Source: Nitrospira sp. (GTDB lineage: Bacteria; Nitrospirota; Nitrospiria; Nitrospirales; Nitrospiraceae). Taken from it: 64,000 bases of DNA. The DNA is taken from contig CP126123.1 of the NCBI GenBank assembly GCA_030123605.1, forward strand, positions 620,001-684,000, in the 5' to 3' direction. Under the pieces are notes generated by a model that ran no database searches, was not told the origin of the DNA, and saw nothing but the letters and a program-made list of their open reading frames with translations. This document shows, one piece after another, positions 1 to 64,000 of this stretch (position 1 is its first letter; every line of letters starts with the position of its first letter). The position numbers and the translations under genes are program-made.

Positions 1-1
1 G

Positions 2-586
2 TTTCGGTCACGCACTCTGCGTTGGTTGGTCGCGAGTTACGCCTGCCTCGGGTACGTGGCGTACATTTACATGTCCTGGTTTTATCTCTACCTGGTGAAC
101 GTGCGGGGGATCGATCTGTTGCGAGGGGGGTGGTTGGCAGCCACGCCGTTTCTGGCGATTCTCGTCTTCTGCCCGCTGGGCGGCTGGGTCACGGATCGTC
201 TGGTCCCGACTGCCGGCTTGACCAAGGCGAGGATGACGGTCGGCCTGGTCGGCATGGTGGTGGCCGGAGGGTTGATCGCGCTCGGGGCCTGGGCCGACTC
301 ACAAGCCGTGGCCATCGCCTCCCTCTCGCTGGGAGCCGGCTGGCTCTACTTCACCGTCGGTGCCTATTGGAGCGTGACGACCGACCTGTCCAAAACCCAT
401 GCGGGAACTCTATCGGGCGTCATGAACATGGGGGCCAACGTGGGCGGGGCCATCTCACCCAGTTTGACGCCCTGGCTGGCCGACCACTGGGGCTGGACGG
501 TGTCGCTGCTGGTCGCGGCGATAATCGCGCTCTGCGGCGGGCTGATGTGGACCCGAATCGATCCGAGCGAGGCATTGCAGGAATGA
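2..586 (+). CDS. MFS transporter, C-terminal half (5' truncated by window edge)
   Basis: The frame is open to the left edge of the window, so this is the 3' part of a longer gene. A TTG at 26 is in frame but is probably internal. The product has five to six hydrophobic helices separated by short loops, with a basic loop near TDRLVPTAGLTKAR that resembles the repeated MFS signature loop. The pattern, including SGVMNMGANVGG and a C-terminal helix followed by a short acidic tail, fits the major facilitator superfamily, closest to organic-anion/sugar-acid (ACS-like) porters. It would be an inner-membrane secondary transporter. Substrate cannot be deduced from this fragment. Confidence 0.75.
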   Translation, partial: FRSRTLRWLVASYACLGYVAYIYMSWFYLYLVNVRGIDLLRGGWLAATPFLAILVFCPLGGWVTDRLVPTAGLTKARMTVGLVGMVVAGGLIALGAWADSQAVAIASLSLGAGWLYFTVGAYWSVTTDLSKTHAGTLSGVMNMGANVGGAISPSLTPWLADHWGWTVSLLVAAIIALCGGLMWTRIDPSEALQE

Positions 587-657
587 AAGGAGAGCCCTTC
601 CTTCGCAAGTCCGTTGCCCGGCAGGTTGGGACTACCAGGCGGGGCGATACGCGGCCT

Positions 658-966
658 TTATTCGATTCGGGAGACAATCGGCCGGATGGAGACCCACCGG
701 ACCCGGGACGCCATATTCCACAGAGCCTGCGAGAGTCGCCGATATGTGGACTCCAATGCACGGCAGCGCGCCACGAATCGACCGGACGACAACCGCGGGA
801 AATAATCGCGGTGGCGTTCATAGAACAACGCTCGTCGCCCCCAGCGATCGGCATGCGCCATGAACAGCCATGCGACAATCCCGTAGGGTAGGCCTGGCAT
901 TGTCAGATGCGCTCCCGTTTCGACAGGACGTTCGATTATTGAAGTAGGATGGATCGTTCCTCTCAT
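658..966 (-). pseudogene. Possible N-terminal remnant of an IS982-like transposase
   Basis: This 102-codon frame begins at an ATG at 966 preceded by a good Shine-Dalgarno (AAGGAGGAGCGACC). Residues about 25-75 contain a hydrophobic helix and then FYERHRDYFPRLSSGRFVAR. That stretch resembles the N-terminal region of IS982-family transposases, which have a gene-expression helix followed by a 'YIPRMLSKSRFNRRLH'-type block. The DDE catalytic domain is absent and the tail looks random, so if the resemblance is real this is a decayed fragment. It may instead be a small real protein of unknown function. No terminal inverted repeats were identified. Confidence 0.4.
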
Positions 967-1044
967 GGTCGCTCCTCCTTGTCGTGGCGTCTGTGACCTA
1001 TGCGTGCACATCCCTGTCACCAGTCGCTCAGGCGTCATCAGTTT

Positions 1045-1173
1045 CTATGTAACCTCGAAATCGGCTGGAGTCTCATCGAGATAGGACGCCACCACCGCAA
1101 TGAGCCAGATCAACAGTGTGAATCCGACCAACAGGACCGCCAGATAGAAGGGAATTCCTCCTGTATGCATCAT
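1045..1173 (-). CDS. 42-residue single-pass membrane protein
   Basis: This gene is too short for ordinary ORF calling. It starts at ATG 1173 (a second ATG follows at once), preceded by GAGAAAGGAGCACC, an excellent ribosome binding site. The product begins MMHTGGIPFY, has one strongly hydrophobic helix (residues about 9-30) and ends in an acidic tail (LDETPADFEVT). Function is unknown. It lies just downstream of another tiny membrane protein gene in the same orientation, so the two may be co-expressed subunits or regulators of a membrane complex. Confidence 0.6.
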   Translation of the reverse strand: MMHTGGIPFYLAVLLVGFTLLIWLIAVVASYLDETPADFEVT

Positions 1174-1211
1174 GATGGTGCTCCTTTCTCGTCGGATGAC
1201 TGCTCAGAGAC

Positions 1212-1322
1212 CTAACCTGGTAGATCGAGCAACCAGATACCCCACAGGATCATGAGCCCCATCACCAGGAACAGGCCCAGGTACAACAAGGAGATAGAGA
1301 ATCGTTCATTGAGCCAGATCAT
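1212..1322 (-). CDS. 36-residue single-pass membrane protein
   Basis: This starts at ATG 1322 with an AGAAGG Shine-Dalgarno about ten bases upstream. The product begins MIWLNERFSI and is otherwise one long hydrophobic helix with two Gly-rich turns, ending LLDLPG. Function is unknown. It is followed 39 bp later by the 42-residue membrane protein gene, and both lie downstream of hsdR on the same strand. The larger frame that contains it extends upstream into the hsdR 3' end but has no comparable start signal there. Confidence 0.55.
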   Translation of the reverse strand: MIWLNERFSISLLYLGLFLVMGLMILWGIWLLDLPG

Positions 1323-1407
1323 CTTCACAGACCTTCTGCTTCGCGATGCCTGCTCACTATGTACGACAGCAAGATGAACAGGGGATGAATCTGACATGAA
1401 AAAGGAT

Positions 1408-4400
1408 TCATGAAGAAGGTCGCGATAACATCGCGTGATAGGGACTGGAAGTGCGATCTCGGTAGACTTCGTAGACATGTTCGAAGACAGCGGAGCACTT
1501 CTGTTTGTAAAGGTCGGGCGTATAGGCACGGGGGAGACCTTGGTCGAGGACATCTTCGATGGCGAGCTTCACCCGCGACCGAGCCGCGACGGTGTGACGC
1601 CAGTTCAGCACCAGGAGTTGCTTCAGTTTTTCCAGGAGATCCTTCGCCACTTTCTTCAGTTCAGCACGCTCCTCTGCACTCAACGCTGGAGCCGGCCTGG
1701 TGAGGATGTCGAAGATGACCAATTCCTCTTCGGAAAGGTTTTCTCTGACATGCCGTTCTTGCTCTTCGTTCAAGCTGCGGCTGAGTGCCAACAGCTCTTT
1801 GAATAGGTCGTCGATGTTGCGGCTCCCCGCGTTGTAGGACTCGATCAATTCCTCAAACTTGGTGAGATAGTCGGCTCTGGTTCGATTCAGGCGAATCACC
1901 TTATCGAGTTGGGCACGGATCGCAGCCTTGAGTTGTTCCAAGTCGATGTTCTTGGTCTTGGACTTTCCAAATCGCTTGGCCAAAGCCTCGAAGTCGATCT
2001 TCGTCAGGTCAATCGCCGCACGACTGGAACGGTTCTGGGGGATGTGGAACCCATCCGCCGCCACGGACGCATCCAGAATCTTGTTCAAATCCGTTATCAC
2101 CGCTGAGATATCCGCCGGTCCTTCACCCGTCCGTTCACGGATCGAGTCAGCAATGGTGGCGAGACAGGCCACCCGTGAGGCGAATTCCAAGACTGAGGGG
2201 TCTGGCTTCACGGCTTGAAAGAGCGTCCGCACCCAGCGTTCCTGAACCAGAAAATCCTTGCGAAGCGGGTCCGGAGAGATCAGGGCCTCGACAGCCTCGG
2301 CAATCTTGGTGAGCCGGTCCAGGCTCCCGGCAGAGATTTGCTCAATCTCCTCCAGATTCACGCGATGGGCCTGGCAAAAGGCCGTGGCGTCAGTGATTGC
2401 CTGGCGGAGGCTCTCGACTAGCTTCTGCTTGTCGCGGATCGGCCGTTCTCCACCTTTCCCCTTGGCATAGATCGCGAGCGCCTTCTCCAACGACTCGAAG
2501 ACATTCGCATAGTCTACGATCAAGCCGCTGTGCTTGCCGGGAAACACCCGGTTGGCTCGGGCGATGGTCTGCATCAACGTATGGTTCCGCATCGGCTTAT
2601 CGAGGTAGATTGTCGAGCAACTGGGCGCATCGAAGCCGGTCAGCCACATGGCGCAGACGAAGACGAGCCGCAGCGGATCTTTCGCGTCCTTGAATTTCTC
2701 ATCCAGCGATTCGTCGTTCATCCGCTTCCGATGCGGCGCGATATCGAGCCCCAGCTTGTTCATCTGCTCGATTTCATTTTGACCGGGAGAGACGACCAGG
2801 GCCATGTCTGTTGTGCGGGTCACGTCCAGTCTAGATTTGAGATCGCGGATTCGGTCCTGGCTCGCATCCTTTGTCCCGTATGTCGTTAGCCTCGCCAGCT
2901 CCTGTTCGACTTTCTTCTCCTCAGACTTCCAGTGCTTTCGCACCTTGTCGTGCATGCGCAGCGCCGTGGCCTTGTCGATAGAAATGACCATGGCCTTGCC
3001 CTGAAACCCGCGACCCAGGAAATGCTGGACAATGTCCTTAGCAATTGTTTCGAGCCGATCATCGCGCGTCAGGATTTGATACTGCCGGCTGAGTTCACGC
3101 TCCAGACGCTTCTCCTGTTCCTCGTCGAGTCCGGCCGCCTCGATCAGGTTGTAGATGTCGTCGTTCAGGTTCGGATTCTCCAGCCGCAGTTCCGGCGTCC
3201 GGTTCTCATAGAACAGTGGGACCGTGGCCTTGTCCTCGACAGATTGTTGAAAGTCATAGATAGAGACATAGTCGCCGAAGACTTCGCGAGTCCGTTCTTC
3301 TCCGGCCATCAACGGCGTGCCGGTAAAGGCCAGGAAGAGCGCGTTCGGCAGTGCCGCTCTCATGTTCAGCGCCAACGTATCGTACTGGCTGCGATGGGCT
3401 TCATCGGTCAACACGATGACATCGGAGCGGTCACAGAGGGCCTCGGGCGTCTGGAACTTATGAATGAGCGTGAAGACATAGCGGTGATTTTCGCCAAGCA
3501 ACTGCCGCAACTGCGCCCCGCTTTGGGCATGGCATTGTTCGCTCTCAGTCTCGCTGACCGCGCCACAGGCCTTGAAGGTCTTGGCGATCTGGTCATCAAG
3601 CTCGACGCGATCCGTCACCACCACGAACGTCCAGTTGCCGGGAACCTTGCGAAGAATCTTCTGGGCGAAGAACACCATCGCGAGACTTTTTCCCGATCCC
3701 TGCGTCTGCCAGAAGACGCCGCCTCGACCATGCCCCTGCTTCCGAGCAGTCAGCGTGGCGGCAATGGCATTGTTCACGCCGAGGAACTGGTGATTCTGTC
3801 CCAACAACTTCACCAACCCGGCCTTGTGCTCCGAGAACAAAGTGAAGTTTTCAAGCAGGTCGAGTAACCGGGAGGGTTCGCAGGTTCCCCGTAGCATTAC
3901 TTCGAGCGACACCCGACGCGGTTCATCCTCCCGCTCGATCCGTTTCCACTCAAAGAACCGTTCCCAATCGGCTGTCAGTGACCCGACCCGGCTCTCCGTC
4001 CCGTTAGAAGCGATCATCAAGCCGTTGAACCAGAAGAGGTGGGGAATGTCGGACTTGTAGCAAGTGAGGTTGTCGTCGAAGGCCTGCTGCGCCGGCACGC
4101 CGGGTTTCTTGAGTTCAATGACGACAAGCGGCAGCCCGTTCACGAACCCTACAAGATCAGGCCGTCGAGTATAGAGCGGTCCAGTCACACTGAGCTGGCT
4201 GACGAGCAGGAAATCGTTCGCGGCAGGATTCTCCCAATCGATGACGCGAACCCGCTTTGGTTCCTGACCTCCGCTCTTCGTATCCATAACAGACACTTCA
4301 ATGCCGTCTTTGAGGAACCCGTACACCTCTCGGTTCGCCGCCGCGAGGCTCATCGCCGAACGGTCGCGGATCAGGTGGTCGATGGCTTGAGAGATGGCTT

Positions 4401-4602
4401 CGGGCGGGAGAGAGGGGTTCAAACGTTCGAGCGAGGTACGGAGGCGGAGGAGAAGGACCGTTTCACCCTTGGTTTCTCGCCCGAGCGTACCGCTGACACC
4501 GAAGGCCTCTTCCAGCGCCGACACTATCTGCCAACCCATCCCAGAGAAGAGCTGGATGGCCGGCTGTTCGACGAGGGAGTCTTCGTTATAACTATTCGAC
4601 AT
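1408..4602 (-). CDS. hsdR: Type I restriction enzyme, R (motor/nuclease) subunit
   Basis: HsdR is the translocase and endonuclease subunit of a type I restriction complex. It cleaves unmodified DNA distant from the HsdS-recognised site, using ATP. The 1064-residue length is typical. The N-terminal nuclease shows D149 and the E163-x-K165 pair in VIELKKPG. The helicase part shows Walker A QTQGSGKS (299-306), the DEAH box (400-403), FTGTP (426-430) and a motif VI-like QTIARANRVF (about residue 690), followed by a helical C-terminal domain that contacts the methylase core. It is the last gene of the hsd operon, separated from its neighbour by a 116-bp gap that contains a hairpin. The ATG at 4602 has only a weak Shine-Dalgarno. 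Confidence 0.96.
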   Translation of the reverse strand: MSNSYNEDSLVEQPAIQLFSGMGWQIVSALEEAFGVSGTLGRETKGETVLLLRLRTSLERLNPSLPPEAISQAIDHLIRDRSAMSLAAANREVYGFLKDGIEVSVMDTKSGGQEPKRVRVIDWENPAANDFLLVSQLSVTGPLYTRRPDLVGFVNGLPLVVIELKKPGVPAQQAFDDNLTCYKSDIPHLFWFNGLMIASNGTESRVGSLTADWERFFEWKRIEREDEPRRVSLEVMLRGTCEPSRLLDLLENFTLFSEHKAGLVKLLGQNHQFLGVNNAIAATLTARKQGHGRGGVFWQTQGSGKSLAMVFFAQKILRKVPGNWTFVVVTDRVELDDQIAKTFKACGAVSETESEQCHAQSGAQLRQLLGENHRYVFTLIHKFQTPEALCDRSDVIVLTDEAHRSQYDTLALNMRAALPNALFLAFTGTPLMAGEERTREVFGDYVSIYDFQQSVEDKATVPLFYENRTPELRLENPNLNDDIYNLIEAAGLDEEQEKRLERELSRQYQILTRDDRLETIAKDIVQHFLGRGFQGKAMVISIDKATALRMHDKVRKHWKSEEKKVEQELARLTTYGTKDASQDRIRDLKSRLDVTRTTDMALVVSPGQNEIEQMNKLGLDIAPHRKRMNDESLDEKFKDAKDPLRLVFVCAMWLTGFDAPSCSTIYLDKPMRNHTLMQTIARANRVFPGKHSGLIVDYANVFESLEKALAIYAKGKGGERPIRDKQKLVESLRQAITDATAFCQAHRVNLEEIEQISAGSLDRLTKIAEAVEALISPDPLRKDFLVQERWVRTLFQAVKPDPSVLEFASRVACLATIADSIRERTGEGPADISAVITDLNKILDASVAADGFHIPQNRSSRAAIDLTKIDFEALAKRFGKSKTKNIDLEQLKAAIRAQLDKVIRLNRTRADYLTKFEELIESYNAGSRNIDDLFKELLALSRSLNEEQERHVRENLSEEELVIFDILTRPAPALSAEERAELKKVAKDLLEKLKQLLVLNWRHTVAARSRVKLAIEDVLDQGLPRAYTPDLYKQKCSAVFEHVYEVYRDRTSSPYHAMLSRPSS

Positions 4603-4689
4603 TGCAACGAATTAGAAGGGGCTTGAATTTGTCATGACGCTGGCCGATACTATGACCGACTCATCTACCATGTGTAGAAAGAGCATACG

Positions 4690-4719
4690 GGGCCGCTTGG
4701 CAGCAATGCCTGGCGGCCC
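4690..4719 (-). promoter_or_regulatory. Hairpin between the small nuclease-like gene and hsdR
   Basis: Seven-base arms GGGCCGC/GCGGCCC enclose a second four-base stem GGCA/TGCC with a GCAA loop. The hairpin begins at the stop codon of the preceding gene. On the transcribed strand it is not followed by a T-run, so it is not a classical terminator. It could stabilise or attenuate the operon transcript before hsdR, which would help keep HsdR below HsdM/HsdS. The structure is seen in the sequence; the role is inferred. Confidence 0.45.
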
Positions 4720-5189
4720 TAGCCTTTTTGAGACCGCCAATATTCCTCTCGCTCCCGTTCAAAATCTTTCCGACGGTACGGCTTCACCCAGTAAGCCGTC
4801 TTTAAGAGAACATATCCCGATCGCTTGGCTAACACGACAGCGAAGTTCTCATTCTCGTGCCAAATAACGATGTGAGTATTGCCCCATCGGTCATTTTCCC
4901 ACCAAGTGATGTCCGAGTCACTCAATGCATTGCGCACAAGCCATGATACCCATCGAATGCGTTCGCATCGTCGGATATCAGGGGTGCGCTCTTCCTCACG
5001 CTCACCTTCGGAAATCAGGTGCCAGAAACCATACCCCTTATTCTTTGTCGGCGGCCTATATTTCGATCGAACAGGCAGTCCGCCAAATGTCAGGCCAGAC
5101 CGGACAACCGTTTCGAGGTAGATCTCGTAGAGTTCGTCCTCATAACGGTCCCAGTCACCGTGGAAAGGGAACAACTCCGGCAGACTCAT
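4719..5189 (-). CDS. Small protein with possible BECR/RelE-like RNase fold
   Basis: This 156-residue soluble protein is of uncertain family. It contains FWHLISEG, an Arg-rich segment EERTPDIRRCERIRW, and a C-terminal block YVLLKTAYWV followed by a charged helix. The order His..Arg..(L)KTAY resembles the Barnase-EndoU-ColicinE5/D-RelE (BECR) nuclease superfamily as found in phage and toxin proteins. That resemblance is by eye only. Its ATG overlaps the stop of the DUF3800 gene (ATGA), implying translational coupling within the hsd operon. The position between hsdS and hsdR is the one occupied by the anticodon nuclease gene prrC in some type I loci. It could alternatively be an antitoxin or immunity-type partner. 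Confidence 0.6.
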   Translation of the reverse strand: MSLPELFPFHGDWDRYEDELYEIYLETVVRSGLTFGGLPVRSKYRPPTKNKGYGFWHLISEGEREEERTPDIRRCERIRWVSWLVRNALSDSDITWWENDRWGNTHIVIWHENENFAVVLAKRSGYVLLKTAYWVKPYRRKDFEREREEYWRSQKG

Positions 5190-5889
5190 TCCATCGCCTG
5201 CGGCGTCCAGACAAAGACATTGAGCTTCTTTTCAGAAGGGAGCGTACTGCGCTTCAGGCTAAAACCGGACTCGGCTTTTATTCTTTCGATCACCGCCTGT
5301 TTGGCCGGGCTAGTTTGCAACCCACGGTGCAGATAGCTCAGTGCGCCGATCAACACATCTGCCAGTTGCAATTGTTCGATCTCGCACGAGTGCACTTGCT
5401 GGATACGCTCAATCATCTCCTTGTTAAAGTCGTATTGAGCATTCGCCAAGTAGTCATGCAACTTGGTCAGCTTCTGCTGGCTCCGCGTGTCTTTAATATC
5501 GATGTAGACGCGATAACGATTTCCGGATTCCAAAATGACCTTCAGTAACTGAAAGTACATCTTGTAGTAGAAATCGTCGTGCGATTGATCGAAGACCGAA
5601 TGATTGAGCTTGGATTTATCCGGAATCACAATCCCTCTGAAATGCAGCCGAGAATCGGAGAAGAAGAGGTCAATCAGGGCGAGATAGAAATCCAGCTTGG
5701 CTGGAGAGACCTTCGTCCACTTAATCTCAAAATTAGAGGCAAGCCCATGCTGAACTTTCAGTGCGCGAATGGCTCTGGCTACCGATGCCCGCTGAGACTC
5801 TGGGCACCAGACTGCCCCTAGAACCATTGCCGGTTGCCGGTCATGTTCGAGGTGACAGGACTCGTCGCAATAGATGTTGAAGGTTTCGC

Positions 5890-5893
<4 letters not shown>
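5186..5893 (-). CDS. DUF3800 domain protein
   Basis: This 235-residue protein has the DUF3800 hallmarks: N-terminal IYCDESC (acidic Asp-Glu-Ser motif on the first strand), a central VYIDIKDT strand with further acidic residues, and the C-terminal QLADVLIGAL segment. DUF3800 is predicted to adopt an RNase H-like fold, so a nuclease role is plausible but unproven. The family is often found in defence and mobile regions. The gene overlaps the end of hsdS by four bases (ATGA) and the next gene by four bases. It is therefore embedded in the restriction-modification operon rather than merely adjacent to it. Confidence 0.85.
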
Positions 5894-7052
<1,159 letters not shown>

Positions 7053-7053
<1 letters not shown>

Positions 7054-8663
7054 TACGTCTCCAAGATCTCCGCCACGTTGCGAGCGATCGTTTCTTCGAG
7101 TTCACGGGCCTGAGCATTCAGCTTTTCAAGTTCCTCGTTCAGCGTTTCGAGCTGTTCCTTGAAGTCCTCGTCGCTGACTTCTTCGCCTGGTGCCACACCG
7201 ACATAGCGGCCCGGATTGAGGCTCCAGCCCTGCGCTTCGATCTCCTTGATCGTGGCCGCTTTACACAGACCCGGCACGTCAGTGAACTTCAGCTTCTTAT
7301 CGAAGAATTCCTTGAGCTTGGCTTCCGCTTCTGCCCCGCCGAGGGTGAAGTCCGGTTCTTCGCCTCGATAGAGCCGCACGACGTTGGCTAAGAAGCCGAT
7401 CTGCCCTTCGGTCCAGTCGCGGTGCGCTCGATCGACCTGTCGATAGATGTGTCGCGCGTCGAGGAAGAGGACCTTGTCGGCACGTGGCGTCCGCTGCTTG
7501 CCTCGATCCAGAAACCAGAGCGTACAGGGCAATGTGACCGTGTAGAACATGTTCGGCCCGACTGCGACCATGACGTCCACCGCACGGGCTTCGATGAGTT
7601 GTTTGCGCAAGTCCTGCTCGGAAGCCCGGGCATCGGAGGCGCTGTTCGCCATGACGAATCCGGCTCGCCCGGTCGTATTCAACGTCGAATAGAAGAGCTG
7701 AATCCAGAGGTAATTCGCATTGTCCGTGCGCGGGAGGCCGAAAGGATAGCGGCGGCCTTTCCCCACCTCCGCTTCCAGCCGCTCCTTATCGACCGCGTTG
7801 ACGTTGAACGGCGGATTGGCGAGGACGAAGTCGAACTTGCCGGTGCCGTTGTGCGGATCGTCGTAGTAGGTGATGGCCTCTTTGATGTCCCCTTCGAGGC
7901 CGTGCATGGCCAGGTTCATGCGGCAGAGGGCCACGGTGGCGGCGACTTTCTCCTGTCCATGGATGGCCAGTTCAGAGGAGGGGTTCTTCTTGTGCTCCGC
8001 CACGAAGCGGGCGCTCTGGACGAACATGCCGCCGGAGCCGCAGGCCGGATCGAGAATGCGGCCATGGAACGGCTCCAACACTTCGACTAACAGCCGCACG
8101 ATGCTGGAAGGCGTGTAGAACTCGCCGCCCTTTTGGCCTTCCGTTCGGGCGAATTCGCCGAGGAAGTATTCATAGATCCGGCCGAAGGCGTCGTAACTGA
8201 TCGTGGCTGGGATTTCGGAGACGCGCTTGAGCAATTCCTTCAGCAACGTGCCGGTGAAGATTTCGTATGTCTTAGGGAGCACTCCGGCAAGTTGGGGATT
8301 GTGCTTTTCGATATCTCGCATCGCCTCGTTGATCGCCTTGCCGGCATTGGCCCCCTCCGGCAGATGCAGAAGCTTATCGAAACGGGCGTTCGGCGTGAGG
8401 TAGACCACCCCTTCAGCATGGTAGGCAGCCGGGTCGTCGACGCGAGAGCCACGACGGGATGACGTGGCGATCTTTTCCAGCCCCACCCGCACCTTGGCAA
8501 AGCGGACTTCGGCGAAGCGGAGGAAGATGAGGCCGAGCACCGGCGTGGAGTATTGGGCGGACGTCAGGCCGCTATTGGCCCGTAGCTGATCGGCGGCAGC
8601 CCAGAGACGCTTTTCGAGCGTATCCGTCGCGGCGTCTTTTTCAGAGGGAGCGATCCACTGCAT
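7053..8663 (-). CDS. hsdM: Type I restriction-modification N6-adenine methylase subunit
   Basis: HsdM transfers a methyl group from S-adenosylmethionine to adenine in the HsdS target. The likely start is ATG 8663 (protein begins [10 protein letters not shown]), because the usual HsdM N-terminal helical domain ([14 protein letters not shown]) begins there; a longer frame runs to 8732 without support. The 536-residue product has the SAM-binding motif DPACGSGG (205-212) and catalytic NPPF (283-286), with GEFYTP just before motif I. The C-terminal helices ([19 protein letters not shown]) would pair with HsdS. It is the first gene of the operon, divergent from a cyclophilin gene. Confidence 0.95.
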
Positions 8664-8703
8664 CTGGAGCCTTGTGAAATCTGTATCCGTTGCAAGCCGC
8701 AGC

Positions 8704-8732
8704 AGGATACCCTTTCTCCGGTGGCGAGACAA
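8704..8732 (-). promoter_or_regulatory. Candidate sigma-70 promoter of the hsd operon
   Basis: On the minus strand, TTGTCT (-35, 8732-8727) and TATCCT (-10, 8709-8704) are separated by 17 bases. Each matches consensus at four of six positions. The site lies about 40 bp upstream of the hsdM ATG and is the best-spaced candidate in the short divergent region. Confidence 0.45.
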
Positions 8733-8794
8733 TCGGGCCGTTGCCCCTTCCCGCCCCTTGCCGTCTGAATATCGAGCCTGTTAGATTTGAGCCC

Positions 8795-9316
8795 ATGACC
8801 ATGCAATTTCAGAAAAAAGATCCGCGCGCCACCATCATCACCAAGTTCGGGGAGATCAAGATTCGGTTTTACCCGGACGATGCGCCGCGCCATGTGGAGA
8901 ACTTCATCAACCTGGCCAAGATGGGCTTTTACGACGACACCACGTTTCATCGCGTCGTGCCGGGCTTCATCATCCAGGGCGGCGATCCCTTGAGCAAGAA
9001 CTCGGACCGTTTGCTGCACGGATCCGGCGGTCCCGGTTATTTCCTCAACCCGGAACCCAATGATCGTCCCCACAAGCGCGGAGCGATTTCCATGGCGAAG
9101 ATGCCGCGTGACGGTACCAGCACCCGCGACTTCAACGACAACGGTTCGCAGTTCTTCATCTGCCTCGGCGACAACAGCGGGCTCGATCGCCGCTATTCGA
9201 TCTTCGGCGAAATTTTCCGAGGCATCGAAATCATCGACATGATCGCGAAGCTGCCTCGCGATGAGCGCGACAATCCGCTGGAACCGATCCGCATGACGGT
9301 GACGGTGAAGGAATAG
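8795..9316 (+). CDS. Peptidyl-prolyl cis-trans isomerase, cyclophilin type
   Basis: This is a cyclophilin that isomerises Xaa-Pro peptide bonds to assist protein folding. The chosen ATG at 8795 (a second lies at 8801) gives a 173-residue protein starting just before the core. The core carries FHRVVPGFIIQGGDP (active-site Arg and hydrophobic patch), GAISMAK, NDNGSQFFICLG and the FGEI segment, all typical. No signal peptide is present, so it is probably cytoplasmic. A possible -10 (TAGATT, 8782-8787) sits so close to the ATG that the transcript could have almost no leader. Confidence 0.92.
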   Translation: MTMQFQKKDPRATIITKFGEIKIRFYPDDAPRHVENFINLAKMGFYDDTTFHRVVPGFIIQGGDPLSKNSDRLLHGSGGPGYFLNPEPNDRPHKRGAISMAKMPRDGTSTRDFNDNGSQFFICLGDNSGLDRRYSIFGEIFRGIEIIDMIAKLPRDERDNPLEPIRMTVTVKE

Positions 9317-9348
9317 GCGATGGCACCGTTTCTCCACGGTGACGCCTG

Positions 9349-10476
9349 GTGATCGGCCCGAGAGCCGCGATCGGTTATTGCCGGACCATCGTTGTCAATA
9401 TCGTCGTGCTCGGCGTGCTCCTTGTGGCCCTGGAAGGGCTGGCGAGCTACACGATTCTTCTGTACGACATCGCCACGACTTCGCCGCTCATCGAACGGCG
9501 GCACACCCAATATGACCCCGATCTGGGATGGGTGCATGTGCCGAACATTCGCATTGCGGATTTGTACGGACCCGATAAATATCTCGCGATCAACAGCCAA
9601 GGGTTTCGCAGCGAACGAAATTTCGACCTTGCCGTTCCCGATGGAAAGGTCCGCATCGTCTGCTCGGGTGATTCGTTTACGCTCGGGTACGGTGTGGACA
9701 ATGCCCATGCCTGGTGTGAACTCCTGACCTCGTTCGATACCCGCCTCGAGACGGTGAATATGGGGCAAGGCGGATACGGGGTTGATCAGGCCTATCTCTG
9801 GTATAGGCGCGACGGCTCGAAGTTCGCGCATCAGATTCAACTGCTGTCCTTCATCACGGACGACTTTCTCCGCATGCCGTTCGATTCGTTTTACGGCTAT
9901 GCCAAGCCCGTCCTCAAGGAACGGAACGGCGCGCTGGTGATCGACAACGTTCCGGTGCCACGGCGCAGCTACGACCTCTCCTGGCTCACGGCACAAGTCG
10001 GGAACGTGACCCAATTGCGCACCGTTCAATTGGTGACGAAAGCCCTCAGGAAAATCGGGTTGACGTCCCGCAACGCCCCTCGAACGACCGAGTCGGACGC
10101 AAGGGAAGGAACCAAGCAAGTCCTGCGAAAAATATTCGAGGATCTCAAGCGCAGCAACGAAATGAAGGGCAGCCGTCTGGTTCTGGTGCTGTTCCCTGTG
10201 GAGGATGAGCTGCTCAAGGAAACTCCGCACGAATGGATCGAATTCATCGAGACGGAGTCCAAGGCTCAGGGGATCCTGCTCATCAATCTGTTCGACGACT
10301 TTTACTCCTTGCCGAGGAAAGACATTCTCGACATGTTCGGAACGGATTGGCACTTTACCGAACGGGGCAATGCGTTCGCGGCGCGTGTCATTTATGAACG
10401 GTTACGCAACGAACCGAGCCTTGCCCGATTGTTTTCGGTGCATCGTCACGATCGACAGGCGGCGGTCACGGAGTAG
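9349..10476 (+). CDS. Membrane-anchored SGNH/GDSL hydrolase family protein
   Basis: This 375-residue protein uses a GTG start (9349). One N-terminal membrane helix (about 12-38) is followed by an extracytoplasmic SGNH-like domain. GDSF (107-110) supplies the nucleophile serine, GQGGYGVDQ the oxyanion Gly block, and TDWHFTERGN the Asp333/His335 pair. Such proteins hydrolyse or transfer acyl groups on cell-surface glycans; the substrate is unknown. It lies 32 bp after the cyclophilin gene and directly before a lipoprotein gene, suggesting a small envelope-related transcription unit. Confidence 0.75.
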   Translation: MIGPRAAIGYCRTIVVNIVVLGVLLVALEGLASYTILLYDIATTSPLIERRHTQYDPDLGWVHVPNIRIADLYGPDKYLAINSQGFRSERNFDLAVPDGKVRIVCSGDSFTLGYGVDNAHAWCELLTSFDTRLETVNMGQGGYGVDQAYLWYRRDGSKFAHQIQLLSFITDDFLRMPFDSFYGYAKPVLKERNGALVIDNVPVPRRSYDLSWLTAQVGNVTQLRTVQLVTKALRKIGLTSRNAPRTTESDAREGTKQVLRKIFEDLKRSNEMKGSRLVLVLFPVEDELLKETPHEWIEFIETESKAQGILLINLFDDFYSLPRKDILDMFGTDWHFTERGNAFAARVIYERLRNEPSLARLFSVHRHDRQAAVTE

Positions 10477-10493
10477 CTGCGGAAGGGACGCCC

Positions 10494-10880
10494 GTGGTGT
10501 GGTTACGATATGTTTTCCTCGCCCGCCTGTTCGTCCTTGCCGCGGCGCTTCCTGGTTGCGACTGGGAACACCACCGGCTTATGAAGGAGCAGTATCCCTC
10601 GTACCCGGAAGGAGTCCGGCGGGCGATCGACCGAGGGAACGTCATGCGAGGCATGAACCAGGATCAGGTGTACCTCGCGCTCGGATCTCCGGTCTGCAAG
10701 AAGGAGATCGAAGATCAGGGCAGGCTGTTGCAGGTCTGGTTGTATCCTCCCATCGGCAGGGATGCCTGTATCACGGCTGATTTTCGCGTGTACTTCGAAG
10801 AAGGGACCGTCGTCACGTGGGACCGTTTCAAGAAACCGGTTCGTGATACCGACCCTCCTGGCGGCGCGCCGCAGTATTGA
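10494..10880 (+). CDS. Small lipoprotein, possibly SmpA/OmlA (BamE)-like
   Basis: This has a GTG start with a GGAAGGGACGCCC leader. The 128-residue product has a signal peptide ending in the lipobox ALPGC. The mature part contains RGMNQDQVYLALGSP, which resembles the 'G.t.eqV...lG.P' signature of SmpA/OmlA/BamE-type small outer-membrane lipoproteins, followed by a WLYPP strand and a YFEEGTVVTW strand. A role in envelope assembly is possible but unproven. It follows the SGNH hydrolase by 17 bp. Confidence 0.7.
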   Translation: MVWLRYVFLARLFVLAAALPGCDWEHHRLMKEQYPSYPEGVRRAIDRGNVMRGMNQDQVYLALGSPVCKKEIEDQGRLLQVWLYPPIGRDACITADFRVYFEEGTVVTWDRFKKPVRDTDPPGGAPQY

Positions 10881-10900
10881 AATGGTGTGAACAGTGAAAC

Positions 10901-11026
10901 GCAGGCTGCTCAAACAGGCCTCCAACGAGGCCGCAGCCGATGAAAGCGCCGGAAGCGTACCCTCGGGGGTACGGTGAGGATGGTTTCGAGGGGAGCACGA
11001 AGGTGGGGACCTGTTTCAGCGACTGC
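10901..11026. repeat. Palindromic intergenic repeat, copy 1
   Basis: This element of about 125 bp has partial outer inverted arms (GCAGGCTGCTCAAACAGG against CCTGTTTCAGCGACTGC) and an internal GAGGCCGCAGC word. It also has a central palindrome around GTACCCTCGGGGGTACGG and a GTGAGGA segment. The same skeleton recurs in the adjacent copy and in a reversed copy near 17.1 kb. It resembles REP/BIME-like non-coding repeats and contains no gene. Confidence 0.65.
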
Positions 11027-11029
11027 TCG

Positions 11030-11155
11030 GCAGGACGGTCAAAATGATTGTCCGACTAGGCCGCAGCGAGCGAAGGACCGAGGCGTACCGTTACGGTACG
11101 TTGAGGGATCTGAGCGATGCGAGAACGACGTCGGCGGTCATTTTCACCGTCCTGC
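11030..11155. repeat. Palindromic intergenic repeat, copy 2
   Basis: The outer arms GCAGGACGGTCAAAATGA and TCATTTTCACCGTCCTGC are inverted repeats matching at 17 of 18 positions. Inside are AGGCCGCAGCGAGCGAAGG and a central palindrome GTACCGTTACGGTAC. The element follows copy 1 directly and ends one base before the stop codon of the leftward Memo-like gene. It is therefore the 3' boundary of that operon and may stabilise or terminate its transcript. Confidence 0.75.
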
Positions 11156-11156
11156 C

Positions 11157-12419
11157 CTAGAAGAAGGCCATGCTGGCATAGGTGACGGTCGAATTATATT
11201 GGTCGGTGATGCCGCGGTCGTACCTCAGGACCTGCCCCGTTTCAGCTTGGATCAATCGCAGCAACGAGTAGATCGGCGAGAAACCGGAGATCCGCCGTTG
11301 ATCGTTTTCTTTTTGAATGAATTGCGCGAACTCTTCCGGAGCGCGGTTCTCCACATGCTTGAGCATTTCCAGGTCGATTTGCATGCAACGGTGGAAGGAG
11401 AAGTCGGTGGGCGGTGCCGAATCGCCGTAGCGCATGCCGATGTGGGCCAGTTCCGCCCCTGCCACGACGCAATACTGTTTTCCCGATGCGGCCAACGCCC
11501 CGTTCAGGGCCTCTAAAAACTTTTCGACCCTCTCCCGCACCTGAGGGTCTCTCAGGCTGTCCGCTGAAAAGGATGTGAGGATCGGCACGATCGTAAAGGG
11601 CCGGTCTTTGCCGAGGCTCTCCTGGAGGAAGGGCAGTTGAAATTCCAGCGCATGTTCGTGTTGATGCGCCAATTCTTCCATGAAGGCGGACGGGACCAGA
11701 GCGCGCAGGCGATCGGTGACGCTGCGTTCGACCGTAACGACCCCCAGCGGCGTTTCGAAGTCCTTGTCCGTCACCGCCACGAGTTGTTCGAGCCCTGAGT
11801 TGGCCGTCCCAATCAGCACGTAGAGGTCCGGCTGGCGGGCTTCCTGCAATTCTTTGTAAGCCCAGGCGTAGACCGGTCCGGCATGTTTCGGTTCGTAGGT
11901 CGGTGCGACGAGTGCCTTGATGGGTGTACCCGCATGTTCGGAGGCCTTGATCTCCGGGCCTTCCTTCGAGGTGAAGAAGCCCTTGATCTGGGCGCGGAGT
12001 TTGGTTGCGTCCGCTTCATAACTCCGGCCGGCGAATGCCGGGAGGCGACAGGGCGCTTGGCGGTACGATTCCAGCGCCTGACGTTTGGCCTGTTCGGTCC
12101 TCTCCCCTTCCAGGAAGAGTTTCGCATCCAGGTCGGCCAACAACTGCTCGACCTTGTTCGGCATGAGGAATTCGCCGAAACGTTTCAGGTACATCGCGCC
12201 GATGTCCTGGACCGTATGGTCCCCATCCAGGTGCTGCACGATGAAGAAGTAGCTCATCGGCAAGACCAGTTTGTCCTTGCTCAAACCGGTCGGGTCCCAG
12301 AGCACGACGTACTGCTCTTCACCTTCTTTGATCGGTGAAAATTGCAAGTTGCGCAGCAGCGGATATTGTGCCGGATCTTTGGGCGCGTTGGTCGGGGGTG
12401 AATCCATAATGAGGCGCAT
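11157..12419 (-). CDS. PqqD-like domain fused to degenerate Memo-family domain
   Basis: The 420-residue product has two parts. Residues about 50-105 (HLDGDHTVQDIGAMYLKRFG) resemble the PqqD-like winged helix. Residues about 125-420 resemble Memo / AmmeMemoRadiSam protein B. Memo metal-site landmarks are partly kept: H179 in EPKHAG, the HEHALEFQLPF block (254-264) and H326 in AELAHIG. The canonical second His (GPNH) is replaced in GTANSG (204-209, Asn at the His position), so metal binding may be lost or altered. It is the last gene of the operon that starts at 19524; no AMMECR1 or radical-SAM partner is adjacent. A second in-frame ATG at 12404 is an alternative start. Confidence 0.7.
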   Translation of the reverse strand: MRLIMDSPPTNAPKDPAQYPLLRNLQFSPIKEGEEQYVVLWDPTGLSKDKLVLPMSYFFIVQHLDGDHTVQDIGAMYLKRFGEFLMPNKVEQLLADLDAKLFLEGERTEQAKRQALESYRQAPCRLPAFAGRSYEADATKLRAQIKGFFTSKEGPEIKASEHAGTPIKALVAPTYEPKHAGPVYAWAYKELQEARQPDLYVLIGTANSGLEQLVAVTDKDFETPLGVVTVERSVTDRLRALVPSAFMEELAHQHEHALEFQLPFLQESLGKDRPFTIVPILTSFSADSLRDPQVRERVEKFLEALNGALAASGKQYCVVAGAELAHIGMRYGDSAPPTDFSFHRCMQIDLEMLKHVENRAPEEFAQFIQKENDQRRISGFSPIYSLLRLIQAETGQVLRYDRGITDQYNSTVTYASMAFF

Positions 12420-12452
12420 TCTAACGGAGCAGTCTTCCAGGGCGCAAGCCGA

Positions 12453-13208
12453 TTACCGTTCCGGCGGGTGCGCGTTACCCCGGCGGCTCAGAATGATCAA
12501 CGTGGCTACGGTCAGCAGGAGGAGCCAGAGGGTCGGGCGGCCGTAGGAGGCGTCGGAGAATTCGATCAGATCCGTCAACCTACCGATCAGGAGCGACATA
12601 CGAGCCATGACCGTATAGCCGAAGGCCGCTCCGAAGGAGATCATCAAGAACATGATACCGGCGCGTGCGACCAGTTTCCCCGGCCCGGAATGTTCCACCG
12701 AGAAGAAAAAATAAAACAGGACCGAGACCACGCCGATCAGGATGATGATGCCGTTCAGGTTGCTGGCGGGATTCAAGAGAGACCAGGTGAATGTGACGCC
12801 CTCGCCCGGCGCGATGGACAGCAGAGGCCGCACCGTATCCTCGATCTGTTTCAGGATGAAGGAGGAAATGGTGCGGGGAATCGCCAGCCCCGCGCCGACC
12901 CCGACGATGAAGGCGAAGGCGTACCGGGACAGCCACGCCGCCTTGGGGACATACCGCGTCAGCATGAGGGTGCCGATGCCGACCGGGATCAACAACGACC
13001 ATTGCCCCTTGTCGAGGATCGGGTGCACGATCAAGGTCATGACCACCGTGTCGAACGTTTTGACGATCGTATAGCCGAGCGAGACGCCGACGTAGAGATG
13101 TTCGGCGAGTTTGAAGACTGGGTTGTCCTCGTAGAGGAACGAGAGGATGAAGAGGGTCAACCCTGTCGCGACCCAGGCGCCGAGTATCGTGGCAAACGAG
13201 AGTTCCAT
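12453..13208 (-). CDS. Conserved multi-pass membrane protein of the GlmL-like operon
   Basis: The start at ATG 13208 gives 251 residues (MELSFATILG...); a longer frame overlaps the upstream gene without a start signal. About seven hydrophobic segments are visible, with a soluble loop between the second and third (KTFDTVVMTLIVHPILDKG). I do not recognise a named family. It begins 4 bp after the stop of the preceding operon gene, so it is co-translated with it. Its role is inferred to be an integral subunit of the putative membrane complex encoded here. Confidence 0.75.
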   Translation of the reverse strand: MELSFATILGAWVATGLTLFILSFLYEDNPVFKLAEHLYVGVSLGYTIVKTFDTVVMTLIVHPILDKGQWSLLIPVGIGTLMLTRYVPKAAWLSRYAFAFIVGVGAGLAIPRTISSFILKQIEDTVRPLLSIAPGEGVTFTWSLLNPASNLNGIIILIGVVSVLFYFFFSVEHSGPGKLVARAGIMFLMISFGAAFGYTVMARMSLLIGRLTDLIEFSDASYGRPTLWLLLLTVATLIILSRRGNAHPPER

Positions 13209-13212
13209 GGTG

Positions 13213-14058
13213 CTACGAGCCGATCCGTTCGTGACGGCGTTGTTGCCGCAACATCGCAAAGTAGAAGACGTTGCAGATCGCGACCAACACGATAATGGCC
13301 AGGTGCGTGGCCGATTGCGCATCCATGCCGGCCACGGCGTTTCCCTTCTGGCCGACGAGGGTTTCGTACTCCGCGGCCCCGCGCAGGCCGCCGATCAAGC
13401 CATTGATTTGGCCGCTCCGCAGCAGCGGATAGAGGCCCGGCGCCATGACGCCGGTGCAGCCGCCGCCGAGTTCGAACTTGTACTTGTCTTTGCCGAAGAC
13501 GTACCAGGCTTCGACGCCCGGATTGCCGGCGGCCAACGTCACGGCGTAGGCCACGTCGCGCAGGTTCTGCACTCCCGCCAGGACCGGGAGTCCTTTGGTG
13601 GCCTTGCCGTCATAGTCGGCGGGGAAGGTAGTGTACAGGTCCTGCCCCATGTTCAGGATCACCGCGCTGCCGCCGGGACTCCACCCCAGGAACACATAGT
13701 CCTTGCCGCTCTCCTTGCCGGCCTCCTTGGCGGTTTGCGAGATGATTTGATCGGCCAAGCCGGTTCCGGACACCCAGAGGGTCATGGCCATCACGCGCAG
13801 GTTCTTGCGGAAGGCATGACGCAGGATGGCGACGGCCTGCGGATAGAGCTCCGGCTTCGAGGCGGGATCGAAATCCAGCGACAGCAAAAAGACCGAGCCC
13901 TCAGGCAGCTTGTCGATGTAGTCGTAGACGCCCCGCACCTCCGAAGAAATCTTGATCGGTAGCCCGACCGGGAACAACAACGGCAGGAGCGTGCAGAGCC
14001 CGATCACCAGAAAGATGATCCGCCGGTCGATCCGCAGCATGCGTTCGGCGAAGCCCAT
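13213..14058 (-). CDS. Bitopic membrane protein with large extracytoplasmic domain
   Basis: The start at ATG 14058 gives 281 residues. One helix near the N-terminus (IIFLVIGLCTLLPLLFPVGL) and one at the C-terminus (THLAIIVLVAICNVFYFAML) flank a soluble domain of about 200 residues. That domain has alternating strands and helices (VFLLSLDFDPASKPELYP, RVMAMTLWVSGTGLA, VFLGWSPGGSAVILNMG), suggesting a Rossmann-like or periplasmic-binding-like fold. I do not recognise the family. It lies between two other membrane protein genes with 4-bp gaps, within the GlmL-like operon. Confidence 0.75.
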   Translation of the reverse strand: MGFAERMLRIDRRIIFLVIGLCTLLPLLFPVGLPIKISSEVRGVYDYIDKLPEGSVFLLSLDFDPASKPELYPQAVAILRHAFRKNLRVMAMTLWVSGTGLADQIISQTAKEAGKESGKDYVFLGWSPGGSAVILNMGQDLYTTFPADYDGKATKGLPVLAGVQNLRDVAYAVTLAAGNPGVEAWYVFGKDKYKFELGGGCTGVMAPGLYPLLRSGQINGLIGGLRGAAEYETLVGQKGNAVAGMDAQSATHLAIIVLVAICNVFYFAMLRQQRRHERIGS

Positions 14059-14062
14059 CCGA

Positions 14063-14713
14063 TTATTCCTTGCCTCCCCCCAGGTACGATCGTTCCACAC
14101 CGAAGATGATCTTGAACGAGAGCGCCACCGCGCCGAGGCTGACCCCGATCAAGATGGCCCTCCGGACGGAGGCGTTCAAGACGTTCAAAATCCAACTCGA
14201 CAGGTCCCCGCTGAGCGGAAGGATGTATTCACCCAGCGGAACCCGGCCCATCATCACGATCACCGCCGCCACCAGCAGCACGGCCGCCTCCCGGCTGCGC
14301 GCGCGGAACGACCGATAGGCGGCCGAGGCGATGAAGAAGGCGAGGATCGCGAACATGGTGCCTTGCAGGGGGACGAGGGTGTAGGAATAGATCCAGCCGA
14401 ACGAGGTCAGTGCGCCGTCGATGCTTTCTTTCCCGTTGTTCCAGATCCCCACGACGATGGTGCCGAGCATGCCGGTATAGAGCACGAGGCTGTACCCCCA
14501 CCCGGCTTCCTTCCGTCGAATCTTCGAGGCATGGACGTGGAACAGGCTGGTGATGCCCAGGATGAGCGCGAAACCTCCGATGATCTGCAGCCACTTCGTG
14601 ACGGAGGTGAGCAGTTGCTCCGAGGCAGGATGGGGCACGTAGTACTGCGCGGCCATGACCAGTCCGGTCACCATCGTGATGAGCAGCGGCAGTTGTCGGC
14701 GAAGGAGAATCAT
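14063..14713 (-). CDS. Six-helix membrane protein of the GlmL-like operon
   Basis: This 216-residue protein has about six hydrophobic helices and short loops. A positively charged loop (HASKIRRKEAGWG) lies after the second helix and a basic segment (RSFRARSREA) after the fourth. Its ATG overlaps the stop of the DUF6754 gene by four bases, so translation is coupled. No transporter or enzyme signature is visible. It is probably an integral subunit of a complex with its neighbours. Confidence 0.75.
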   Translation of the reverse strand: MILLRRQLPLLITMVTGLVMAAQYYVPHPASEQLLTSVTKWLQIIGGFALILGITSLFHVHASKIRRKEAGWGYSLVLYTGMLGTIVVGIWNNGKESIDGALTSFGWIYSYTLVPLQGTMFAILAFFIASAAYRSFRARSREAAVLLVAAVIVMMGRVPLGEYILPLSGDLSSWILNVLNASVRRAILIGVSLGAVALSFKIIFGVERSYLGGGKE

Positions 14714-15969
14714 TTCAGATCCTTGAAGAGGTCCAGGATGGTCTGCGGCCAGGTTGCGCCGGTCACGACGGCGATCGTCGCCAATAGGGTTCCGATGCCG
14801 ATCACGCCGAGGATGAAGGCCTTGCCGAGGTCCTGTCCGCGCAACGTCCCGATCTGGATCGGTTCCTTCGAGAGGTAGGCGCTGGCGGCATAGAGTTCCT
14901 CGCCGATCAGGGTGTAGTCACAGGTCGTGACGAAGAACGGGAGTTGGTGGTCGGAATCGGTCCCGGCGATTTGAATCGCCCCGGTGCTGGCGCCGGTTTC
15001 CGTGAGCAGGAGCGATTCCGCGAAGTAGGAGCCCATGAAAAAATTCGCCGCCGGCTTCCGCCTGAGCATGATGCCGTCCACGGCGGCCGTGTAGCTGAAT
15101 TGATCGCTGGTGATGAAGAAATTGGCATCATCCTTGAACAGGTCCGGCTTGCCGGCTTCCAGGTAGGCCTGTTTGGTGATTTCCTGGCAGACGGCCATCG
15201 TGATGGGTTCGCGGTGCGGCACCAGCAATTCCGTTTCATAGGAGGCGGCCTTTTTGGCGACGCGACCTAAAATGATCGCTGCGGCAATCGTCGCGGGGTC
15301 GTTCATGTCGTGCGCCCCGGTCATGTAAAGGACCGGCTTGCCCAACTCCGTGGATCGCCCGATGGCTTCATCGACCGCGTCCAGACCGGGAATACGCCGC
15401 AGGAAGATCTCCTTTCGCTTGGCCAGATTGATCGCATAGAACACGACGGCGCCGAACAGCAGGGCCAGCACCAGATTGTTCAGCTGGTTCCAGTTCATCC
15501 AGTTCGGCTCAGGCGAGGCCGTGATCGGCGGAGCGATCGACCGTTCCCTGCCGTTCACGGCGGCGACGGTGACGGCGTACGACTGTCCTTGCTTCAACTC
15601 GATGCCCTTCCCGCTCTTGATGACATAAGCATGGTCGCCCGGCTGTCCCGGCCTGGTCCACCAGGCAGACTTCCCATCGCGAACGTAGTGGCTGTCGGCG
15701 GAAAATTCGGCGAGGACTTTCCACGCGGTCTGGTCTGAGGGCACGCTGCCCTCATGCAATAGGATTTGATACTTCCACGCGGCGCTGTCGCTTGCCGAGG
15801 GGGCCCAGAGAACCGTGAGGCTGCCTCCCCCATCGCTCGGGGTGTCCAAGACCTGCAGCTGTTGCGGCGGTGCAAGGGGCGCCTGTGCAAGGAGGAATTG
15901 CGGCGCGCAGGCGAGCAGCCCGGCGACAACGAGCGGCACGATACGGCGAGGAGGCTGCACGCGGCTCAT
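14710..15969 (-). CDS. DUF6754-type membrane protein with FN3-like ectodomain
   Basis: The 419-residue product has a signal peptide (ends near LLAQA). A fibronectin type III-like domain (about 35-150; strands around LTVLWAPS and SYAVTVAAVNG) follows, then a membrane helix (about 165-185). The large cytoplasmic domain begins FLRRIPGLDAVDEAIGRSTELGKP, and a C-terminal helix lies near residue 390. The cytoplasmic part matches what I recall of DUF6754, with MTGAHDMNDPATIAA and ELLVPHREPITM. Its biochemical role is unknown. It overlaps both neighbours by four bases, so it is a core member of the operon. Confidence 0.78.
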   Translation of the reverse strand: MSRVQPPRRIVPLVVAGLLACAPQFLLAQAPLAPPQQLQVLDTPSDGGGSLTVLWAPSASDSAAWKYQILLHEGSVPSDQTAWKVLAEFSADSHYVRDGKSAWWTRPGQPGDHAYVIKSGKGIELKQGQSYAVTVAAVNGRERSIAPPITASPEPNWMNWNQLNNLVLALLFGAVVFYAINLAKRKEIFLRRIPGLDAVDEAIGRSTELGKPVLYMTGAHDMNDPATIAAAIILGRVAKKAASYETELLVPHREPITMAVCQEITKQAYLEAGKPDLFKDDANFFITSDQFSYTAAVDGIMLRRKPAANFFMGSYFAESLLLTETGASTGAIQIAGTDSDHQLPFFVTTCDYTLIGEELYAASAYLSKEPIQIGTLRGQDLGKAFILGVIGIGTLLATIAVVTGATWPQTILDLFKDLK

Positions 15970-17093
15970 GCTCCTTCGATCACTTCGATGTTGGCCCTGG
16001 GAACCACGGTGCTCGTGCCGTCCGGAAACCGGACTTCAAGTACCCGGACCTCACTCTCCGTCGGGATCATCCTCAGTTCAGACGGCAAGCCGGATACCGC
16101 ACCGATCTTGCCGAACAGCGGATCCCGGATGATCCGCACCGGATCGCCGAGTTGAATGCCCTCCCGTTCGACCAGGCTCACCCGCGCTCCGGAGGAAGGG
16201 GATGTCTGTGGAATGATGATTTCCGGCCTGATGACGCCGGCCCGGATTTGCGTCGCGCCTGAAATAGAAGCCTTCTGTCCCGCATGGGCGGACAGGAGCG
16301 CGAAGGTTTTTGGAGCCATCGGGATCGTGCCGAATCCCTCCGTCAGGATCAACGTGAAGCCGACCTGTTCCGTACCGGTGATGGCGACGCCGAGGTCATA
16401 CCCGAGGAGGGCCCGCAGGTCCTTGTCGTGGATGCCGCCGACCACGAGGCCGATCACCCCGATCTCCTTGGCGCGCGTCATGGCGGCGGCGGGAAGAAAC
16501 GAGCCCCCGATCACGATTTTGCCCTTCATGGACGGAATGAGCCGCTCCGGGAGCAACGGTTGGTCCGGTGCCGTCACGCCGACGACCAGTTCGCCGTCGG
16601 TCTCCCCGCCGATGCCGAAAATGCCCTGCACCAGACTGCAGGTCGTTTCGACCGTCACGCCTTGTTCGGGATGCACCTCGGCGATCGTGCCGTCGATGTA
16701 GCCTCGCAATTCGAGCACCCGCGGCGGTTCCCGCAATAGGACCTGTCCGGTAATCGTTGAAATCGATTCGACGGTGCCGCCGACAGGTGAACGGATTTCC
16801 GTCTTGAACCATGAGATGAAGGGTTTGTTCTCGGCCAAGACCTCGTCTTTTTGAACCGACTCCTTTTCTTTCTTCACCAGGTAGTCGTTGATTTCATCCG
16901 GTGCGATACCGAGCTGATTCGCGAGGTTGAGCGGAACGACCTTGCCGGGCAATTCGGCCCGGGCGACGGTCGTATCGGCATGTATCGCCTCGCCGACCTT
17001 CACCAACACCGTTCCCGGGAGAGGCAAGATGCGTTTGCGACGGACGGTGGTCCGTTCCGTGACGGTCAGTCCTGGTGTGTACGAATGCGCCAT
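15966..17093 (-). CDS. Barrel-sandwich (biotinyl/lipoyl-like) and KOW-like protein
   Basis: This 375-residue soluble protein is of unrecognised family. The N-terminal half has two barrel-sandwich-like segments (GTVLVKVGEAIHADTTVAR and SPVGGTVESISTITGQVLL) like those in RnfC or biotinyl-lipoyl domains, but no lysine carrier motif. The C-terminus (LGDPVRIIRDPLFGKIGAV) looks like a KOW/SH3 barrel. A Gly-rich middle (GKIVIGGSFLPAAAMTRAKEIGVIGLVVGG) could bind a ligand. The start ATG sits 3 bp from a palindromic repeat and no Shine-Dalgarno is visible. The gene overlaps the DUF6754 gene by four bases. Confidence 0.72.
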   Translation of the reverse strand: MAHSYTPGLTVTERTTVRRKRILPLPGTVLVKVGEAIHADTTVARAELPGKVVPLNLANQLGIAPDEINDYLVKKEKESVQKDEVLAENKPFISWFKTEIRSPVGGTVESISTITGQVLLREPPRVLELRGYIDGTIAEVHPEQGVTVETTCSLVQGIFGIGGETDGELVVGVTAPDQPLLPERLIPSMKGKIVIGGSFLPAAAMTRAKEIGVIGLVVGGIHDKDLRALLGYDLGVAITGTEQVGFTLILTEGFGTIPMAPKTFALLSAHAGQKASISGATQIRAGVIRPEIIIPQTSPSSGARVSLVEREGIQLGDPVRIIRDPLFGKIGAVSGLPSELRMIPTESEVRVLEVRFPDGTSTVVPRANIEVIEGA

Positions 17094-17096
17094 AAC

Positions 17097-17216
17097 GGTT
17101 GCTGAAAACGCCCTACAGCTTCGTTCTCAGTTGCTCGCTCCTCTCATCGTACAACCCAGAGTACGACTCGGGACCCTCGCGCCTTGCGGCCTCTCTGCCG
17201 GACGTTTTGAGCAACC
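17097..17216. repeat. Palindromic intergenic repeat, copy 3 (reverse orientation)
   Basis: The outer arms GGTTGCTGAAAACGC and ACGTTTTGAGCAACC match at 13 of 15 positions as inverted repeats. A central CGTACAACCCAGAGTACG palindrome and a TTGCGGCCTC word correspond, in reverse, to copies 1 and 2 near 11 kb. It lies between the GlmL-like ATPase gene and the barrel protein gene, three bases before the latter's ATG. Confidence 0.65.
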
Positions 17217-17238
17217 TTGTGAACCGGTTCTGAATCAT

Positions 17239-17312
17239 GAGTTCTGAGTTGTGAAGGCAGAATGGCACAACCCTTTGAAAACCCCGAACTCATCATTCAC
17301 AACTCAGAATTC
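17239..17312. repeat. Inverted repeat at the 3' end of the GlmL-like gene
   Basis: The arms GAGTTCTGAGTTGTGAA (17239-17255) and TTCACAACTCAGAATTC (17296-17312) pair at 16 of 17 positions across a 40-base loop. The right arm contains the stop codon of the ATPase gene. It could end or stabilise that transcript. The AACTCAGAA word recurs at 50.1 kb. Confidence 0.6.
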
Positions 17313-19153
17313 GCAGTCGGGTACAGCCCGACCGCCTGATACCATCGCCTGAGCGCTGCGACGCGGGCCGCCTGATCGCTCGGAAGCTGCAAGGGGCGAC
17401 CGCGCCCGTCGAGCATGAGACCGACGACGCCGCCCCGAACCGTCGTAGTGAACGATTGGCCCGGACCGTTGCCGAGATTGACCTGTTTGGCCGGCTGCAT
17501 CGTCACCGTGGCCTGCTGCTCGCGAGTCAGAGCAAACAACTTGAGATCTCCGAAGGCGAGCGTGCCCTTCTCGATCCGTCCGTCTGGAAACGCAAGGTCA
17601 TAGTCCGCGCAGCGTTCTCCGTCCTTTCCCTGTCCGATCGGTGCGATACAGGTTCCGAGGTAGACCATGCAATCGCGCACGAAGACGTCGGTTGCCGCCT
17701 GCTCATTGACGGTGGAGAGCACGCCCAGGTGCGGCATCATGAAGATGCTGTCCACGGAGAGGGTCGTGACGCCGAGCGGTTCGTAAGCATCCACCATCAT
17801 CAGCAGGGATTGGATGCGTCGCGGGGCATGGGACAGGATGCCGCCGCTCCCGACGATCAAATCCAGCTTCAAGAGATCGATCAAGGTCTTACCGGAAGTG
17901 CGTTGTTCGAACACGTCGGAAATGGTGCGTTCCTGCTGCACGCCCTTCAGCCCCGTCGCGAGGGACTTGTGGTGAATGAGCGCCAGCCGCAAAGCTTCGC
18001 GTGCGATGGCATGTTCGATTTGGAGTTCATCGAGCGTTTGCGGAATCGTCGTGGGCCGCACCATCTTGTTCTTGATCCGGTTCCGCAGGCTTTGCTCGTC
18101 GATGGTGAAGGGCACCCAGCGCATGATGTTGTCGAGACCGGCTTCCGCCAACACGTTCGAAATGCTGTAGGACATGCCCAGGTTGGCGCTCACGGTGCGG
18201 TTGAAGATCCCGTTGAAGACCGAGAACACGTCCGTGGTGGCGCCGCCGATATCCACGCCGATCAAGTCGATCCCCTCGCGCTTGGCGATCGTTTCCATGA
18301 TGACGCCGACCGCCGCCGGGGTCGGCATGATGGGCGCGTCGGCCATCTCGATGAGTTTTTTGTAGCCGGGTGCCTGCTGCATGACATGTTCGAGAAACAA
18401 ATCATGGATCTTGTTGCGGGCCGGCGCCAGGTTTTCACGTTCCAACACCGGACGGATATTGTCGGCGAGTTCCAACGCCGTCTTGTCGCCGAGGATCGTC
18501 TTGATTTGCGGCTGCGCGTCTTGGTTGCCGGCATAGACGAGTGGGAGCCGAAAGGTGCTTCCGAAACGCGGGCGTGGTTCGGCTGCCGCGATGTATTCCG
18601 CCATCTCCACGACGTGGGTGACGGCGCCGCCGTCCGTGCCGCCGGACATCAGGATCATGTCGGGACGCATGGTCCGAATCCGCTCGATCTTTTCGTAGGG
18701 CAACCGCCCGTCGTTGGACGCCAGCACGTCGATCACGATGGCGCCGGCGCCGAGGGCGGCCCGCTGTGCGCTTTCACCGGTCATGTTCTGCACCACCCCC
18801 GTGACCATCATCTGCAACCCGCCGCCGGCGCTGCTGGTGGAGACGTAGATGTCCACGCCGGTGTCGGGATGGCCCTGTGCGGCCTGGTTGGGGGTGATGA
18901 TGCGGTCGCCGTCCAGGATCCTGCGTCCGGAGAGTTCCTCGATTTCGGCGATGGCGTTCAAGACTCCACGGGTGACATCTTCGAAGGGCGCCTCGACGGT
19001 CGTCGGCGCTTCACCGCGGTAGGTCTGGCGATATTCCGTCCCGACCTTCTCGATCAGGATGGCCTTGGTGGTAGTGCTGCCGCAATCGGTGGCGACGATC
19101 ACGTTTAGCGGACGCTCGATGGCCGCCTTATCGGACGAGTGAGGCGCCGTCAT
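17297..19153 (-). CDS. GlmL/MutL-type ASKHA ATPase
   Basis: The family includes GlmL (MutL), the accessory protein of B12-dependent glutamate mutase, with an actin/Hsp70-like ATPase fold. The start at ATG 19153 overlaps the upstream stop by four bases and gives 618 residues. The phosphate-1 loop is ATDCGSTTTK (21-30) and the phosphate-2 loop is GVDIGGATTD (299-308). LMSGGTDGGAVTH (168-180) and SGGILSHAP are further Gly-rich family blocks. No glutamate mutase S or E gene is in the window. The ATPase instead heads an operon of membrane proteins, so its partner is probably a different enzyme or complex. Confidence 0.88.
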   Translation of the reverse strand: MTAPHSSDKAAIERPLNVIVATDCGSTTTKAILIEKVGTEYRQTYRGEAPTTVEAPFEDVTRGVLNAIAEIEELSGRRILDGDRIITPNQAAQGHPDTGVDIYVSTSSAGGGLQMMVTGVVQNMTGESAQRAALGAGAIVIDVLASNDGRLPYEKIERIRTMRPDMILMSGGTDGGAVTHVVEMAEYIAAAEPRPRFGSTFRLPLVYAGNQDAQPQIKTILGDKTALELADNIRPVLERENLAPARNKIHDLFLEHVMQQAPGYKKLIEMADAPIMPTPAAVGVIMETIAKREGIDLIGVDIGGATTDVFSVFNGIFNRTVSANLGMSYSISNVLAEAGLDNIMRWVPFTIDEQSLRNRIKNKMVRPTTIPQTLDELQIEHAIAREALRLALIHHKSLATGLKGVQQERTISDVFEQRTSGKTLIDLLKLDLIVGSGGILSHAPRRIQSLLMMVDAYEPLGVTTLSVDSIFMMPHLGVLSTVNEQAATDVFVRDCMVYLGTCIAPIGQGKDGERCADYDLAFPDGRIEKGTLAFGDLKLFALTREQQATVTMQPAKQVNLGNGPGQSFTTTVRGGVVGLMLDGRGRPLQLPSDQAARVAALRRWYQAVGLYPTANSEL

Positions 19154-19524
19154 CGAGCAGGCGCTCCTTGAGGGGGCGCGGCTTTCGCTTCGATGAGCGT
19201 GATCAGGTGGGAAATGGAATCGCGTCGCTCCAGCAAGCGCGCGACTTGTGACAGTTCCGTGCCGCTCAGAACGCATTCGATGATGGGCGACAGGAAGTGC
19301 AGCGCTTGGCTGCCGAGAAAATTCATCGGTCCCATCGATTCGAGAAACAGCACGGCCGGCGTGGCCATGCCCCGAGCGACGATGGCGCCAGCCACCCGGT
19401 CGAGCAGGGTAACGTCCTCGATCGTCAAGTCAGGCCGCTCCGGTCGAACCGCGAACGCGTGTTTCAGTCCGGCTCGAAGATCTTGCACGTGACGGGATAG
19501 GGATGCGGCGGAGAAGACAGACAT
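19150..19524 (-). CDS. Small conserved protein, first gene of the GlmL-like operon
   Basis: This 124-residue soluble protein of unknown family is predicted to be mostly helical. A hydrophobic centre, AVLFLESMGPMNFLGSQALHFL, is followed by a leucine-rich helix (IIECVLSGTELSQVARLLERR). It is translated just before the ATPase (ATGA overlap) and downstream of a strong promoter. It may be an adaptor or small subunit that binds the ATPase or the membrane complex. Confidence 0.75.
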   Translation of the reverse strand: MSVFSAASLSRHVQDLRAGLKHAFAVRPERPDLTIEDVTLLDRVAGAIVARGMATPAVLFLESMGPMNFLGSQALHFLSPIIECVLSGTELSQVARLLERRDSISHLITLIEAKAAPPQGAPAR

Positions 19525-19562
19525 AAGTGCTTGTCAGATCTGCTTAAACAGTAATTTTTCGC

Positions 19563-19591
19563 ATTATAGAAAGCGGCCTTGAGAGAGTCAA
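19563..19591 (-). promoter_or_regulatory. Near-consensus sigma-70 promoter of the GlmL-like operon
   Basis: On the minus strand, TTGACT (19591-19586) and TATAAT (19568-19563) are separated by exactly 17 bases. They match consensus at five of six and six of six positions. The predicted transcript start is about 30 bp upstream of the first ATG (19524). This is among the strongest promoters visible in the window, implying constitutive, substantial expression of the operon. Confidence 0.8.
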
Positions 19592-19623
19592 TCGATCGAC
19601 GCGGGAGAAGCCGGAGCGGCGAA

Positions 19624-20076
19624 CTACGGTGTCTGGGTTTCACTTGAGTTGCCGGCGGCCGGTGAACAGTTCATGCCGGCAAAGGGATTGAACGGGTTGA
19701 CCCGCGGCGAACAATGTTGCGCTTCCGGCGCGGCCGGCATGAGCGGTTCCTGTGACGCGACGGGCGGCGAGACCTGTTCGGTTCCCGGGGGGTGACGAGG
19801 ATGCATCGGGAATCCGACGGGGGGCAATGCGCCGGGCTGAAGGTCTGCAGACGGAAGATCCGGTGGGATCGGCGGCGTGGGATCGGCCGGCGGGGTGACC
19901 CCGCTTGGCGGCGACGGTGTCGTAGTACGGACCAGGACGCAACCGCGTTTTCCCTTCGGCTGGTCCGTCAGGATGGGAGTGCCGTTGGCTCCTTCGCAAC
20001 GGTAGACCTTGGCTTCCGCCGGTTTCCACAGGAGCGCAGCCATGAAGCTTATAGCCGGAACCAGCATCCACCTCAT
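19624..20076 (-). CDS. Secreted DUF4124-like, proline-rich protein
   Basis: ATG 20076 is chosen for its AGGAGA Shine-Dalgarno, giving 150 residues. A signal peptide (ends near AEA) leads into KVYRCEGANGTPILTDQP, the DUF4124 pattern in which Tyr/Cys and a later Cys frame a short strand pair. The remainder is Pro-rich and low in complexity with two late cysteines. It is probably periplasmic or envelope-associated; function unknown. Confidence 0.7.
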   Translation of the reverse strand: MRWMLVPAISFMAALLWKPAEAKVYRCEGANGTPILTDQPKGKRGCVLVRTTTPSPPSGVTPPADPTPPIPPDLPSADLQPGALPPVGFPMHPRHPPGTEQVSPPVASQEPLMPAAPEAQHCSPRVNPFNPFAGMNCSPAAGNSSETQTP

Positions 20077-20179
20077 CGTCGATTCTCCTGCGCAAGATGT
20101 TGTGCAAATGGTGAAATGAAGGAACTCGACCGGTTGCGTCTCAGACAACCACGAACTATAGGCTTGGGGAGAGGGTGAG

Positions 20180-20530
20180 TCAATGCGAGCGTCCGATCCA
20201 TTTTTTCAGCAGCCCGAAGAGACCGACCTGCTTCACAGCGGGCGGATCAGGGTACTCGACCCAAAGTTCCTGCGAACCCAGGTACAGGCCGTCGCGGTAG
20301 CTCTGCTGACTGCGCAGTTGCCGATAGCCTTGTTGATGGAGCAGCAGGATCAATTGCTGCAACGCGTCGGACGGACTGGGAGCCTCCGGGGTCACAATGC
20401 GGACGGATTCGTAGCGCAGGGTCGCCTGATAGCCGGCCGCGGTCCGGAGAAATTCCACCGGACGATTGAAGCCCCGTTCCAAGGCATCGAAGCCGGCGAG
20501 TTGATGTTTCTCCCCAGCCGAACAGGACAT
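20180..20530 (-). CDS. Hypothetical protein
   Basis: This 116-residue soluble protein has an alternating strand/helix pattern (YQATLRYESVRIVTPE, DALQQLILLLHQQGYRQLRSQ, GLYLGSQELWVEYPDP). It ends in a basic amphipathic segment, KKWIGRSH. No family was recognised. It begins 6 bp after the stop of the upstream helical protein gene, so the two are probably co-transcribed. The ATG has no clear Shine-Dalgarno, which fits re-initiation after the neighbouring gene. Confidence 0.55.
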   Translation of the reverse strand: MSCSAGEKHQLAGFDALERGFNRPVEFLRTAAGYQATLRYESVRIVTPEAPSPSDALQQLILLLHQQGYRQLRSQQSYRDGLYLGSQELWVEYPDPPAVKQVGLFGLLKKWIGRSH

Positions 20531-20536
20531 GGATGA

Positions 20537-20905
20537 TTATAAGGCGCGATAGACGGCCAGGAGGTCGCTCAAGGCGATGGTCTTATTCTTGAGGACGACC
20601 CGCTCCGCCCCCAGCACATCGAGTGCCGCGACTTTTTCAGTCCCGCCCATCAAACATTTGGCCCCCAGGTTGAGGACCCGTTCACATTCCTTTTCCACCT
20701 TGCCCTTGACGACGGGATTCACTTTCAAAATATCCAGCATCTTGGTGCGGGTCGCAGCCAGGTGCTTCTGGAGTTCTTCCTCCGGATAGTCTTTTCGGGC
20801 GGCTTCATCTTCACAGCGGTCGATGTATTGGGTCAGGAAGACATAGAGCCGCACGAAGGTTTCGGCGATTTCGATGTGTTGCGGGGTCAAGGTGCTGTCG
20901 GGCAT
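20537..20905 (-). CDS. Conserved helical hypothetical protein
   Basis: ATG 20905 is preceded by GGAGG with five-base spacing, which decides the start over the in-frame ATG at 20917. The 122-residue product (MPDSTLTPQH...) is almost entirely helical, with a charged middle (DEAARKDYPEEELQKHL) and one Cys pair at some distance. No known domain was recognised. It lies between the Rieske protein gene and a short hypothetical gene in the same orientation. Confidence 0.65.
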   Translation of the reverse strand: MPDSTLTPQHIEIAETFVRLYVFLTQYIDRCEDEAARKDYPEEELQKHLAATRTKMLDILKVNPVVKGKVEKECERVLNLGAKCLMGGTEKVAALDVLGAERVVLKNKTIALSDLLAVYRAL

Positions 20906-20983
20906 GGGAACCTCCATTCACGGTTGCGGCAGACCGTCCGTTCGGTGCCGGGAAGTGTGTGTGATGTGAGATGAGTCCGTCGA

Positions 20984-21289
20984 TTACAGCCGTATCTTGA
21001 TGTCGGGACCTTCGACGGCCACTTCGTAGGCCGTCACTTTGGCCGAGGGGTTGTTCACGCAAGCGCCAGTCTTCACGTCGAACTGCCAGCCGTGCCAGGG
21101 GCAGGACACTACCTCCCCTTCTACGTCTCCTTCGCCCAACGGACCGCCGCGATGAACACAGGTGTTGTCGATGGCATAAAAGGTGCCGTCCACGTTGAAG
21201 AGGGCGATGGCCTTGCCGTTCACCTCAGCCACCATGCCGCTCCCCGGTTTCACATCTGCCGTGCCTGCGATTCTGATCAACTCGCCCAT
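20984..21289 (-). CDS. Rieske-type [2Fe-2S] ferredoxin
   Basis: A soluble electron-transfer protein of 101 residues starts at ATG 21289 behind AGGAGGACCT; upstream in-frame codons are not needed. The cluster ligands are C44-x-H46 (NTCVHRGGPL) and C63-x2-H66 (SCPWHGWQF), the standard Rieske pattern. It resembles bacterial NirD or dioxygenase-type ferredoxins rather than the membrane-bound bc1 form, since no N-terminal helix is present. Its redox partner is unknown. It sits beside an Mrp-type Fe-S carrier gene. Confidence 0.93.
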   Translation of the reverse strand: MGELIRIAGTADVKPGSGMVAEVNGKAIALFNVDGTFYAIDNTCVHRGGPLGEGDVEGEVVSCPWHGWQFDVKTGACVNNPSAKVTAYEVAVEGPDIKIRL

Positions 21290-21332
21290 AGGTCCTCCTG
21301 AGTGCTCGATTCTTCCCTCTGTCGGTCTTCCG

Positions 21333-22220
21333 TCAATGGCCGGTCGCCGGTCGCTTGATTTTCTGCAGCAGACTCTCGATGCGGCTCTTGGCCGCGCCTG
21401 CTCCGCCTCGTTGGAGCGCTGTCGCGAGCTTGTCGGCGATCTCACGGAAGGCCTTGGCTTGCGGCGAGTCCGGTTTGGCGATCACGATCGGGTTGCCGGT
21501 ATCCCCTCCGGCACGAATGGCGGGATCGATGGGAACCCGACCGAGGAAGGGAATGCCGAGTTTCTCCGCCGCCCGTTCTCCCCCGCCATGGGAGAAAATT
21601 TCGGTGCGTTCCCCGCAATGGCCGCAGACGAAAAAGCTCATGTTCTCCACGATGCCGAGCAGGGGTACGTTGACTTTCTGGAACATCGTCATCCCCTTGC
21701 GCACGTCGTGGAGCGCCACTTCCTGTGGGGTCGTCACCGTCACCGCGCCGGCCAACGGCACCAGTTGGGTCAGCGTCAGTTGCGCATCGCCGGTTCCCGG
21801 AGGCAGGTCGATCAGCAGGTAATCCAATTCGCCCCATAGGACATCGCGAAAGAGTTGTTGGATCGCCGTGTGCACCATCGGACCACGCCAGACGACGGCG
21901 GTTTCTTCCGGCACGAAAAACCCCATGGAGATGAGCTTGATGCCGTGGCTCTCCGCCGGCGTGATTTTGCCGTCTTGTTGTTCGGGCGTCTTTTCCACAC
22001 CCATCATCATCGGGATGTTGGGACCGTAGATATCGGCATCGAGCAACCCGACCTTGGCTCCGTTCAGGCTGAGGGCGACCGCCAGGTTGACCGCCACCGT
22101 CGATTTGCCGACACCGCCTTTGCCGCTGCTGATGGCGATGACGTGTTTGACGCCGGGAATGATATTGGGACGGACGGACGTGTCTTCTTGTTGCGGGACG
22201 CCGCCTGGTTGTTCTGCCAT
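21333..22220 (-). CDS. mrp: Mrp/ApbC/NBP35-family Fe-S cluster carrier ATPase
   Basis: This P-loop ATPase carries and transfers Fe-S clusters to apo-proteins. The 295-residue product begins with a short tail, then [10 protein letters not shown] (31-40, deviant Walker A), [10 protein letters not shown] (switch I region) and the C-terminal cluster pair FVCGHCGER (CxxC). The N-terminal DUF59 domain found in longer members is missing. ATG 22220 has the Shine-Dalgarno GAGGAGG. A perfect palindrome GACCCCGCTCGGGGTC (22243-22258) lies in the leader and might form an mRNA hairpin. Confidence 0.93.
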
Positions 22221-22242
22221 AATAGTGCCTCCTCACGCACAT

Positions 22243-22258
22243 GACCCCGCTCGGGGTC
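22243..22258. promoter_or_regulatory. Leader hairpin upstream of mrp
   Basis: The 16-base perfect palindrome GACCCCGCTCGGGGTC lies about 20 bp upstream of the mrp start and just before its Shine-Dalgarno. It could be an RNA hairpin or a protein-binding palindrome. The rest of the 238-bp gap between mrp and the RAYT gene shows no further gene or clear signal. Confidence 0.35.
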
Positions 22259-22458
22259 CTCGATTCGATGTCATCTTAAGCTATCGCGTTCACGAAAAGA
22301 AATGGGCCGGTGGACGCAGCTAGAGCCTGGGCAGAAGAGACCGTCGACGAGGCCGGAGAGGCGCAGAGGTTGAAGGTGACAAGGATGTGCGTTCGGGAAC
22401 GTCTGATGCTCAGTTCTCGATGTTCGACGGAGTCGAGAAATAAGGGCAGAGCTTGTGA

Positions 22459-23295
22459 TCATCCCGTTCGTTGTTCGGCTTGCTTGATCCACCGACTCAC
22501 CGTGGCATAGTGCACCCCGAAATGGGCGGCGATCTCGGTCAGGCGATACCCATGGCGGCGTGTCGCAGCGAGGAGACGAGTAGACGTTCGTTTCCCTTCC
22601 GGAAACAAGTGAGCGAGGGAGGGGCGTTGCGCCTGCGTCTGTCGGCGGGGCACCTCTGCGATCAGCCGATCCGGCTGGTGGCGTGCGACGAAGGCTTCTG
22701 ACCCCAAATAGATCTGTCCCCGTACCTGCTCCCAGGGCCTCGGTCCTTCTCGCCCCTCGGTTACGAATTGTCGGTAACGAGCCTGCGCCGATGACACCCG
22801 GCGGCCGAACTGTGCCCAAATCCAGTCTGTCGCCAGGAACGGAGGACAGTCTGTGTCTCCGGCCGTGGCCCGGTAGCTGCTCCAGGCCCAGCGATGGGGC
22901 TGTGTGACCACCTTCGCCCGAACCGGGTTGAGGACCACATAGCGGCACAACTCCAACAGATGTGCGTCCTTCTCCACGAGGATGGCGTGGTACCGGCCCT
23001 GGAAGAGATGGCCGACCAAGTGATGCCGGCGATTGAAGGCTTGGGTATAGACGCCGTTGAGGTGCCTCATGCCGCGAGCCAGATTGGGCTGTGGTGTTTC
23101 CAGGAGCAGATGGTAGTGGTTGTCCATCAGGCAATAGGCATAGAGTCGCCATCCGAAACGCGCGACGGCCTGAGCAAGGACCGCCACCCAGCTGGTCCGG
23201 TCGGCTGCATCGGCCACGACGGCCTGCCGTGCATTCCCGCGACTGGTGACATGATAGAGGGCGCCGGGAAATTCGAGCCTCAGAGGACGTGCCAT
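22459..23295 (-). mobile_element. REP-associated tyrosine transposase (RAYT)
   Basis: This 278-residue Y1-type transposase belongs to the IS200/IS605-related TnpA-REP group, single-copy enzymes thought to disperse palindromic REP sequences. The N-terminus MARPLRLEFPGALYHVTSRG and the HUH motif in MDNHYHLLLE (H60-x-H62) are diagnostic. GHLFQGRYHAILVEKD and the NPVRA segment are also typical. The C-terminal end (RLTEIAAHFGVHYATVSRWI) is a helix-turn-helix of the kind seen in long RAYTs. The gene is intact. Three palindromic repeats elsewhere in the window are possible substrates. Confidence 0.92.
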
Positions 23296-23534
23296 GGGAG
23301 AGACTCTATCGTCGTGTATGCGTGATTACAAGACCTGACCCTTAATTTACTCGCAGCCTCTCCCGTATCGACGTCGGATTATGGGAACGTCACGGTCCAG
23401 GCCATTCGCTTAAGAGGCTTAGGTGGCCCTTCCTTTTGACTCGCTTCACATCTGCCGTATCCGCCAAATGTGCAAGCGGAGCAGCGCGGTGTATACTGCA
23501 AAGGAGAGCCTATCATGCCGTTCGGGAGGAACCG

Positions 23535-26516
23535 ATGACCCTCGACCCTGCCCTGCTCGAACCCCGTATCCGCGCCATCGGCGAAGATTTGGCTAGGCGT
23601 TCAGGCGGACTGTCCCCCGGCCTGTTCGATTCCCGCTGGTGGTCTCAGGCGGCCATTAATCTTGCGATGAAAGATCTCGCCTTTAAGGCCCAGTTGTTCC
23701 GCTTCATCGATGTGCTGCCCTCCTTACGAGAGGATGCTCAGGTCGTGCGTCTGGCCGAGGAATACTTCGGCGACATGGGCGCGAACCTGTTCGGCGCGCA
23801 ATGGGGACTCAAGGCGCTCGCCTCTACCAAGTTGGGCGCGACCCTGAGCGGAAAGGCCATTCGGCATCAGGTCGAACAGATGGCGACCAGCTTTATCGCC
23901 GGAGCCTCCATCGAGCAGGCGGTCCCGACCTTGCGTAAATTATGGGACGATGGACGGGCCTTTTCGGTCGATCTCCTTGGAGAAGCGACCGTCAGCGAGC
24001 GGGAGGCGGACGGGTATCGAGACCGTTGTCTCGCGGCGTTGCATACACTCGGTGACGTGTGCCCCACCTGGTCACCTGTGCCCCTGCTCGAGCAGGACCA
24101 TTTCGGTTCCCTCCCTCGTGTGCAGCTCTCGATCAAGATGTCGGCGCTCTATTCGCAACTCGATCCGATCGATCCCGAGGGTGGTTATCGCGCACTCGCC
24201 GCCCGTCTTCGACCTCTGCTGAATAGAGCCTGCACGCTCCCCGCCGCGGTGATTTTCGATATGGAGCAGGCGGACACGAAGGACCTGATCCTCTCCGGCT
24301 TCATGCGGCTGTTTTCGGAAGAGCCCTACCGGACCTTTCCCCATGCGGGAATCGCGTTGCAGGCCTATCGGACCGATACGCAGGAGGACGTGAGCCGGCT
24401 CCTGGCCTGGACCGCCGAACGGCAGGTACCGATCACAATCCGGCTGGTGAAGGGCGCCTATTGGGATTCGGATGCCATTCGGTATCGGCAGCGAGGCTGG
24501 CCTGTGCCGCTGTTCGAGCAGAAGGTTGAAACCGATGTGAACTATGAAACCCTCATTCGGCTGTTGCTGGAGAACCATCACCTCGTCAGGCCGGCGTTCG
24601 GGACGCACAACCTCCGCAGTCTGGCCGTGGTCGAGGCGGTGGCCGAGGCCCTCACGTTGTCTCCCGAGGTTTGGGAATATCAGATGATCTACGGGATGGC
24701 GGAGCCCTTTCAACATGCGATCAGCGATCGAGGGCGGCGTCTGCGTCTCTATGCCCCGGTGGGAGAGTTGCTCCCCGGCATGGCCTACCTCGTCCGCCGT
24801 CTGCTGGAAAATACATCCAACGAATCGTTCCTGCGGAAGGAATATGTGGAGTCGCAGCCGCTGGCGTTGTTGTTGGCTCCGCCGGAGGTCGTACCCAAGG
24901 TTTCCTCGGTTCCTGCAGAGACGGATCATGAGGCCTCTCAGCCGGACGGCCCTCGTCGGTTTGCCAATGAACCGGTGGCGGACTTTTCCCGTCCTCAGAT
25001 CCGTGCTTCCATGACTGAAGCGCTCGATCTGGTGCGAAAACGATTGGGACAACGTCTGGAGGCATCGAAGCTCGCATGCCATCCGCCGACGGGACCGGAT
25101 CTACGCTCGTTCAACCCCAGCCGGCCGGATCACCTGGTGGCGGTCGTGCAGAGTTATGATCCCGCCGATGTCGGAGACTTGCTGAAAGCGGCAGAGGCCC
25201 ATGCAGAAGCCTGGAAGGAGAGGCCGGTCGCGAATCGCGTCGCGATCATGCGCAAGGCGGCGGCGTTGATGCGGGCACAACGTCGGGAATTGACGGCATG
25301 GGAAGTGTTTGAGGAGGGCAAACCTTGGCGAGAGGCTGATGCCGATGTCGCGGAGGCCATCGATTTTCTGGAGTACTATGCCGGCGAAATGGAGCAGCTC
25401 GATGTCCCTCATCGCCTAGGGCGTTATCCGGGCGAGCTGAACGAATTGTTCTGGAGTCCGCGCGGCATCACCGTGGTCATCGCGCCTTGGAATTTCCCGC
25501 TGGCCATTCCGACCGGGATGACGGCGGCGGCCCTGGTTTCCGGCAACTCGGTGCTGTTCAAGCCCTCCGAGCGATCGTCGGCCATGGGCTATTGGCTCGC
25601 CAGAATCCTGACCGAGGCGGGGGTGCCGGTGGGAGCGCTGCAGTACGTGCCCGGCGGTCCCGACGTGGGGCGTGAACTGGTGACCGGAGCGGCGGTGGCG
25701 ACGATTGCGTTTACGGGATCGAAGGACGTGGGCCTCGGCATCATGCAGGCCGCCGGACTGCAGCGGCCGGGACAGCGGTTCGTGAAACGAGTCATTGCCG
25801 AGATGGGCGGAAAAAACGCGATCATCGTGGACGACACGGCCGATCTCGACGAGGCGGTGACGGGGGTTGTGGCCTCGTTCACCGGCTATGCGGGGCAGAA
25901 ATGTTCCGCCTGCTCGCGGGTGATCGTGACGAACAGGGTGCATGACGAGTTCGTGCAACGGTTGGCAGAGGCGGTTCTGAGCCTGCGCATCGGTGCGGCG
26001 GACGATCCTGCCGTTCAAGTCGGTCCCGTGATCGACGGGCGGGCACAGAAACGAATTCAGGACTACATTGCGATCGGCCGACATGAAGGACGGGTCGTGG
26101 TCGACCGGTCGTCAGAAGGCTTCGGTTATGCGGTCGGACCGGTCGTCATTGCCGAGATCAAGCCTTTCCACCGGTTGGCGCAGGAGGAAGTTTTCGGACC
26201 GGTGCTTGCCGTGATGCGGGCACAGTCGTTCGAACAGGCCCTGCAGCTGGCCGACAGCACCGCCTATGCGTTGACGGGAGGACTCTATTCACGCAGTCCC
26301 CGGCACATCGAGTCGGCGCGCCGGGCGTTCGATGTCGGGAACCTCTACATCAACCGCCCGATCACCGGAGCCTTGGTAGGGCGGCAGCCGTTCGGCGGGC
26401 ATCGGTTATCGGGGGTAGGCGCGAAGGCCGGCGGAGAAGAGTACCTGAAACAATTTATGACCGCCCGCGTCGTCAGCGAACAGACCCTGCGGCGTGGATT
26501 CGCCCCGACCCTGTAA
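23535..26516 (+). CDS. putA: Bifunctional proline dehydrogenase / P5C dehydrogenase
   Basis: PutA oxidises proline to glutamate in two FAD- and NAD-dependent steps. The start at ATG 23535 behind GGGAGGAACCG gives 993 residues. The proline dehydrogenase barrel (about 90-440) shows RLVKGAYWDSD and the FGTHN strand. The aldehyde dehydrogenase part (about 520-985) shows APWNFPLAIPTG, FTGSKDVG, EMGGKN and the catalytic Cys in GQKCSACSRV near residue 790. No N-terminal ribbon-helix-helix DNA-binding domain is present, so it should not be self-regulating. A -10-like TATACT lies at 23492-23497. Its 3' end overlaps the convergent gene by 111 bp. Confidence 0.95.
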   Translation: MTLDPALLEPRIRAIGEDLARRSGGLSPGLFDSRWWSQAAINLAMKDLAFKAQLFRFIDVLPSLREDAQVVRLAEEYFGDMGANLFGAQWGLKALASTKLGATLSGKAIRHQVEQMATSFIAGASIEQAVPTLRKLWDDGRAFSVDLLGEATVSEREADGYRDRCLAALHTLGDVCPTWSPVPLLEQDHFGSLPRVQLSIKMSALYSQLDPIDPEGGYRALAARLRPLLNRACTLPAAVIFDMEQADTKDLILSGFMRLFSEEPYRTFPHAGIALQAYRTDTQEDVSRLLAWTAERQVPITIRLVKGAYWDSDAIRYRQRGWPVPLFEQKVETDVNYETLIRLLLENHHLVRPAFGTHNLRSLAVVEAVAEALTLSPEVWEYQMIYGMAEPFQHAISDRGRRLRLYAPVGELLPGMAYLVRRLLENTSNESFLRKEYVESQPLALLLAPPEVVPKVSSVPAETDHEASQPDGPRRFANEPVADFSRPQIRASMTEALDLVRKRLGQRLEASKLACHPPTGPDLRSFNPSRPDHLVAVVQSYDPADVGDLLKAAEAHAEAWKERPVANRVAIMRKAAALMRAQRRELTAWEVFEEGKPWREADADVAEAIDFLEYYAGEMEQLDVPHRLGRYPGELNELFWSPRGITVVIAPWNFPLAIPTGMTAAALVSGNSVLFKPSERSSAMGYWLARILTEAGVPVGALQYVPGGPDVGRELVTGAAVATIAFTGSKDVGLGIMQAAGLQRPGQRFVKRVIAEMGGKNAIIVDDTADLDEAVTGVVASFTGYAGQKCSACSRVIVTNRVHDEFVQRLAEAVLSLRIGAADDPAVQVGPVIDGRAQKRIQDYIAIGRHEGRVVVDRSSEGFGYAVGPVVIAEIKPFHRLAQEEVFGPVLAVMRAQSFEQALQLADSTAYALTGGLYSRSPRHIESARRAFDVGNLYINRPITGALVGRQPFGGHRLSGVGAKAGGEEYLKQFMTARVVSEQTLRRGFAPTL

Positions 26517-27311
26517 GATCGGCGCGGATTTCATGATGAATTCTTCAAGCTCTTCCGTGATGTCGGTGACGCTGCCGCGATCGTCTTTGAGTGCAGCCAA
26601 CTCCTGCCGTTCGACGTATTTCACCAACCCCACCCCCTTGGCGAACCAAGCGGTCATGACGTCCGTGCCGACCGCCGTCCGGTCGGCGGAGGACAGTTTG
26701 ATCCGAAGCGTCATCCTCGCTTCCACCCGTATCGCATCGGCATAGGTACCGGCCGGCACCGTGACCGATTCCAGGCCGAGCACCGTCGAATGTCCTTCGA
26801 CATCCACATGTTCGTTGGTTCCGTCTCCGTCGATATCGCTCCCGAAATCGATATCCGTACGATTGAATTGTTGAAACGACTGCGACACTTTCAGGGGAAA
26901 CCGGATGATCTGATACGGCACCAGCTGCCTCTCCAACGGGGTCCCGGGCTCGGAGCCGTAGTAGACGATGCCGGCCGCATCGCGGCGGTAGAAGCTGTCG
27001 GAAGGACCGTGGTTGCCGGGGTTGGTATCGTGAAAGACACTGACCGTCAGGCCGCCTTTCAAGGTACGGGTTCCGGTCACCGAGGACACGTTAGTGAAAT
27101 ACTTATGCTCGATCGTCTGCAACGGCCCTTCCGTGATCTGTCCACGGTATTGCCAGCGCGTGCCGATGCTGTCCGGAAAATAATCGGCGGATTGGGCGAT
27201 GCTCTCGTTGCCCTCGGCCGCGTGAGCCTGTTCTTGCGCCGACCACAAGGCCGCGCATCCGAACAGTCCTATTCCGACGAGGGTCGAGCGAATCAGCTTC
27301 TGAACGATCAC
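26406..27311 (-). CDS. Secreted hypothetical protein
   Basis: The start is GTG 27311, with a TTGGAGGCTACCC leader, rather than the upstream in-frame ATGs, which lie in sequence shared with the divergent SDR gene. The 301-residue product has a signal peptide (cleavage near QAHA/AEG). The mature part is beta-rich, beginning DYFPDSIGTRWQYRG and containing VTVPAGTYADAIRVEARM, a pattern seen in bacterial periplasmic proteins of unknown role. Its last 37 codons overlap the 3' end of putA on the other strand, so the C-terminal stretch (GLFADDAGGHKLF onward) may be a recent readthrough extension. Confidence 0.7.
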   Translation of the reverse strand: MIVQKLIRSTLVGIGLFGCAALWSAQEQAHAAEGNESIAQSADYFPDSIGTRWQYRGQITEGPLQTIEHKYFTNVSSVTGTRTLKGGLTVSVFHDTNPGNHGPSDSFYRRDAAGIVYYGSEPGTPLERQLVPYQIIRFPLKVSQSFQQFNRTDIDFGSDIDGDGTNEHVDVEGHSTVLGLESVTVPAGTYADAIRVEARMTLRIKLSSADRTAVGTDVMTAWFAKGVGLVKYVERQELAALKDDRGSVTDITEELEEFIMKSAPILQGRGESTPQGLFADDAGGHKLFQVLFSAGLRAYPR

Positions 27312-27413
27312 GGGTAGCCTCCAATGAAAAAATGACCGTACCATACTCGCCGAACAGCAGCAAGCCGGGCTGTCCCTTGCCTTCCGCTCTACCTCCTCGC
27401 ATAATCGCTCGCC

Positions 27414-28172
27414 GTGATACCGGTGCCCCCTCCACAGAGTGAGCTTGTTCGAGAAGCCAGAACCGTGCTGGTGACCGGCGCCTCCGGCGGAATCGGGCGT
27501 GGACTTTGTCTTGCCTTTGCCCGCGCCGGCTGCTGGATCGGTGTGCACTACTTCCGTCATGAAAAGGCAGCGGAAGAGACCCTGGCGCTTGTCTCGGAAG
27601 CCGGTGGGCAAGGATCGCTCTACCAGGCGGATATACGATCGAGCCGTGCGGTTCAGGTCATGGTCGAAGCCATCGTACGGCAGCGCGGGCGACTCGATAT
27701 CCTGCTCTGCAATGCAGGGACCGCGAGCGGACAGCTGGTGATGACCTGTCCGGAAGCGGAATGGGCCCGGATCATCGATACGAATTTGACCGGCACCTAT
27801 CGTTGTATGGCGGCTGCGGCTGCTTCCATGATGACACAGGGAGGGGGCTCCATCGTCGTGGTCGGGTCCTATGCCGGTTTGCAGGGAACGACCGGACAGG
27901 GCGCCTATGCGGCTTCGAAGGCCGGGCTCACCGGTCTCGTGAAAACGGCAGCACGTGAATGGGGGCCCAACAATATCCGTGTCAATCTGGCCTGTCCAGG
28001 CCGACACCAGACCGCGATGACCGGCGATTCGTTTCCTTCAGCTCGGCAGCTTCGCGACCATGTCTTGGGACGAGCCTCGAATCTCGATGACGTGGGCAAG
28101 GCGATCTGCCTGCTGACGCAGCTTTCCGATGTGTCGGGCCAGATATGGAACCTAGACAGCCGCATTCCCTAA
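27414..28172 (+). CDS. Short-chain dehydrogenase/reductase (FabG-like)
   Basis: This is an NAD(P)-dependent SDR oxidoreductase of 252 residues with a GTG start. The Rossmann motif is TGASGGIG (21-28), NAG lies in LLCNAGTASG, the catalytic Ser is in VVVGSYAG, and Tyr165-x3-Lys169 is in AYAASKAG. It resembles 3-oxoacyl-ACP reductases. The next gene is bioD, so a part in biotin pimeloyl-chain synthesis is conceivable, but the 108-bp gap and the lack of other bio genes leave this open. Confidence 0.85.
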   Translation: MIPVPPPQSELVREARTVLVTGASGGIGRGLCLAFARAGCWIGVHYFRHEKAAEETLALVSEAGGQGSLYQADIRSSRAVQVMVEAIVRQRGRLDILLCNAGTASGQLVMTCPEAEWARIIDTNLTGTYRCMAAAAASMMTQGGGSIVVVGSYAGLQGTTGQGAYAASKAGLTGLVKTAAREWGPNNIRVNLACPGRHQTAMTGDSFPSARQLRDHVLGRASNLDDVGKAICLLTQLSDVSGQIWNLDSRIP

Positions 28173-28280
28173 TCGGATGCTGATGGCCATTTTGAGCATC
28201 CTGGTGGGCGGGATATTGAGTCGTCGATTTCACGGGACGAAACAGTGTAGTTCACAGTTTGCAGATGGAAAGAACGGAGA

Positions 28281-29045
28281 ATGGGGAACGGAGTGTTCGT
28301 GACAGGGACGGATACCGGAGTCGGCAAGACCGTTGTCTCCGCCGCACTGGTGCGGCGGCTTGTGCAAGCCGGTTGCTCGGTCGGAGTGATGAAGCCGGTC
28401 GAGACCGGTGTGCGGGCCGGTGCGCAGGATGCCGGCGACGCCGGTCGATTGATGGCTGCGGCGGGAGTCGAGGATACGCTCGATCTCGTCTCGCCCTACC
28501 GATTTCACGCTCCCCTTGCTCCCTTCGCCGCCGCTTGTGAGGAGGAACGGAGTATCGATAGGGAGCGGATTCTCCGGCGATATGAACGACTGACGAGCCG
28601 CTATGCTTGTGTCGTCGTCGAAGGGGCAGGCGGTCTGCTCGTTCCGATGGGCAGCGATTGGTCCATGCGCGATCTGATCGGTCGGTTGCAACTGCCTGTC
28701 GTTCTGGTGGGACGAGCAGGACTCGGCGGGATCAACCATGCGCTCCTGACGCTGGAATCCCTTGAACGAGCCGGCATCGGGACCCTCGCGCTGGTGTTGA
28801 ATGAGACCAGACCAGCTTCGACGTCTTATGAACAGGAACAGGTCGCGTCGACGGTCGCTCTGTTGCGGGAGCGGGCCGGTGTTCCTGTGCTGGGACCGCT
28901 TCCCTACCAGGCAGGGCTGGACCATGGTTGGTGTGCTGCGATCGAGACGTTGGCTCGGAGTCGCCCTATCAAGGATCTCGCCGATCGCCTGTTGAGAGAG
29001 ATTGTCGGAAATTCCGAATCGCCGCTCCTAGGTCAGGAGCCTTGA
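28281..29045 (+). CDS. bioD: Dethiobiotin synthetase
   Basis: BioD uses ATP and CO2 to close the ureido ring of 7,8-diaminopelargonate, giving dethiobiotin. The 254-residue product has the P-loop GTDTGVGKT (9-17), GVMKPVETG (substrate lysine region) and VVVEGAGGLLVP, the standard family blocks. The ATG at 28281 follows ACGGAGA. Its 3' end overlaps the convergent thiE gene by 77 bp. Biotin made here is needed by the AccB subunit encoded 2 kb away. Confidence 0.93.
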   Translation: MGNGVFVTGTDTGVGKTVVSAALVRRLVQAGCSVGVMKPVETGVRAGAQDAGDAGRLMAAAGVEDTLDLVSPYRFHAPLAPFAAACEEERSIDRERILRRYERLTSRYACVVVEGAGGLLVPMGSDWSMRDLIGRLQLPVVLVGRAGLGGINHALLTLESLERAGIGTLALVLNETRPASTSYEQEQVASTVALLRERAGVPVLGPLPYQAGLDHGWCAAIETLARSRPIKDLADRLLREIVGNSESPLLGQEP

Positions 29046-29592
29046 GAATCGCCGAGATGACGGCAAGGCCGTCAGCCCCTGCCGCGATGACCTCCCCTGC
29101 CGAGCCTTCTGTGATCCCTCCGATCGCAAAGATCGGCAGATCGGTCAGGGGCCGCACCACGCCCAACCCTTCGATTCCCACCACCGGTTCGTGATCGGTC
29201 TTGGTCGTAGTTCCGAAGAGCGGGCCGAATCCGATGTAATCCGGCCGGGCTGTGGCCGCTTCGCGCACCTGGGCTTGATTGTGCGTGGACAGGCCGACTA
29301 TTTTGTCCGGCCCCAGCAGCTTGCGTGCGTAGGCGATGGGCAGGTCTTCCTGTCCCAGATGCACACCATCCGCCTGCACGGCCATGGCCAGGTCGCAACG
29401 GTCGTTGATGATCAATACAGCACCGACCTCCGTCGCGGCCTGCCGCAGAGCGAGAGCTTGTCGATAGGCCTCTTTCATCGAGGCCTGCTTGTCTCGATAT
29501 TGGAAGAGGCGGATGCCGTGACCGGCCGCTTCTCGGAGCAAGTCGGTCAGCGGACGGTCTGAACGGACGATTGGGTCGAGGATGAGATACAA
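28969..29592 (-). CDS. thiE: Thiamine-phosphate synthase
   Basis: ThiE joins hydroxymethylpyrimidine pyrophosphate and thiazole phosphate to form thiamine phosphate. The 207-residue TIM barrel shows QYRDKQAS, INDRCDLAMAVQADGVHLGQEDLP, YIGFGPLFGTTTK and FAIGGI, all family hallmarks. The only conventional start in the expected place is TTG 29592. The frame upstream is open to a TGA shared with the accC stop and contains no ATG, GTG or other TTG, so a non-standard start or TTG must be used. It is the last gene of the tsaD-to-thiE cluster. Confidence 0.92.
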   Translation of the reverse strand: MYLILDPIVRSDRPLTDLLREAAGHGIRLFQYRDKQASMKEAYRQALALRQAATEVGAVLIINDRCDLAMAVQADGVHLGQEDLPIAYARKLLGPDKIVGLSTHNQAQVREAATARPDYIGFGPLFGTTTKTDHEPVVGIEGLGVVRPLTDLPIFAIGGITEGSAGEVIAAGADGLAVISAILKAPDLGAAIRNFRQSLSTGDRRDP

Positions 29593-29655
29593 CCCTTTGA
29601 GGAACTGCTGTCGGTCGGCTTGAGACGTGACGCGCTCCCTGGTATCTAGCGTGAA

Positions 29656-31005
29656 TCAGGAGGACTGGTTGGCAAGAAAGCGATCGAGGAACGTCGTGGA
29701 GACATGGCCCTTCTGAAAGTCCGGATCGGTGAAGATCCGCCGGTGGAGCGGGATCGTCGTCTTGATGCCTTCGATGACGAACTCGTCCAGCGCACGGCGC
29801 ATGCGGGCCATGGCTTCCTGGCGGTCGCGGCCGTGGGTAATCAGTTTGGCGATCAAGGAATCGTAATGGGGCACCACGACGGCGTTCGGCTCCATCGCGG
29901 AATCGACACGGACGCCGAACCCTCCGGGAGCCGAGTATTTCGTGATTTGTCCTGGACAGGGCGTGAACTTTTCCGGGTCCTCGGCATTGATCCGGCATTC
30001 GAAACTGTGCCCGTTCAGCTTGATGTCCGGCTGCTTGAACGAGAGCACCATGCCGGAGGCGATCCGGATTTGCTCTTTGATCAGATCGATGCCGGTGACC
30101 ATTTCCGTGATGGGATGCTCGACTTGAATGCGCGTGTTCACTTCCATGAAGAAGAAGTTGCGATCCTTGTCCAGGAGAAACTCCACCGTGCCGACGCTGC
30201 TGTAGTGAATGGCCTTGACGGCTTCGACTGCGACGCGGCCGATTTCGCGCCGTAACCGTTCGTCGATCGCCGGCGACGGGGTTTCTTCGACCAGCTTCTG
30301 GTGGCGGCGTTGGATCGAACAATCCCGTTCGCCGAGGTGCACCACGTGGCCGCGATGGTCGGCCACGATCTGCACCTCGATGTGACGTGGTTCGAGAAAG
30401 TACCGTTCGAGGTAGACTCCGTCGTGGCCGAAGGTGGACTTCGCTTCGGCCTGCGCCGCCTGAAACGCACGCGCCAATTCCTCCGGTTTGTTCACCACGC
30501 GCATGCCGCGGCCGCCGCCTCCGGCGGAGGCCTTGATGATGACGGGGAAACCGATGGTCTTCGCCGCTTCCTGCGCATCCTGCTCGCTTCGGAGTTCGCC
30601 GGGACTGCCGGGTGTGACCGGGAGTCCCCGTTTCGCGACGACTTCGCGGGCTTTGGACTTGTCGCCCATCAACGCGATGTTTTCCGACGTGGGACCGATG
30701 AACTTGATCCCGATCGATTCGCACACCTCCGCAAAGTGCGCGTTTTCGGAAAGGAACCCATAGCCCGGATGGATGGCGTCGGCGCCGGTGATCTCGGCGG
30801 CACTCAAGACGTTGGGAATATTGCGGTAGCTCAGCGCCGAGTCCGGCGGGCCGACGCAGACGTGTTCGTCCGCCGCCCGCACATGCAGCCCCGCCGCATC
30901 CGCTTCGGAATGGATCGCGACGGTCTTGATGCCGAGTTCTTTGCAGGCTCGGATGACTCGAAGCGCGATCTCCCCGCGATTGGCGACCAAGACTTTCTTA
31001 AACAC
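29656..31005 (-). CDS. accC: Acetyl-CoA carboxylase, biotin carboxylase subunit
   Basis: AccC carboxylates the biotin of AccB with bicarbonate and ATP, the first step of fatty-acid synthesis. The 449-residue ATP-grasp protein begins [19 protein letters not shown]. It has [15 protein letters not shown], the Gly-rich [13 protein letters not shown] loop (about 160-172) and [18 protein letters not shown] with the metal and catalytic residues. Length and order are typical. It follows accB by 84 bp on the same strand. Confidence 0.97.
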
Positions 31006-31089
31006 GACCTGCTCCGCCGTGGATCAGACTATGAAGCCCCACGTTCATACGATTGTGCAAATGCCGATAGGCCGTCGAGGGTTGTGTCG

Positions 31090-31668
31090 TCAAGGTGCGG
31101 CGTTGGGATCGATCAAGAAGAGCGGTTGTCCATACTCGACGGGCTTGGTGCTTTCCGCCAGGATTTTGGTGATTCTTCCGTCTGCCTCGGACTCGATCTC
31201 GTTCATGAGCTTCATGGCTTCTACGATACAGAGGACCTGACCCTTCTTCACATAGTCCCCCTCTTCCACATAGGGGTCTGCATCCGGTGAGGGAGACCGG
31301 TAAAAGGTCCCGACGATGGGCGACGTAATTGTGACCAGGCCTTCCGTGCCCGACGGAGCCTGCACTTGTGCGGAAGCCTGGGTGCCGACCGTCGGTGCCT
31401 GGCTGTGGATCGTTTCCACGGCCTGGGTCGACGTCGGTCTGATCATCGGTTCGTGCCGGATGCGGATACGCATCCCGCTGCGTTCGATCTCCAACTCGGT
31501 CAGATGATTGCGCTTCAGCAGATCGGCCAGCTGTTGAATCTGAGCGACATGGTCCTGGTGCAGCAGGAGCTGGTCCGCTCCAGGAGGCCGGGGTGCGAAC
31601 GCGCCGGGCAGCACGATCGGCTTGCCGATGTCCCCGCGCTTTCCGCCCTTTTTGCGTGATGGACTCAA
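31090..31668 (-). CDS. accB: Biotin carboxyl carrier protein of acetyl-CoA carboxylase
   Basis: AccB carries carboxybiotin between AccC and the carboxyltransferase. The 192-residue product has a basic N-terminal extension, a helical segment ([20 protein letters not shown]), an Ala/Pro/Gln linker and the biotinyl domain. The domain carries the VEAMKLMNE motif, whose Lys153 is the biotinylation site. [23 protein letters not shown] is the usual domain start. The ATG overlaps the efp stop by four bases. The N-terminus is about 35 residues longer than usual, so a later start remains possible. Confidence 0.95.
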
Positions 31669-32225
31669 CGCACACGCTCCACGAATTCACGGGTTCTGGT
31701 ATCGATGCGGATGGTTTCTCCCACTTCCAGGTAGAGCGGAACCTTGATCGTTGCACCCGTTTCCACGATGGCCGGCTTGCTGCCGCCCGAAGCCGTATCG
31801 CCGCGGACACCGGGCTCACCGTCCACCACCTTCAGCTCGATGAACGTCGGCAAGACGACGGTGATCGGGCGGTGTTCGTAGATGAGAATTTGGGCGATCA
31901 TATTTTCTTTGAGCAGGTCGGCGTTGCTCCCCAGCTGGCTCTTCTCGTAGGTAAACTGCTCGTAGGTGGCCGTATCCATGAAGGTGTAGGAGTCGCCGGT
32001 AGCATAGAGGAACTGCATCTCGCATTCCTCGAGGTCCGGCTCGTCGAACCGCTCGCCGGAGCGAAAGGTCCGGTCGAGAACGTTGCCCGTCAGAAAACTT
32101 TTCAGCTTCGTCCGGACGAAGGCGCCGCCCTTTCCCGGCTTCACATGTTGAAATTCCACGATATAGAAGGGTTGGCCCTCCACCATCAATCGGCTGCCGT
32201 TTCGAAAATCTGCGGTCGAAATCAC
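31665..32225 (-). CDS. efp: Translation elongation factor P
   Basis: EF-P relieves ribosome stalling at polyproline stretches. The GTG start at 32225, seven bases after AAGGAG, gives the standard 186-residue length; a longer frame to 32255 lacks a signal. [12 protein letters not shown] carries Lys32, equivalent to the lysine or modification site in the KOW-like domain [21 protein letters not shown] and [23 protein letters not shown] are domain II-III landmarks. No modification enzyme (EpmA/B, EarP) is adjacent. It is coupled to accB. Confidence 0.96.
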
Positions 32226-32251
32226 AACAACACTCCTTGGTACGACAAAGT

Positions 32252-32749
32252 TCAACGGCGCGCGGCCGCGGGTTTTCTGTTCGATGCGGATCCAGGACGC
32301 GATGCTGTACGGTTGGCGTCGAGGTGGGTGACGAGTCCTTCCAACGCCAAAAGATAGCCGGTGGGTCCGAATCCGGAAATCTGTCCCAAGGCGACCGCGG
32401 CGACGAAGGAATGACGGCGAAATTCCTCCCGCCGATGAATGTTCGAGAGGTGCACCTCCACCGTCGGCAGGGCGACGGCGGCGATCGCATCACGTATCGC
32501 GATACTGGTATGGGTGTAGGCGGCAGGATTGATCACGATTCCGTCGAAACGGCCCTCGGCATTCTGAATCCACGTGATCAATTCTCCTTCCATATTCGAC
32601 TGTTTGATCTCCACCTCGATTCCCAACTCGCCGGCGCGGTGGGCGATGGCCTTGTCGAGATCGGCCAACGACAGGTGTCCGTAGACGGATGGTTCTCGCG
32701 TCCCCAGCAGGTTCAAATTGGGACCATGAAGCACGAGCAGCCGCAGCAT
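32252..32749 (-). CDS. aroQ: Type II 3-dehydroquinate dehydratase
   Basis: AroQ dehydrates 3-dehydroquinate in the shikimate pathway. The 165-residue flavodoxin-like protein has [16 protein letters not shown] (catalytic Arg/Tyr loop), [16 protein letters not shown] and [18 protein letters not shown] with the active-site His, in the right order. The C-terminal tail beyond GLVTHLDA is longer than usual and basic. It lies 26 bp before efp; this aroQ-efp-accB-accC order is common in bacteria. Confidence 0.95.
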
Positions 32750-32878
32750 GTCTCTGTAGTGCGTCTCGGTTATTCAGTAGGCTGCAGTGGATAGGGTTGC
32801 CAGCAGCGGCGGCATTGTAACAGGCTGTTCCAGGTGGGTCAAACGCTGTTCGGAGAAGAATCGTTCGGATGGAATGGG

Positions 32879-33547
32879 TTACAGCCGATCGTGATCGGCC
32901 CTGCGTTGTGTCTGAATGGTACAGAGCCAGGCTTCCAGGCGGGCGATCGTTGCGGCATGTTTCATGACCGGAGGTTCAGGAACCGGCTCCGGCGACAGGA
33001 CCGTTGTAGGAGCTGCCTGTTCCGGCGCCGTTGCGACAGGCATTGTTTCCTGTACCGACTCCGGTTTGGATTCAGCGGTGGCCCGACTCTTCTTGCCCGT
33101 AGATTTGGGAACAGCGTCTGAAGCGCCGGTGATGCTGCGTTTGATTGAGAGCGCCTCTTCATCGTGGGGATTGGCGACCAGGATCGCATGGCAGGAGCGC
33201 AGAGCCGACTCGGCTTGTCCCTCAGCGTGAAACAGTTTGGCCAGAATCCGGTGTGCGCGAAGGTTGTCGGGGCTGTGCGTGACGACCTGTTCCAGAATCG
33301 CTTTCGCTTTCGCCTGCTGTCCCAACTGATCGTAGACGCGACCCAACGCCGCCATGGCGGTGACAAAATTCGGATAGACCGAGAGGCCGTCTTCGAGCAC
33401 CGCCGCCGCTTCCTGCCACATGTCTGCCTTGATATAGGCTTCCGCGAGGGGCAGAAACATTTTGGAGCGGGGGTCCTTGGCGAAGGCGGTCGCGAGCCGG
33501 TCGATTTCGGCGCTGTTGGAAGGACCACGACCTTGCGACGAAGCCAC
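32879..33547 (-). CDS. Tetratricopeptide repeat protein
   Basis: This 222-residue protein has three to four TPR-like helix pairs in residues about 10-140. Examples are FLPLAEAYIKADMWQEAAAV, AMAALGRVYDQLGQQAKAKA and AHRILAKLFHAEGQAESALR. The C-terminal half is Pro/Ala/Glu-rich and unstructured, ending in a short helix. It is a probable scaffold or complex-assembly protein with no enzymatic motif. It starts 3 bp after the coaBC stop, so it belongs to the same operon. Confidence 0.85.
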   Translation of the reverse strand: MASSQGRGPSNSAEIDRLATAFAKDPRSKMFLPLAEAYIKADMWQEAAAVLEDGLSVYPNFVTAMAALGRVYDQLGQQAKAKAILEQVVTHSPDNLRAHRILAKLFHAEGQAESALRSCHAILVANPHDEEALSIKRSITGASDAVPKSTGKKSRATAESKPESVQETMPVATAPEQAAPTTVLSPEPVPEPPVMKHAATIARLEAWLCTIQTQRRADHDRL

Positions 33548-33550
33548 GCG

Positions 33551-34804
33551 TTATTCCTTGCGGTCGGTTCGCGACAGATTTTTTCCCGATCGTCGGACGA
33601 CCGGCACCGTCAGCATGCGGTCGAGAATCCGATCGGCGACATCACGTTTGGACAGGAGCGGCAGCTCCTCGGTCTGTCCGTTTCGATCCAAAAGGATGAC
33701 TCGATTGCTGTCCGATCCGAATCCGGAAGCGACGGCCGTCACGTCGTTCGCGACCAGCAGATCCACGTCCTTAGCATGCAGTTTTTCCCGCGCATGGGCA
33801 AGCAGATCCTCGGTTTCCGCCGCAAACCCCACGAGCAGTTGCGTTGTCCGGCGAGCGGACAGTTCCAAAAGAATGTCCTCGGTCGGTTCCAATTCAAGGC
33901 CGGTGATCGGACGGTGACGTTTCTTGAGTTTCTGCATTGACGGTCTGACCGGACGGAAGTCTGCGACCGCCGCAGCCATGATGACCGTATCGCTCCAGGA
34001 CAACCGGCTCAAGACGGCCTTTCTCATCTCCTCCGCCGTCGTCACCGAAAGCAACGCGATTCCGCCCGGCGGCGTAAGTGCCGTGGGGCCTGAGACCAAG
34101 ACCACTTCGGCCCCGCGATCCCTGGCCGCTTCTGCGAGGGCATAGCCCATTTTCCCGGACGAACGATTGGAAATGAACCGTACCGGATCGATGGCTTCTT
34201 GTGTGGGGCCGGCGGAAATCAAAACCCGGCGGCCGCTCCAATCCCGACGCGGACGGACGGTCGCTTGGACCGCAGCCAGGATATGTTGTTCTTCCGCCAA
34301 CCGTCCTCGCCCGATGTGGCCCGATGCCAACGGTCCCTCTTCCGGTTCTACGACCAGAACCCCGCGCCGTCGTAAGGTTGCGACATGTTCGACGACGGTC
34401 GGGTGTCGCCACATGTCGCCGTCCATGGCCGGGGCGACGATCACCGGACAATGGGTCGTCAGGAGCATGGTGGACAGGAGATCGTCTGCGAGTCCGAGGG
34501 CCGCCTTGGCCAGGCAATTGGCCGTGGCCGGCGCAATCACGACGGCATCCGCCTCCTCGGGAAGAGACAGGTGCAACATTTCCTGGTGAGCTTCGAAGAG
34601 GTCGGTCGCCACGTGGGCGCCTGACAACACTTCAAAGGTGAGCGGGGTCACAAAGCGACAGGCCCCCGCTGTCATGACGACGCGGACCTGCGCGGATTCG
34701 CGACGAAGCAGACGCAGGAGCCCCACGGCCTTGTAGGCGGCGATACTCCCGGTGACGCCGAGTATGAGACGAGCACCGATGAGTGAAGGGCCGGTCGTCT
34801 GCAC
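33551..34804 (-). CDS. coaBC: Bifunctional PPC decarboxylase / PPC synthetase
   Basis: CoaBC makes phosphopantothenoylcysteine and decarboxylates it to phosphopantetheine for coenzyme A. The 417-residue product has a GTG start. The CoaC half shows GVTGSIAAYKA, His78 and PATAN (92-96). The CoaB half shows ISAGPTQEAIDPVRFISN and RSSGKMG. Two CoaC residues differ from the Escherichia coli pattern: PAMDGDMW has Asp128 where PAMN is usual, and ASGHIG has Ser161 where Cys is usual. I recall similar paired changes in other phyla, so activity is likely retained. Confidence 0.95.
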   Translation of the reverse strand: MQTTGPSLIGARLILGVTGSIAAYKAVGLLRLLRRESAQVRVVMTAGACRFVTPLTFEVLSGAHVATDLFEAHQEMLHLSLPEEADAVVIAPATANCLAKAALGLADDLLSTMLLTTHCPVIVAPAMDGDMWRHPTVVEHVATLRRRGVLVVEPEEGPLASGHIGRGRLAEEQHILAAVQATVRPRRDWSGRRVLISAGPTQEAIDPVRFISNRSSGKMGYALAEAARDRGAEVVLVSGPTALTPPGGIALLSVTTAEEMRKAVLSRLSWSDTVIMAAAVADFRPVRPSMQKLKKRHRPITGLELEPTEDILLELSARRTTQLLVGFAAETEDLLAHAREKLHAKDVDLLVANDVTAVASGFGSDSNRVILLDRNGQTEELPLLSKRDVADRILDRMLTVPVVRRSGKNLSRTDRKE

Positions 34805-34813
34805 GGAGCGGGA

Positions 34814-35176
34814 CTACTCCTCGCCCTCCGGAGCGGCGGCGGGTTTGACGGTATCGTCCACGTAGATACTGAGTTCCTTCTTGATTTCCTTGGCGTCTTC
34901 GCCGGTCATCATGGCCATGCGTTCCGTCTCGCCTTCCTTGACGCGTTTCGATTCTTTGATGGCGTCACGGGCTTCCTTTCCGCAGAGGAACTTCACTTTG
35001 TGCTGCAGCACTTCATCGAGCGCGATGCTGGTTTCTTTCGTGAATTTGGAGGCGCCTGCCGTCCGCGCGCCCTGGACCAGGTGTTTGGCCCGCTGCGCGG
35101 CGACGATGACCAACCGGTGTCGTGAATCGAATTCGCCGGGGGCGTATTCCGGTAACAGGGATAACATGTCAACCAT
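34814..35176 (-). CDS. rpoZ: DNA-directed RNA polymerase omega subunit
   Basis: Omega aids RNA polymerase assembly and can mediate ppGpp response. The 120-residue product has the omega core with DSRHRLVIVAAQRAKHLVQGA and a following helix (SIALDEVL). A longer acidic C-terminal tail follows. Its start overlaps the gmk stop by eight bases, and the gmk-rpoZ-coaBC order is widely conserved, which supports the call despite the divergent sequence. Confidence 0.88.
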   Translation of the reverse strand: MVDMLSLLPEYAPGEFDSRHRLVIVAAQRAKHLVQGARTAGASKFTKETSIALDEVLQHKVKFLCGKEARDAIKESKRVKEGETERMAMMTGEDAKEIKKELSIYVDDTVKPAAAPEGEE

Positions 35177-35885
35177 GGTGCGTCTGCTCCTTTGATAGGG
35201 GGGCGGAGGAGGAATTTCCCCGCGCTCCCTCTTTGTCGAGAATGAATTTTTCTTCCAGCCAGGTCATGTTGAGTCGCTTGGTCTTGGTCCGTTCCGCCAG
35301 AAAAATGCTTTCGAGTTCTTTGAGGGACTGTTTCAAGTCGTCGTTCCGGACGATGTAATAGTATTCTCGGTAGCTCCAGACCTCTTCCTTGGCCTTCTGC
35401 AGTCGGCGTTGAATTTCGTCCGGCGAGTCTCCCGCCCTGTTCTGGAGCCTCGTCCGCAACGTGTCGAACGACGGCGGGAGAATAAAAATGTAAACGGCAT
35501 CTTCAAACTTTTTCTTCACCGACCGCGCCCCCTGCACGTCGATTTCGAGCAGGACATCGATGCCCTGCTCCATCTTATCCGACAGCATTTTCCTGGGCGT
35601 ACCGTACAGGTTCCCGTACACATGAGCCCATTCGACGAATTCATTGCGGTCGATCATCTGTCGGAAGGTGGTCTCATCCAGAAAATAATAATCTTGCCCC
35701 TCCACCTCTCCCGGGCGCGGCTTGCGGGTCGTGTAGGAAACCGAGTGCCAGAGTCCCGGAACGTTGGCGGCGATCTGCTTGCACAGGGTGGTTTTCCCCG
35801 TGCCGGACGGGGCGGACACGATGAACAGAATGCCCCGGCGCACCTGAGCCGGTTTGTCGTTGGATGGAACTGGTGTCTGGTTCAT
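35169..35885 (-). CDS. gmk: Guanylate kinase
   Basis: Gmk phosphorylates GMP to GDP with ATP. The 238-residue product has the P-loop SAPSGTGKTTLCKQ, SVSYTTRKPRPGEVEGQDYYF (GMP-binding), EWAHVYGNLYGTP and VLLEIDVQGARSVKKKF, all standard. The N-terminal 15 residues and the C-terminal tail after the core are slightly longer than usual. It lies between yicC and rpoZ in the usual order. Confidence 0.96.
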   Translation of the reverse strand: MNQTPVPSNDKPAQVRRGILFIVSAPSGTGKTTLCKQIAANVPGLWHSVSYTTRKPRPGEVEGQDYYFLDETTFRQMIDRNEFVEWAHVYGNLYGTPRKMLSDKMEQGIDVLLEIDVQGARSVKKKFEDAVYIFILPPSFDTLRTRLQNRAGDSPDEIQRRLQKAKEEVWSYREYYYIVRNDDLKQSLKELESIFLAERTKTKRLNMTWLEEKFILDKEGARGNSSSAPLSKEQTHHG

Positions 35886-35910
35886 AGGTCAGCCGGCGGC
35901 GACGCCGGCC

Positions 35911-36789
35911 CTACTCGACATTTTGAACTTGTTCCCGGAGCTTTTCCAGTTCGGCCTTCATGCGCACGACGAGAGCGGCGACCTCGGCGTCGTTCGCTTT
36001 CGAACCGACGGTGTTCACTTCCCGTCCCATTTCCTGCAGCAGAAACTCCAAGGTCTTGCCCACCGACTCCTTGCTCCGAAGCGTCTGGTCGAACTGTACC
36101 ATATGTGACTCAAGTCTGACCAATTCTTCCGAGATGTCGGAGCGGTCGGCAAACAGCGCCAGTTCCTGTTGGAGACGAGCCGGATCCGGCAATTCACCTT
36201 GCAACAGAGTCTGGACACGGCTCTTCATCCGTTCGAAAGCTTCTTGCGACAACTTCGGTGCCTTCTCCGCCACGGCAGCCTTGGCTGTTCGGATGGCTTC
36301 CACATGGGTCGCCAGGTCTTTGGCGAGCGCCTCCCCTTCCCGTCGTCGCATTCGTTCCAAGTCCGTCAGCGCACCGCCCAGCACCCGCAGGATTGTCTTC
36401 GACAGTTGACCGGAGTCGACCGGTTGATCGGACAGGGAGAGGATGTCGCGGAATCCCGCGAGCATCGAGAGATCGACCGTCCCCCGCAGCCCCAGTGTCT
36501 TTTGCAATTTTTTGAGTGCGGCATGGTACTGCTTGGCGAGGGCCTGATCGATCTGGACGGTCTTGAGACCGCCGCCGCTGTTGTGCAGGGAGACCGAGAC
36601 ATCGACCCTGCCGCGGAGGCACCGTTCCTGTACCGCCTTGCGGATCTGTTCTTCCAACTGCATCAGGGAACGAGGAACCTTCACCGCCACTTCCAGGAAT
36701 CGATGGTTCACCGAGCGGATCTCCACGGTCACCCCGACTTCCTGCGAAGTCCCGTCCTTTTTCCCGTACCCAGTCATGCTCCGGATCAT
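35911..36789 (-). CDS. yicC: YicC family endoribonuclease
   Basis: ATG 36789, overlapping the nth stop by four bases, gives a 292-residue protein. The N-terminus IRSMTGYGKK is the family signature. The next block, VEIRSVNHRFLEVAVKVPR, and the C-terminal GKTLEFLLQEMGREVNTVGSKAND and ELEKLREQVQNVE are also typical. YicC proteins have been described as endoribonucleases involved in small-RNA turnover. The yicC-gmk-rpoZ order is common. Confidence 0.93.
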   Translation of the reverse strand: MIRSMTGYGKKDGTSQEVGVTVEIRSVNHRFLEVAVKVPRSLMQLEEQIRKAVQERCLRGRVDVSVSLHNSGGGLKTVQIDQALAKQYHAALKKLQKTLGLRGTVDLSMLAGFRDILSLSDQPVDSGQLSKTILRVLGGALTDLERMRRREGEALAKDLATHVEAIRTAKAAVAEKAPKLSQEAFERMKSRVQTLLQGELPDPARLQQELALFADRSDISEELVRLESHMVQFDQTLRSKESVGKTLEFLLQEMGREVNTVGSKANDAEVAALVVRMKAELEKLREQVQNVE

Positions 36790-37457
36790 CGTGTGAGTTT
36801 CCCCTTCCATCGGCAATCGGCATAGAGACAACAGTGCCCACATTTCGGAGTGCGCGCCAGACAGACGTACCGTCCGTGCAGAAGGAGCCGTTGCGATCCT
36901 TCCGTCCACTGGTCTTCCGGCAGTAATTGCCGCAGGTCCTCCTCGATCTTGTCCGGGTCTGTGTGGCTGGTCAGGTCGAGCCGCCCGGCCACCCGTTTGA
37001 CATGCGTGTCGACCACGAGGGCAGGCTTCCCGAACGCATTGCCAAGGATGACGTTGGCAGTCTTTCTCCCGACACCGGGCAGGGTAATCAGTGCTTCCAT
37101 CGTATCGGGAACCTGCTCATGAAACTGCTCTGTGACCGCTTTGGCGCAGTTGATGAGGCTCTTGGCCTTGGTCTTGAAAAATCCCGTCGGGCGGATGAGG
37201 GCTTCCAGCTCGACGGAGTCCGCCTCCGCGTAGTCGCGAGGACGATGGTAGCGTCGAAAGAGATTCGGTGTGACCTGGTTGACGCGCCGGTCGGTACATT
37301 GTGCCGATAAAATCGTGGCGACCAGCAGTTCCCAGGGATTGCGATGGTCAAGTTCCACCTTGATCGTCGGCATCGACGTGCGCAAACGGTTCAGGATCCG
37401 AGTGACGCGGCGCTTGTCCGGACGACCGACCGGCGGATGGGTTGCTGTTTTCTTCAT
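36786..37457 (-). CDS. nth: Endonuclease III (DNA glycosylase/AP lyase)
   Basis: Nth removes oxidised pyrimidines in base-excision repair. ATG 37457 gives 223 residues. The helix-hairpin-helix is LPGVGRKTANVIL with the catalytic Lys, followed by VVDTHVKRVAGRL with the catalytic Asp. The C-terminal [4Fe-4S] ligands follow C-x6-C-x2-C-x5-C in CLARTPKCGHCCLYADC. The gene lies between hflX and yicC and overlaps yicC by four bases. Confidence 0.96.
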   Translation of the reverse strand: MKKTATHPPVGRPDKRRVTRILNRLRTSMPTIKVELDHRNPWELLVATILSAQCTDRRVNQVTPNLFRRYHRPRDYAEADSVELEALIRPTGFFKTKAKSLINCAKAVTEQFHEQVPDTMEALITLPGVGRKTANVILGNAFGKPALVVDTHVKRVAGRLDLTSHTDPDKIEEDLRQLLPEDQWTEGSQRLLLHGRYVCLARTPKCGHCCLYADCRWKGKLTR

Positions 37458-37491
37458 GAGATGCTGCTGGTAGCGGCCAATTGTGAAGCGG

Positions 37492-39186
37492 TCAGGACTG
37501 AGATGCAAGTGCCAGGTTCCGAGAAACCCGTGCGGAATCCTCGGCCGGATCGCCCGGCATGGGGTTGGTGGGCAAGAGAGTTTCGAGATGCGTGATCAAG
37601 GGTCGCAGCGAGTCCCGATGCAGGGCCGAGATGCCGATGGCCCGATACCGCTGACAGAGGACCAGGCATTCGTGGGCGGAGAGCCGGTCACACTTGTTCA
37701 GAACCAGCACCCGAGGAATCGTCTCTAAGTCGAGCGAGCGCAGGACCGTCTCGACTGCGGTGATTTGGAGGTCGATGTCGTGGGCCGTGGCATCGACCAC
37801 GTGCAACAGCATGTCGGCGTCCCGCAGTTCTTCGAGGGTGGTGCGGAAGGCCCCGACCAGATCCTTGGGAAGGTCTCGGATGAACCCGACCGTATCGGTC
37901 ACGATGATTTCACGCTCATGCGGAAATCGGAGGCGCCGGCTGGTGGTGTCGAGTGTTTCGAAGAGGCGGTCTTGAGCCGGGACCTGGCTGTGAGTCAATG
38001 TATTGAGCAATGTCGATTTTCCGGCGTTGGTGTAGCCGACGATGGAGAGAATCGGCAGCGCATGCCGAAGACGGCGAGAGCGGCGTTGATCCTGATGGCG
38101 GGCGATGTGGCCGAGTTCCCGCTCCAGGTGAGCGATGCGGTCGCGGATGCGACGGCGATCGGTTTCCAACTTTGTTTCGCCTGGCCCTCGCGTGCCGATT
38201 CCTCCTCCGAGGCGCGACAACGATGTCCCATGTCCGGAGAGTCGTGGAAGCAGATAGCGGAGTTGTGCCAACTCCACCTGGACCTTGCCTTCGCGAGTGT
38301 GTGCCCGCCGCGCAAAAATATCCAAAATGAGTTGGGTGCGATCGATGATCTTGAGGTCGATCACTTCGGAGATGGCGCGGGCCTGGGCCGGAGCCAGATC
38401 CTGGTCGAAGATCAACAGATCGGCACCCTGCTGGAGTGCGCGAATCACGACCTCTTTCAATTTTCCCTTGCCGAGCAAGAAGCGCTGATAGTCCTCGTGG
38501 GTGCGTTGCAACACTCGATCCAGGACGAGAATGCCGGCTGATTCCGCCAGTTCGTTTAATTCTTCCAAATGCTCTTCCTGCTCCGCGCGGCTCTTGGATG
38601 AGGCGCTCACGAGAATGGCCGATTCCTTGCCGCCGCCGACGACATGACGGATGTCCGACCGAAGCAGGTCGCTGTCGAGCGTGTGGATGAACGTATCGAA
38701 TTGGAGATCCAGATTGTGGAAGGGGACCGGTTTCAGAATTCGACAGATCTGCCCCTGCTGATTGGGCGGAAGCAGGTGTGCGAGGTGAAGCACGGTCGGT
38801 TCGCCCGTGTCATCCACTCCCAACAGACCCATCAGATCCAACCGCAACAACGCCAGATGCGTCAGATCTTCTTGGCTCAACGGCTCATCATGGAGATGGG
38901 TGCGAATCAACCGGAGGCCGCGAAGGGAATGCGGCCCCACGCGAAACTTGGCCAGTGACTCAACCGTAGGGGCGCATCCCGTTCCGACCAGCACCTGCTG
39001 AATGACTCCACGGCGTGTGATGAGAAGCCCAATGGGGCGTCTGATCTCTTTGGTGAGTTGGCAGGTCGTACGAGCCAACTCGGGGGTGATGACGGCCGAG
39101 GAAGGAATGCGTCGTCGATACAAACGCTCCAATGCCGCGAGGTGGCTGGCCTTCAGGCCGCTGATGTGTCCGTGGACGGTCGGGAT
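37492..39186 (-). CDS. hflX: HflX ribosome-associated GTPase
   Basis: HflX splits stalled or heat-damaged ribosomes. The HflX N-terminal domain (ILVSASSKSRAEQEEHLEEL, GKGKLKEV, LLIFDQDLAPAQARAISE) and helical linker (GGGIGTRGPGETKLETDRR) precede the G domain. G-domain motifs are GYTNAGKS (G1), DTVGF (G3) and NKCD (G4). An extra N-terminal region of about 180 residues precedes this core. The frame is open to 39315, but no ATG, GTG or TTG is well placed. AAGGAG stands seven bases before an ATC codon at 39186, used here as a tentative start of a protein of about 564 residues. Confidence 0.92.
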   Translation of the reverse strand: MPTVHGHISGLKASHLAALERLYRRRIPSSAVITPELARTTCQLTKEIRRPIGLLITRRGVIQQVLVGTGCAPTVESLAKFRVGPHSLRGLRLIRTHLHDEPLSQEDLTHLALLRLDLMGLLGVDDTGEPTVLHLAHLLPPNQQGQICRILKPVPFHNLDLQFDTFIHTLDSDLLRSDIRHVVGGGKESAILVSASSKSRAEQEEHLEELNELAESAGILVLDRVLQRTHEDYQRFLLGKGKLKEVVIRALQQGADLLIFDQDLAPAQARAISEVIDLKIIDRTQLILDIFARRAHTREGKVQVELAQLRYLLPRLSGHGTSLSRLGGGIGTRGPGETKLETDRRRIRDRIAHLERELGHIARHQDQRRSRRLRHALPILSIVGYTNAGKSTLLNTLTHSQVPAQDRLFETLDTTSRRLRFPHEREIIVTDTVGFIRDLPKDLVGAFRTTLEELRDADMLLHVVDATAHDIDLQITAVETVLRSLDLETIPRVLVLNKCDRLSAHECLVLCQRYRAIGISALHRDSLRPLITHLETLLPTNPMPGDPAEDSARVSRNLALASQS

Positions 39187-39211
39187 GGCCGTGCTCCTTG
39201 GTAATCGTTCG

Positions 39212-40282
39212 TCACTGCCTATGGCGGACAGTACCGATGTGTGTGGATGAAGGGAGTGCCATATCGGACATCGCTTCGCATTCAAAGGAGGCCACCCTCC
39301 CCTGCAGAAGAGCATGCCGTCCGGCCGCTGCGATCATCGCCGCGTTGTCGGTGCAATAGGATAGGGCCGGCAGGCTCAAGGTTATCCCTTCCTCGGCGGC
39401 CTGCGTCGTCAACCTGGCCCGCAGACGGGAGTTCGCCGACACACCGCCGACCACGGCGAGGGCCGAAACCCCGGTCTGATGGACCGCGGCGAAAGCCTGG
39501 CGTACCAGGATGTCCACGATCGCTTCCTGGTACGCTGCCGCAAGGTCGGCCTGTTGGTCGACGATCATCGTTGGAGTCAAGGGTTGAAGATGATAGAGCA
39601 AGGCGGTCTTGAGGCCGCTGAAGCTGAAATCCAGTCGTCCGGTCCTCACACGTGAGCGGGGGAATCGCACGGCGGCCGGGTGTCCGCCGCGAGCGGCCTT
39701 GTCGATCAAAGGTCCTCCCGGATACCCGAGGCCGAGCAGCTGCGCACCCTTGTCGAACGCTTCACCCGCCGCATCATCGATGGTTTTCCCCATGAGGTGG
39801 AAACCACCCTCCTGGTCGGCGTGGAAGAGATGCGTATGTCCGCCCGAGGCGATCAAGACCACGCAGGCTCTGGGAAATGAGGGAGAGTCGATCCAGGCTG
39901 AAGCGATGTGCCCTTCAAGGTGACTCACGCCGACCAACGGAATGCCCAGGGCATAGGCCAGAGATTTGGCGTAGCTGATGCCGACAAGCAGGGCGCCGGC
40001 CAGACCAGGGCCTTGCGTGACGGCGATCGCGCCGAGATCCTGCCACCGGAGTCCGGCTTGTTCGAGGGCCTGCTTGGTAACCCAATCCACATTCTGAATG
40101 TGAGCCCGCGATGCCAGTTCCGGCACCACACCGCCGAATTTCTCATGCACCGCTTGCTGCGACGAGATCACGTTGGCCGAGACGTTCCCCTCCCCGTCGA
40201 TCACTGCCGCCGCGGTTTCGTCACAGGATGTTTCTATGCCGAGGATTGGGGCGAGGGATGCAGAACCTGAGTTTTTATTCAT
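39212..40282 (-). CDS. tsaD: tRNA N6-threonylcarbamoyladenosine transferase subunit
   Basis: TsaD transfers threonylcarbamoyl to A37 of ANN-decoding tRNAs. ATG 40282 gives 356 residues. LGIETSCDETAAAVI opens the ASKHA fold. HLEGH (H121, H125) binds metal, and GGVSANSRLR and DNAAMIAAAG complete the nucleotide site. No Shine-Dalgarno precedes the ATG. It is the first gene of the leftward thirteen-gene cluster and lies downstream of clpC and its terminator-like hairpin. Confidence 0.95.
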   Translation of the reverse strand: MNKNSGSASLAPILGIETSCDETAAAVIDGEGNVSANVISSQQAVHEKFGGVVPELASRAHIQNVDWVTKQALEQAGLRWQDLGAIAVTQGPGLAGALLVGISYAKSLAYALGIPLVGVSHLEGHIASAWIDSPSFPRACVVLIASGGHTHLFHADQEGGFHLMGKTIDDAAGEAFDKGAQLLGLGYPGGPLIDKAARGGHPAAVRFPRSRVRTGRLDFSFSGLKTALLYHLQPLTPTMIVDQQADLAAAYQEAIVDILVRQAFAAVHQTGVSALAVVGGVSANSRLRARLTTQAAEEGITLSLPALSYCTDNAAMIAAAGRHALLQGRVASFECEAMSDMALPSSTHIGTVRHRQ

Positions 40283-40414
40283 AGGAAGAACGCGCAGAAG
40301 GTGGGAAGAATCGCACGCCGGAGCAGCAGCCGGTCTGGGCACAGTGCGTACTGAAAGCGGCGTGTGCTGTAAAAACCAAAACGATTCAACAAGGTGTCCC
40401 GCTTTGAAATGCGA

Positions 40415-40449
40415 CAACCCCCGGATCCGTAGAGGGACCGCGGGGGTTG
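40415..40449 (-). terminator. Terminator-like hairpin downstream of clpC
   Basis: The nine-base arms CAACCCCCG and CGGGGGTTG enclose a 17-base loop. On the minus strand the hairpin is followed by only a short T-rich stretch (TCGCATTTC), so it may be a weak intrinsic terminator or a 3' stabiliser between clpC and tsaD. The rest of the 226-bp gap shows nothing clear. Confidence 0.55.
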
Positions 40450-40508
40450 CCGGAAATCGAAAGGCTCTCAAGTCAGGTTCGATCCTAGAGAGACATCATT
40501 CACTCAGG

Positions 40509-42938
40509 CTACACGCCCGCCATGGCTTCCTGTTCGATAAAGGCCGGTGCGCCGTCCCGCAGGACCACCTTGATCTTCCGGTTGTCCTTGAAGCGACCCT
40601 TGATCAGCTCTTCGGACAGGGGGTCGCCGATCGCGCGTTGAATGATGCGGCGCATCGGGCGCGCGCCGTAGAGTGGTTCGTACCCTTCCTTGATGAGCCA
40701 CTGCTTGACCTCGTCGTCCACCTCGATGGTGACGTTCTTTTCGATGAGGCGAAGGTTCAGTTCGCGCAGCAGAATATCCAGGATGTTGATCAGATGTTCC
40801 TTTTCGAGGGAATGGAACACGACGATTTCGTCGATCCGATTCAAAAATTCCGGGCTGAAGGACCGTCGCAGCTCCCCCATCACTTCGTCCTTTCGGCGCA
40901 ACTGTTGTCCATCCTTCTCGTCGCTCTGGAACCCGAGCGAAACGCCCTTCTGGATCAACTTGGTGCCGATGTTGGACGTCATGATGACGACCGTGTTCTT
41001 GAAATCGACTTTTCGCCCGAGACTGTCCGTCAAGACGCCGTCATCGAGCACCTGCAGAAGGACGTTGAACACGTCCGGATGCGCCTTTTCGATTTCATCG
41101 AACAACACCACCGAATAGGGGCGACGACGCACCTTCTCGGTCAGTTGCCCGCCCTCTTCATAGCCGACATAACCGGGAGGAGCTCCGAACAGACGGGAAC
41201 TGGTGAACTTTTCCTGGTACTCCGACATGTCGATGCGGATGAGCGCGTCTTCGCTGTTGAAGAGGAACTCGGCGAGCGTTCGCGCCAACTCCGTCTTGCC
41301 GACACCGGTCGGACCCAGGAAGATAAAGGAACCGATAGGTTTCTTGGCTTCCTTGAGACCCGCCCTGGATCGACGGATGGCCCGGGCCACGGCCGAAATG
41401 GCCTCGTTTTGTCCGATGACCCGCTTGTGCAGGAAATCCTCCATTCGAAGCAGCTTGTTGGATTCTTCCTCCTCTAACTTGAACAGCGGAATGCCGGTCA
41501 TCTTGGAAACGACGTACGCCACTTCTTCTTTCCCGATGGTCGGCTTGTGCTTCTCTTGGTTCTTTTTCCACTCCCGTTTGGACTCGTCGAGCAGTTTTCG
41601 CAAACGTTCTTCCTCTTCCCGATGGCGGACGGCCTCCTCGAAATTTTGCATCGAGATAGCCAGCTCTTTGTCGCGGGAGATCTTCTTCAACTCTTGCTCC
41701 AGCGCCTTGAGTTCCGACGGCAAGGCATAGGTCTGGAGCTTGGCGCGGGAACCGGTTTCGTCGATCAAGTCGATGGCCTTGTCCGGCAGGAACCGATCGG
41801 TGATGTAACGGTCCGACAATTTGACGGCCTCCACTATGGCGTCTTCGGTGATCTCCACGCCGTGGTGTTCCTCATACCGATCGCGCAGGCCCTGGATGAT
41901 GCGGACCGTCTCATCGGTGCTGGGCGGCTGCACATAAATCGGCTGGAAACGCCGCTTGAGCGCCCCGTCCTTCTCGATGTGTTTGCGGTATTCGTCCAAC
42001 GTGGTGGCGCCGATACATTGAATCTCGCCGCGGGAAAGGGCCGGCTTGAGCATGTTGGAGGCATCGATCGACCCTTCGGCCGCGCCGGCTCCGACCAACG
42101 TGTGCAATTCGTCGATGAAGATGATGATGTTTCCCGCTTGCACGATTTCCTTCATCACCACTTTCAACCGTTCTTCGAACTGTCCGCGGTATTTCGTCCC
42201 GGCCACGAGCGAACCCAAATCAAGGGCAATGACGCGGCGAGACAACAGGTTGTCCGGCACTTCCGAGGCGACGATCCGTTGGGCCAGACCTTCGACGATG
42301 GCGGTCTTTCCGACACCGGACTCGCCGATGAGCACGGGGTTGTTCTTCGAGCGACGGCTGAGAATTTGAAGGACCCGTTCGATTTCATCCGCCCGTCCGA
42401 TGACGGGATCCAGCTGACCTTCCTGGGCCAGTTGGGTCAAGTCGCGGCCGAACTCGTCGAGCGCCGGCGTGTTGCTCTTGCGGTCCCGCTCGCGCGGTGC
42501 AGACTTTCTCAGGAAGGTGACGGTGAGTTGCCTGGCCGTGAGGAGGTTGGCGCCCAAGCTTCGGAGAATCTTTCCGCCGATCCCCTCTTCCTCCCGGAGC
42601 AGGCCCAATAATAGATGTTCGCTGCCGATGTGGTTATGTCCGAGCAGGCGGGCTTCCTCGACCCCATATTCGATGACCTTCTTGACCCGGGGGCTGAAGG
42701 GAATTTCCCCAAAGGTCATGGTCGTACCGCCGCCCGGAAGGTTCCGTTCGATCTCGAGTCGGATTTGTTCCGTCGAGAGCCCCATTTTCTTGAGGATCAT
42801 CAGCGCAATTCCATCCGTCTCGCGAAGGATGGCCAGCACCAAGTGTTCGGTGCCTAGGTAGTCGTTCTGATGACGCTCGGCTTCTTCACGTGCCAGGATG
42901 ATGATCTTGCGACCCTTGTCCGTGAACCGTTCGAACAT
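40509..42938 (-). CDS. clpC: ClpC-type AAA+ unfoldase
   Basis: ClpC unfolds proteins for ClpP degradation or disaggregation. The 809-residue product has the double Clp-N domain (1-145), AAA1 with GESGVGKT, and a UVR-like coiled motif ([21 protein letters not shown]). AAA2 follows with [23 protein letters not shown] and the C-terminal ClpB/C D2-small domain. The UVR segment and short middle domain distinguish it from ClpB. It has its own strong promoter at 43028-43056. Confidence 0.96.
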
Positions 42939-43027
42939 CCCGCCTCCTTCTGGTGATGAGGTCTGTAAGAGAAGCCTTAGCTGAGTGAATAAATGCAGGT
43001 CAAAGGCTCGAAAAATCTGACGTTGTG

Positions 43028-43056
43028 ATTCTAACTAGAGCAATATGGGGTGTCAA
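43028..43056 (-). promoter_or_regulatory. Near-consensus sigma-70 promoter of clpC
   Basis: On the minus strand, TTGACA (43056-43051, six of six) and TAGAAT (43033-43028, five of six) are separated by 17 bases. The predicted transcript leader is about 80 bases. No CIRCE or CtsR-like operator was recognised around it, so regulation by a heat-shock repressor is not evident. Confidence 0.82.
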
Positions 43057-43224
43057 GGCATTGAACGATTCGTCGGTGATCATCGGCGATCGATGCATCG
43101 ACTCCTGAGCGAGGAGAAACTGTGTGCGGAGCCGCGTTGTTGTTTGACAGGCAAAGAACCGTCCCGATACAATCCCGCACCTTTCGATCGGCCTCTGATC
43201 TTGACGGCGACGCGGCGTCATCAG

Positions 43225-44085
43225 ATGAAAAGCAAGAGCATCGGGATCCTGACGAAACCGAAATTTCCGGAAGTGAAGTCCACTGTGCAAGCAGTGGTCA
43301 CGTGGTTGCGCTCTCGGAACATCGATGTGCTGCTGGATACGACGGCGACGGCGCTGTTGGGCGAGCAAGGCGGGTTTCAAAAAACCCAATTGGCGAGCAA
43401 GGCCGATGTCTTGCTCGTCCTGGGCGGCGACGGGACGATGCTCAATGCCGCGCGATTGGCTGGCGAACGCGGAATTCCCATTCTCGGCGTGAATATGGGC
43501 GGCCTCGGGTTCCTCACGGAAGTCCTTCTGGAAAATTTGTATCCGTCGCTGGAGCGCGTGTTCGCCAATGACTTTGTACTCGACGAGCGGCTGATGCTGC
43601 AGACTCACGTGCACCGACATGGCGAAACCGTCGCCCGCGGCGTCGTCCTCAACGACGTGGTCGTCAGCAAGGGGACGCTGGCCCGCATGATCGAACTGAG
43701 AATCGCTATCCAGGGCCAATTCGTGACCAACCTGCGCGGAGACGGTCTGATCGTCGGCACGCCGACGGGATCGACGGCCTACTCCCTGTCGGCCGGCGGT
43801 CCGATCATCAACCCGGCGGTACAGGCCTTGATTGTGACCCCCGTTTGTCCGCACACTTTGACCCATCGGCCGTTGATCGTTCCGGCCGATGCGGAAATAG
43901 CCGTGGTGCTCACCAGCAAAGACGACGGAGCGATGGCGACGCTCGACGGCCAAGTCGGTGTGGCGATGACGCAGGGTGACACGGTCGAGATCAGAGCTTC
44001 GGAGTACCGGACCAGCCTGATCCGTTTTCCCGAGAGCAGTTATTACGAGGTGTTGCGGGAGAAACTGAAATGGGGAGACGGGTGA
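43225..44085 (+). CDS. nadK: NAD kinase
   Basis: NadK phosphorylates NAD to NADP. ATG 43225 gives 286 residues; the upstream open frame lacks support. The catalytic GGDGT motif is at 67-71. The second signature, GDGLIVGTPTGSTAYSLSAGGPI, and the C-terminal PLIVPADAEIAVVL block are typical. It is transcribed rightward, divergent from clpC. Confidence 0.95.
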   Translation: MKSKSIGILTKPKFPEVKSTVQAVVTWLRSRNIDVLLDTTATALLGEQGGFQKTQLASKADVLLVLGGDGTMLNAARLAGERGIPILGVNMGGLGFLTEVLLENLYPSLERVFANDFVLDERLMLQTHVHRHGETVARGVVLNDVVVSKGTLARMIELRIAIQGQFVTNLRGDGLIVGTPTGSTAYSLSAGGPIINPAVQALIVTPVCPHTLTHRPLIVPADAEIAVVLTSKDDGAMATLDGQVGVAMTQGDTVEIRASEYRTSLIRFPESSYYEVLREKLKWGDG

Positions 44086-44102
44086 CGCAAGCCTGAGCGC
44101 GA

Positions 44103-45473
44103 TCAGCCGCGCCCCCGCTCGATGTGGGCCAACATGTCGGCGTTCGAGGCAAACTTGAATTCCCCGATGGCATCGGAAGAGGAGGCCTGGGCTCGCTCCG
44201 ACGCATCCAACACCTTAAGGCCTTCGAGATCCACCGGCTGACTCTTCTTGTCTTTCAGTAAGGTCTGCAGTTTGGTGAGGACGCCGTCGATGGCCTGGTG
44301 TGACAGCGGGGCTTTGGTCGCCAAGTAGCGAGTGATGACTTCGGCGCACCAGTCTCCGTCCCGTTTGGCGATGCCGACGAGGCCTTCACTCGCCTTGCGC
44401 GCCCAGCCAGCCAGAAACAGGCCCTCGATGATCTGCCCGGACTTTTCATCGTAGGCTTGAAAGAGGGCGTCATCGGGATCGTTGCCCGTTTTATTGGGAT
44501 TCGTGACGAACACCCCGTTCTTATAGGGCAACCCGACGGTTTCATCGACCTTGTCGCCCACGGCGAACACCACGCTGTCCACCGGGAATTCGTAATACTG
44601 CTTGAGTCCGACCGCGGCGGTGTCGTCGCCTTTCGGCTCCAGCTTGTTTTCTTCCATCTCGAGGGCACGCACGCGATTGTCGGTACCGATCAGCACCCGC
44701 TTCGGCGAGGCCAGGAAGCGGAAGCCCATTTTAGAATGGCTGCCTGTCGGCTCACACTTCGTAAACTCGGCGGTCATGCTTGCCAACACGTCGTCCGCGT
44801 TCTGACCTACGGCGGCCAGACGGTCCTTGATGCGGGTGAACTCTTTTGCGATTCCCTCCAGGTCCATGTTCGAACAGACGGCGCGAATTTCTTTCGGATT
44901 GTATTTCCGTTCGACGGGGCCCCGGCGGGCGATGGCCGTCACCCGTTCGACTTTCTTGTAACGGATCAACCAGTGGGCGATATCGACCATGACGTCGCCG
45001 ACCCCGATGACCGCCACATGTTTCCCCATGTCGAACGGGCGGTCCCCGAAACCAGGCAGGCGGTTGAAGTGATAAACCACGTCCTTGGCATGGAACACGC
45101 CCTTGGCGGAATCCCCCTCCACGCCGATAGCCTTCGTGCCCTGCGCACCGATGGAAAATGCGATGGCGCTCGCGCCCAATCCACGCAGGTCTTCGACCGT
45201 GAGATCTTTTCCCTGCCCGACCGAGACATTGCCGAAGTAACGGACGTTCGGTTGTTCGAGCATCTCCCAATATTGTTTTTTCAAGCCGCCGCGCAACTTG
45301 AGTTTGCTGGGGAAAATCCCGTATTCGGCCAACCCGCCGAACTTGATGTCGCGATTGAGGATGATGACGTCATGGCCTACATCCGCCATCTTCTTTGCCA
45401 ACGCCATTCCGGCCGGACCGGCCCCCACGACGATGACGACATGCCGACTTGACTCAGAACCGATAGCACTCAT
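44103..45473 (-). CDS. FAD-dependent ferredoxin-NADP reductase-like oxidoreductase
   Basis: This 456-residue flavoprotein resembles adrenodoxin-reductase / FprA-type ferredoxin-NADP reductases and glutamate synthase small subunits. FAD binding: VVIVVGAGPAGMALAKK (GxGxxG at 17-22). The second dinucleotide site VAVIGVGDVMVDIAHWLI binds NAD(P)H. EYGIFPSKLKLRGGLKK and GLFLAGWARKASEGLVG are typical of the group. The C-terminal 60 residues extend beyond the usual core. It has its own promoter candidate at 45552-45581 and probably supplies or drains electrons via ferredoxin. Confidence 0.85.
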   Translation of the reverse strand: MSAIGSESSRHVVIVVGAGPAGMALAKKMADVGHDVIILNRDIKFGGLAEYGIFPSKLKLRGGLKKQYWEMLEQPNVRYFGNVSVGQGKDLTVEDLRGLGASAIAFSIGAQGTKAIGVEGDSAKGVFHAKDVVYHFNRLPGFGDRPFDMGKHVAVIGVGDVMVDIAHWLIRYKKVERVTAIARRGPVERKYNPKEIRAVCSNMDLEGIAKEFTRIKDRLAAVGQNADDVLASMTAEFTKCEPTGSHSKMGFRFLASPKRVLIGTDNRVRALEMEENKLEPKGDDTAAVGLKQYYEFPVDSVVFAVGDKVDETVGLPYKNGVFVTNPNKTGNDPDDALFQAYDEKSGQIIEGLFLAGWARKASEGLVGIAKRDGDWCAEVITRYLATKAPLSHQAIDGVLTKLQTLLKDKKSQPVDLEGLKVLDASERAQASSSDAIGEFKFASNADMLAHIERGRG

Positions 45474-45551
45474 CGTGTACCCTTTGATATCGAGTTATAG
45501 TGAGATAGCGAACGAACGCCGTCGCACGATGGAAGTTTCAAAATTTTGCGC

Positions 45552-45581
45552 ACGTTAGCATAGGGGTCGCCGGACTGTCAA
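45552..45581 (-). promoter_or_regulatory. Promoter candidate for the ferredoxin reductase-like gene
   Basis: On the minus strand, TTGACA (45581-45576, consensus) is followed after 18 bases by TAACGT (45557-45552), preceded by an extended TGC. The -10 is a weak match, partly compensated by the TG extension. It lies about 80 bp upstream of the gene start. Confidence 0.5.
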
Positions 45582-45650
45582 AAGCCACGGCGTGAGAGGG
45601 GCACCTCTGTGCCGGCCCATCCGCCGGTCATCGGTCGGTTGTGAATAGGC

Positions 45651-47108
45651 CTACCCGCCCGCGCTTCCGACCGGTCCCCCTGCCTCGGTCATGCGCCAGG
45701 GATCGAGCAGTTGGGTGAGCCGCTTTTCCGGCAACACGTTCTGTTCGAGCGCGACCTCCCGGACGGTCTTTCCTGATTTGTACGCATCCTTGGCCAATTG
45801 TGCAGCGGCTTCGTAGCCGATGACGGGAGCCAGAGCAGTGCACATCGCAAGGCTTTCTTCGATCAAACTCTTACATCGTTCTTCATTCGCCTTGATGCCC
45901 TCGATACATTTGACGGCGAAGTTCGTCGAGGCCGTCGCCAGCAGCTCGATGGATTGCAACAGGTTGTAGGCCATGACCGGCAGCATGACGATCAATTCGA
46001 AATTGGCCGCCTGCCCCCCGACCGTGATCGTGACATCGTTGCCGAACACCTGGGCGCAGACCATGGTGACGGATTCGGCAATGACCGGATTGACCTTTCC
46101 CGGCATGATGGATGATCCCGGCTGGGTTTCGGGGAGATTGATCTCGCCGAGCCCGCAACGCGGACCGGAGCCGAGCCAGCGGATGTCGTTGGCGATCTTC
46201 ATCAGGCTGACCGCCACGGTCCTTAATGCTCCGCTCGCCTCCACAAGCGAGTCCTGAGCCGATTGTCCTTCGAAGTGGTTCGCGGCTTCTTGAAAGGGAC
46301 AGCCGGTTTCTTTCGAGATGATGGCCATGACCTTGGCCGCGAACTTCGGGTGGCAGTTGAGCCCGGTGCCGACGGCGGTGCCGCCGAGGGCGACTTCGCT
46401 CAAAGCCGCTTGAGCCCTCTTCATACGCGCGATGCCCAATTCGATTTGTCGCGCGTAGCCCCCGAATTCCTGACCCAGGCGAACCGGCGTAGCATCCTGC
46501 AAATGGGTGCGGCCGATTTTCACGACCTTGTCGAACTCGCGGGCTTTCCCGTTCAGCGCATTATGGAGCCGCGTGAGCGCCGGGATCAATTGCCGTTGAA
46601 TCGTTTCCGAGGCCGCGATGTGAATGGCGGTCGGAATGACGTCGTTGCTCGACTGCCCCAGGTTCACGTGGTCGTTCGGGTGCACCAGCTTGCTGCCCCT
46701 GGCGCCGCCGAGCAGTTCCGTCGCGCGGTTCGAAATCACTTCGTTCGTATTCATGTTGGTCGAGGTGCCGGAGCCGGTTTGGAAAATGTCCACCGGAAAT
46801 TCGGCATCGAGGGATCCCTCCACCACTTCGGTCGCGGCACGCATGATTGCGTCGGCCGGCTTCTTGTCGAGCAGTTTCAAGGAATGGTTGACGGAAGCCG
46901 CTGCGCGTTTGATCAAGCCCATGGCGCGGATCATGGCACGCGGCATGCGCAGCGAACTGATGGGGAAGTTTTCGATCGCCCGGGCCGTCTGCACACCATA
47001 GTAGGCATCGGCGGGAACCGGTAGTTCTCCCATCGTGTCCCGTTCCGTGCGGGTCTGTGTCGTCGGAGTCGTGGTGGCCTTGCCGGTTTTGCGTGACGCT
47101 TTCTTCAT
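45651..47108 (-). CDS. fumC: Class II fumarate hydratase
   Basis: FumC interconverts fumarate and malate in the TCA cycle. ATG 47108, behind GAGGAGATCC, gives 485 residues. About 25 residues of Lys/Thr-rich N-terminal extension precede the core, which starts ERDTMGELPVPADAYYG. TGSGTSTNMNTNEV, HPNDHVNLGQSSND, and the catalytic-loop motif GSSIMPGKVNP identify class II fumarase. It is oxygen-stable and lacks an Fe-S cluster. It lies near citrate synthase and malic enzyme. Confidence 0.95.
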   Translation of the reverse strand: MKKASRKTGKATTTPTTQTRTERDTMGELPVPADAYYGVQTARAIENFPISSLRMPRAMIRAMGLIKRAAASVNHSLKLLDKKPADAIMRAATEVVEGSLDAEFPVDIFQTGSGTSTNMNTNEVISNRATELLGGARGSKLVHPNDHVNLGQSSNDVIPTAIHIAASETIQRQLIPALTRLHNALNGKAREFDKVVKIGRTHLQDATPVRLGQEFGGYARQIELGIARMKRAQAALSEVALGGTAVGTGLNCHPKFAAKVMAIISKETGCPFQEAANHFEGQSAQDSLVEASGALRTVAVSLMKIANDIRWLGSGPRCGLGEINLPETQPGSSIMPGKVNPVIAESVTMVCAQVFGNDVTITVGGQAANFELIVMLPVMAYNLLQSIELLATASTNFAVKCIEGIKANEERCKSLIEESLAMCTALAPVIGYEAAAQLAKDAYKSGKTVREVALEQNVLPEKRLTQLLDPWRMTEAGGPVGSAGG

Positions 47109-47287
47109 CGTCGGATCTCCTCGAGTCGCTGGCGATTGTCGTGCCGGAGCCGCGCATCTTAAACGGTCTCGCGGCGGAAGCACAAGCGTCGTCCGCTCAG
47201 GACGTGGGTGCGGCTCCCGCTTCCGAGGCGACAGGTCGGTCCGAAACGATGCATGACTGAAGCGGGGGACGGGACGGCTTGTTATGC

Positions 47288-47325
47288 TTAAAAAAGCAAA
47301 GGCCCGCCGAAGCGGGCCTTTCTTC
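47288..47325 (-). terminator. Rho-independent terminator of hsp20
   Basis: On the minus strand, AAAGGCCCGC, a TTCG tetraloop and GCGGGCCTTT form a perfect stem, followed by GCTTTTTTAAG. This is a textbook intrinsic terminator about 20-50 bp downstream of the hsp20 stop. Confidence 0.88.
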
Positions 47326-47343
47326 GCATGGGACTTGATTCGA

Positions 47344-47799
47344 TCAGGCGATCTTCACATCGATCTGCTTCGGTTTCGCCTTTTCCGATTTCGGGAGATG
47401 GAGGTGCAGTACACCGTCGGCATACTCCGCCCTCACCTTGCCCTCGTCGACCGTATCCGGAAGCGTGAAGCTTCGGACGAACCGGCCGTACGATCGTTCG
47501 ATGCGATGATATTTCTTGCCCTTCTCTTCCTTCTCCTGCTTCCGTTCACCTTGAATCGTCAAGACCCCGTCTTCCACCGTCACCTTGACGTCTTCCTTCT
47601 TCACCTCCGGAAGCTCGGCCTTGATGGCGTATTCGCCTTCGGTTTCAGTGATGTCCACGGTCGGTGTCCAGTCGGCGACGGTCATCACCTCCTTGGACTG
47701 TCCGACGGCCGGGTTGCTTGCCGGTCGTGCGATCATCCGATTCAAGCGATCAGACATCTCTTCCAATTCTCGGAACGGATCCCATTTCACGATAGCCAT
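47344..47799 (-). CDS. Small heat-shock protein Hsp20
   Basis: This is an ATP-independent holdase chaperone. ATG 47799 behind CAGGAGG gives 151 residues. The N-terminus MAIVKWDPFRELEEMSDRLN is the family start. The alpha-crystallin domain (about 45-140) contains PTVDITETEGEYAIKAELPE and YGRFVRSFTLPDTVD, with the short IxV-like tail IDVKIA. The gene is monocistronic, with its own terminator. Its leader can fold so that the Shine-Dalgarno is paired, suggesting temperature-controlled translation. Confidence 0.95.
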   Translation of the reverse strand: MAIVKWDPFRELEEMSDRLNRMIARPASNPAVGQSKEVMTVADWTPTVDITETEGEYAIKAELPEVKKEDVKVTVEDGVLTIQGERKQEKEEKGKKYHRIERSYGRFVRSFTLPDTVDEGKVRAEYADGVLHLHLPKSEKAKPKQIDVKIA

Positions 47800-47805
47800 G
47801 GTTCG

Positions 47806-47869
47806 ACCTCCTGTGTGGATGTGTTGAGTGGGTTCATCTAAGCGACATCCCACTCACTGGTTTGGAGGT
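47806..47869 (-). promoter_or_regulatory. Putative RNA-thermometer-like leader of hsp20
   Basis: In the minus-strand leader, ACCTCC (47869-47864) is complementary to the Shine-Dalgarno GGAGGT (47811-47806). Nested inside this is a hairpin with seven-base arms GAGTGGG (47855-47849) and CCCACTC (47832-47826). Together they form a two-part stem that would hide the ribosome binding site at low temperature. The pairings are seen in the sequence; the thermosensor role is inferred from the gene type. Confidence 0.5.
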
Positions 47870-47987
47870 AACGTTGACCACGATGAAGTCAAGAGCGTGC
47901 CCTGAAGACTTATCGTCGCCCGCAGGGCCTTGACATTCGAGGCTCCGGCATTATTTAGTAACGCGCATTACGGATGGAGAGGACATC

Positions 47988-48077
47988 ATGTTGGAATTCA
48001 TCTCATACGCATTGCTCGGCGGGATCATGTTCGCGGCGTCTCTCGTCTTGTGGGTATTCATCCGTCGGACCGAATGA
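47988..48077 (+). CDS. 29-residue single-pass membrane protein
   Basis: This tiny gene has a good Shine-Dalgarno (ATGGAGAGGACATC then ATG). The product begins MLEFISYALLGG, has one hydrophobic helix and ends in FIRRTE, giving an N-out/C-in orientation by the positive-inside rule. No family was recognised. It ends 4 bp before the stop of the convergent citrate synthase gene. Confidence 0.55.
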   Translation: MLEFISYALLGGIMFAASLVLWVFIRRTE

Positions 48078-48081
48078 CCGA

Positions 48082-49215
48082 CTACCGGCGGTCGATCGGC
48101 ACATAGGGCCGGTCGTGTTCTCCTGAGTAGATCTGATCTGGGCGGAAGAGCTTGTTTTCCCGGAGTTGCTCCAGCCAATGCGCCAGCCACCCGCTCACCC
48201 TCGCCATGGCGAACAACGGTGTAAAGAGATCCACCTCGATTCCCATCTTGTCGTAAATGATGCCTGAATAGAAATCGACGTTCGGATAGATCCCCTTTTC
48301 CTGCAGCCGTTCGCCGGCGAGTTGTTCCACCGCCACCGCGACCTCGTAGAGCGGCGAAGTGCCGCAGACGTTGAACAGCCGTATCGAGAGATCCTGCAGC
48401 ACGGTAGCACGGGGATCCTTGACCTTATAGACGCGATGTCCGAATCCCATAAGCTTTTGTTTGCCGTTCAGCTTGGCCTCGACGGCGGCACGGGCTTGCG
48501 TCGCGGTGCCGATCTCCCTCAGCATCGTCACGACTTCCTCGTTGGCGCCTCCGTGCAACGGCCCCTTCAGCGCTCCGATCGCCGAAGCCACGACGGTGTA
48601 GGGGTCGGCCAGGGTCGAGGCGGTGACCATGCCGGCGAAGGTCGAGGCGTTCATGGTGTGTTCGGCGTGAAGAATCAGGCAGTCGTCGAAGATCTCGCTC
48701 CATAACCGGTGCGGCACGGCTTCGGTCAACATATAGAGGAAGTTGTCGGCGAACGGGAGGTCATCGCGCGGCGGAATGTATTCATCTCCGCGCCGCAGCC
48801 TGGCCCAGGCAGCTACGATGGTCGGCAGTTTGGCGATCAGCCGCACGGCAGACCAGTAGTTGTTGTCCGTGTCTTTCACATTGCGCCCTGGGTAGAACAT
48901 CCCGAGCGCGGCCACGGCCGCCTGGAGTGCGTCCATGGGATGGCCGTGCTCCGGCAGACATTTCAGCAGATCCACGATGCGAAACTTGATCCGACGGTGG
49001 TGGGTGATGTCTTGAACCCACCGGGTGAGTTCGGGCGTCGTCGGTAATCTGCCGAAGAGCAGGAGGTAACTGGTTTCAAGGAAGGATGACTGTTGACACA
49101 GTTCTTCCACCCTGATGCCACGATATTCGAGTATCCCCCTTGTGCCATCGACATCGCTGATCGCTGATTTTGCGGCAGGAATACCGGCCAGGCCCGGCAT
49201 GAAGTCATGCGGCAT
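48082..49215 (-). CDS. gltA: Citrate synthase (short type)
   Basis: This condenses oxaloacetate and acetyl-CoA to citrate. The 377-residue length fits the smaller dimeric type shared with 2-methylcitrate synthases. Active-site blocks are LHAEHTMNASTFAG, GALKGPLHGGANEEV, MGFGHRVYKVKDPRA and PNVDFYSGIIYDKMGI (catalytic Asp). The substrate preference (acetyl-CoA or propionyl-CoA) is not settled by eye, but no prp genes are adjacent, so the TCA role is favoured. Confidence 0.93.
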   Translation of the reverse strand: MPHDFMPGLAGIPAAKSAISDVDGTRGILEYRGIRVEELCQQSSFLETSYLLLFGRLPTTPELTRWVQDITHHRRIKFRIVDLLKCLPEHGHPMDALQAAVAALGMFYPGRNVKDTDNNYWSAVRLIAKLPTIVAAWARLRRGDEYIPPRDDLPFADNFLYMLTEAVPHRLWSEIFDDCLILHAEHTMNASTFAGMVTASTLADPYTVVASAIGALKGPLHGGANEEVVTMLREIGTATQARAAVEAKLNGKQKLMGFGHRVYKVKDPRATVLQDLSIRLFNVCGTSPLYEVAVAVEQLAGERLQEKGIYPNVDFYSGIIYDKMGIEVDLFTPLFAMARVSGWLAHWLEQLRENKLFRPDQIYSGEHDRPYVPIDRR

Positions 49216-49413
49216 ATGTGCTGTCTCCTCTTCTCAATGAAACTCACGGGTGATCATCGAACAGGGCGATGCGCAACAACTCGTCCGACATCAACGCACT
49301 GCGTCGACGGGTTCGCCTTGTCTCTACGACTTTCTCACTCAGCTTACCATGTTCGGAGGCCTCGACTCAGCCGTCACCTTGAATTGACCGGACCCGCTAG
49401 GCATACTAGCAAA

Positions 49414-49701
49414 ATGCCGCTGCGATGCTCGAATGTGGGGAATTCGGTGAGAGGATCGGTGCGAATTTTTCTCGTGCTCGGCTTTGCGGTCCTGGGCTTG
49501 GCATTGGTAATCCTTTGGCGAGAGGATCACACGACTGCTCCACCGGGGCCGGCGGCTCCGCCGGGATCACCACTGTTCGGGCGCAGCACCTTGAGTCACG
49601 GAGGGCCGGCCGCGGGCTCCCTTCCGGACGCGCAACGACGGCCGGCTTTGCTCGGTCGCAACGCGTCCTCCGACCAGTCTCAGGACTTCCCGGGGAGGTA
49701 A
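49414..49701 (+). CDS. Small membrane-anchored hypothetical protein
   Basis: One N-terminal hydrophobic helix (VRIFLVLGFAVLGLALVILW) is followed by a Pro/Gly/Ala-rich tail (APPGPAAPPGSPLFG...). Start is uncertain: ATG 49414 gives 95 residues, while GTG 49459 with GAGAGG upstream gives 80. No family was recognised. It ends 3 bp before the next gene, so they form a pair. The tail resembles an extracytoplasmic linker rather than a folded domain. Confidence 0.45.
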   Translation: MPLRCSNVGNSVRGSVRIFLVLGFAVLGLALVILWREDHTTAPPGPAAPPGSPLFGRSTLSHGGPAAGSLPDAQRRPALLGRNASSDQSQDFPGR

Positions 49702-49704
49702 GGG

Positions 49705-50082
49705 ATGCATCGATTTCGCCTACTGGCGATCGTCATGGTGATGGGCTGTGTCGTTCCTGGTTGGGCTGAAGACGACATCACGGCCTTCGCCGTCGTCAGC
49801 GATCCGCCGAAAGACAAGGCGCGCGTCTCCGCGAAGACGCTCCTGGACGGTACGGTGTCCGATATGAAGCTGGTGCCGGCGGAATCGGTGGTCGGCAATA
49901 CGGTGTGGCGCAATCTTGAGGTCTGTCACGCGCTCAAGCTCGAGGGCACGAAATCAGGGGATGGATTCAGGGTGAACTCGGTACGAATGCTCGATGCCAG
50001 CATGCTGCCGATGGCGTTGCAGGGGTATGCCGGAGATTGCCTGATCAAAAAGGCGGTGGAGATTGCGCCGATGGCGGACTGA
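49705..50082 (+). CDS. Small secreted hypothetical protein
   Basis: The 125-residue product starts at ATG 49705 with GGGGAGGTAAGGG upstream. A signal peptide (cleavage near GWA/EDD) leads to a mature domain of about 100 residues with two cysteines (EVCHALK and GDCLIKK) that could pair in the periplasm. The strand pattern (ITAFAVVSD, GFRVNSVRML) suggests a small beta-fold. Function is unknown. It is preceded directly by the membrane-anchored small protein gene. Confidence 0.7.
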   Translation: MHRFRLLAIVMVMGCVVPGWAEDDITAFAVVSDPPKDKARVSAKTLLDGTVSDMKLVPAESVVGNTVWRNLEVCHALKLEGTKSGDGFRVNSVRMLDASMLPMALQGYAGDCLIKKAVEIAPMAD

Positions 50083-50109
50083 CTGGAAGAGGTCTGCGTG
50101 GAGAGTGAT

Positions 50110-50155
50110 AAGTTCTGAGTTACAACTCAGAATCCAGAACTCAGAACTCAAGACT
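50110..50155. repeat. AACTCAGAA-type short repeat cluster
   Basis: The segment contains a perfect inverted repeat, TTCTGAGTT-AC-AACTCAGAA, followed by direct repeats CAGAACTCAGAACTCA. The same nine-base word forms the arms of the inverted repeat at 17239-17312. It lies in the gap between two convergent genes and may act as a bidirectional terminator-like hairpin or be a slippage-prone repeat. Confidence 0.6.
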
Positions 50156-50165
50156 CGCCACTTCT

Positions 50166-50543
50166 TTAGGCGCTACAAGTCGGGCAGATCGTCGGTTCTT
50201 GTTCCGCATCGCATTCGTCCGACGTCAACGGAAAGAACTGCTCGCACTGCCGGCAGGTGCGGATCTCGAAATAGGCGACTCCCTGTTCGTCGATGTCGGT
50301 CGGGAGCAGCAGCTCGATGGGGTCGTAGCCCAGGCGGACATCATCCTCGAATCGAATGACGGCAAGGCGGTCGTTGAACACTTCGAAGGCGGCTTCTGTG
50401 CCCTTCCGTTCCACACGATGCCCGACGACGAACACCGGCTGTCCTTTGCGTTTGGTGCGCAGGTCCTTCAACGTGCGCTGAGTCGCCGTCGCGCAGGCAA
50501 ACTTTCCTGTTTGGTTGCTGGTATCGGTTCCAAAAAGCGGCAT
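50166..50543 (-). CDS. Hypothetical protein with C-terminal zinc-ribbon-like cysteines
   Basis: The 125-residue protein has a central beta-rich part (GQPVFVVGHRVERKGTEAAFEVF, RLAVIRFEDDVRLGYD). The C-terminus carries CRQCEQFF and, 20 residues later, ICPTC, a CxxC...CxxC arrangement that could bind zinc. No family was recognised. It is convergent with the small secreted protein gene, with the short repeat cluster between them. Confidence 0.6.
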   Translation of the reverse strand: MPLFGTDTSNQTGKFACATATQRTLKDLRTKRKGQPVFVVGHRVERKGTEAAFEVFNDRLAVIRFEDDVRLGYDPIELLLPTDIDEQGVAYFEIRTCRQCEQFFPLTSDECDAEQEPTICPTCSA

Positions 50544-50635
50544 GAGGTGACCTACTTTGTTCGTAACGGTTGATGTAACACAGGTGAAAAAATTGCGTCA
50601 AGAGAGCCTTGCGATGAAGGAGAAAGGTTGAAGCC

Positions 50636-50986
50636 ATGGCGGAGATCACGATCTATCAGAAACCCACTTGTTCTACCTGTCGGGAAGCGGTCCGGCTGCT
50701 GCGTGAAAGCGGACAGCCGTTCAAAGCGATCAACTATTATGAGCAACCGTTTACCAGGAGCCGGCTCAAGGCGCTGTTGAAGAAGGCGGGGCTCGCCCCG
50801 CGCGATGTGTTGCGCACGAAAGAGGATCTGTACCGCTCCCTCAAACTTGCAGACAAAACGCTGAGCGATGACGAGGTGCTCGACCTGATGGTCGAACATC
50901 CGGACTTGATCCAGCGGCCCCTCGTTGAGAAGGGCGACCAGGCGATGTTGGCGCGACCGGCCGACACGATCACGAAGCTGTTGTAA
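50636..50986 (+). CDS. ArsC/Spx-family thioredoxin-like protein
   Basis: This 116-residue protein has a thioredoxin-like fold and begins ITIYQKPTCSTCREAV, with a CxxC at 12-15 followed by an ArsC-like NYYEQPFTRSRLKALLKKAGL. The LVEKGDQAMLARP block corresponds to the conserved arginine segment. Arsenate reductases of this type usually have a single Cys followed by SxxR (CxxS), so the CxxC here may make it Spx-like or a glutaredoxin-dependent variant. No arsenic-resistance gene is nearby, so arsenate may not be the real substrate. Confidence 0.88.
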   Translation: MAEITIYQKPTCSTCREAVRLLRESGQPFKAINYYEQPFTRSRLKALLKKAGLAPRDVLRTKEDLYRSLKLADKTLSDDEVLDLMVEHPDLIQRPLVEKGDQAMLARPADTITKLL

Positions 50987-51062
50987 CGGAGTCCGCCGCT
51001 GTGCGCTCCTGCGCGCGGCGGCAGGAGCGGCGGTGCGACAAGCAGGATGGAGGACGCCGACC

Positions 51063-51281
51063 ATGGATGCGTTCGGTTCGATTGATCGAGTGTCGTTTCT
51101 CGGGCGGATACTGCAGCGACTCAATCTGCGATTTCCTTCATTGTTCGTCCTGTTCGCCGCGCTCACCTTGGCCGATCTTGTCGTCCCGGACGTGATTCCG
51201 CTGGCCGATGAAATCGGCCTGGCCCTGTTGACGTTGTTGCTGGGATTGTGGAAAGACCGTCGGACCAGCAGCCGACCTTGA
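51063..51281 (+). CDS. Small membrane protein
   Basis: The start at ATG 51063 with an upstream GGAGG gives 72 residues. An amphipathic N-terminus (GRILQRLNLRFPSLF) is followed by two hydrophobic segments separated by PDVIPLADE and a basic tail, KDRRTSSRP. It resembles the DUF6116-type small proteins as I recall them. Function is unknown. It follows the ArsC-like gene by 76 bp on the same strand. Confidence 0.6.
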   Translation: MDAFGSIDRVSFLGRILQRLNLRFPSLFVLFAALTLADLVVPDVIPLADEIGLALLTLLLGLWKDRRTSSRP

Positions 51282-51291
51282 AGGGGATTAT

Positions 51292-52497
51292 CTAGGCTTG
51301 ATCGAGGTGGCCGAATCGGAGTTTGCCGGCATCCGGATCGATCCAGACCTTGAGACGGCCGGCCAACACGCTGAGCAGGGTTTCACCGACCAGTTGACGG
51401 CGCCACCCGCGTAGGACCGGGATATCGATTTCTTCCGCCGGCGAGGTCCGTTCGACCAGGGCCTGCAGGTCGCCCGTGGTGGCAATCAGAGTGGGGGCGA
51501 TGTTTTCAATGGAGGCGCGGGACTTGAGGACCGCCTGAAGGAGTTCCAACATCCCGGTGGATTCGGGGTCCGGTTTGCGGTCTCGCGGGACCTCAGGCCA
51601 TTCGGATTCCGGCCTGGCCAGCGCCTGCTGCATCGTCGCGAGCAAGGCCTGGCCGTTTCGTTCCACCTCGGAGGAGTACATACCGCGCATGCTGCGGAGC
51701 TGATCGAGGGTGCGCGGTGTTTGACGGGCCAACTGCACCAGGACCTCATCGCGCAAGACGCGGCCCCTCGGCACATTCCGACGTCGCGCTTCCCCTTCCC
51801 GCCAGGCAGCGAGATCGCGCAGGACACCGGCCGCGCGAGGTTTGAGGCTGTCCCACCCGCGAATACGTTGGTAGCGCTCTTGCGGGTCCCGAGCCTGCGC
51901 GCCTAGGGACACCTCCAGGCGGGAGAATTCTTCATCGACCCATTGCAACCGGCCCATGACGGTCAGCTTTTGCCGCAGGTGCCGGTGCACGGGCAGGAGA
52001 AACGTCACGTCGTCCAGCGCATAGGCCAGTTGATCGTGGCTCAACGGCCGCTGGCTCCAATTCGTGAAGGTGTGAGCTTTGTCGAGTTTGACGCCTTGGA
52101 CTCGCTGCACCAGATTGCCATAAGCGGTTTGTGCGCCGTATCCGACCAGAGCGGCGGCAATCTGCGTATCGAAGAACGGTTTCGGCAGGCGGCCGGCATG
52201 GTGCGAAAACAATTCGAGGTCCTGCCGCCCTGCGTGCAGGACTTTCTCGATGTGGCTATCGCACAGGATGTCCCAGAAGCGGGCGATCGGCGCGGTCTCC
52301 TGTACGGCGGGAAAATCGATGACCGCGGCCACTCCGTCCGCCGCCACCTGGATCAACTCCAGGCGCGGGACGAAGTGTTCTTCACCCATGAATTCGGTGT
52401 CGATGGCGATGATGGAGCGGTCTGCGAGTCGGTCGCAGAGGGCGTCGAGTGCCTCGTCGGAGGTGACGAAGATTTGGTCCGGTTGCGGTGCGGGCAT
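51292..52497 (-). CDS. rnd: Ribonuclease D
   Basis: RNase D is a 3'-5' exonuclease that trims tRNA and other structured RNAs. The 401-residue product shows the DEDDy exonuclease domain: AIDTEFMGE (D33, E35), LHAGRQDLELFSHH (second Asp), and the LAYALDDVTFLLPVHRHL block with Tyr and final Asp. Two HRDC-like helical domains follow. Length is typical. Its stop lies 10 bp from the convergent small membrane gene, and its start is 3 bp downstream of the J-domain gene. Confidence 0.94.
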   Translation of the reverse strand: MPAPQPDQIFVTSDEALDALCDRLADRSIIAIDTEFMGEEHFVPRLELIQVAADGVAAVIDFPAVQETAPIARFWDILCDSHIEKVLHAGRQDLELFSHHAGRLPKPFFDTQIAAALVGYGAQTAYGNLVQRVQGVKLDKAHTFTNWSQRPLSHDQLAYALDDVTFLLPVHRHLRQKLTVMGRLQWVDEEFSRLEVSLGAQARDPQERYQRIRGWDSLKPRAAGVLRDLAAWREGEARRRNVPRGRVLRDEVLVQLARQTPRTLDQLRSMRGMYSSEVERNGQALLATMQQALARPESEWPEVPRDRKPDPESTGMLELLQAVLKSRASIENIAPTLIATTGDLQALVERTSPAEEIDIPVLRGWRRQLVGETLLSVLAGRLKVWIDPDAGKLRFGHLDQA

Positions 52498-52500
52498 CGG

Positions 52501-53130
52501 TCACTCGGTGGGACGGTACTCCGCCCCGCGTGAAATCGGCGGTTCGATATTGCTGAGGCTCAAGTATTCCTTCAAGAATTGATAGGCTTCGAGAATGCGC
52601 CGAAGCTCAGGTTCCGAACTCCGATCACCGTTGCGCGCATCCGGGTGCAATTCCTTGGCACGTTGCCGGAAGGCCGTCGTCACATCGGCTAGCGGCGTGC
52701 CGAACTCGAGGCCCAGAATCTGATAGGCATCGCAGGCGTTGGTGACGTCATTGCCGGAACCAGTGGGATTCCCCTCCCCTCCTGCCGCCTTCAAGAAATC
52801 GGCCAGATTGATTTTACGACGGCGCCGCCGTGGGCGCTCGCGCACTTCACTGTCGAGTTCGTCCCAGCGATCTTCCACGAACTCCAATCGAGATTCCAAG
52901 CGAATGGCGCCGGACACATCCTTCACCAGGTCCAACTCGTCCTCGATTTGCTGCAGCGATCGCTCGACTTCCTCCAACCCCGGTTCGATGCGGAAATAAC
53001 TGTCCACCCGTTCCTGCATCATGAAGTCGACGGCGAATTCCATACTGTCCGCGTTCTTGGCGCGCAGCATCCCGATCCGCCGTCTCATTCCCCGTTGATA
53101 CTTGAAGAGTCGGTTGCTTGAAAAGGCCAC
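52501..53130 (-). CDS. J-domain protein with coiled-coil N-terminus
   Basis: The 209-residue protein has an N-terminal helical/coiled-coil part (EVERSLQQIEDELDLVKDV) and a very basic patch (RPRRRRRKIN). The C-terminal J-domain is AYQILGLEFGTPLADVTTAFRQR with the HPD tripeptide in KELHPDARNG. It should stimulate a DnaK-type ATPase. It lacks the Gly/Phe and zinc-finger regions of DnaJ, so it is a specialised co-chaperone. It is translated just before rnd (3-bp gap). Confidence 0.85.
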   Translation of the reverse strand: MAFSSNRLFKYQRGMRRRIGMLRAKNADSMEFAVDFMMQERVDSYFRIEPGLEEVERSLQQIEDELDLVKDVSGAIRLESRLEFVEDRWDELDSEVRERPRRRRRKINLADFLKAAGGEGNPTGSGNDVTNACDAYQILGLEFGTPLADVTTAFRQRAKELHPDARNGDRSSEPELRRILEAYQFLKEYLSLSNIEPPISRGAEYRPTE

Positions 53131-53249
53131 GGGTCCTCGCTGGGCGCGACCTCGCCATGGTGATGGTGCGAGGTCGGTCGCATCTTAGCACAACGTTTGA
53201 GGTTGCGATAAGGGCCGTGCGTCCCGGTCATCGATGTGAGGATGATGGA

Positions 53250-54509
53250 TCATAAGTATCTGAACGCCAAGACCGCCATGATCGTCGGCGGCAAGGCGGC
53301 CAGAAACAGTCCGATCGGATGGACGGTCTCATCCTCGAAGTGAGTGCGGAGGATGGCGTGGCCGGCCGGATTCGGGGCGTTCGCGATGATGGTCAAGCCG
53401 CCGCCCGTGACCGCCCCGGCGACCAGCGCATATTTGAATCCGTCGGATAGCCCCTCGACGAGGGAGCCGAGGTATGTCAGCGCGGCATTGTCCGTGAAGG
53501 CGGTCAGGAGGGCGGCGCCGAAGAAGACCGCGTCGCTGCTCATGCTCATCAACAGCGGCTGCAACCACCACTGTTGTTGCCCACCCAACACGACCAGGCC
53601 TGCCAGAAAGAAGGCGACGAGCAGCCCTTCGCGCAGGATCAACCGGTCCTGGTGGCGTTCATAGGCCTGCGCGACGCCGAGGAAGAGTAGGAACAGACCC
53701 ATGAAAATCGTGGGATGGTGGGCGAACAGCACGATCGTAGCAAGAAAGACCAGATGGATCACGACTATGGCCGGGGGCACCGGTTCGTTCCTCGTTTCCG
53801 AAGCGGTCGAGGGAAGGGCGTACAGATCTTTGCGGAACAGCATTGTGGCCACCGCTGCATTGACCACGACGGTCAAGGCCGCCTTCCACCCGAACGTAGC
53901 CATCATAAAACCGAGGTTCCATTGCCATGTACCGGCCACCATCAACACCGGCGGAGCGGCGAAGGGGGTGAGGGTTCCACCGATGGAGATATTCACGAAC
54001 AGCACCCCCATCGTCGCGTACTTCAGGCGCGTCGACAGCCCTTTCCGAAAGAAGCGGTCGCGCAAAATCAGAGCCGCCAGGGTCATGGCCGCCGGCTCCG
54101 TGATGAAGGAACCCAGCAACGGCACCAGCGCCAGGACCGTGAAATAAAATCCCATCTGCGCCGACAAGGGGATGGCCTGGCTCACGAGACGTACCCCCAG
54201 CAAGGCGCAGTGGAGAATCGGGCGGGTTCCGGCGACGACCATGATGGCGAAGACGAACATCGGCTCGGTGAAATTGCGCGAGTCAAGGTAGGCCGTGGCC
54301 GCTGCTGTCCCGTCCGTCATGAACATCGCGACCATGAGCACGGAGGCCCAGAAACCGAACACCACCTCGACTTCCCCCAGCAAATGCCAAAGCCCTGCAT
54401 GCGCCGGGCGGGTATGGGCCAAATGCTCGAAAAAAGAGGTGGCGAAGGTGTGGAAAATTGCGACGACAAACAAGGCGGTGCCGATCAATTGGATGGCGGT
54501 CGGAGTCAC
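53250..54509 (-). CDS. Putative Na+/H+ antiporter family membrane protein
   Basis: The GTG start at 54509 begins TPTAIQLIGTALFVVAIFHTF, matching the first helix; an in-frame TTG 60 bases upstream adds a non-hydrophobic tail. The 419-residue product has about 12 helices. GSFITEPAAMTLAALIL, GTLTPFAAPPVLMV and TAFTDNAALTYLGSLV contain helix-breaking polar residues like those of NhaD/ion-transporter-type antiporters. It matches my recollection of the 'putative Na+/H+ antiporter' (DUF1504-like) family. It is an inner-membrane protein; ion specificity is not deducible. Confidence 0.78.
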   Translation of the reverse strand: MTPTAIQLIGTALFVVAIFHTFATSFFEHLAHTRPAHAGLWHLLGEVEVVFGFWASVLMVAMFMTDGTAAATAYLDSRNFTEPMFVFAIMVVAGTRPILHCALLGVRLVSQAIPLSAQMGFYFTVLALVPLLGSFITEPAAMTLAALILRDRFFRKGLSTRLKYATMGVLFVNISIGGTLTPFAAPPVLMVAGTWQWNLGFMMATFGWKAALTVVVNAAVATMLFRKDLYALPSTASETRNEPVPPAIVVIHLVFLATIVLFAHHPTIFMGLFLLFLGVAQAYERHQDRLILREGLLVAFFLAGLVVLGGQQQWWLQPLLMSMSSDAVFFGAALLTAFTDNAALTYLGSLVEGLSDGFKYALVAGAVTGGGLTIIANAPNPAGHAILRTHFEDETVHPIGLFLAALPPTIMAVLAFRYL

Positions 54510-54653
54510 AACGCTGTCCCCATCATGGTCGTTCTGCCGGGGCGGCGGGCCGAAGAAGCCGCCGCGCAAGCCGATCCTCGCACTCTACATGGATCGTGAG
54601 CATCACGCCAAGCAGGAAGCGAAACGGCGAGGACGTTCTTGTCGGAAGTGTGA

Positions 54654-56096
54654 TCAGCGGAGGTCGTCGTCCATCCTGGTCCGGCGTCTGGCGACGCCGG
54701 TGGCGCGCGCGGCGGCTGCCACGGCTTTCGCCACGCGGGGAACCACGTCACGGTCGAACAGGCTGGGAATGATGTAGTCCTCCGAGAGTGCCGCGGCCGG
54801 CACACATTCGGCGATTGCCTGGGCTGCCGCCAGTTTCATGGCCTCGTTGATCTCGCCGGCTTGCACGTCGAGCGCTCCGCGAAAAATTCCCGGAAACGAC
54901 AAGGCGTTGTTGATCTGGTTCGGGAAATCCGAGCGGCCCGTGGCGAAAATTCGAGAGACCTCGTCGCCGACCTTCGGATCGACCTCCGGATCGGGATTGG
55001 CCATCGCAAAGACGATGCGGTCTCGGTTCATCTGCTCCAGGTCGTCTCTGTTCAAGACGTTCCCCACGGAGAGGCCGATAAAGACATCGGCACCCTTCAC
55101 GGCCTCGTGCAGGGTGCCGCGCGGCTGGTCGCGCCGGATACAGGACTGCAGATCGGTGCGGCAGGCGCGCAGTTCTTCCGCTTCTCCCATCAGGACGATG
55201 CCTTCTTTGTCGCATCCGAGGAGATGGCAGGCGCCCGCTGCGAGCAGAATGCGACAACAGGCGGTGCCGGCAGCCCCCAGGCCGTTCACCACGATCCGGA
55301 CTTCGTCCATCCGTTTGCCCACCACCTTGAGCGCGTTGGTCAGCGCGGCCAGCAAGACGACGGCCGTGCCGTGTTGATCGTCATGCATGACGGGAATGTC
55401 CAGCGAGGTCTTGAGTGCCCGCTCGATCTCAAAACAGCGTGGGGCGCTGATGTCTTCCAGGTTGATGCCGCCGAAACCGGGGGCGATGCCGCGGACGATG
55501 CGGACGATTTCCTCCGAGTCCTGAGTCGCCAGGCAGATCGGCCAGGCGTCGATGCCGGCCAATTCCTTAAAGAGCATGACCTTGCCCTCCATCACCGGCA
55601 GCGCCGCCGCCGGCCCGAGGTTGCCCAACCCCAACACGGCGGAGCCGTCCGTGACGACGGCTACGCTGTTGTTCTTGATGGTGAAGGCATAGGCTTTCGC
55701 CGGATCTTTGGCGATCGCTTGAGAGACTCGGCCCACGCCGGGTGTGTAGATCATCGAGAGGACGTTGCGTGTGTTGACCGGCAGTTTACTCTGGACCCGG
55801 ATTTTCCCTCCCAAGTGCAGGAGGAAAATCCGGTCGGACGCGGAGAGCACATTGACTTCCGGAAGACCTTCCAGGCGCTCGAGTACGCGATCGCCGTGGG
55901 TTTCGTTCTGCACGTCGAAGGTAATATCCCGGATCATGCGTTCCGCATTGGCCGTCACGATATCCACCGCGCCGAGGTTCGCCCCCTCCTCCGCGAGCAG
56001 GGCGGCGACCTTGGCGAAGATACCCGGTTTGTTGAGGAGCGCGAGGCGGACGGTCAGGCGGTAGTTCGAATAGGGTCCGATGTCGTCGGTCGTCAT
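54654..56096 (-). CDS. NAD(P)-dependent malic enzyme with N-terminal ACT domain
   Basis: This decarboxylates malate to pyruvate. The 480-residue product has an ACT domain (about 12-85, LNKPGIFAKVAALLAEEGANLG) that probably binds a small regulator. The malic core follows with SMIYTPGVGRVSQAIAKDP, VTDGSAVLGLGNLGP and CFEIERALKTSLDIPVMHDD. The Rossmann fold has VNGLGAAGTACCRILLAAG, and FAMANPDPEVDP and NNALSFPGIFRGALD complete it. The 56097-56287 gap upstream holds a long inverted repeat. Confidence 0.95.
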   Translation of the reverse strand: MTTDDIGPYSNYRLTVRLALLNKPGIFAKVAALLAEEGANLGAVDIVTANAERMIRDITFDVQNETHGDRVLERLEGLPEVNVLSASDRIFLLHLGGKIRVQSKLPVNTRNVLSMIYTPGVGRVSQAIAKDPAKAYAFTIKNNSVAVVTDGSAVLGLGNLGPAAALPVMEGKVMLFKELAGIDAWPICLATQDSEEIVRIVRGIAPGFGGINLEDISAPRCFEIERALKTSLDIPVMHDDQHGTAVVLLAALTNALKVVGKRMDEVRIVVNGLGAAGTACCRILLAAGACHLLGCDKEGIVLMGEAEELRACRTDLQSCIRRDQPRGTLHEAVKGADVFIGLSVGNVLNRDDLEQMNRDRIVFAMANPDPEVDPKVGDEVSRIFATGRSDFPNQINNALSFPGIFRGALDVQAGEINEAMKLAAAQAIAECVPAAALSEDYIIPSLFDRDVVPRVAKAVAAAARATGVARRRTRMDDDLR

Positions 56097-56113
56097 GGTC
56101 TGTGGTTGAGGTA

Positions 56114-56182
56114 AGCGAATCTGCCCTTGCCTGAGTCTATCACAGGCACCGTGAAAGACTCAGGCAAGGGTTGAGATTCGCT
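56114..56182. repeat. Long inverted repeat upstream of the malic enzyme gene
   Basis: The perfect 15-base arms CCCTTGCCTGAGTCT and AGACTCAGGCAAGGG surround a 17-base loop. After small internal mismatches they continue outward as AGCGAATCT and AGATTCGCT. The whole spans about 69 bp between the globin stop and the malic enzyme start. It could be a transcription terminator for the globin gene, a leader structure for the malic enzyme mRNA, or a remnant of a small palindromic element. Confidence 0.75.
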
Positions 56183-56287
56183 CGAAAGCCGTGCGGCCTC
56201 CAGTCCCCACAGGTCAAACCGATGATCCGTGCCGCAGCAGGTCGCAGTCGCTCTTCAAGGCCTGCGCGACAGTCAAAGATATGCCTA

Positions 56288-56689
56288 CTACTTGTTATAA
56301 AACGACACGATGCGATCGACGCCGGATCTCAAGGTCTTTCTCCATTCGATCTCAAGCTCCGGAGTCAACCGCGTGTCACACTCCTTCACGGTTTTCACGA
56401 GGGAGTTGATCCAATGGTCGTAGAGATTGGGATCGATGTTCATCTTCTTCTTGCTGTGACTCTCTCCGATGCGATCAATGCCGGTCGTGCCGACGTTATT
56501 TCCTCCAAGATGCATGAGCATCATCGAGACTCCCTGTCGAAGGAGAGATTTTTGTTTTGCCATGTCGGTCTTGGCAAACATCGGGGCGATCGCCGGATGG
56601 CTCGCCCGGAAATTGGTGTAAAATAATTCAAAAAACTTGGGATTGGTACAGCACCGACTGTAACTCTCCTTGACTTCAGCTAAGGACAT
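56288..56689 (-). CDS. Single-domain globin
   Basis: ATG 56689 behind GAGGAGCGG gives 133 residues. The fold pattern fits a haemoglobin-like protein: helix A/B with FFELFYTNFRASHP, an E-helix region (KQKSLLRQGVSMMLMHL), the likely proximal His78 in IGESHSKKKMNI, and a G/H pair (YDHWINSLVKTVKE, EWRKTLRSGVDRIVSFY). It has no reductase domain, so it could bind or detoxify NO or O2 with an external reductase. It belongs to the single-domain bacterial globins. Confidence 0.8.
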   Translation of the reverse strand: MSLAEVKESYSRCCTNPKFFELFYTNFRASHPAIAPMFAKTDMAKQKSLLRQGVSMMLMHLGGNNVGTTGIDRIGESHSKKKMNIDPNLYDHWINSLVKTVKECDTRLTPELEIEWRKTLRSGVDRIVSFYNK

Positions 56690-56919
56690 ATCCGCTCCTC
56701 GCTGGAAATACCTCGCAGGTTCCAGCAATGCTCCCGTTGAATCCACTTGAGTAAGGCGAAGCATAAACCCCATGCTCAAGCGGGACCGGCCTGTCTTCCT
56801 CTCATTCGGAATATTTCCCAAAAAACTTGAACAGCCGCCTTGTTCAAACCGCTTCGGAGCGCTGCACGACGTCGTGCAGGTTTCGATCTTGCTCAGCGCC
56901 TTCCCGGAGTTCCCCTTCG

Positions 56920-56947
56920 TTGACCCATTCGTTCGGCGCGTGATACG
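56920..56947 (+). promoter_or_regulatory. Promoter candidate directly before the DUF255-AKR gene
   Basis: TTGACC (56920-56925) and GATACG (56942-56947) are separated by 16 bases. The expected transcription start falls within two or three bases of the ATG at 56956, and no Shine-Dalgarno precedes that ATG. The mRNA may therefore be nearly leaderless. The -10 match is weak. Confidence 0.35.
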
Positions 56948-56955
56948 GTTCGCAC

Positions 56956-59900
56956 ATGACGAACACCACCGCCGATCGCGCCCCCAATCGCCTCATTCAC
57001 CAGACGAGTCCCTATCTCCTTCAGCATGCCTACAATCCGGTGGACTGGTATCCCTGGGGACCGGAGGCGCTCGCGCAGGCGGTGCAATCGAACCGTCCGA
57101 TTCTCCTCTCGATCGGCTACTCCTCTTGCCATTGGTGTCACGTCATGGAGCGGGAGTCGTTCGAGAACGAGTCGATCGCGCGGCTGATGAATCAGCATTT
57201 CGTCTGCATCAAGGTGGATCGGGAAGAGCGGCCGGACCTCGACGAAATCTATATGCAGGCGACCCTCGCGTTGAACCGCAATCAGGGCGGCTGGCCCATG
57301 ACGGTCTTTCTGACCCCCGATCAAAAGCCGTTCTTTGCCGGCACCTATTTCCCGCCGGAAGACCGTTGGGGCCGCCCGGGCTTTCCGACCCTGTTGAAGA
57401 AAATCGCCGAGTATTGGGAGAAGGATCGGGTCGGATTGGTCGAACAGGCGGCCTCTCTGACGGCGCGCCTCCAAGAAGGCAGCCACGCACCTTCTCCCAC
57501 GACGGTCGGCGAGGCGGAACTCGATCTGGCCGTGACCCAGTTTTCGGAAGACTTCGATGCCAGGCACGGAGGGTTCGGAGGCGCACCGAAATTCCCTCCC
57601 GCCACCGGCCTGTCCCTGCTGCTCCATTGTCACCATCGCACGAAGGACGCCCATACGCTCACCATGGTGCGGACCACGTTGGACGCGATGGCGGCCGGCG
57701 GCATCTACGACCATGTCGGCGGCGGCTTCGCCCGCTACTCCACGGACGAACGTTGGCTGGTGCCGCATTTCGAGAAGATGCTGTACGACAACGCCCTGCT
57801 GGCTCATGTCTATGTCGAAGCCTATCAGGTGACCGGTGACGAGCACTATCGACGGGTCGCCTGCGAAACGCTCGATTACATTCTGCGGGAAATGACATCC
57901 CCGGAAGGAGGGTTTTATTCCGCGACCGATGCGGATTCCGAAGGGGTCGAGGGCAAGTTCTTCGTCTGGACGCCGGAGGAGATTCGCGCGGCCGTTCACA
58001 GCGACGAGGATGCGAGGCGCTTCTGCGCCTATTACGATGTCACGCAAGGCGGCAATTGGGAACATACGAACGTGCTGCATACACCCAAGTCCCTCGATGC
58101 CGCCGCCAAGGACTTGGGACTGACCGCCGACGAATTGCACGAGACCATCACAAGGGTGAAGCCATTGGTCTATGCTGCGCGGGCGAAGCGTGTTCCTCCC
58201 GGGCTCGACGACAAGGTCATTACGGCTTGGAACGGGATGATGATCAGCGCCATGGCGGAGGCCGGACGCGTGTTCGGTGTGCCGCATTACCGTGAAGCGG
58301 CCGAACGCGCGTCGGATTTTCTGCTCACCGGACTTTCGAAGCAGGACGGCAGGCTCTTGCGGACCTATCGCGCCGGCAAGGCTCATTTGGACGCCTATCT
58401 TGAAGACTACGCCTATTTCGCCGAGGGCTTGATCGAGACCTATGAAGCGGGCGGCGATGAACGGTACCTGTCGGCAGCGGTGCGCTTGGCGGAGCGGATG
58501 TTGGAAGATTTTTCGGACGCCAAACAGGGCGGATTTTTCACGACGGCCAAGGACCATGAATCCTTGATCATGCGGAGTCGCGAAGGACCGGACGGGGCCA
58601 CGCCGAGCGGCAATGCGGTGGCGGCCTCGGTGATGGCCCGGTTGTCCTCTCATTTCGCGCGGGACGAGTTTCGTCAGGCGGCGGCCGCGGCCGTTCGCGC
58701 CTATGGTCGGCAGATCGCCCGCTACCCAAGGGCCTTTGCCAAGAGTCTGCTGGTCGTCGATCTGCTGACGAGCGGACCGGTCGAGATCGCGCTGGTCGGC
58801 TCCCCTGACGATCCGGGCGCTGAAGCCATGCGTGTTGCCGTGAGTCGCACCTATCTTCCCAATCGAATCGTGGCCCATCGTGATCCGCGGCAACCTGAGA
58901 CAACCCATCCGTTGCTGCAAGGGAAGACGTTGATCGACGGCAAGGCGGCACTCTACGTCTGTCGCAATTTTGCCTGCGGCAGGCCGATCACCGATCCGGC
59001 GGACCTCCCTGCCCTGCTCGACCCGCAGCGACAGACAGATTCTTCATCGGCTGCGCAGCAGCAGAAGGTCCTGGGAGGGGCCTTGCTCCCGGGAGCGGCG
59101 ACCGTCCAAGGCACGGCTGCCTATGCCGCGCGAACGATTCACCGAGCGGCCGGCAAGGGTCGGCCGGCGAATGGATTCGGACCGTTCGGGACGACCGGTC
59201 TGACGGTCAGCCGTCTCGGGTTCGGGACCTATCGAGTGGGTCCACGGGAAGCCGAACATCGCGAAGCCTTGATCAAGGCGCTACGCAGGGGCTGTAACCT
59301 CATCGACAGCTCCACCAATTACATGGACGGTGACAGCGAGCGGTTGGTGGGTTCCGTGCTGCGGGAGTTGATCGGCGCCGGTGAGCTGGCTCGCGAAGAA
59401 GTCATCGTGGTGTCGAAGATCGGGTATGTCCAGGGTCAGAATCTGGCGCAGGCCCAGGCGCGGGAAAAAATCGGCAGGCCCTACCCGGACATGGTGAAGT
59501 ATGGCGAGGACATCTGGCACTGCATCCATCCGGAGTTTCTCGCCGACCAGTTGACGCAGTCGCTGGACCGGCTGGGGCTGGCCACACTGGATGTCTGCCT
59601 GCTCCACAATCCGGAATATTTCCTTTCCCACGCGACTCGACTCGGCAGTACAGCGGGACAAGACCTGTCGGCGCTCCGTGATCAGTTCTATCAACGACTC
59701 CGGTCGGCCTTCGAGTATTTCGAATCCCAGGTGCAGGCAGGACGTGTCCGTGCCTACGGGGTTTCGTCGAACACCTCCACCGCGGCGCCCGACGATCCCG
59801 GTGCCACATCCCTGACCCGCATGTTCGAGGCGGCCAAGGCGGCGGCCAAAAATGCCGGCCTTTCGTCCCATCACTTTGCCGTCCTGCAATGCCCGATGAA

Positions 59901-60654
59901 TTTGTATGAGTCCGGCGCTGCCCTGGTGCGGAATACCGGTCCCGATGGCGGCTGCACCCTGTTGGAGGAGGCGATGAGGGAAGGCACGGCGGTCCTGGTC
60001 AACCGGCCGTTGAATGCCATGCCCTCGCAGCGTGGCGGGGTCCTGCGCCTGGCGGATGTACCGGTGCAGCAGCCGCAGGCATCGTTTGAATCTCAACAAC
60101 AGAAAGTCGCGCGTTTGGAGAAGGAGTATCGAAAGGACCTCGCACCTGCCGTGCAACATGGCGGACAAGGCATGGTGCCCGGCGATTTCTTTCGATGGGC
60201 CGACGAACTGGGCCGCATCCGCACCCAGGTGCAGGGTCTCGAACATTGGGAACAGATCGAGCAACAGATGGTCGCGCCCCACGTCAACCAGGTGTTGAGG
60301 GCGCTCTCGGACGCCTTCACCGGAACCGTGGCAGAACAGTGGGAAGCCTGGCGGGATCGTTACGTGCCTGAACTGCTGGTCCTATTGAGGACCCTTCACT
60401 ATGAAGCAGCCGAACGGAGCCGATTGCGTGCCGATGAACTGCACCACACCATCGACCCATTGTTGCCGAAAGAAAAACGAACGGCATCGCTCTCACAGAA
60501 GGCCCTCTGGGTGCTGTCCAGCACGCCTGGTGTGACGGCGGTTCTGGTCGGAATGCGGTCGTCGGCCTATGTGGACGATGCGCTGGAAATCCTGCGTTGG
60601 GACCCCCTGACGGACCCGCGACGATTCTATGAGCTCTGCTCGGCGAAGAAGTAA
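56956..60654 (+). CDS. Fusion of DUF255 thioredoxin-like/(alpha/alpha)6 protein with aldo-keto reductase
   Basis: The 1232-residue protein has two usually separate units. Residues 1 to about 690 match the YyaL/SSP411 family: [20 protein letters not shown], a thioredoxin-like CxxC in [16 protein letters not shown] (C58, C61), then a helical barrel ([30 protein letters not shown]). Residues about 740-1232 are an aldo-keto reductase starting [19 protein letters not shown]. Its tetrad is Asp in [11 protein letters not shown] (about 783), Tyr (about 788), Lys in VVSKIGY and His in LLHNPEYF. The frame is continuous with no stop or frameshift. The fusion implies a shared redox or sugar substrate; the actual function is unknown. 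Confidence 0.88.
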
Positions 60655-60655
60655 C

Positions 60656-60684
60656 TTGCCTCATGTGCACGATTTGATTATTCT
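60656..60684 (+). promoter_or_regulatory. Promoter candidate of the Pal-like lipoprotein gene
   Basis: TTGCCT (60656-60661) and TATTCT (60679-60684) are separated by 17 bases and match consensus at four of six positions each. The -35 begins just after the preceding stop codon, leaving a leader of about 40 bases. Confidence 0.45.
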
Positions 60685-60729
60685 GTGATCCGTACCACTC
60701 ACGAATTCAACCGGTGTCAGGAGGTGCTC

Positions 60730-61305
60730 ATGATCCGTCCGCGTCCATTTGTCCTGCTGGGACTTCTCGCCATGATCGCTCCCGTCGTACTCGACGGCTG
60801 CGCGGGCAAATCGGGGGTCAGCGGAGGCAATACCGTGACGCCGGCCAAACCTCGCGCGGAGGAGCGCATTGCCGCCGCTCCGGTGCAGGAAGTCGCTCCG
60901 CCTCCCGAGCCGGCACCGGTTCCTCTGCGGTCGGTGGAAATGGCCGCGCGGAATGCGACTGGAGAGCAAAATATCCCCTTTCCCGATGTCCTGTTCGACT
61001 TCGACCAATATGTCTTACGGGATGACGCCCTCACGGCCGTCGAGGACAATGCCAAACGGCTACGGGACCACGGCGTGACCAGGGTACTGTTGGAAGGGCG
61101 TTGCGATGAAATCGGTACCGCCGAATACAATATGGTGCTGGGTGAACGGCGCGCCCTCAGCGTGAAACGCTATCTCGAATCCTTGGGGATGAGTCAGGTG
61201 CAGGTGGATGTCACCAGTTTCGGCAAGGATCGTCCCCTCTGCCTCCAACATAATCCCGTCTGCTGGCAGAAGAACCGCAGCGTGCATTTCGTGGTAAAAC
61301 AGTAA
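60730..61305 (+). CDS. OmpA-like peptidoglycan-associated lipoprotein
   Basis: ATG 60730 behind CAGGAGGTGCTC gives 191 residues. A signal peptide ends in the lipobox VLDGC, so the mature protein is lipid-anchored; the Asp two before the Cys is unusual. A Pro/Ala linker leads to an OmpA-like domain: VLFDFDQYVLRDDALTAVEDNAKRL, VLLEGRCDEIGTAEYNMVLGERRA and VDVTSFGKDRPLC. This is Pal architecture, linking outer membrane to peptidoglycan. No Tol genes are adjacent. Two cysteines in the last 20 residues (PLCLQHNPVCW) may form a disulfide. Confidence 0.9.
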   Translation: MIRPRPFVLLGLLAMIAPVVLDGCAGKSGVSGGNTVTPAKPRAEERIAAAPVQEVAPPPEPAPVPLRSVEMAARNATGEQNIPFPDVLFDFDQYVLRDDALTAVEDNAKRLRDHGVTRVLLEGRCDEIGTAEYNMVLGERRALSVKRYLESLGMSQVQVDVTSFGKDRPLCLQHNPVCWQKNRSVHFVVKQ

Positions 61306-61334
61306 CCGTCGGCCTCCTTCCCTGATTCCTGCTG

Positions 61335-61553
61335 GTGGCCCTGTCTCACCTGTGCGCCGCCCATGCAATCTCCTGCTCCAAACAGAACGATTCCGACTCG
61401 ATTCGTCACGCACAATTGACCATCGCCCAACTGTTCGTTCGGCGGACCGACTATCTGGTCGGTATCGTGACGGAGCCGGATATCATCAGAGAGGTCGTCG
61501 AGGTCTTGTCGGTCCGGGACCTGTTGCAGCCGGTGTCGATGGACGAGTGTTGA
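61335..61553 (+). pseudogene. Decayed CBS-domain protein fragment
   Basis: A 72-codon frame contains DSIRHAQLTIAQLFVRRTDYL and VGIVTEPDIIREVVE followed by LSVRDLLQPV. These match CBS-domain landmarks (a first helix, the 'LFVRR..YLVGIVTE.DI' strand-turn-helix and the next strand), but with deletions between them and no second CBS domain. No ribosome binding site is evident. It looks like a gene remnant in the 350-bp gap between the Pal-like gene and the PstS-like gene. Confidence 0.6.
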
Positions 61554-61567
61554 GAAAGTTTACGATT

Positions 61568-61585
61568 CTGTAACAATCCGGTCAT
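61568..61585 (+). promoter_or_regulatory. Pho-box-like operator upstream of the PstS-like gene
   Basis: CTGTAACAATCCGGTCAT matches the PhoB box consensus (two CTGTCAT half-sites separated by four A/T-rich bases) at 13 of 18 positions. The first half matches at five of seven and the second at six of seven. A -10-like AATACT (61597-61602) lies 11 bases downstream, the spacing seen in PhoB-activated promoters. Phosphate-starvation control of the next gene is inferred. Confidence 0.6.
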
Positions 61586-61656
61586 TTCGAGTCAACAATA
61601 CTCCCATACGCTGCGGCATGCAGTTCTCACAGGACGACAAACGGGAGACCTTTCAC

Positions 61657-62754
61657 ATGCCACAGCCTTCTCCTTCTCGAACAGCTCGGACGCGCACCCG
61701 TTTTCATGGAATGTTCGGCAAGATGGCGATCTTCCTGATCATGGCGGTGAGCCTCGCTCACCAGGCTCATGGCGAACAGGCGGGGCCCCGTTCTGTGGTC
61801 CTGTCGGATGACCGACTTGCCGGCTATCGTCCGATCGAACAGGTGGCCGGATCTCTTAGAATACAAGGTTCCGACACGATGCATCCTCTGCTCACACGCC
61901 TCTCTGCGGAATTTCGCCGTCGCCAGCCCCTGGTGACGATCGAGGTGAAGGGGGGAGGATCGGCCAAGGCGCTCGCAGATTTCCTTCGGGTTTCACCATC
62001 GGACGGTCTCAAGACAGGCCATGCCGCGCAAGTGTTCCTGGTCAGCAGCTCACGCGAACTCATGCCCTCGGAGATCAAGCAGTTCACGATCCGCCACGGA
62101 TACGAGCCGGTCGCCATTCCGGTGGCGGTCGATGCGGTGGGGATCTACGTGCATCGAGACAATCCGATCGTGGGCCTGACGCTCGACCAGGTCGATGCCA
62201 TGTTCTCGACCACGAGGTACCGGGAGTATCCGCAAGAGATACGAACCTGGGGACAGGTGGGATTGACCGGCGGATGGCAGACCGCCGCGCTTCAACCATA
62301 CGGTCGCGATCGGAAATCAGGGACGCGAACATTCTTTCAAGAGCATGTGTTGGCAGGCGGCGAATTCCGGACGACGATGCAGGAAGAGCCCGGAGCCGCC
62401 TCGGTCATCCTGGCATTGAGTCAGGCGCCGTTGGGGATCGCATTCAACGGGTTGGGGCTCCACTCGACGATGGTGCGTATCGTGCCGTTGGCGGAAAAGA
62501 AGGATATGCCGTTCGTGGCTCCTTCGGATGCGACGATCGCCGATCAGACCTATCCGCTCCGGCGGGTCCTTTACCTCTACATGGACAAATCCGCATCGAC
62601 CTCGATGGCACCAGCGACAAAGGAATTCCTGACCTTCATCAACAGCCGCGAAGGCCAGGAAACGGTGATCCGAGCGGGATTTTTCCCGCTCCCTCTGACC
62701 CAGATCGAACAGACCATCGCGGCCCTCGCTCAATCCCCTTCCCCCGCAAACTAA
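61657..62754 (+). CDS. PstS-like phosphate-binding periplasmic protein
   Basis: ATG 61657 with ACGGGAGACC upstream gives 365 residues; an ATG 13 codons earlier has no Shine-Dalgarno. A long signal sequence (MAIFLIMAVSLAHQAHG) precedes a type II periplasmic-binding domain: GSLRIQGSDTMHPLLTRLSAEFR, VTIEVKGGGSAKALADFL, GRDRKSGTRTFFQEHVL (SGT anion-binding loop) and FLTFINSREGQETV. It resembles PstS and related phosphate-binding proteins. No pstCAB genes follow, so it may serve a transporter encoded elsewhere or act as a sensor. The Pho-box-like site supports the phosphate link. Confidence 0.85.
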   Translation: MPQPSPSRTARTRTRFHGMFGKMAIFLIMAVSLAHQAHGEQAGPRSVVLSDDRLAGYRPIEQVAGSLRIQGSDTMHPLLTRLSAEFRRRQPLVTIEVKGGGSAKALADFLRVSPSDGLKTGHAAQVFLVSSSRELMPSEIKQFTIRHGYEPVAIPVAVDAVGIYVHRDNPIVGLTLDQVDAMFSTTRYREYPQEIRTWGQVGLTGGWQTAALQPYGRDRKSGTRTFFQEHVLAGGEFRTTMQEEPGAASVILALSQAPLGIAFNGLGLHSTMVRIVPLAEKKDMPFVAPSDATIADQTYPLRRVLYLYMDKSASTSMAPATKEFLTFINSREGQETVIRAGFFPLPLTQIEQTIAALAQSPSPAN

Positions 62755-63356
62755 TGGGGCGGAATTGAAGGATGGGGTTCAGACCGTCCGGCGCCTGAGC
62801 CCGGTTTCGCCGGTTCTTGCTGCTTCGGCGCGCAAAAGGTATTTTCCTCCAGCGGCTCATAGCCGGCTCCGGCGTTATACGGAAACTCGGCGATTTCTTT
62901 GCCGCCGGTATTCCAGATGTGCAGGCATTGAGCGGTGAGGGTGGGAAGACTGCGTTGCACCTCATCCACCGTGACGATTTTCGGCTGTTCCGTCACGCCG
63001 ATGACCATGAGACGATTCCCGTACCGCAGCGATTTGGGATTGATCGTGCCGGGATAAAACACCGCAAACTCGCCGGCTCGTTTCCCCGTATCCCTCGGTC
63101 CGAAGGCCGGTCGCTCGACGATCGGTAGTTGCGCGGCGATGATCACCAGCGCGTCCTGTTCTTCATTTACTTGAACGATTCGCCCGCCGAGTTGCACCTT
63201 CCGCCCCACTGTGGCTTTCGGCAGGACCCGCCAGGCATTGAAGTCGAAATTCTTGTCGACTCCGTTGGAGACCTCCGGCGGGAATGTGCTCAGAGGAGCA
63301 CAGCTGTTCAAGACCATCACGGCGAGGAGCCCAAGCGATCCGTACCATGGCTTCAT
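62751..63356 (-). CDS. Slp-family outer-membrane lipoprotein
   Basis: The 201-residue product has a signal peptide with lipobox VLNSC (C19), after which the mature N-terminus is APLSTFPPEV. GRKVQLGGRIVQVNEEQDA, PGTINPKSLRYGNRLMVIG and a Val-rich strand fit the Slp (starvation/carbon-stress lipoprotein) family. A C-terminal Pro/Ser-rich tail follows a Cys-containing segment. Its stop overlaps the PstS-like gene by four bases on the other strand. Confidence 0.85.
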   Translation of the reverse strand: MKPWYGSLGLLAVMVLNSCAPLSTFPPEVSNGVDKNFDFNAWRVLPKATVGRKVQLGGRIVQVNEEQDALVIIAAQLPIVERPAFGPRDTGKRAGEFAVFYPGTINPKSLRYGNRLMVIGVTEQPKIVTVDEVQRSLPTLTAQCLHIWNTGGKEIAEFPYNAGAGYEPLEENTFCAPKQQEPAKPGSGAGRSEPHPSIPPH

Positions 63357-63427
63357 CGGTCTGTTCCTTCCTGTACCTGGTTCGTTGCGCTGCCGTTCAA
63401 GAGAATCCGCTCCGACAGGCTCCGTCG

Positions 63428-64000
63428 TTACATGAACCGGACCTGAAATTGTATCAGGAATGCATTCTGCGCAAAGGCGTCGAAGGTCGCATCGTACGGA
63501 ACACCTGGCCCGTTCCCCTGGTGATGCCGAAATTCATAGTTGAATTGAATCTTCGATTGGACTTTCGGCGGAAAATTCTCGAAGTAGTAGGTCAGGCCCA
63601 GAATGGTTCTGGTGTACAGATCGTTCGATGTCGCCGTACTCGGATCGAATTGTTCGTACATTACGGTCGGCTCCCAGTTTTGGAATATCCCCTCCGAGAT
63701 CAGATATTTTCCCAGCACGTACCAGGTTCGCCTCTGCACGCCGGGAGCCCCTGATCCTCCGCAGAGGCTCTGGTCGAGGCAGGCGCCGTTGGCCGGGCGC
63801 CCCACCGTCGTGGCATTGGACCCGTCGTGCCCTTGCCACCATTCGCCTTGAAGCATCAATCCCGGAATAAGCTTGGACGTATAGCGGAAGTCCAGGCCAT
63901 ATCGATCGAAGGCACCTTTGCCGCGGCCGTTGATGTTGGTGTTGGCATTGTTGGATTCTCCCTGGATCGTCGTGAAGCTGATCCAAGAGATGTCCGTCCC
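63428..64000 (-). CDS. Outer-membrane beta-barrel protein, C-terminal part (truncated by window edge)
   Basis: The frame is open from 64000 leftward to a stop at 63428, so 191 codons of the 3' end are visible. Alternating hydrophobic/aromatic strands are separated by polar turns (RYGLDFRYTSKL, WYVLGKYLISEG, WEPTVMYEQFD, RTILGLTYYFENF, KIQFNYEFRH, FLIQFQVRFM). This is the strand pattern of a porin-type barrel. The last strand ends Arg-Phe-Met rather than in a terminal Phe. A role in outer-membrane permeability is likely; the substrate is unknown. Confidence 0.7.
   Translation of the reverse strand, partial: GTDISWISFTTIQGESNNANTNINGRGKGAFDRYGLDFRYTSKLIPGLMLQGEWWQGHDGSNATTVGRPANGACLDQSLCGGSGAPGVQRRTWYVLGKYLISEGIFQNWEPTVMYEQFDPSTATSNDLYTRTILGLTYYFENFPPKVQSKIQFNYEFRHHQGNGPGVPYDATFDAFAQNAFLIQFQVRFM

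Follow-up and report, generated by a model that had tools for sequence, protein, structure and literature searches.

Members of the REP/BIME/REPIN class carry a REP-type tetranucleotide and a short REP hairpin at each end. According to the passages of PMC3116915 drawn on here, REPINs form long hairpins with compensatory changes and lie outside genes, in tandem clusters, and the Nitrospira repeats described in this study resemble REPINs and REP/BIMEs in these respects. Bacterial MITEs offer a second set of comparisons. ERIC (IRU), a 127-bp enterobacterial MITE, is described in the relevant sections of its literature as palindromic, intergenic and present in dozens of copies, again like the Nitrospira family, whose length it also approximates (about 127 bp); at the 3′ end of Yersinia genes it affects transcript levels (PMC10969869, PMC2229807). 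Its termini are listed with TA (PMC2229807, Table 1), in contrast to the 4-bp YTAR-type duplication of the Nitrospira family, and when one unit of that family (11030–11155), not a profile, was run by blastn against 20,395 E. coli records, nothing matched at E ≤ 0.01. Correia/NEMIS and RUP elements are likewise MITEs with IS-like ends; in the excerpts used, RUP ends are stated to match IS630-Spn1 (PMC2229807) and Correia hairpins in mRNA to be cut by RNase III (PMC10969869). By description they differ from the Nitrospira family in their TA targets and in the organisms that carry them. MITEPsy1 of Pseudomonas syringae differs in being 100 nt long and present in few copies, and the part of its description consulted makes no mention of a conserved core common to another MITE family. 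Closest in their ends and in their kind of 4-bp target are IS5-family (NF033581) and IS1182-type elements, with which the two Nitrospira MITE families agree in both features, although the MITEs lack a transposase.

The window, by which we mean the whole stretch of 64,000 nucleotides analysed, comprises bases 620001–684000 of a single-contig Nitrospira genome of 4,316,411 bases. An earlier note on this sequence had pointed to two adjacent elements with a common skeleton, the second ending one base from a stop codon, and both are present as described. Two 126-nt palindromic units are arranged head to tail on the plus strand. The first (10901–11026) has type II arms (GCAGGCTGCTCAAACAGG) and matches our covariance model R1 with 84.9 bits (E = 1.2e-14 in the genome), and the second (11030–11155) has type I arms (GCAGGACGGTCAAAATGA) and matches with 123.4 bits (E = 4.7e-23). 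Each contains the direct repeats TCCRACKAGGCCGCAGC (at 10921 and 11051), GARGCGTACC (at 10952 and 11080) and GGTACGKTGAGG (at 10968 and 11095), the spacing being nearly alike in both. The inverted arms of the second unit extend over 19 nt (11029–11047 with 11138–11156) and are 95% complementary; those of the first unit extend over 17 nt (10908–10924 with 11004–11020, 82%). The second unit ends at 11155, facing a minus-strand gene at 11157–12419 that encodes a Memo-like/AmmeMemoRadiSam system protein B (PF01875, E = 1.1e-39; TIGR04336, 116.3 bits against a cut-off of 26). Proteins closely related to it that carry an organism name are almost all labelled Nitrospira. The TAG stop codon of this Memo gene (11157–11159, minus strand) is recorded as the first two bases of CTAG reading TAG. 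On the other side, a plus-strand open frame of 128 codons (10494–10880), for which we found no family match, ends 20 bases before the first unit. A third, diverged copy lies on the minus strand at 17094–17219 (R1, 86.1 bits, E = 6.6e-15; also detected with nhmmer) and adjoins the start of the minus-strand gene at 15966–17093. Elsewhere in the window, adjacent minus-strand frames at 5890–8732 are what we take, by eye, to resemble type I restriction specificity and methylation subunits.

The pair belongs to a large family. A blastn search with both units returned 43 matches genome-wide at E ≤ 10, and 40 of these lie away from the pair. R1 was built from an alignment of 28 full copies, and in a genome scan that scored 150 of 2121 first-look candidates it gave at least 58 matches at E ≤ 1e-4, corresponding to at least 57 places since one match is the opposite strand of another. 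The set of copies from this genome used below numbers 60 (62 matches minus the opposite-strand duplicates L061 and L071); three of these (L107 and the long forms L108 and L110) fall outside the 57 places, and four (L100, L101, L104 and L107) have other ends. Long forms of 191–238 nt, whose units carry additional apical sequence (L108, L110, L072:2001-2191 and L258), and short forms of 67 nt that lack the middle (L105 and L106) were also observed. Within the order, 40 of 41 genomes, from four families, contain an R1 match at E ≤ 1e-4, and 25 genomes of the genus have between 2 and at least 85 matches each, at most 85 being scored. The lowest figure is that of the complete genome G004, which has 2 matches compared with 29 to at least 85 in its congeners and provides a natural low-copy comparison. 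Of 245 genomes sampled from the phylum, 99 gave a match at E ≤ 1e-6, including 61 of the 62 same-family genomes among those listed. Plasmids searched with one unit gave no match. Rfam yielded no match at the gathering score in the window, and the matches within 10800–11250 were at chance level (E 0.71–8.9). The literature on Nitrospira repeats, MITEs and insertion sequences, as covered by our search with few subscription journals, contained no description of the family.

The pairing of the hairpin is preserved across the family. RNA folding gave z values on the plus strand of −6.17 for 11030–11155 and −2.51 for 10901–11027, and on the minus strand of −1.95 for the first unit and −5.01 for the second. 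Among the 28 aligned copies from this genome, two-sided changes that keep the pair occur in 31 of the 42 predicted pairs, and the covariation score is 0.391, compared with 0.171 after shuffling and no more than 0.081 when the partner was slid. For 95 further matches from contigs of other genomes, in an alignment fitted to the model, the corresponding scores are 0.364 and 0.156. Compensatory changes were also seen at single orthologous sites, in 9 of 41 and 12 of 43 pairs. Unpaired features are likewise constant: a C/C mismatch is retained in 25 of 28 copies, GA stands opposite GA in 27 of 28 (the count being based on the central two bases of either side) and the internal-loop bases are nearly invariant across the aligned copies. 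When G-T and A-C combinations were counted on the structure predicted for the plus strand, the numbers were 21 and 7 (outer stem), 52 and 23 (middle) and 37 and 0 (apical) in alignment A1, and 64 and 57, 124 and 94, and 137 and 9, respectively, in alignment A3, with no clear strand preference outside the apical stem. These results bear out the proposal of the earlier note that structure is conserved over sequence. It had recommended a covariance model and a genome scan as a check, and had named the absence of further copies and of covariation as the outcome that would speak against a family; this outcome did not occur.

Many copies have an outer left end, CAGGNTGNNGAAAAA, which precedes the unit of 125–126 nt by about 76 nt. 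The complete form of the element is thus approximately 200 bp long: between this left end and the 126-nt hairpin lies a variable left part, about 60 nt in length, and the right end of the hairpin is the second terminal repeat. The left end is kept, within three mismatches, in 54 of the 104 copies examined (the 60 from this genome and 44 from stretches of G013, G018 and G023), 18 of the 54 being from this genome. Complete copies are bordered by CTAG, TTAG, CTAA, CTAT or CTAC; in 39 of the 54 the same 4-mer stands on both sides (2000 shuffles gave 19.4 on average and never more than 27), and the other 15 have unlike 4-mers. The empty site of one copy from this genome is a single CTAG both in G001 (92% identity, joined 248 nt) and in L288, which marks a clean insertion at a stop codon. 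In G013 and G023, near-identical copies are found between unrelated flanks, and the recent copies seen are complete MITEs. The element inserts at CTAG/TTAG/CTAA-type sites and duplicates them. Neither window unit has a left end, and on reading the flanks no target duplication is visible for the first unit or for the pair, so that the MITE origin of the pair rests on its relatives.

The ends of the complete element are those of autonomous IS5-family elements in related genomes. One such element, of 1316 bp, lies in N. defluvii between TTAG/TTAG; its ends match and it encodes an IS5-family transposase (NF033581, 278.9 bits against a cut-off of 140), and the 18-nt ends of several copies are 100% identical to those of this element. 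The element ends are matched by those of L148, L280 and L283. Autonomous elements with matching ends range from 1316 to 1379 bp and are bordered by TTAG/TTAG, CTAG/CTAG (two), ATAG/ATAG, CTAA/CTAG and CTAA/CTAA, YTAR being the label for IS5 targets. Two close relatives of the N. defluvii element, both with CTAG/CTAG, and two more distant ones are found in G001, and one is found in G014. Inward of the first 18 nt, the first family shows no match to the IS among the matches listed. A search of 25 genomes located the transposase in three, one of which has it broken; this genome yielded no close copy of the autonomous IS5-family partner. The autonomous transposase may mobilize the MITE. Two other end pairs were rejected as IS candidates, 3097635/3099768 because the genes appear ordinary by eye, and G013:C158:50582/52350 because it contains, by eye, a dehydrogenase-like gene and no transposase.

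The placement of the second window unit at a stop codon is common in the family. When positions relative to stops were counted, as the earlier note had advised, the right end was within −4 to +1 nt of the stop of a facing frame in 30 of the 60 copies from this genome (20 TAG, 8 TGA and 2 TAA), against 301 of 20000 random positions (1.5%), whereas the left end of the unit was so placed in only 3 of 60. Counts were made on plain open frames of at least 90 codons; the crude gene caller had missed genes such as 10494–10880. Copies without a left end make up 42 of the 60, and 24 of these 42 have the right end at a stop codon. By the crude gene calls, many copies precede the start of a gene or fall between two genes that run in the same direction. 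In eight copies a frame ends at a TGA located 12 nt inside the right end, six of which already have the right-end stop. Since a CTAG-type target can contain a stop codon, its duplication restores that codon, and neither the gene nor its stop is disrupted. Memo orthologues with an element behind them use TAG, TAA or TGA, indicating that the stop can drift after insertion.

Many Nitrospirales have the site behind the Memo stop filled, even at 56–58% protein identity (for example L207, L209 and L212–L215); depending on the species it holds differing unit types, arrays, quite other inserts or nothing. Such varied content is explained more readily by repeated insertions into a preferred target than by simple vertical descent. 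Across L153–L231, arrays of type I and type II units vary in order and number between species. In L174, L175, L181 and L194, another palindromic insert lies directly behind the Memo stop; its outer arms are similar and its middle is different (GCTCGCGCAACGCGCGG ... CGTTGGACGCGCGCA), giving another core between like ends. Just upstream of Memo, at a position where this genome has no copy, L156 and L157 keep the left end and L158 and L163 have only the 126-nt unit, with an identical right junction. The left part has been lost after insertion at this neighbouring site while the 126-nt hairpin stays, and the same probably applies in general. Moreover, in the 18 complete copies from this genome, mean pairwise identity is 39.5% for the left part without its end and 76.7% for the unit without its outer 18 nt, which identifies the hairpin as the conserved part. 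Symmetrical insertion followed by decay does not obviously yield the bias of right ends towards stops among the 42 copies without a left end.

The most unexpected result is that a core of about 75 nt is common to two MITE families, one with IS5-type and the other with IS1182-type ends. Three elements of about 190 bp in this genome have ends quite different from those of the first family (CTAG followed by GAGCCTGTCCGACATTG) and contain a stretch that is 74–83% identical to the first-family unit from about position 26 to 103–110 (best E = 4.65e-15, blastn, scaled to genome size). The R1 genome search also picks up these three elements and aligns their core. Their ends are the ends of a 1.6-kb element of this genome (L316, G000:C1:3269500-3271700) with an interrupted frame that is most like IS1182 transposases, a label given by best match since its score of 232 bits is below the cut-off of 270. 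L316 may be the partner of the second MITE family and may have ceased to be active. The core boundaries derive from blastn of the second-family elements against other copies of this genome; by counting from unit positions 26–103, the core would occupy about 10926–11003 in the first window unit and 11055–11132 in the second, both on the plus strand. A third kind of end (TAACCCGCATTATTCA-like) is found alongside core-like sequence in L102, L107 and L203; its start in L203 coincides with the Memo stop codon, and L102 looks chimeric, with a third-kind left end and the right end of the first family. Tentatively, the core could be a portable module, a Nitrospirales-wide selected structure that has been joined to unrelated ends at CTAG-type stop sites and, as an end-switching passenger, become domesticated at 3′ ends.

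The REP/BIME-like family suggested in the earlier note stands as far as genome-wide intergenic palindromes, conserved above all in pairing and often placed at stops, are concerned; the identification with REP/BIME does not. Movement by a RAYT (Y1 transposase), as in a REP/BIME or REPIN family, would account for the long imperfect hairpins, the compensatory changes, the tandem clusters and the extragenic location, as in REPINs (in the portion of PMC3116915 used), and the genome does have two Y1/IS200-like transposase genes (Y1_Tnp) of REP-associated type, one in the window (22459–23295, minus strand; 78 bits to REP-associated tyrosine transposases, cut-off 80) and one at G000:C1:364961-365284. 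REPINs adjoin RAYT genes, however, and there is no R1 match in the stretches examined around either Y1_Tnp gene, while the terminal repeats of IS5 type and the 4-bp target duplications of the complete copies are the anatomy of a MITE. We therefore rejected RAYT movement, which appears highly improbable; the repeats served by the two Y1 genes are not those studied here. It is also improbable that the units are intrinsic (bidirectional) transcription terminators amplified between convergent genes. Their position behind stop codons and the A-runs and T-runs that flank the GC-rich middle stem in many copies would suit terminators, but a simple scan of 10800–11260 detected no terminator-like site, the T-runs are broken in many copies in which pairing is kept, and by the crude gene calls many copies precede gene starts or fall within co-directional pairs.

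Matching changes in both arms could also arise by mutational upkeep in the absence of selection, template switching or gene conversion keeping the two palindrome arms alike. Quasi-palindrome correction of this sort is known and would give this pattern, yet it should also erase fixed mismatches, and the persistence of the C/C and GA/GA positions and of the nearly invariant loop bases makes such upkeep very unlikely as the explanation. We regard as unlikely, though deserving more weight, a structured element (a vertically inherited 3′-end RNA or DNA motif) that is primary and was captured later by MITEs, the ends being secondary. The occupation of the Memo site at distant protein identities, the occurrence of the core with two kinds of ends and the excess of copies without a left end over complete ones (42 to 18) are all in keeping with such a motif. 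Against it, the Memo site differs in content from species to species, and the near-identical, recent copies are complete MITEs.

Overall, we consider it probable that the pair represents two old copies of a Nitrospira MITE family with a conserved fold, leaving aside any role in the transcript. The element would insert at a CTAG/TTAG/CTAA-type site containing a stop codon, the gene and its stop surviving; after insertion the left part would decay and the 126-nt hairpin remain. The hairpin may be kept because it is active when folded, and of the forms that this activity might take we favour, with less than even confidence, a stable RNA stem at transcript 3′ ends. Such a stem might alter processing or stability rather than act as an intrinsic terminator. 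A role of this kind has precedent in the effects of ERIC and Correia elements on mRNA, as summarized in the section of PMC10969869 drawn on here. An effect on the transcript would help the element to persist, and would explain the reuse of the core in the second MITE family.

A MITE origin accounts for a large class of Nitrospira intergenic repeats, present in dozens of copies per genome and in nearly all members of the genus tested. Nitrospira are important nitrite oxidizers. Two features are unusual for MITEs, namely the use of the stop codon itself as a target, which makes insertion harmless to the gene, and the presence of one structured core in two families with different ends. Should the hairpin act at the transcript level, a mobile 3′ element would form the end of many genes in Nitrospira.
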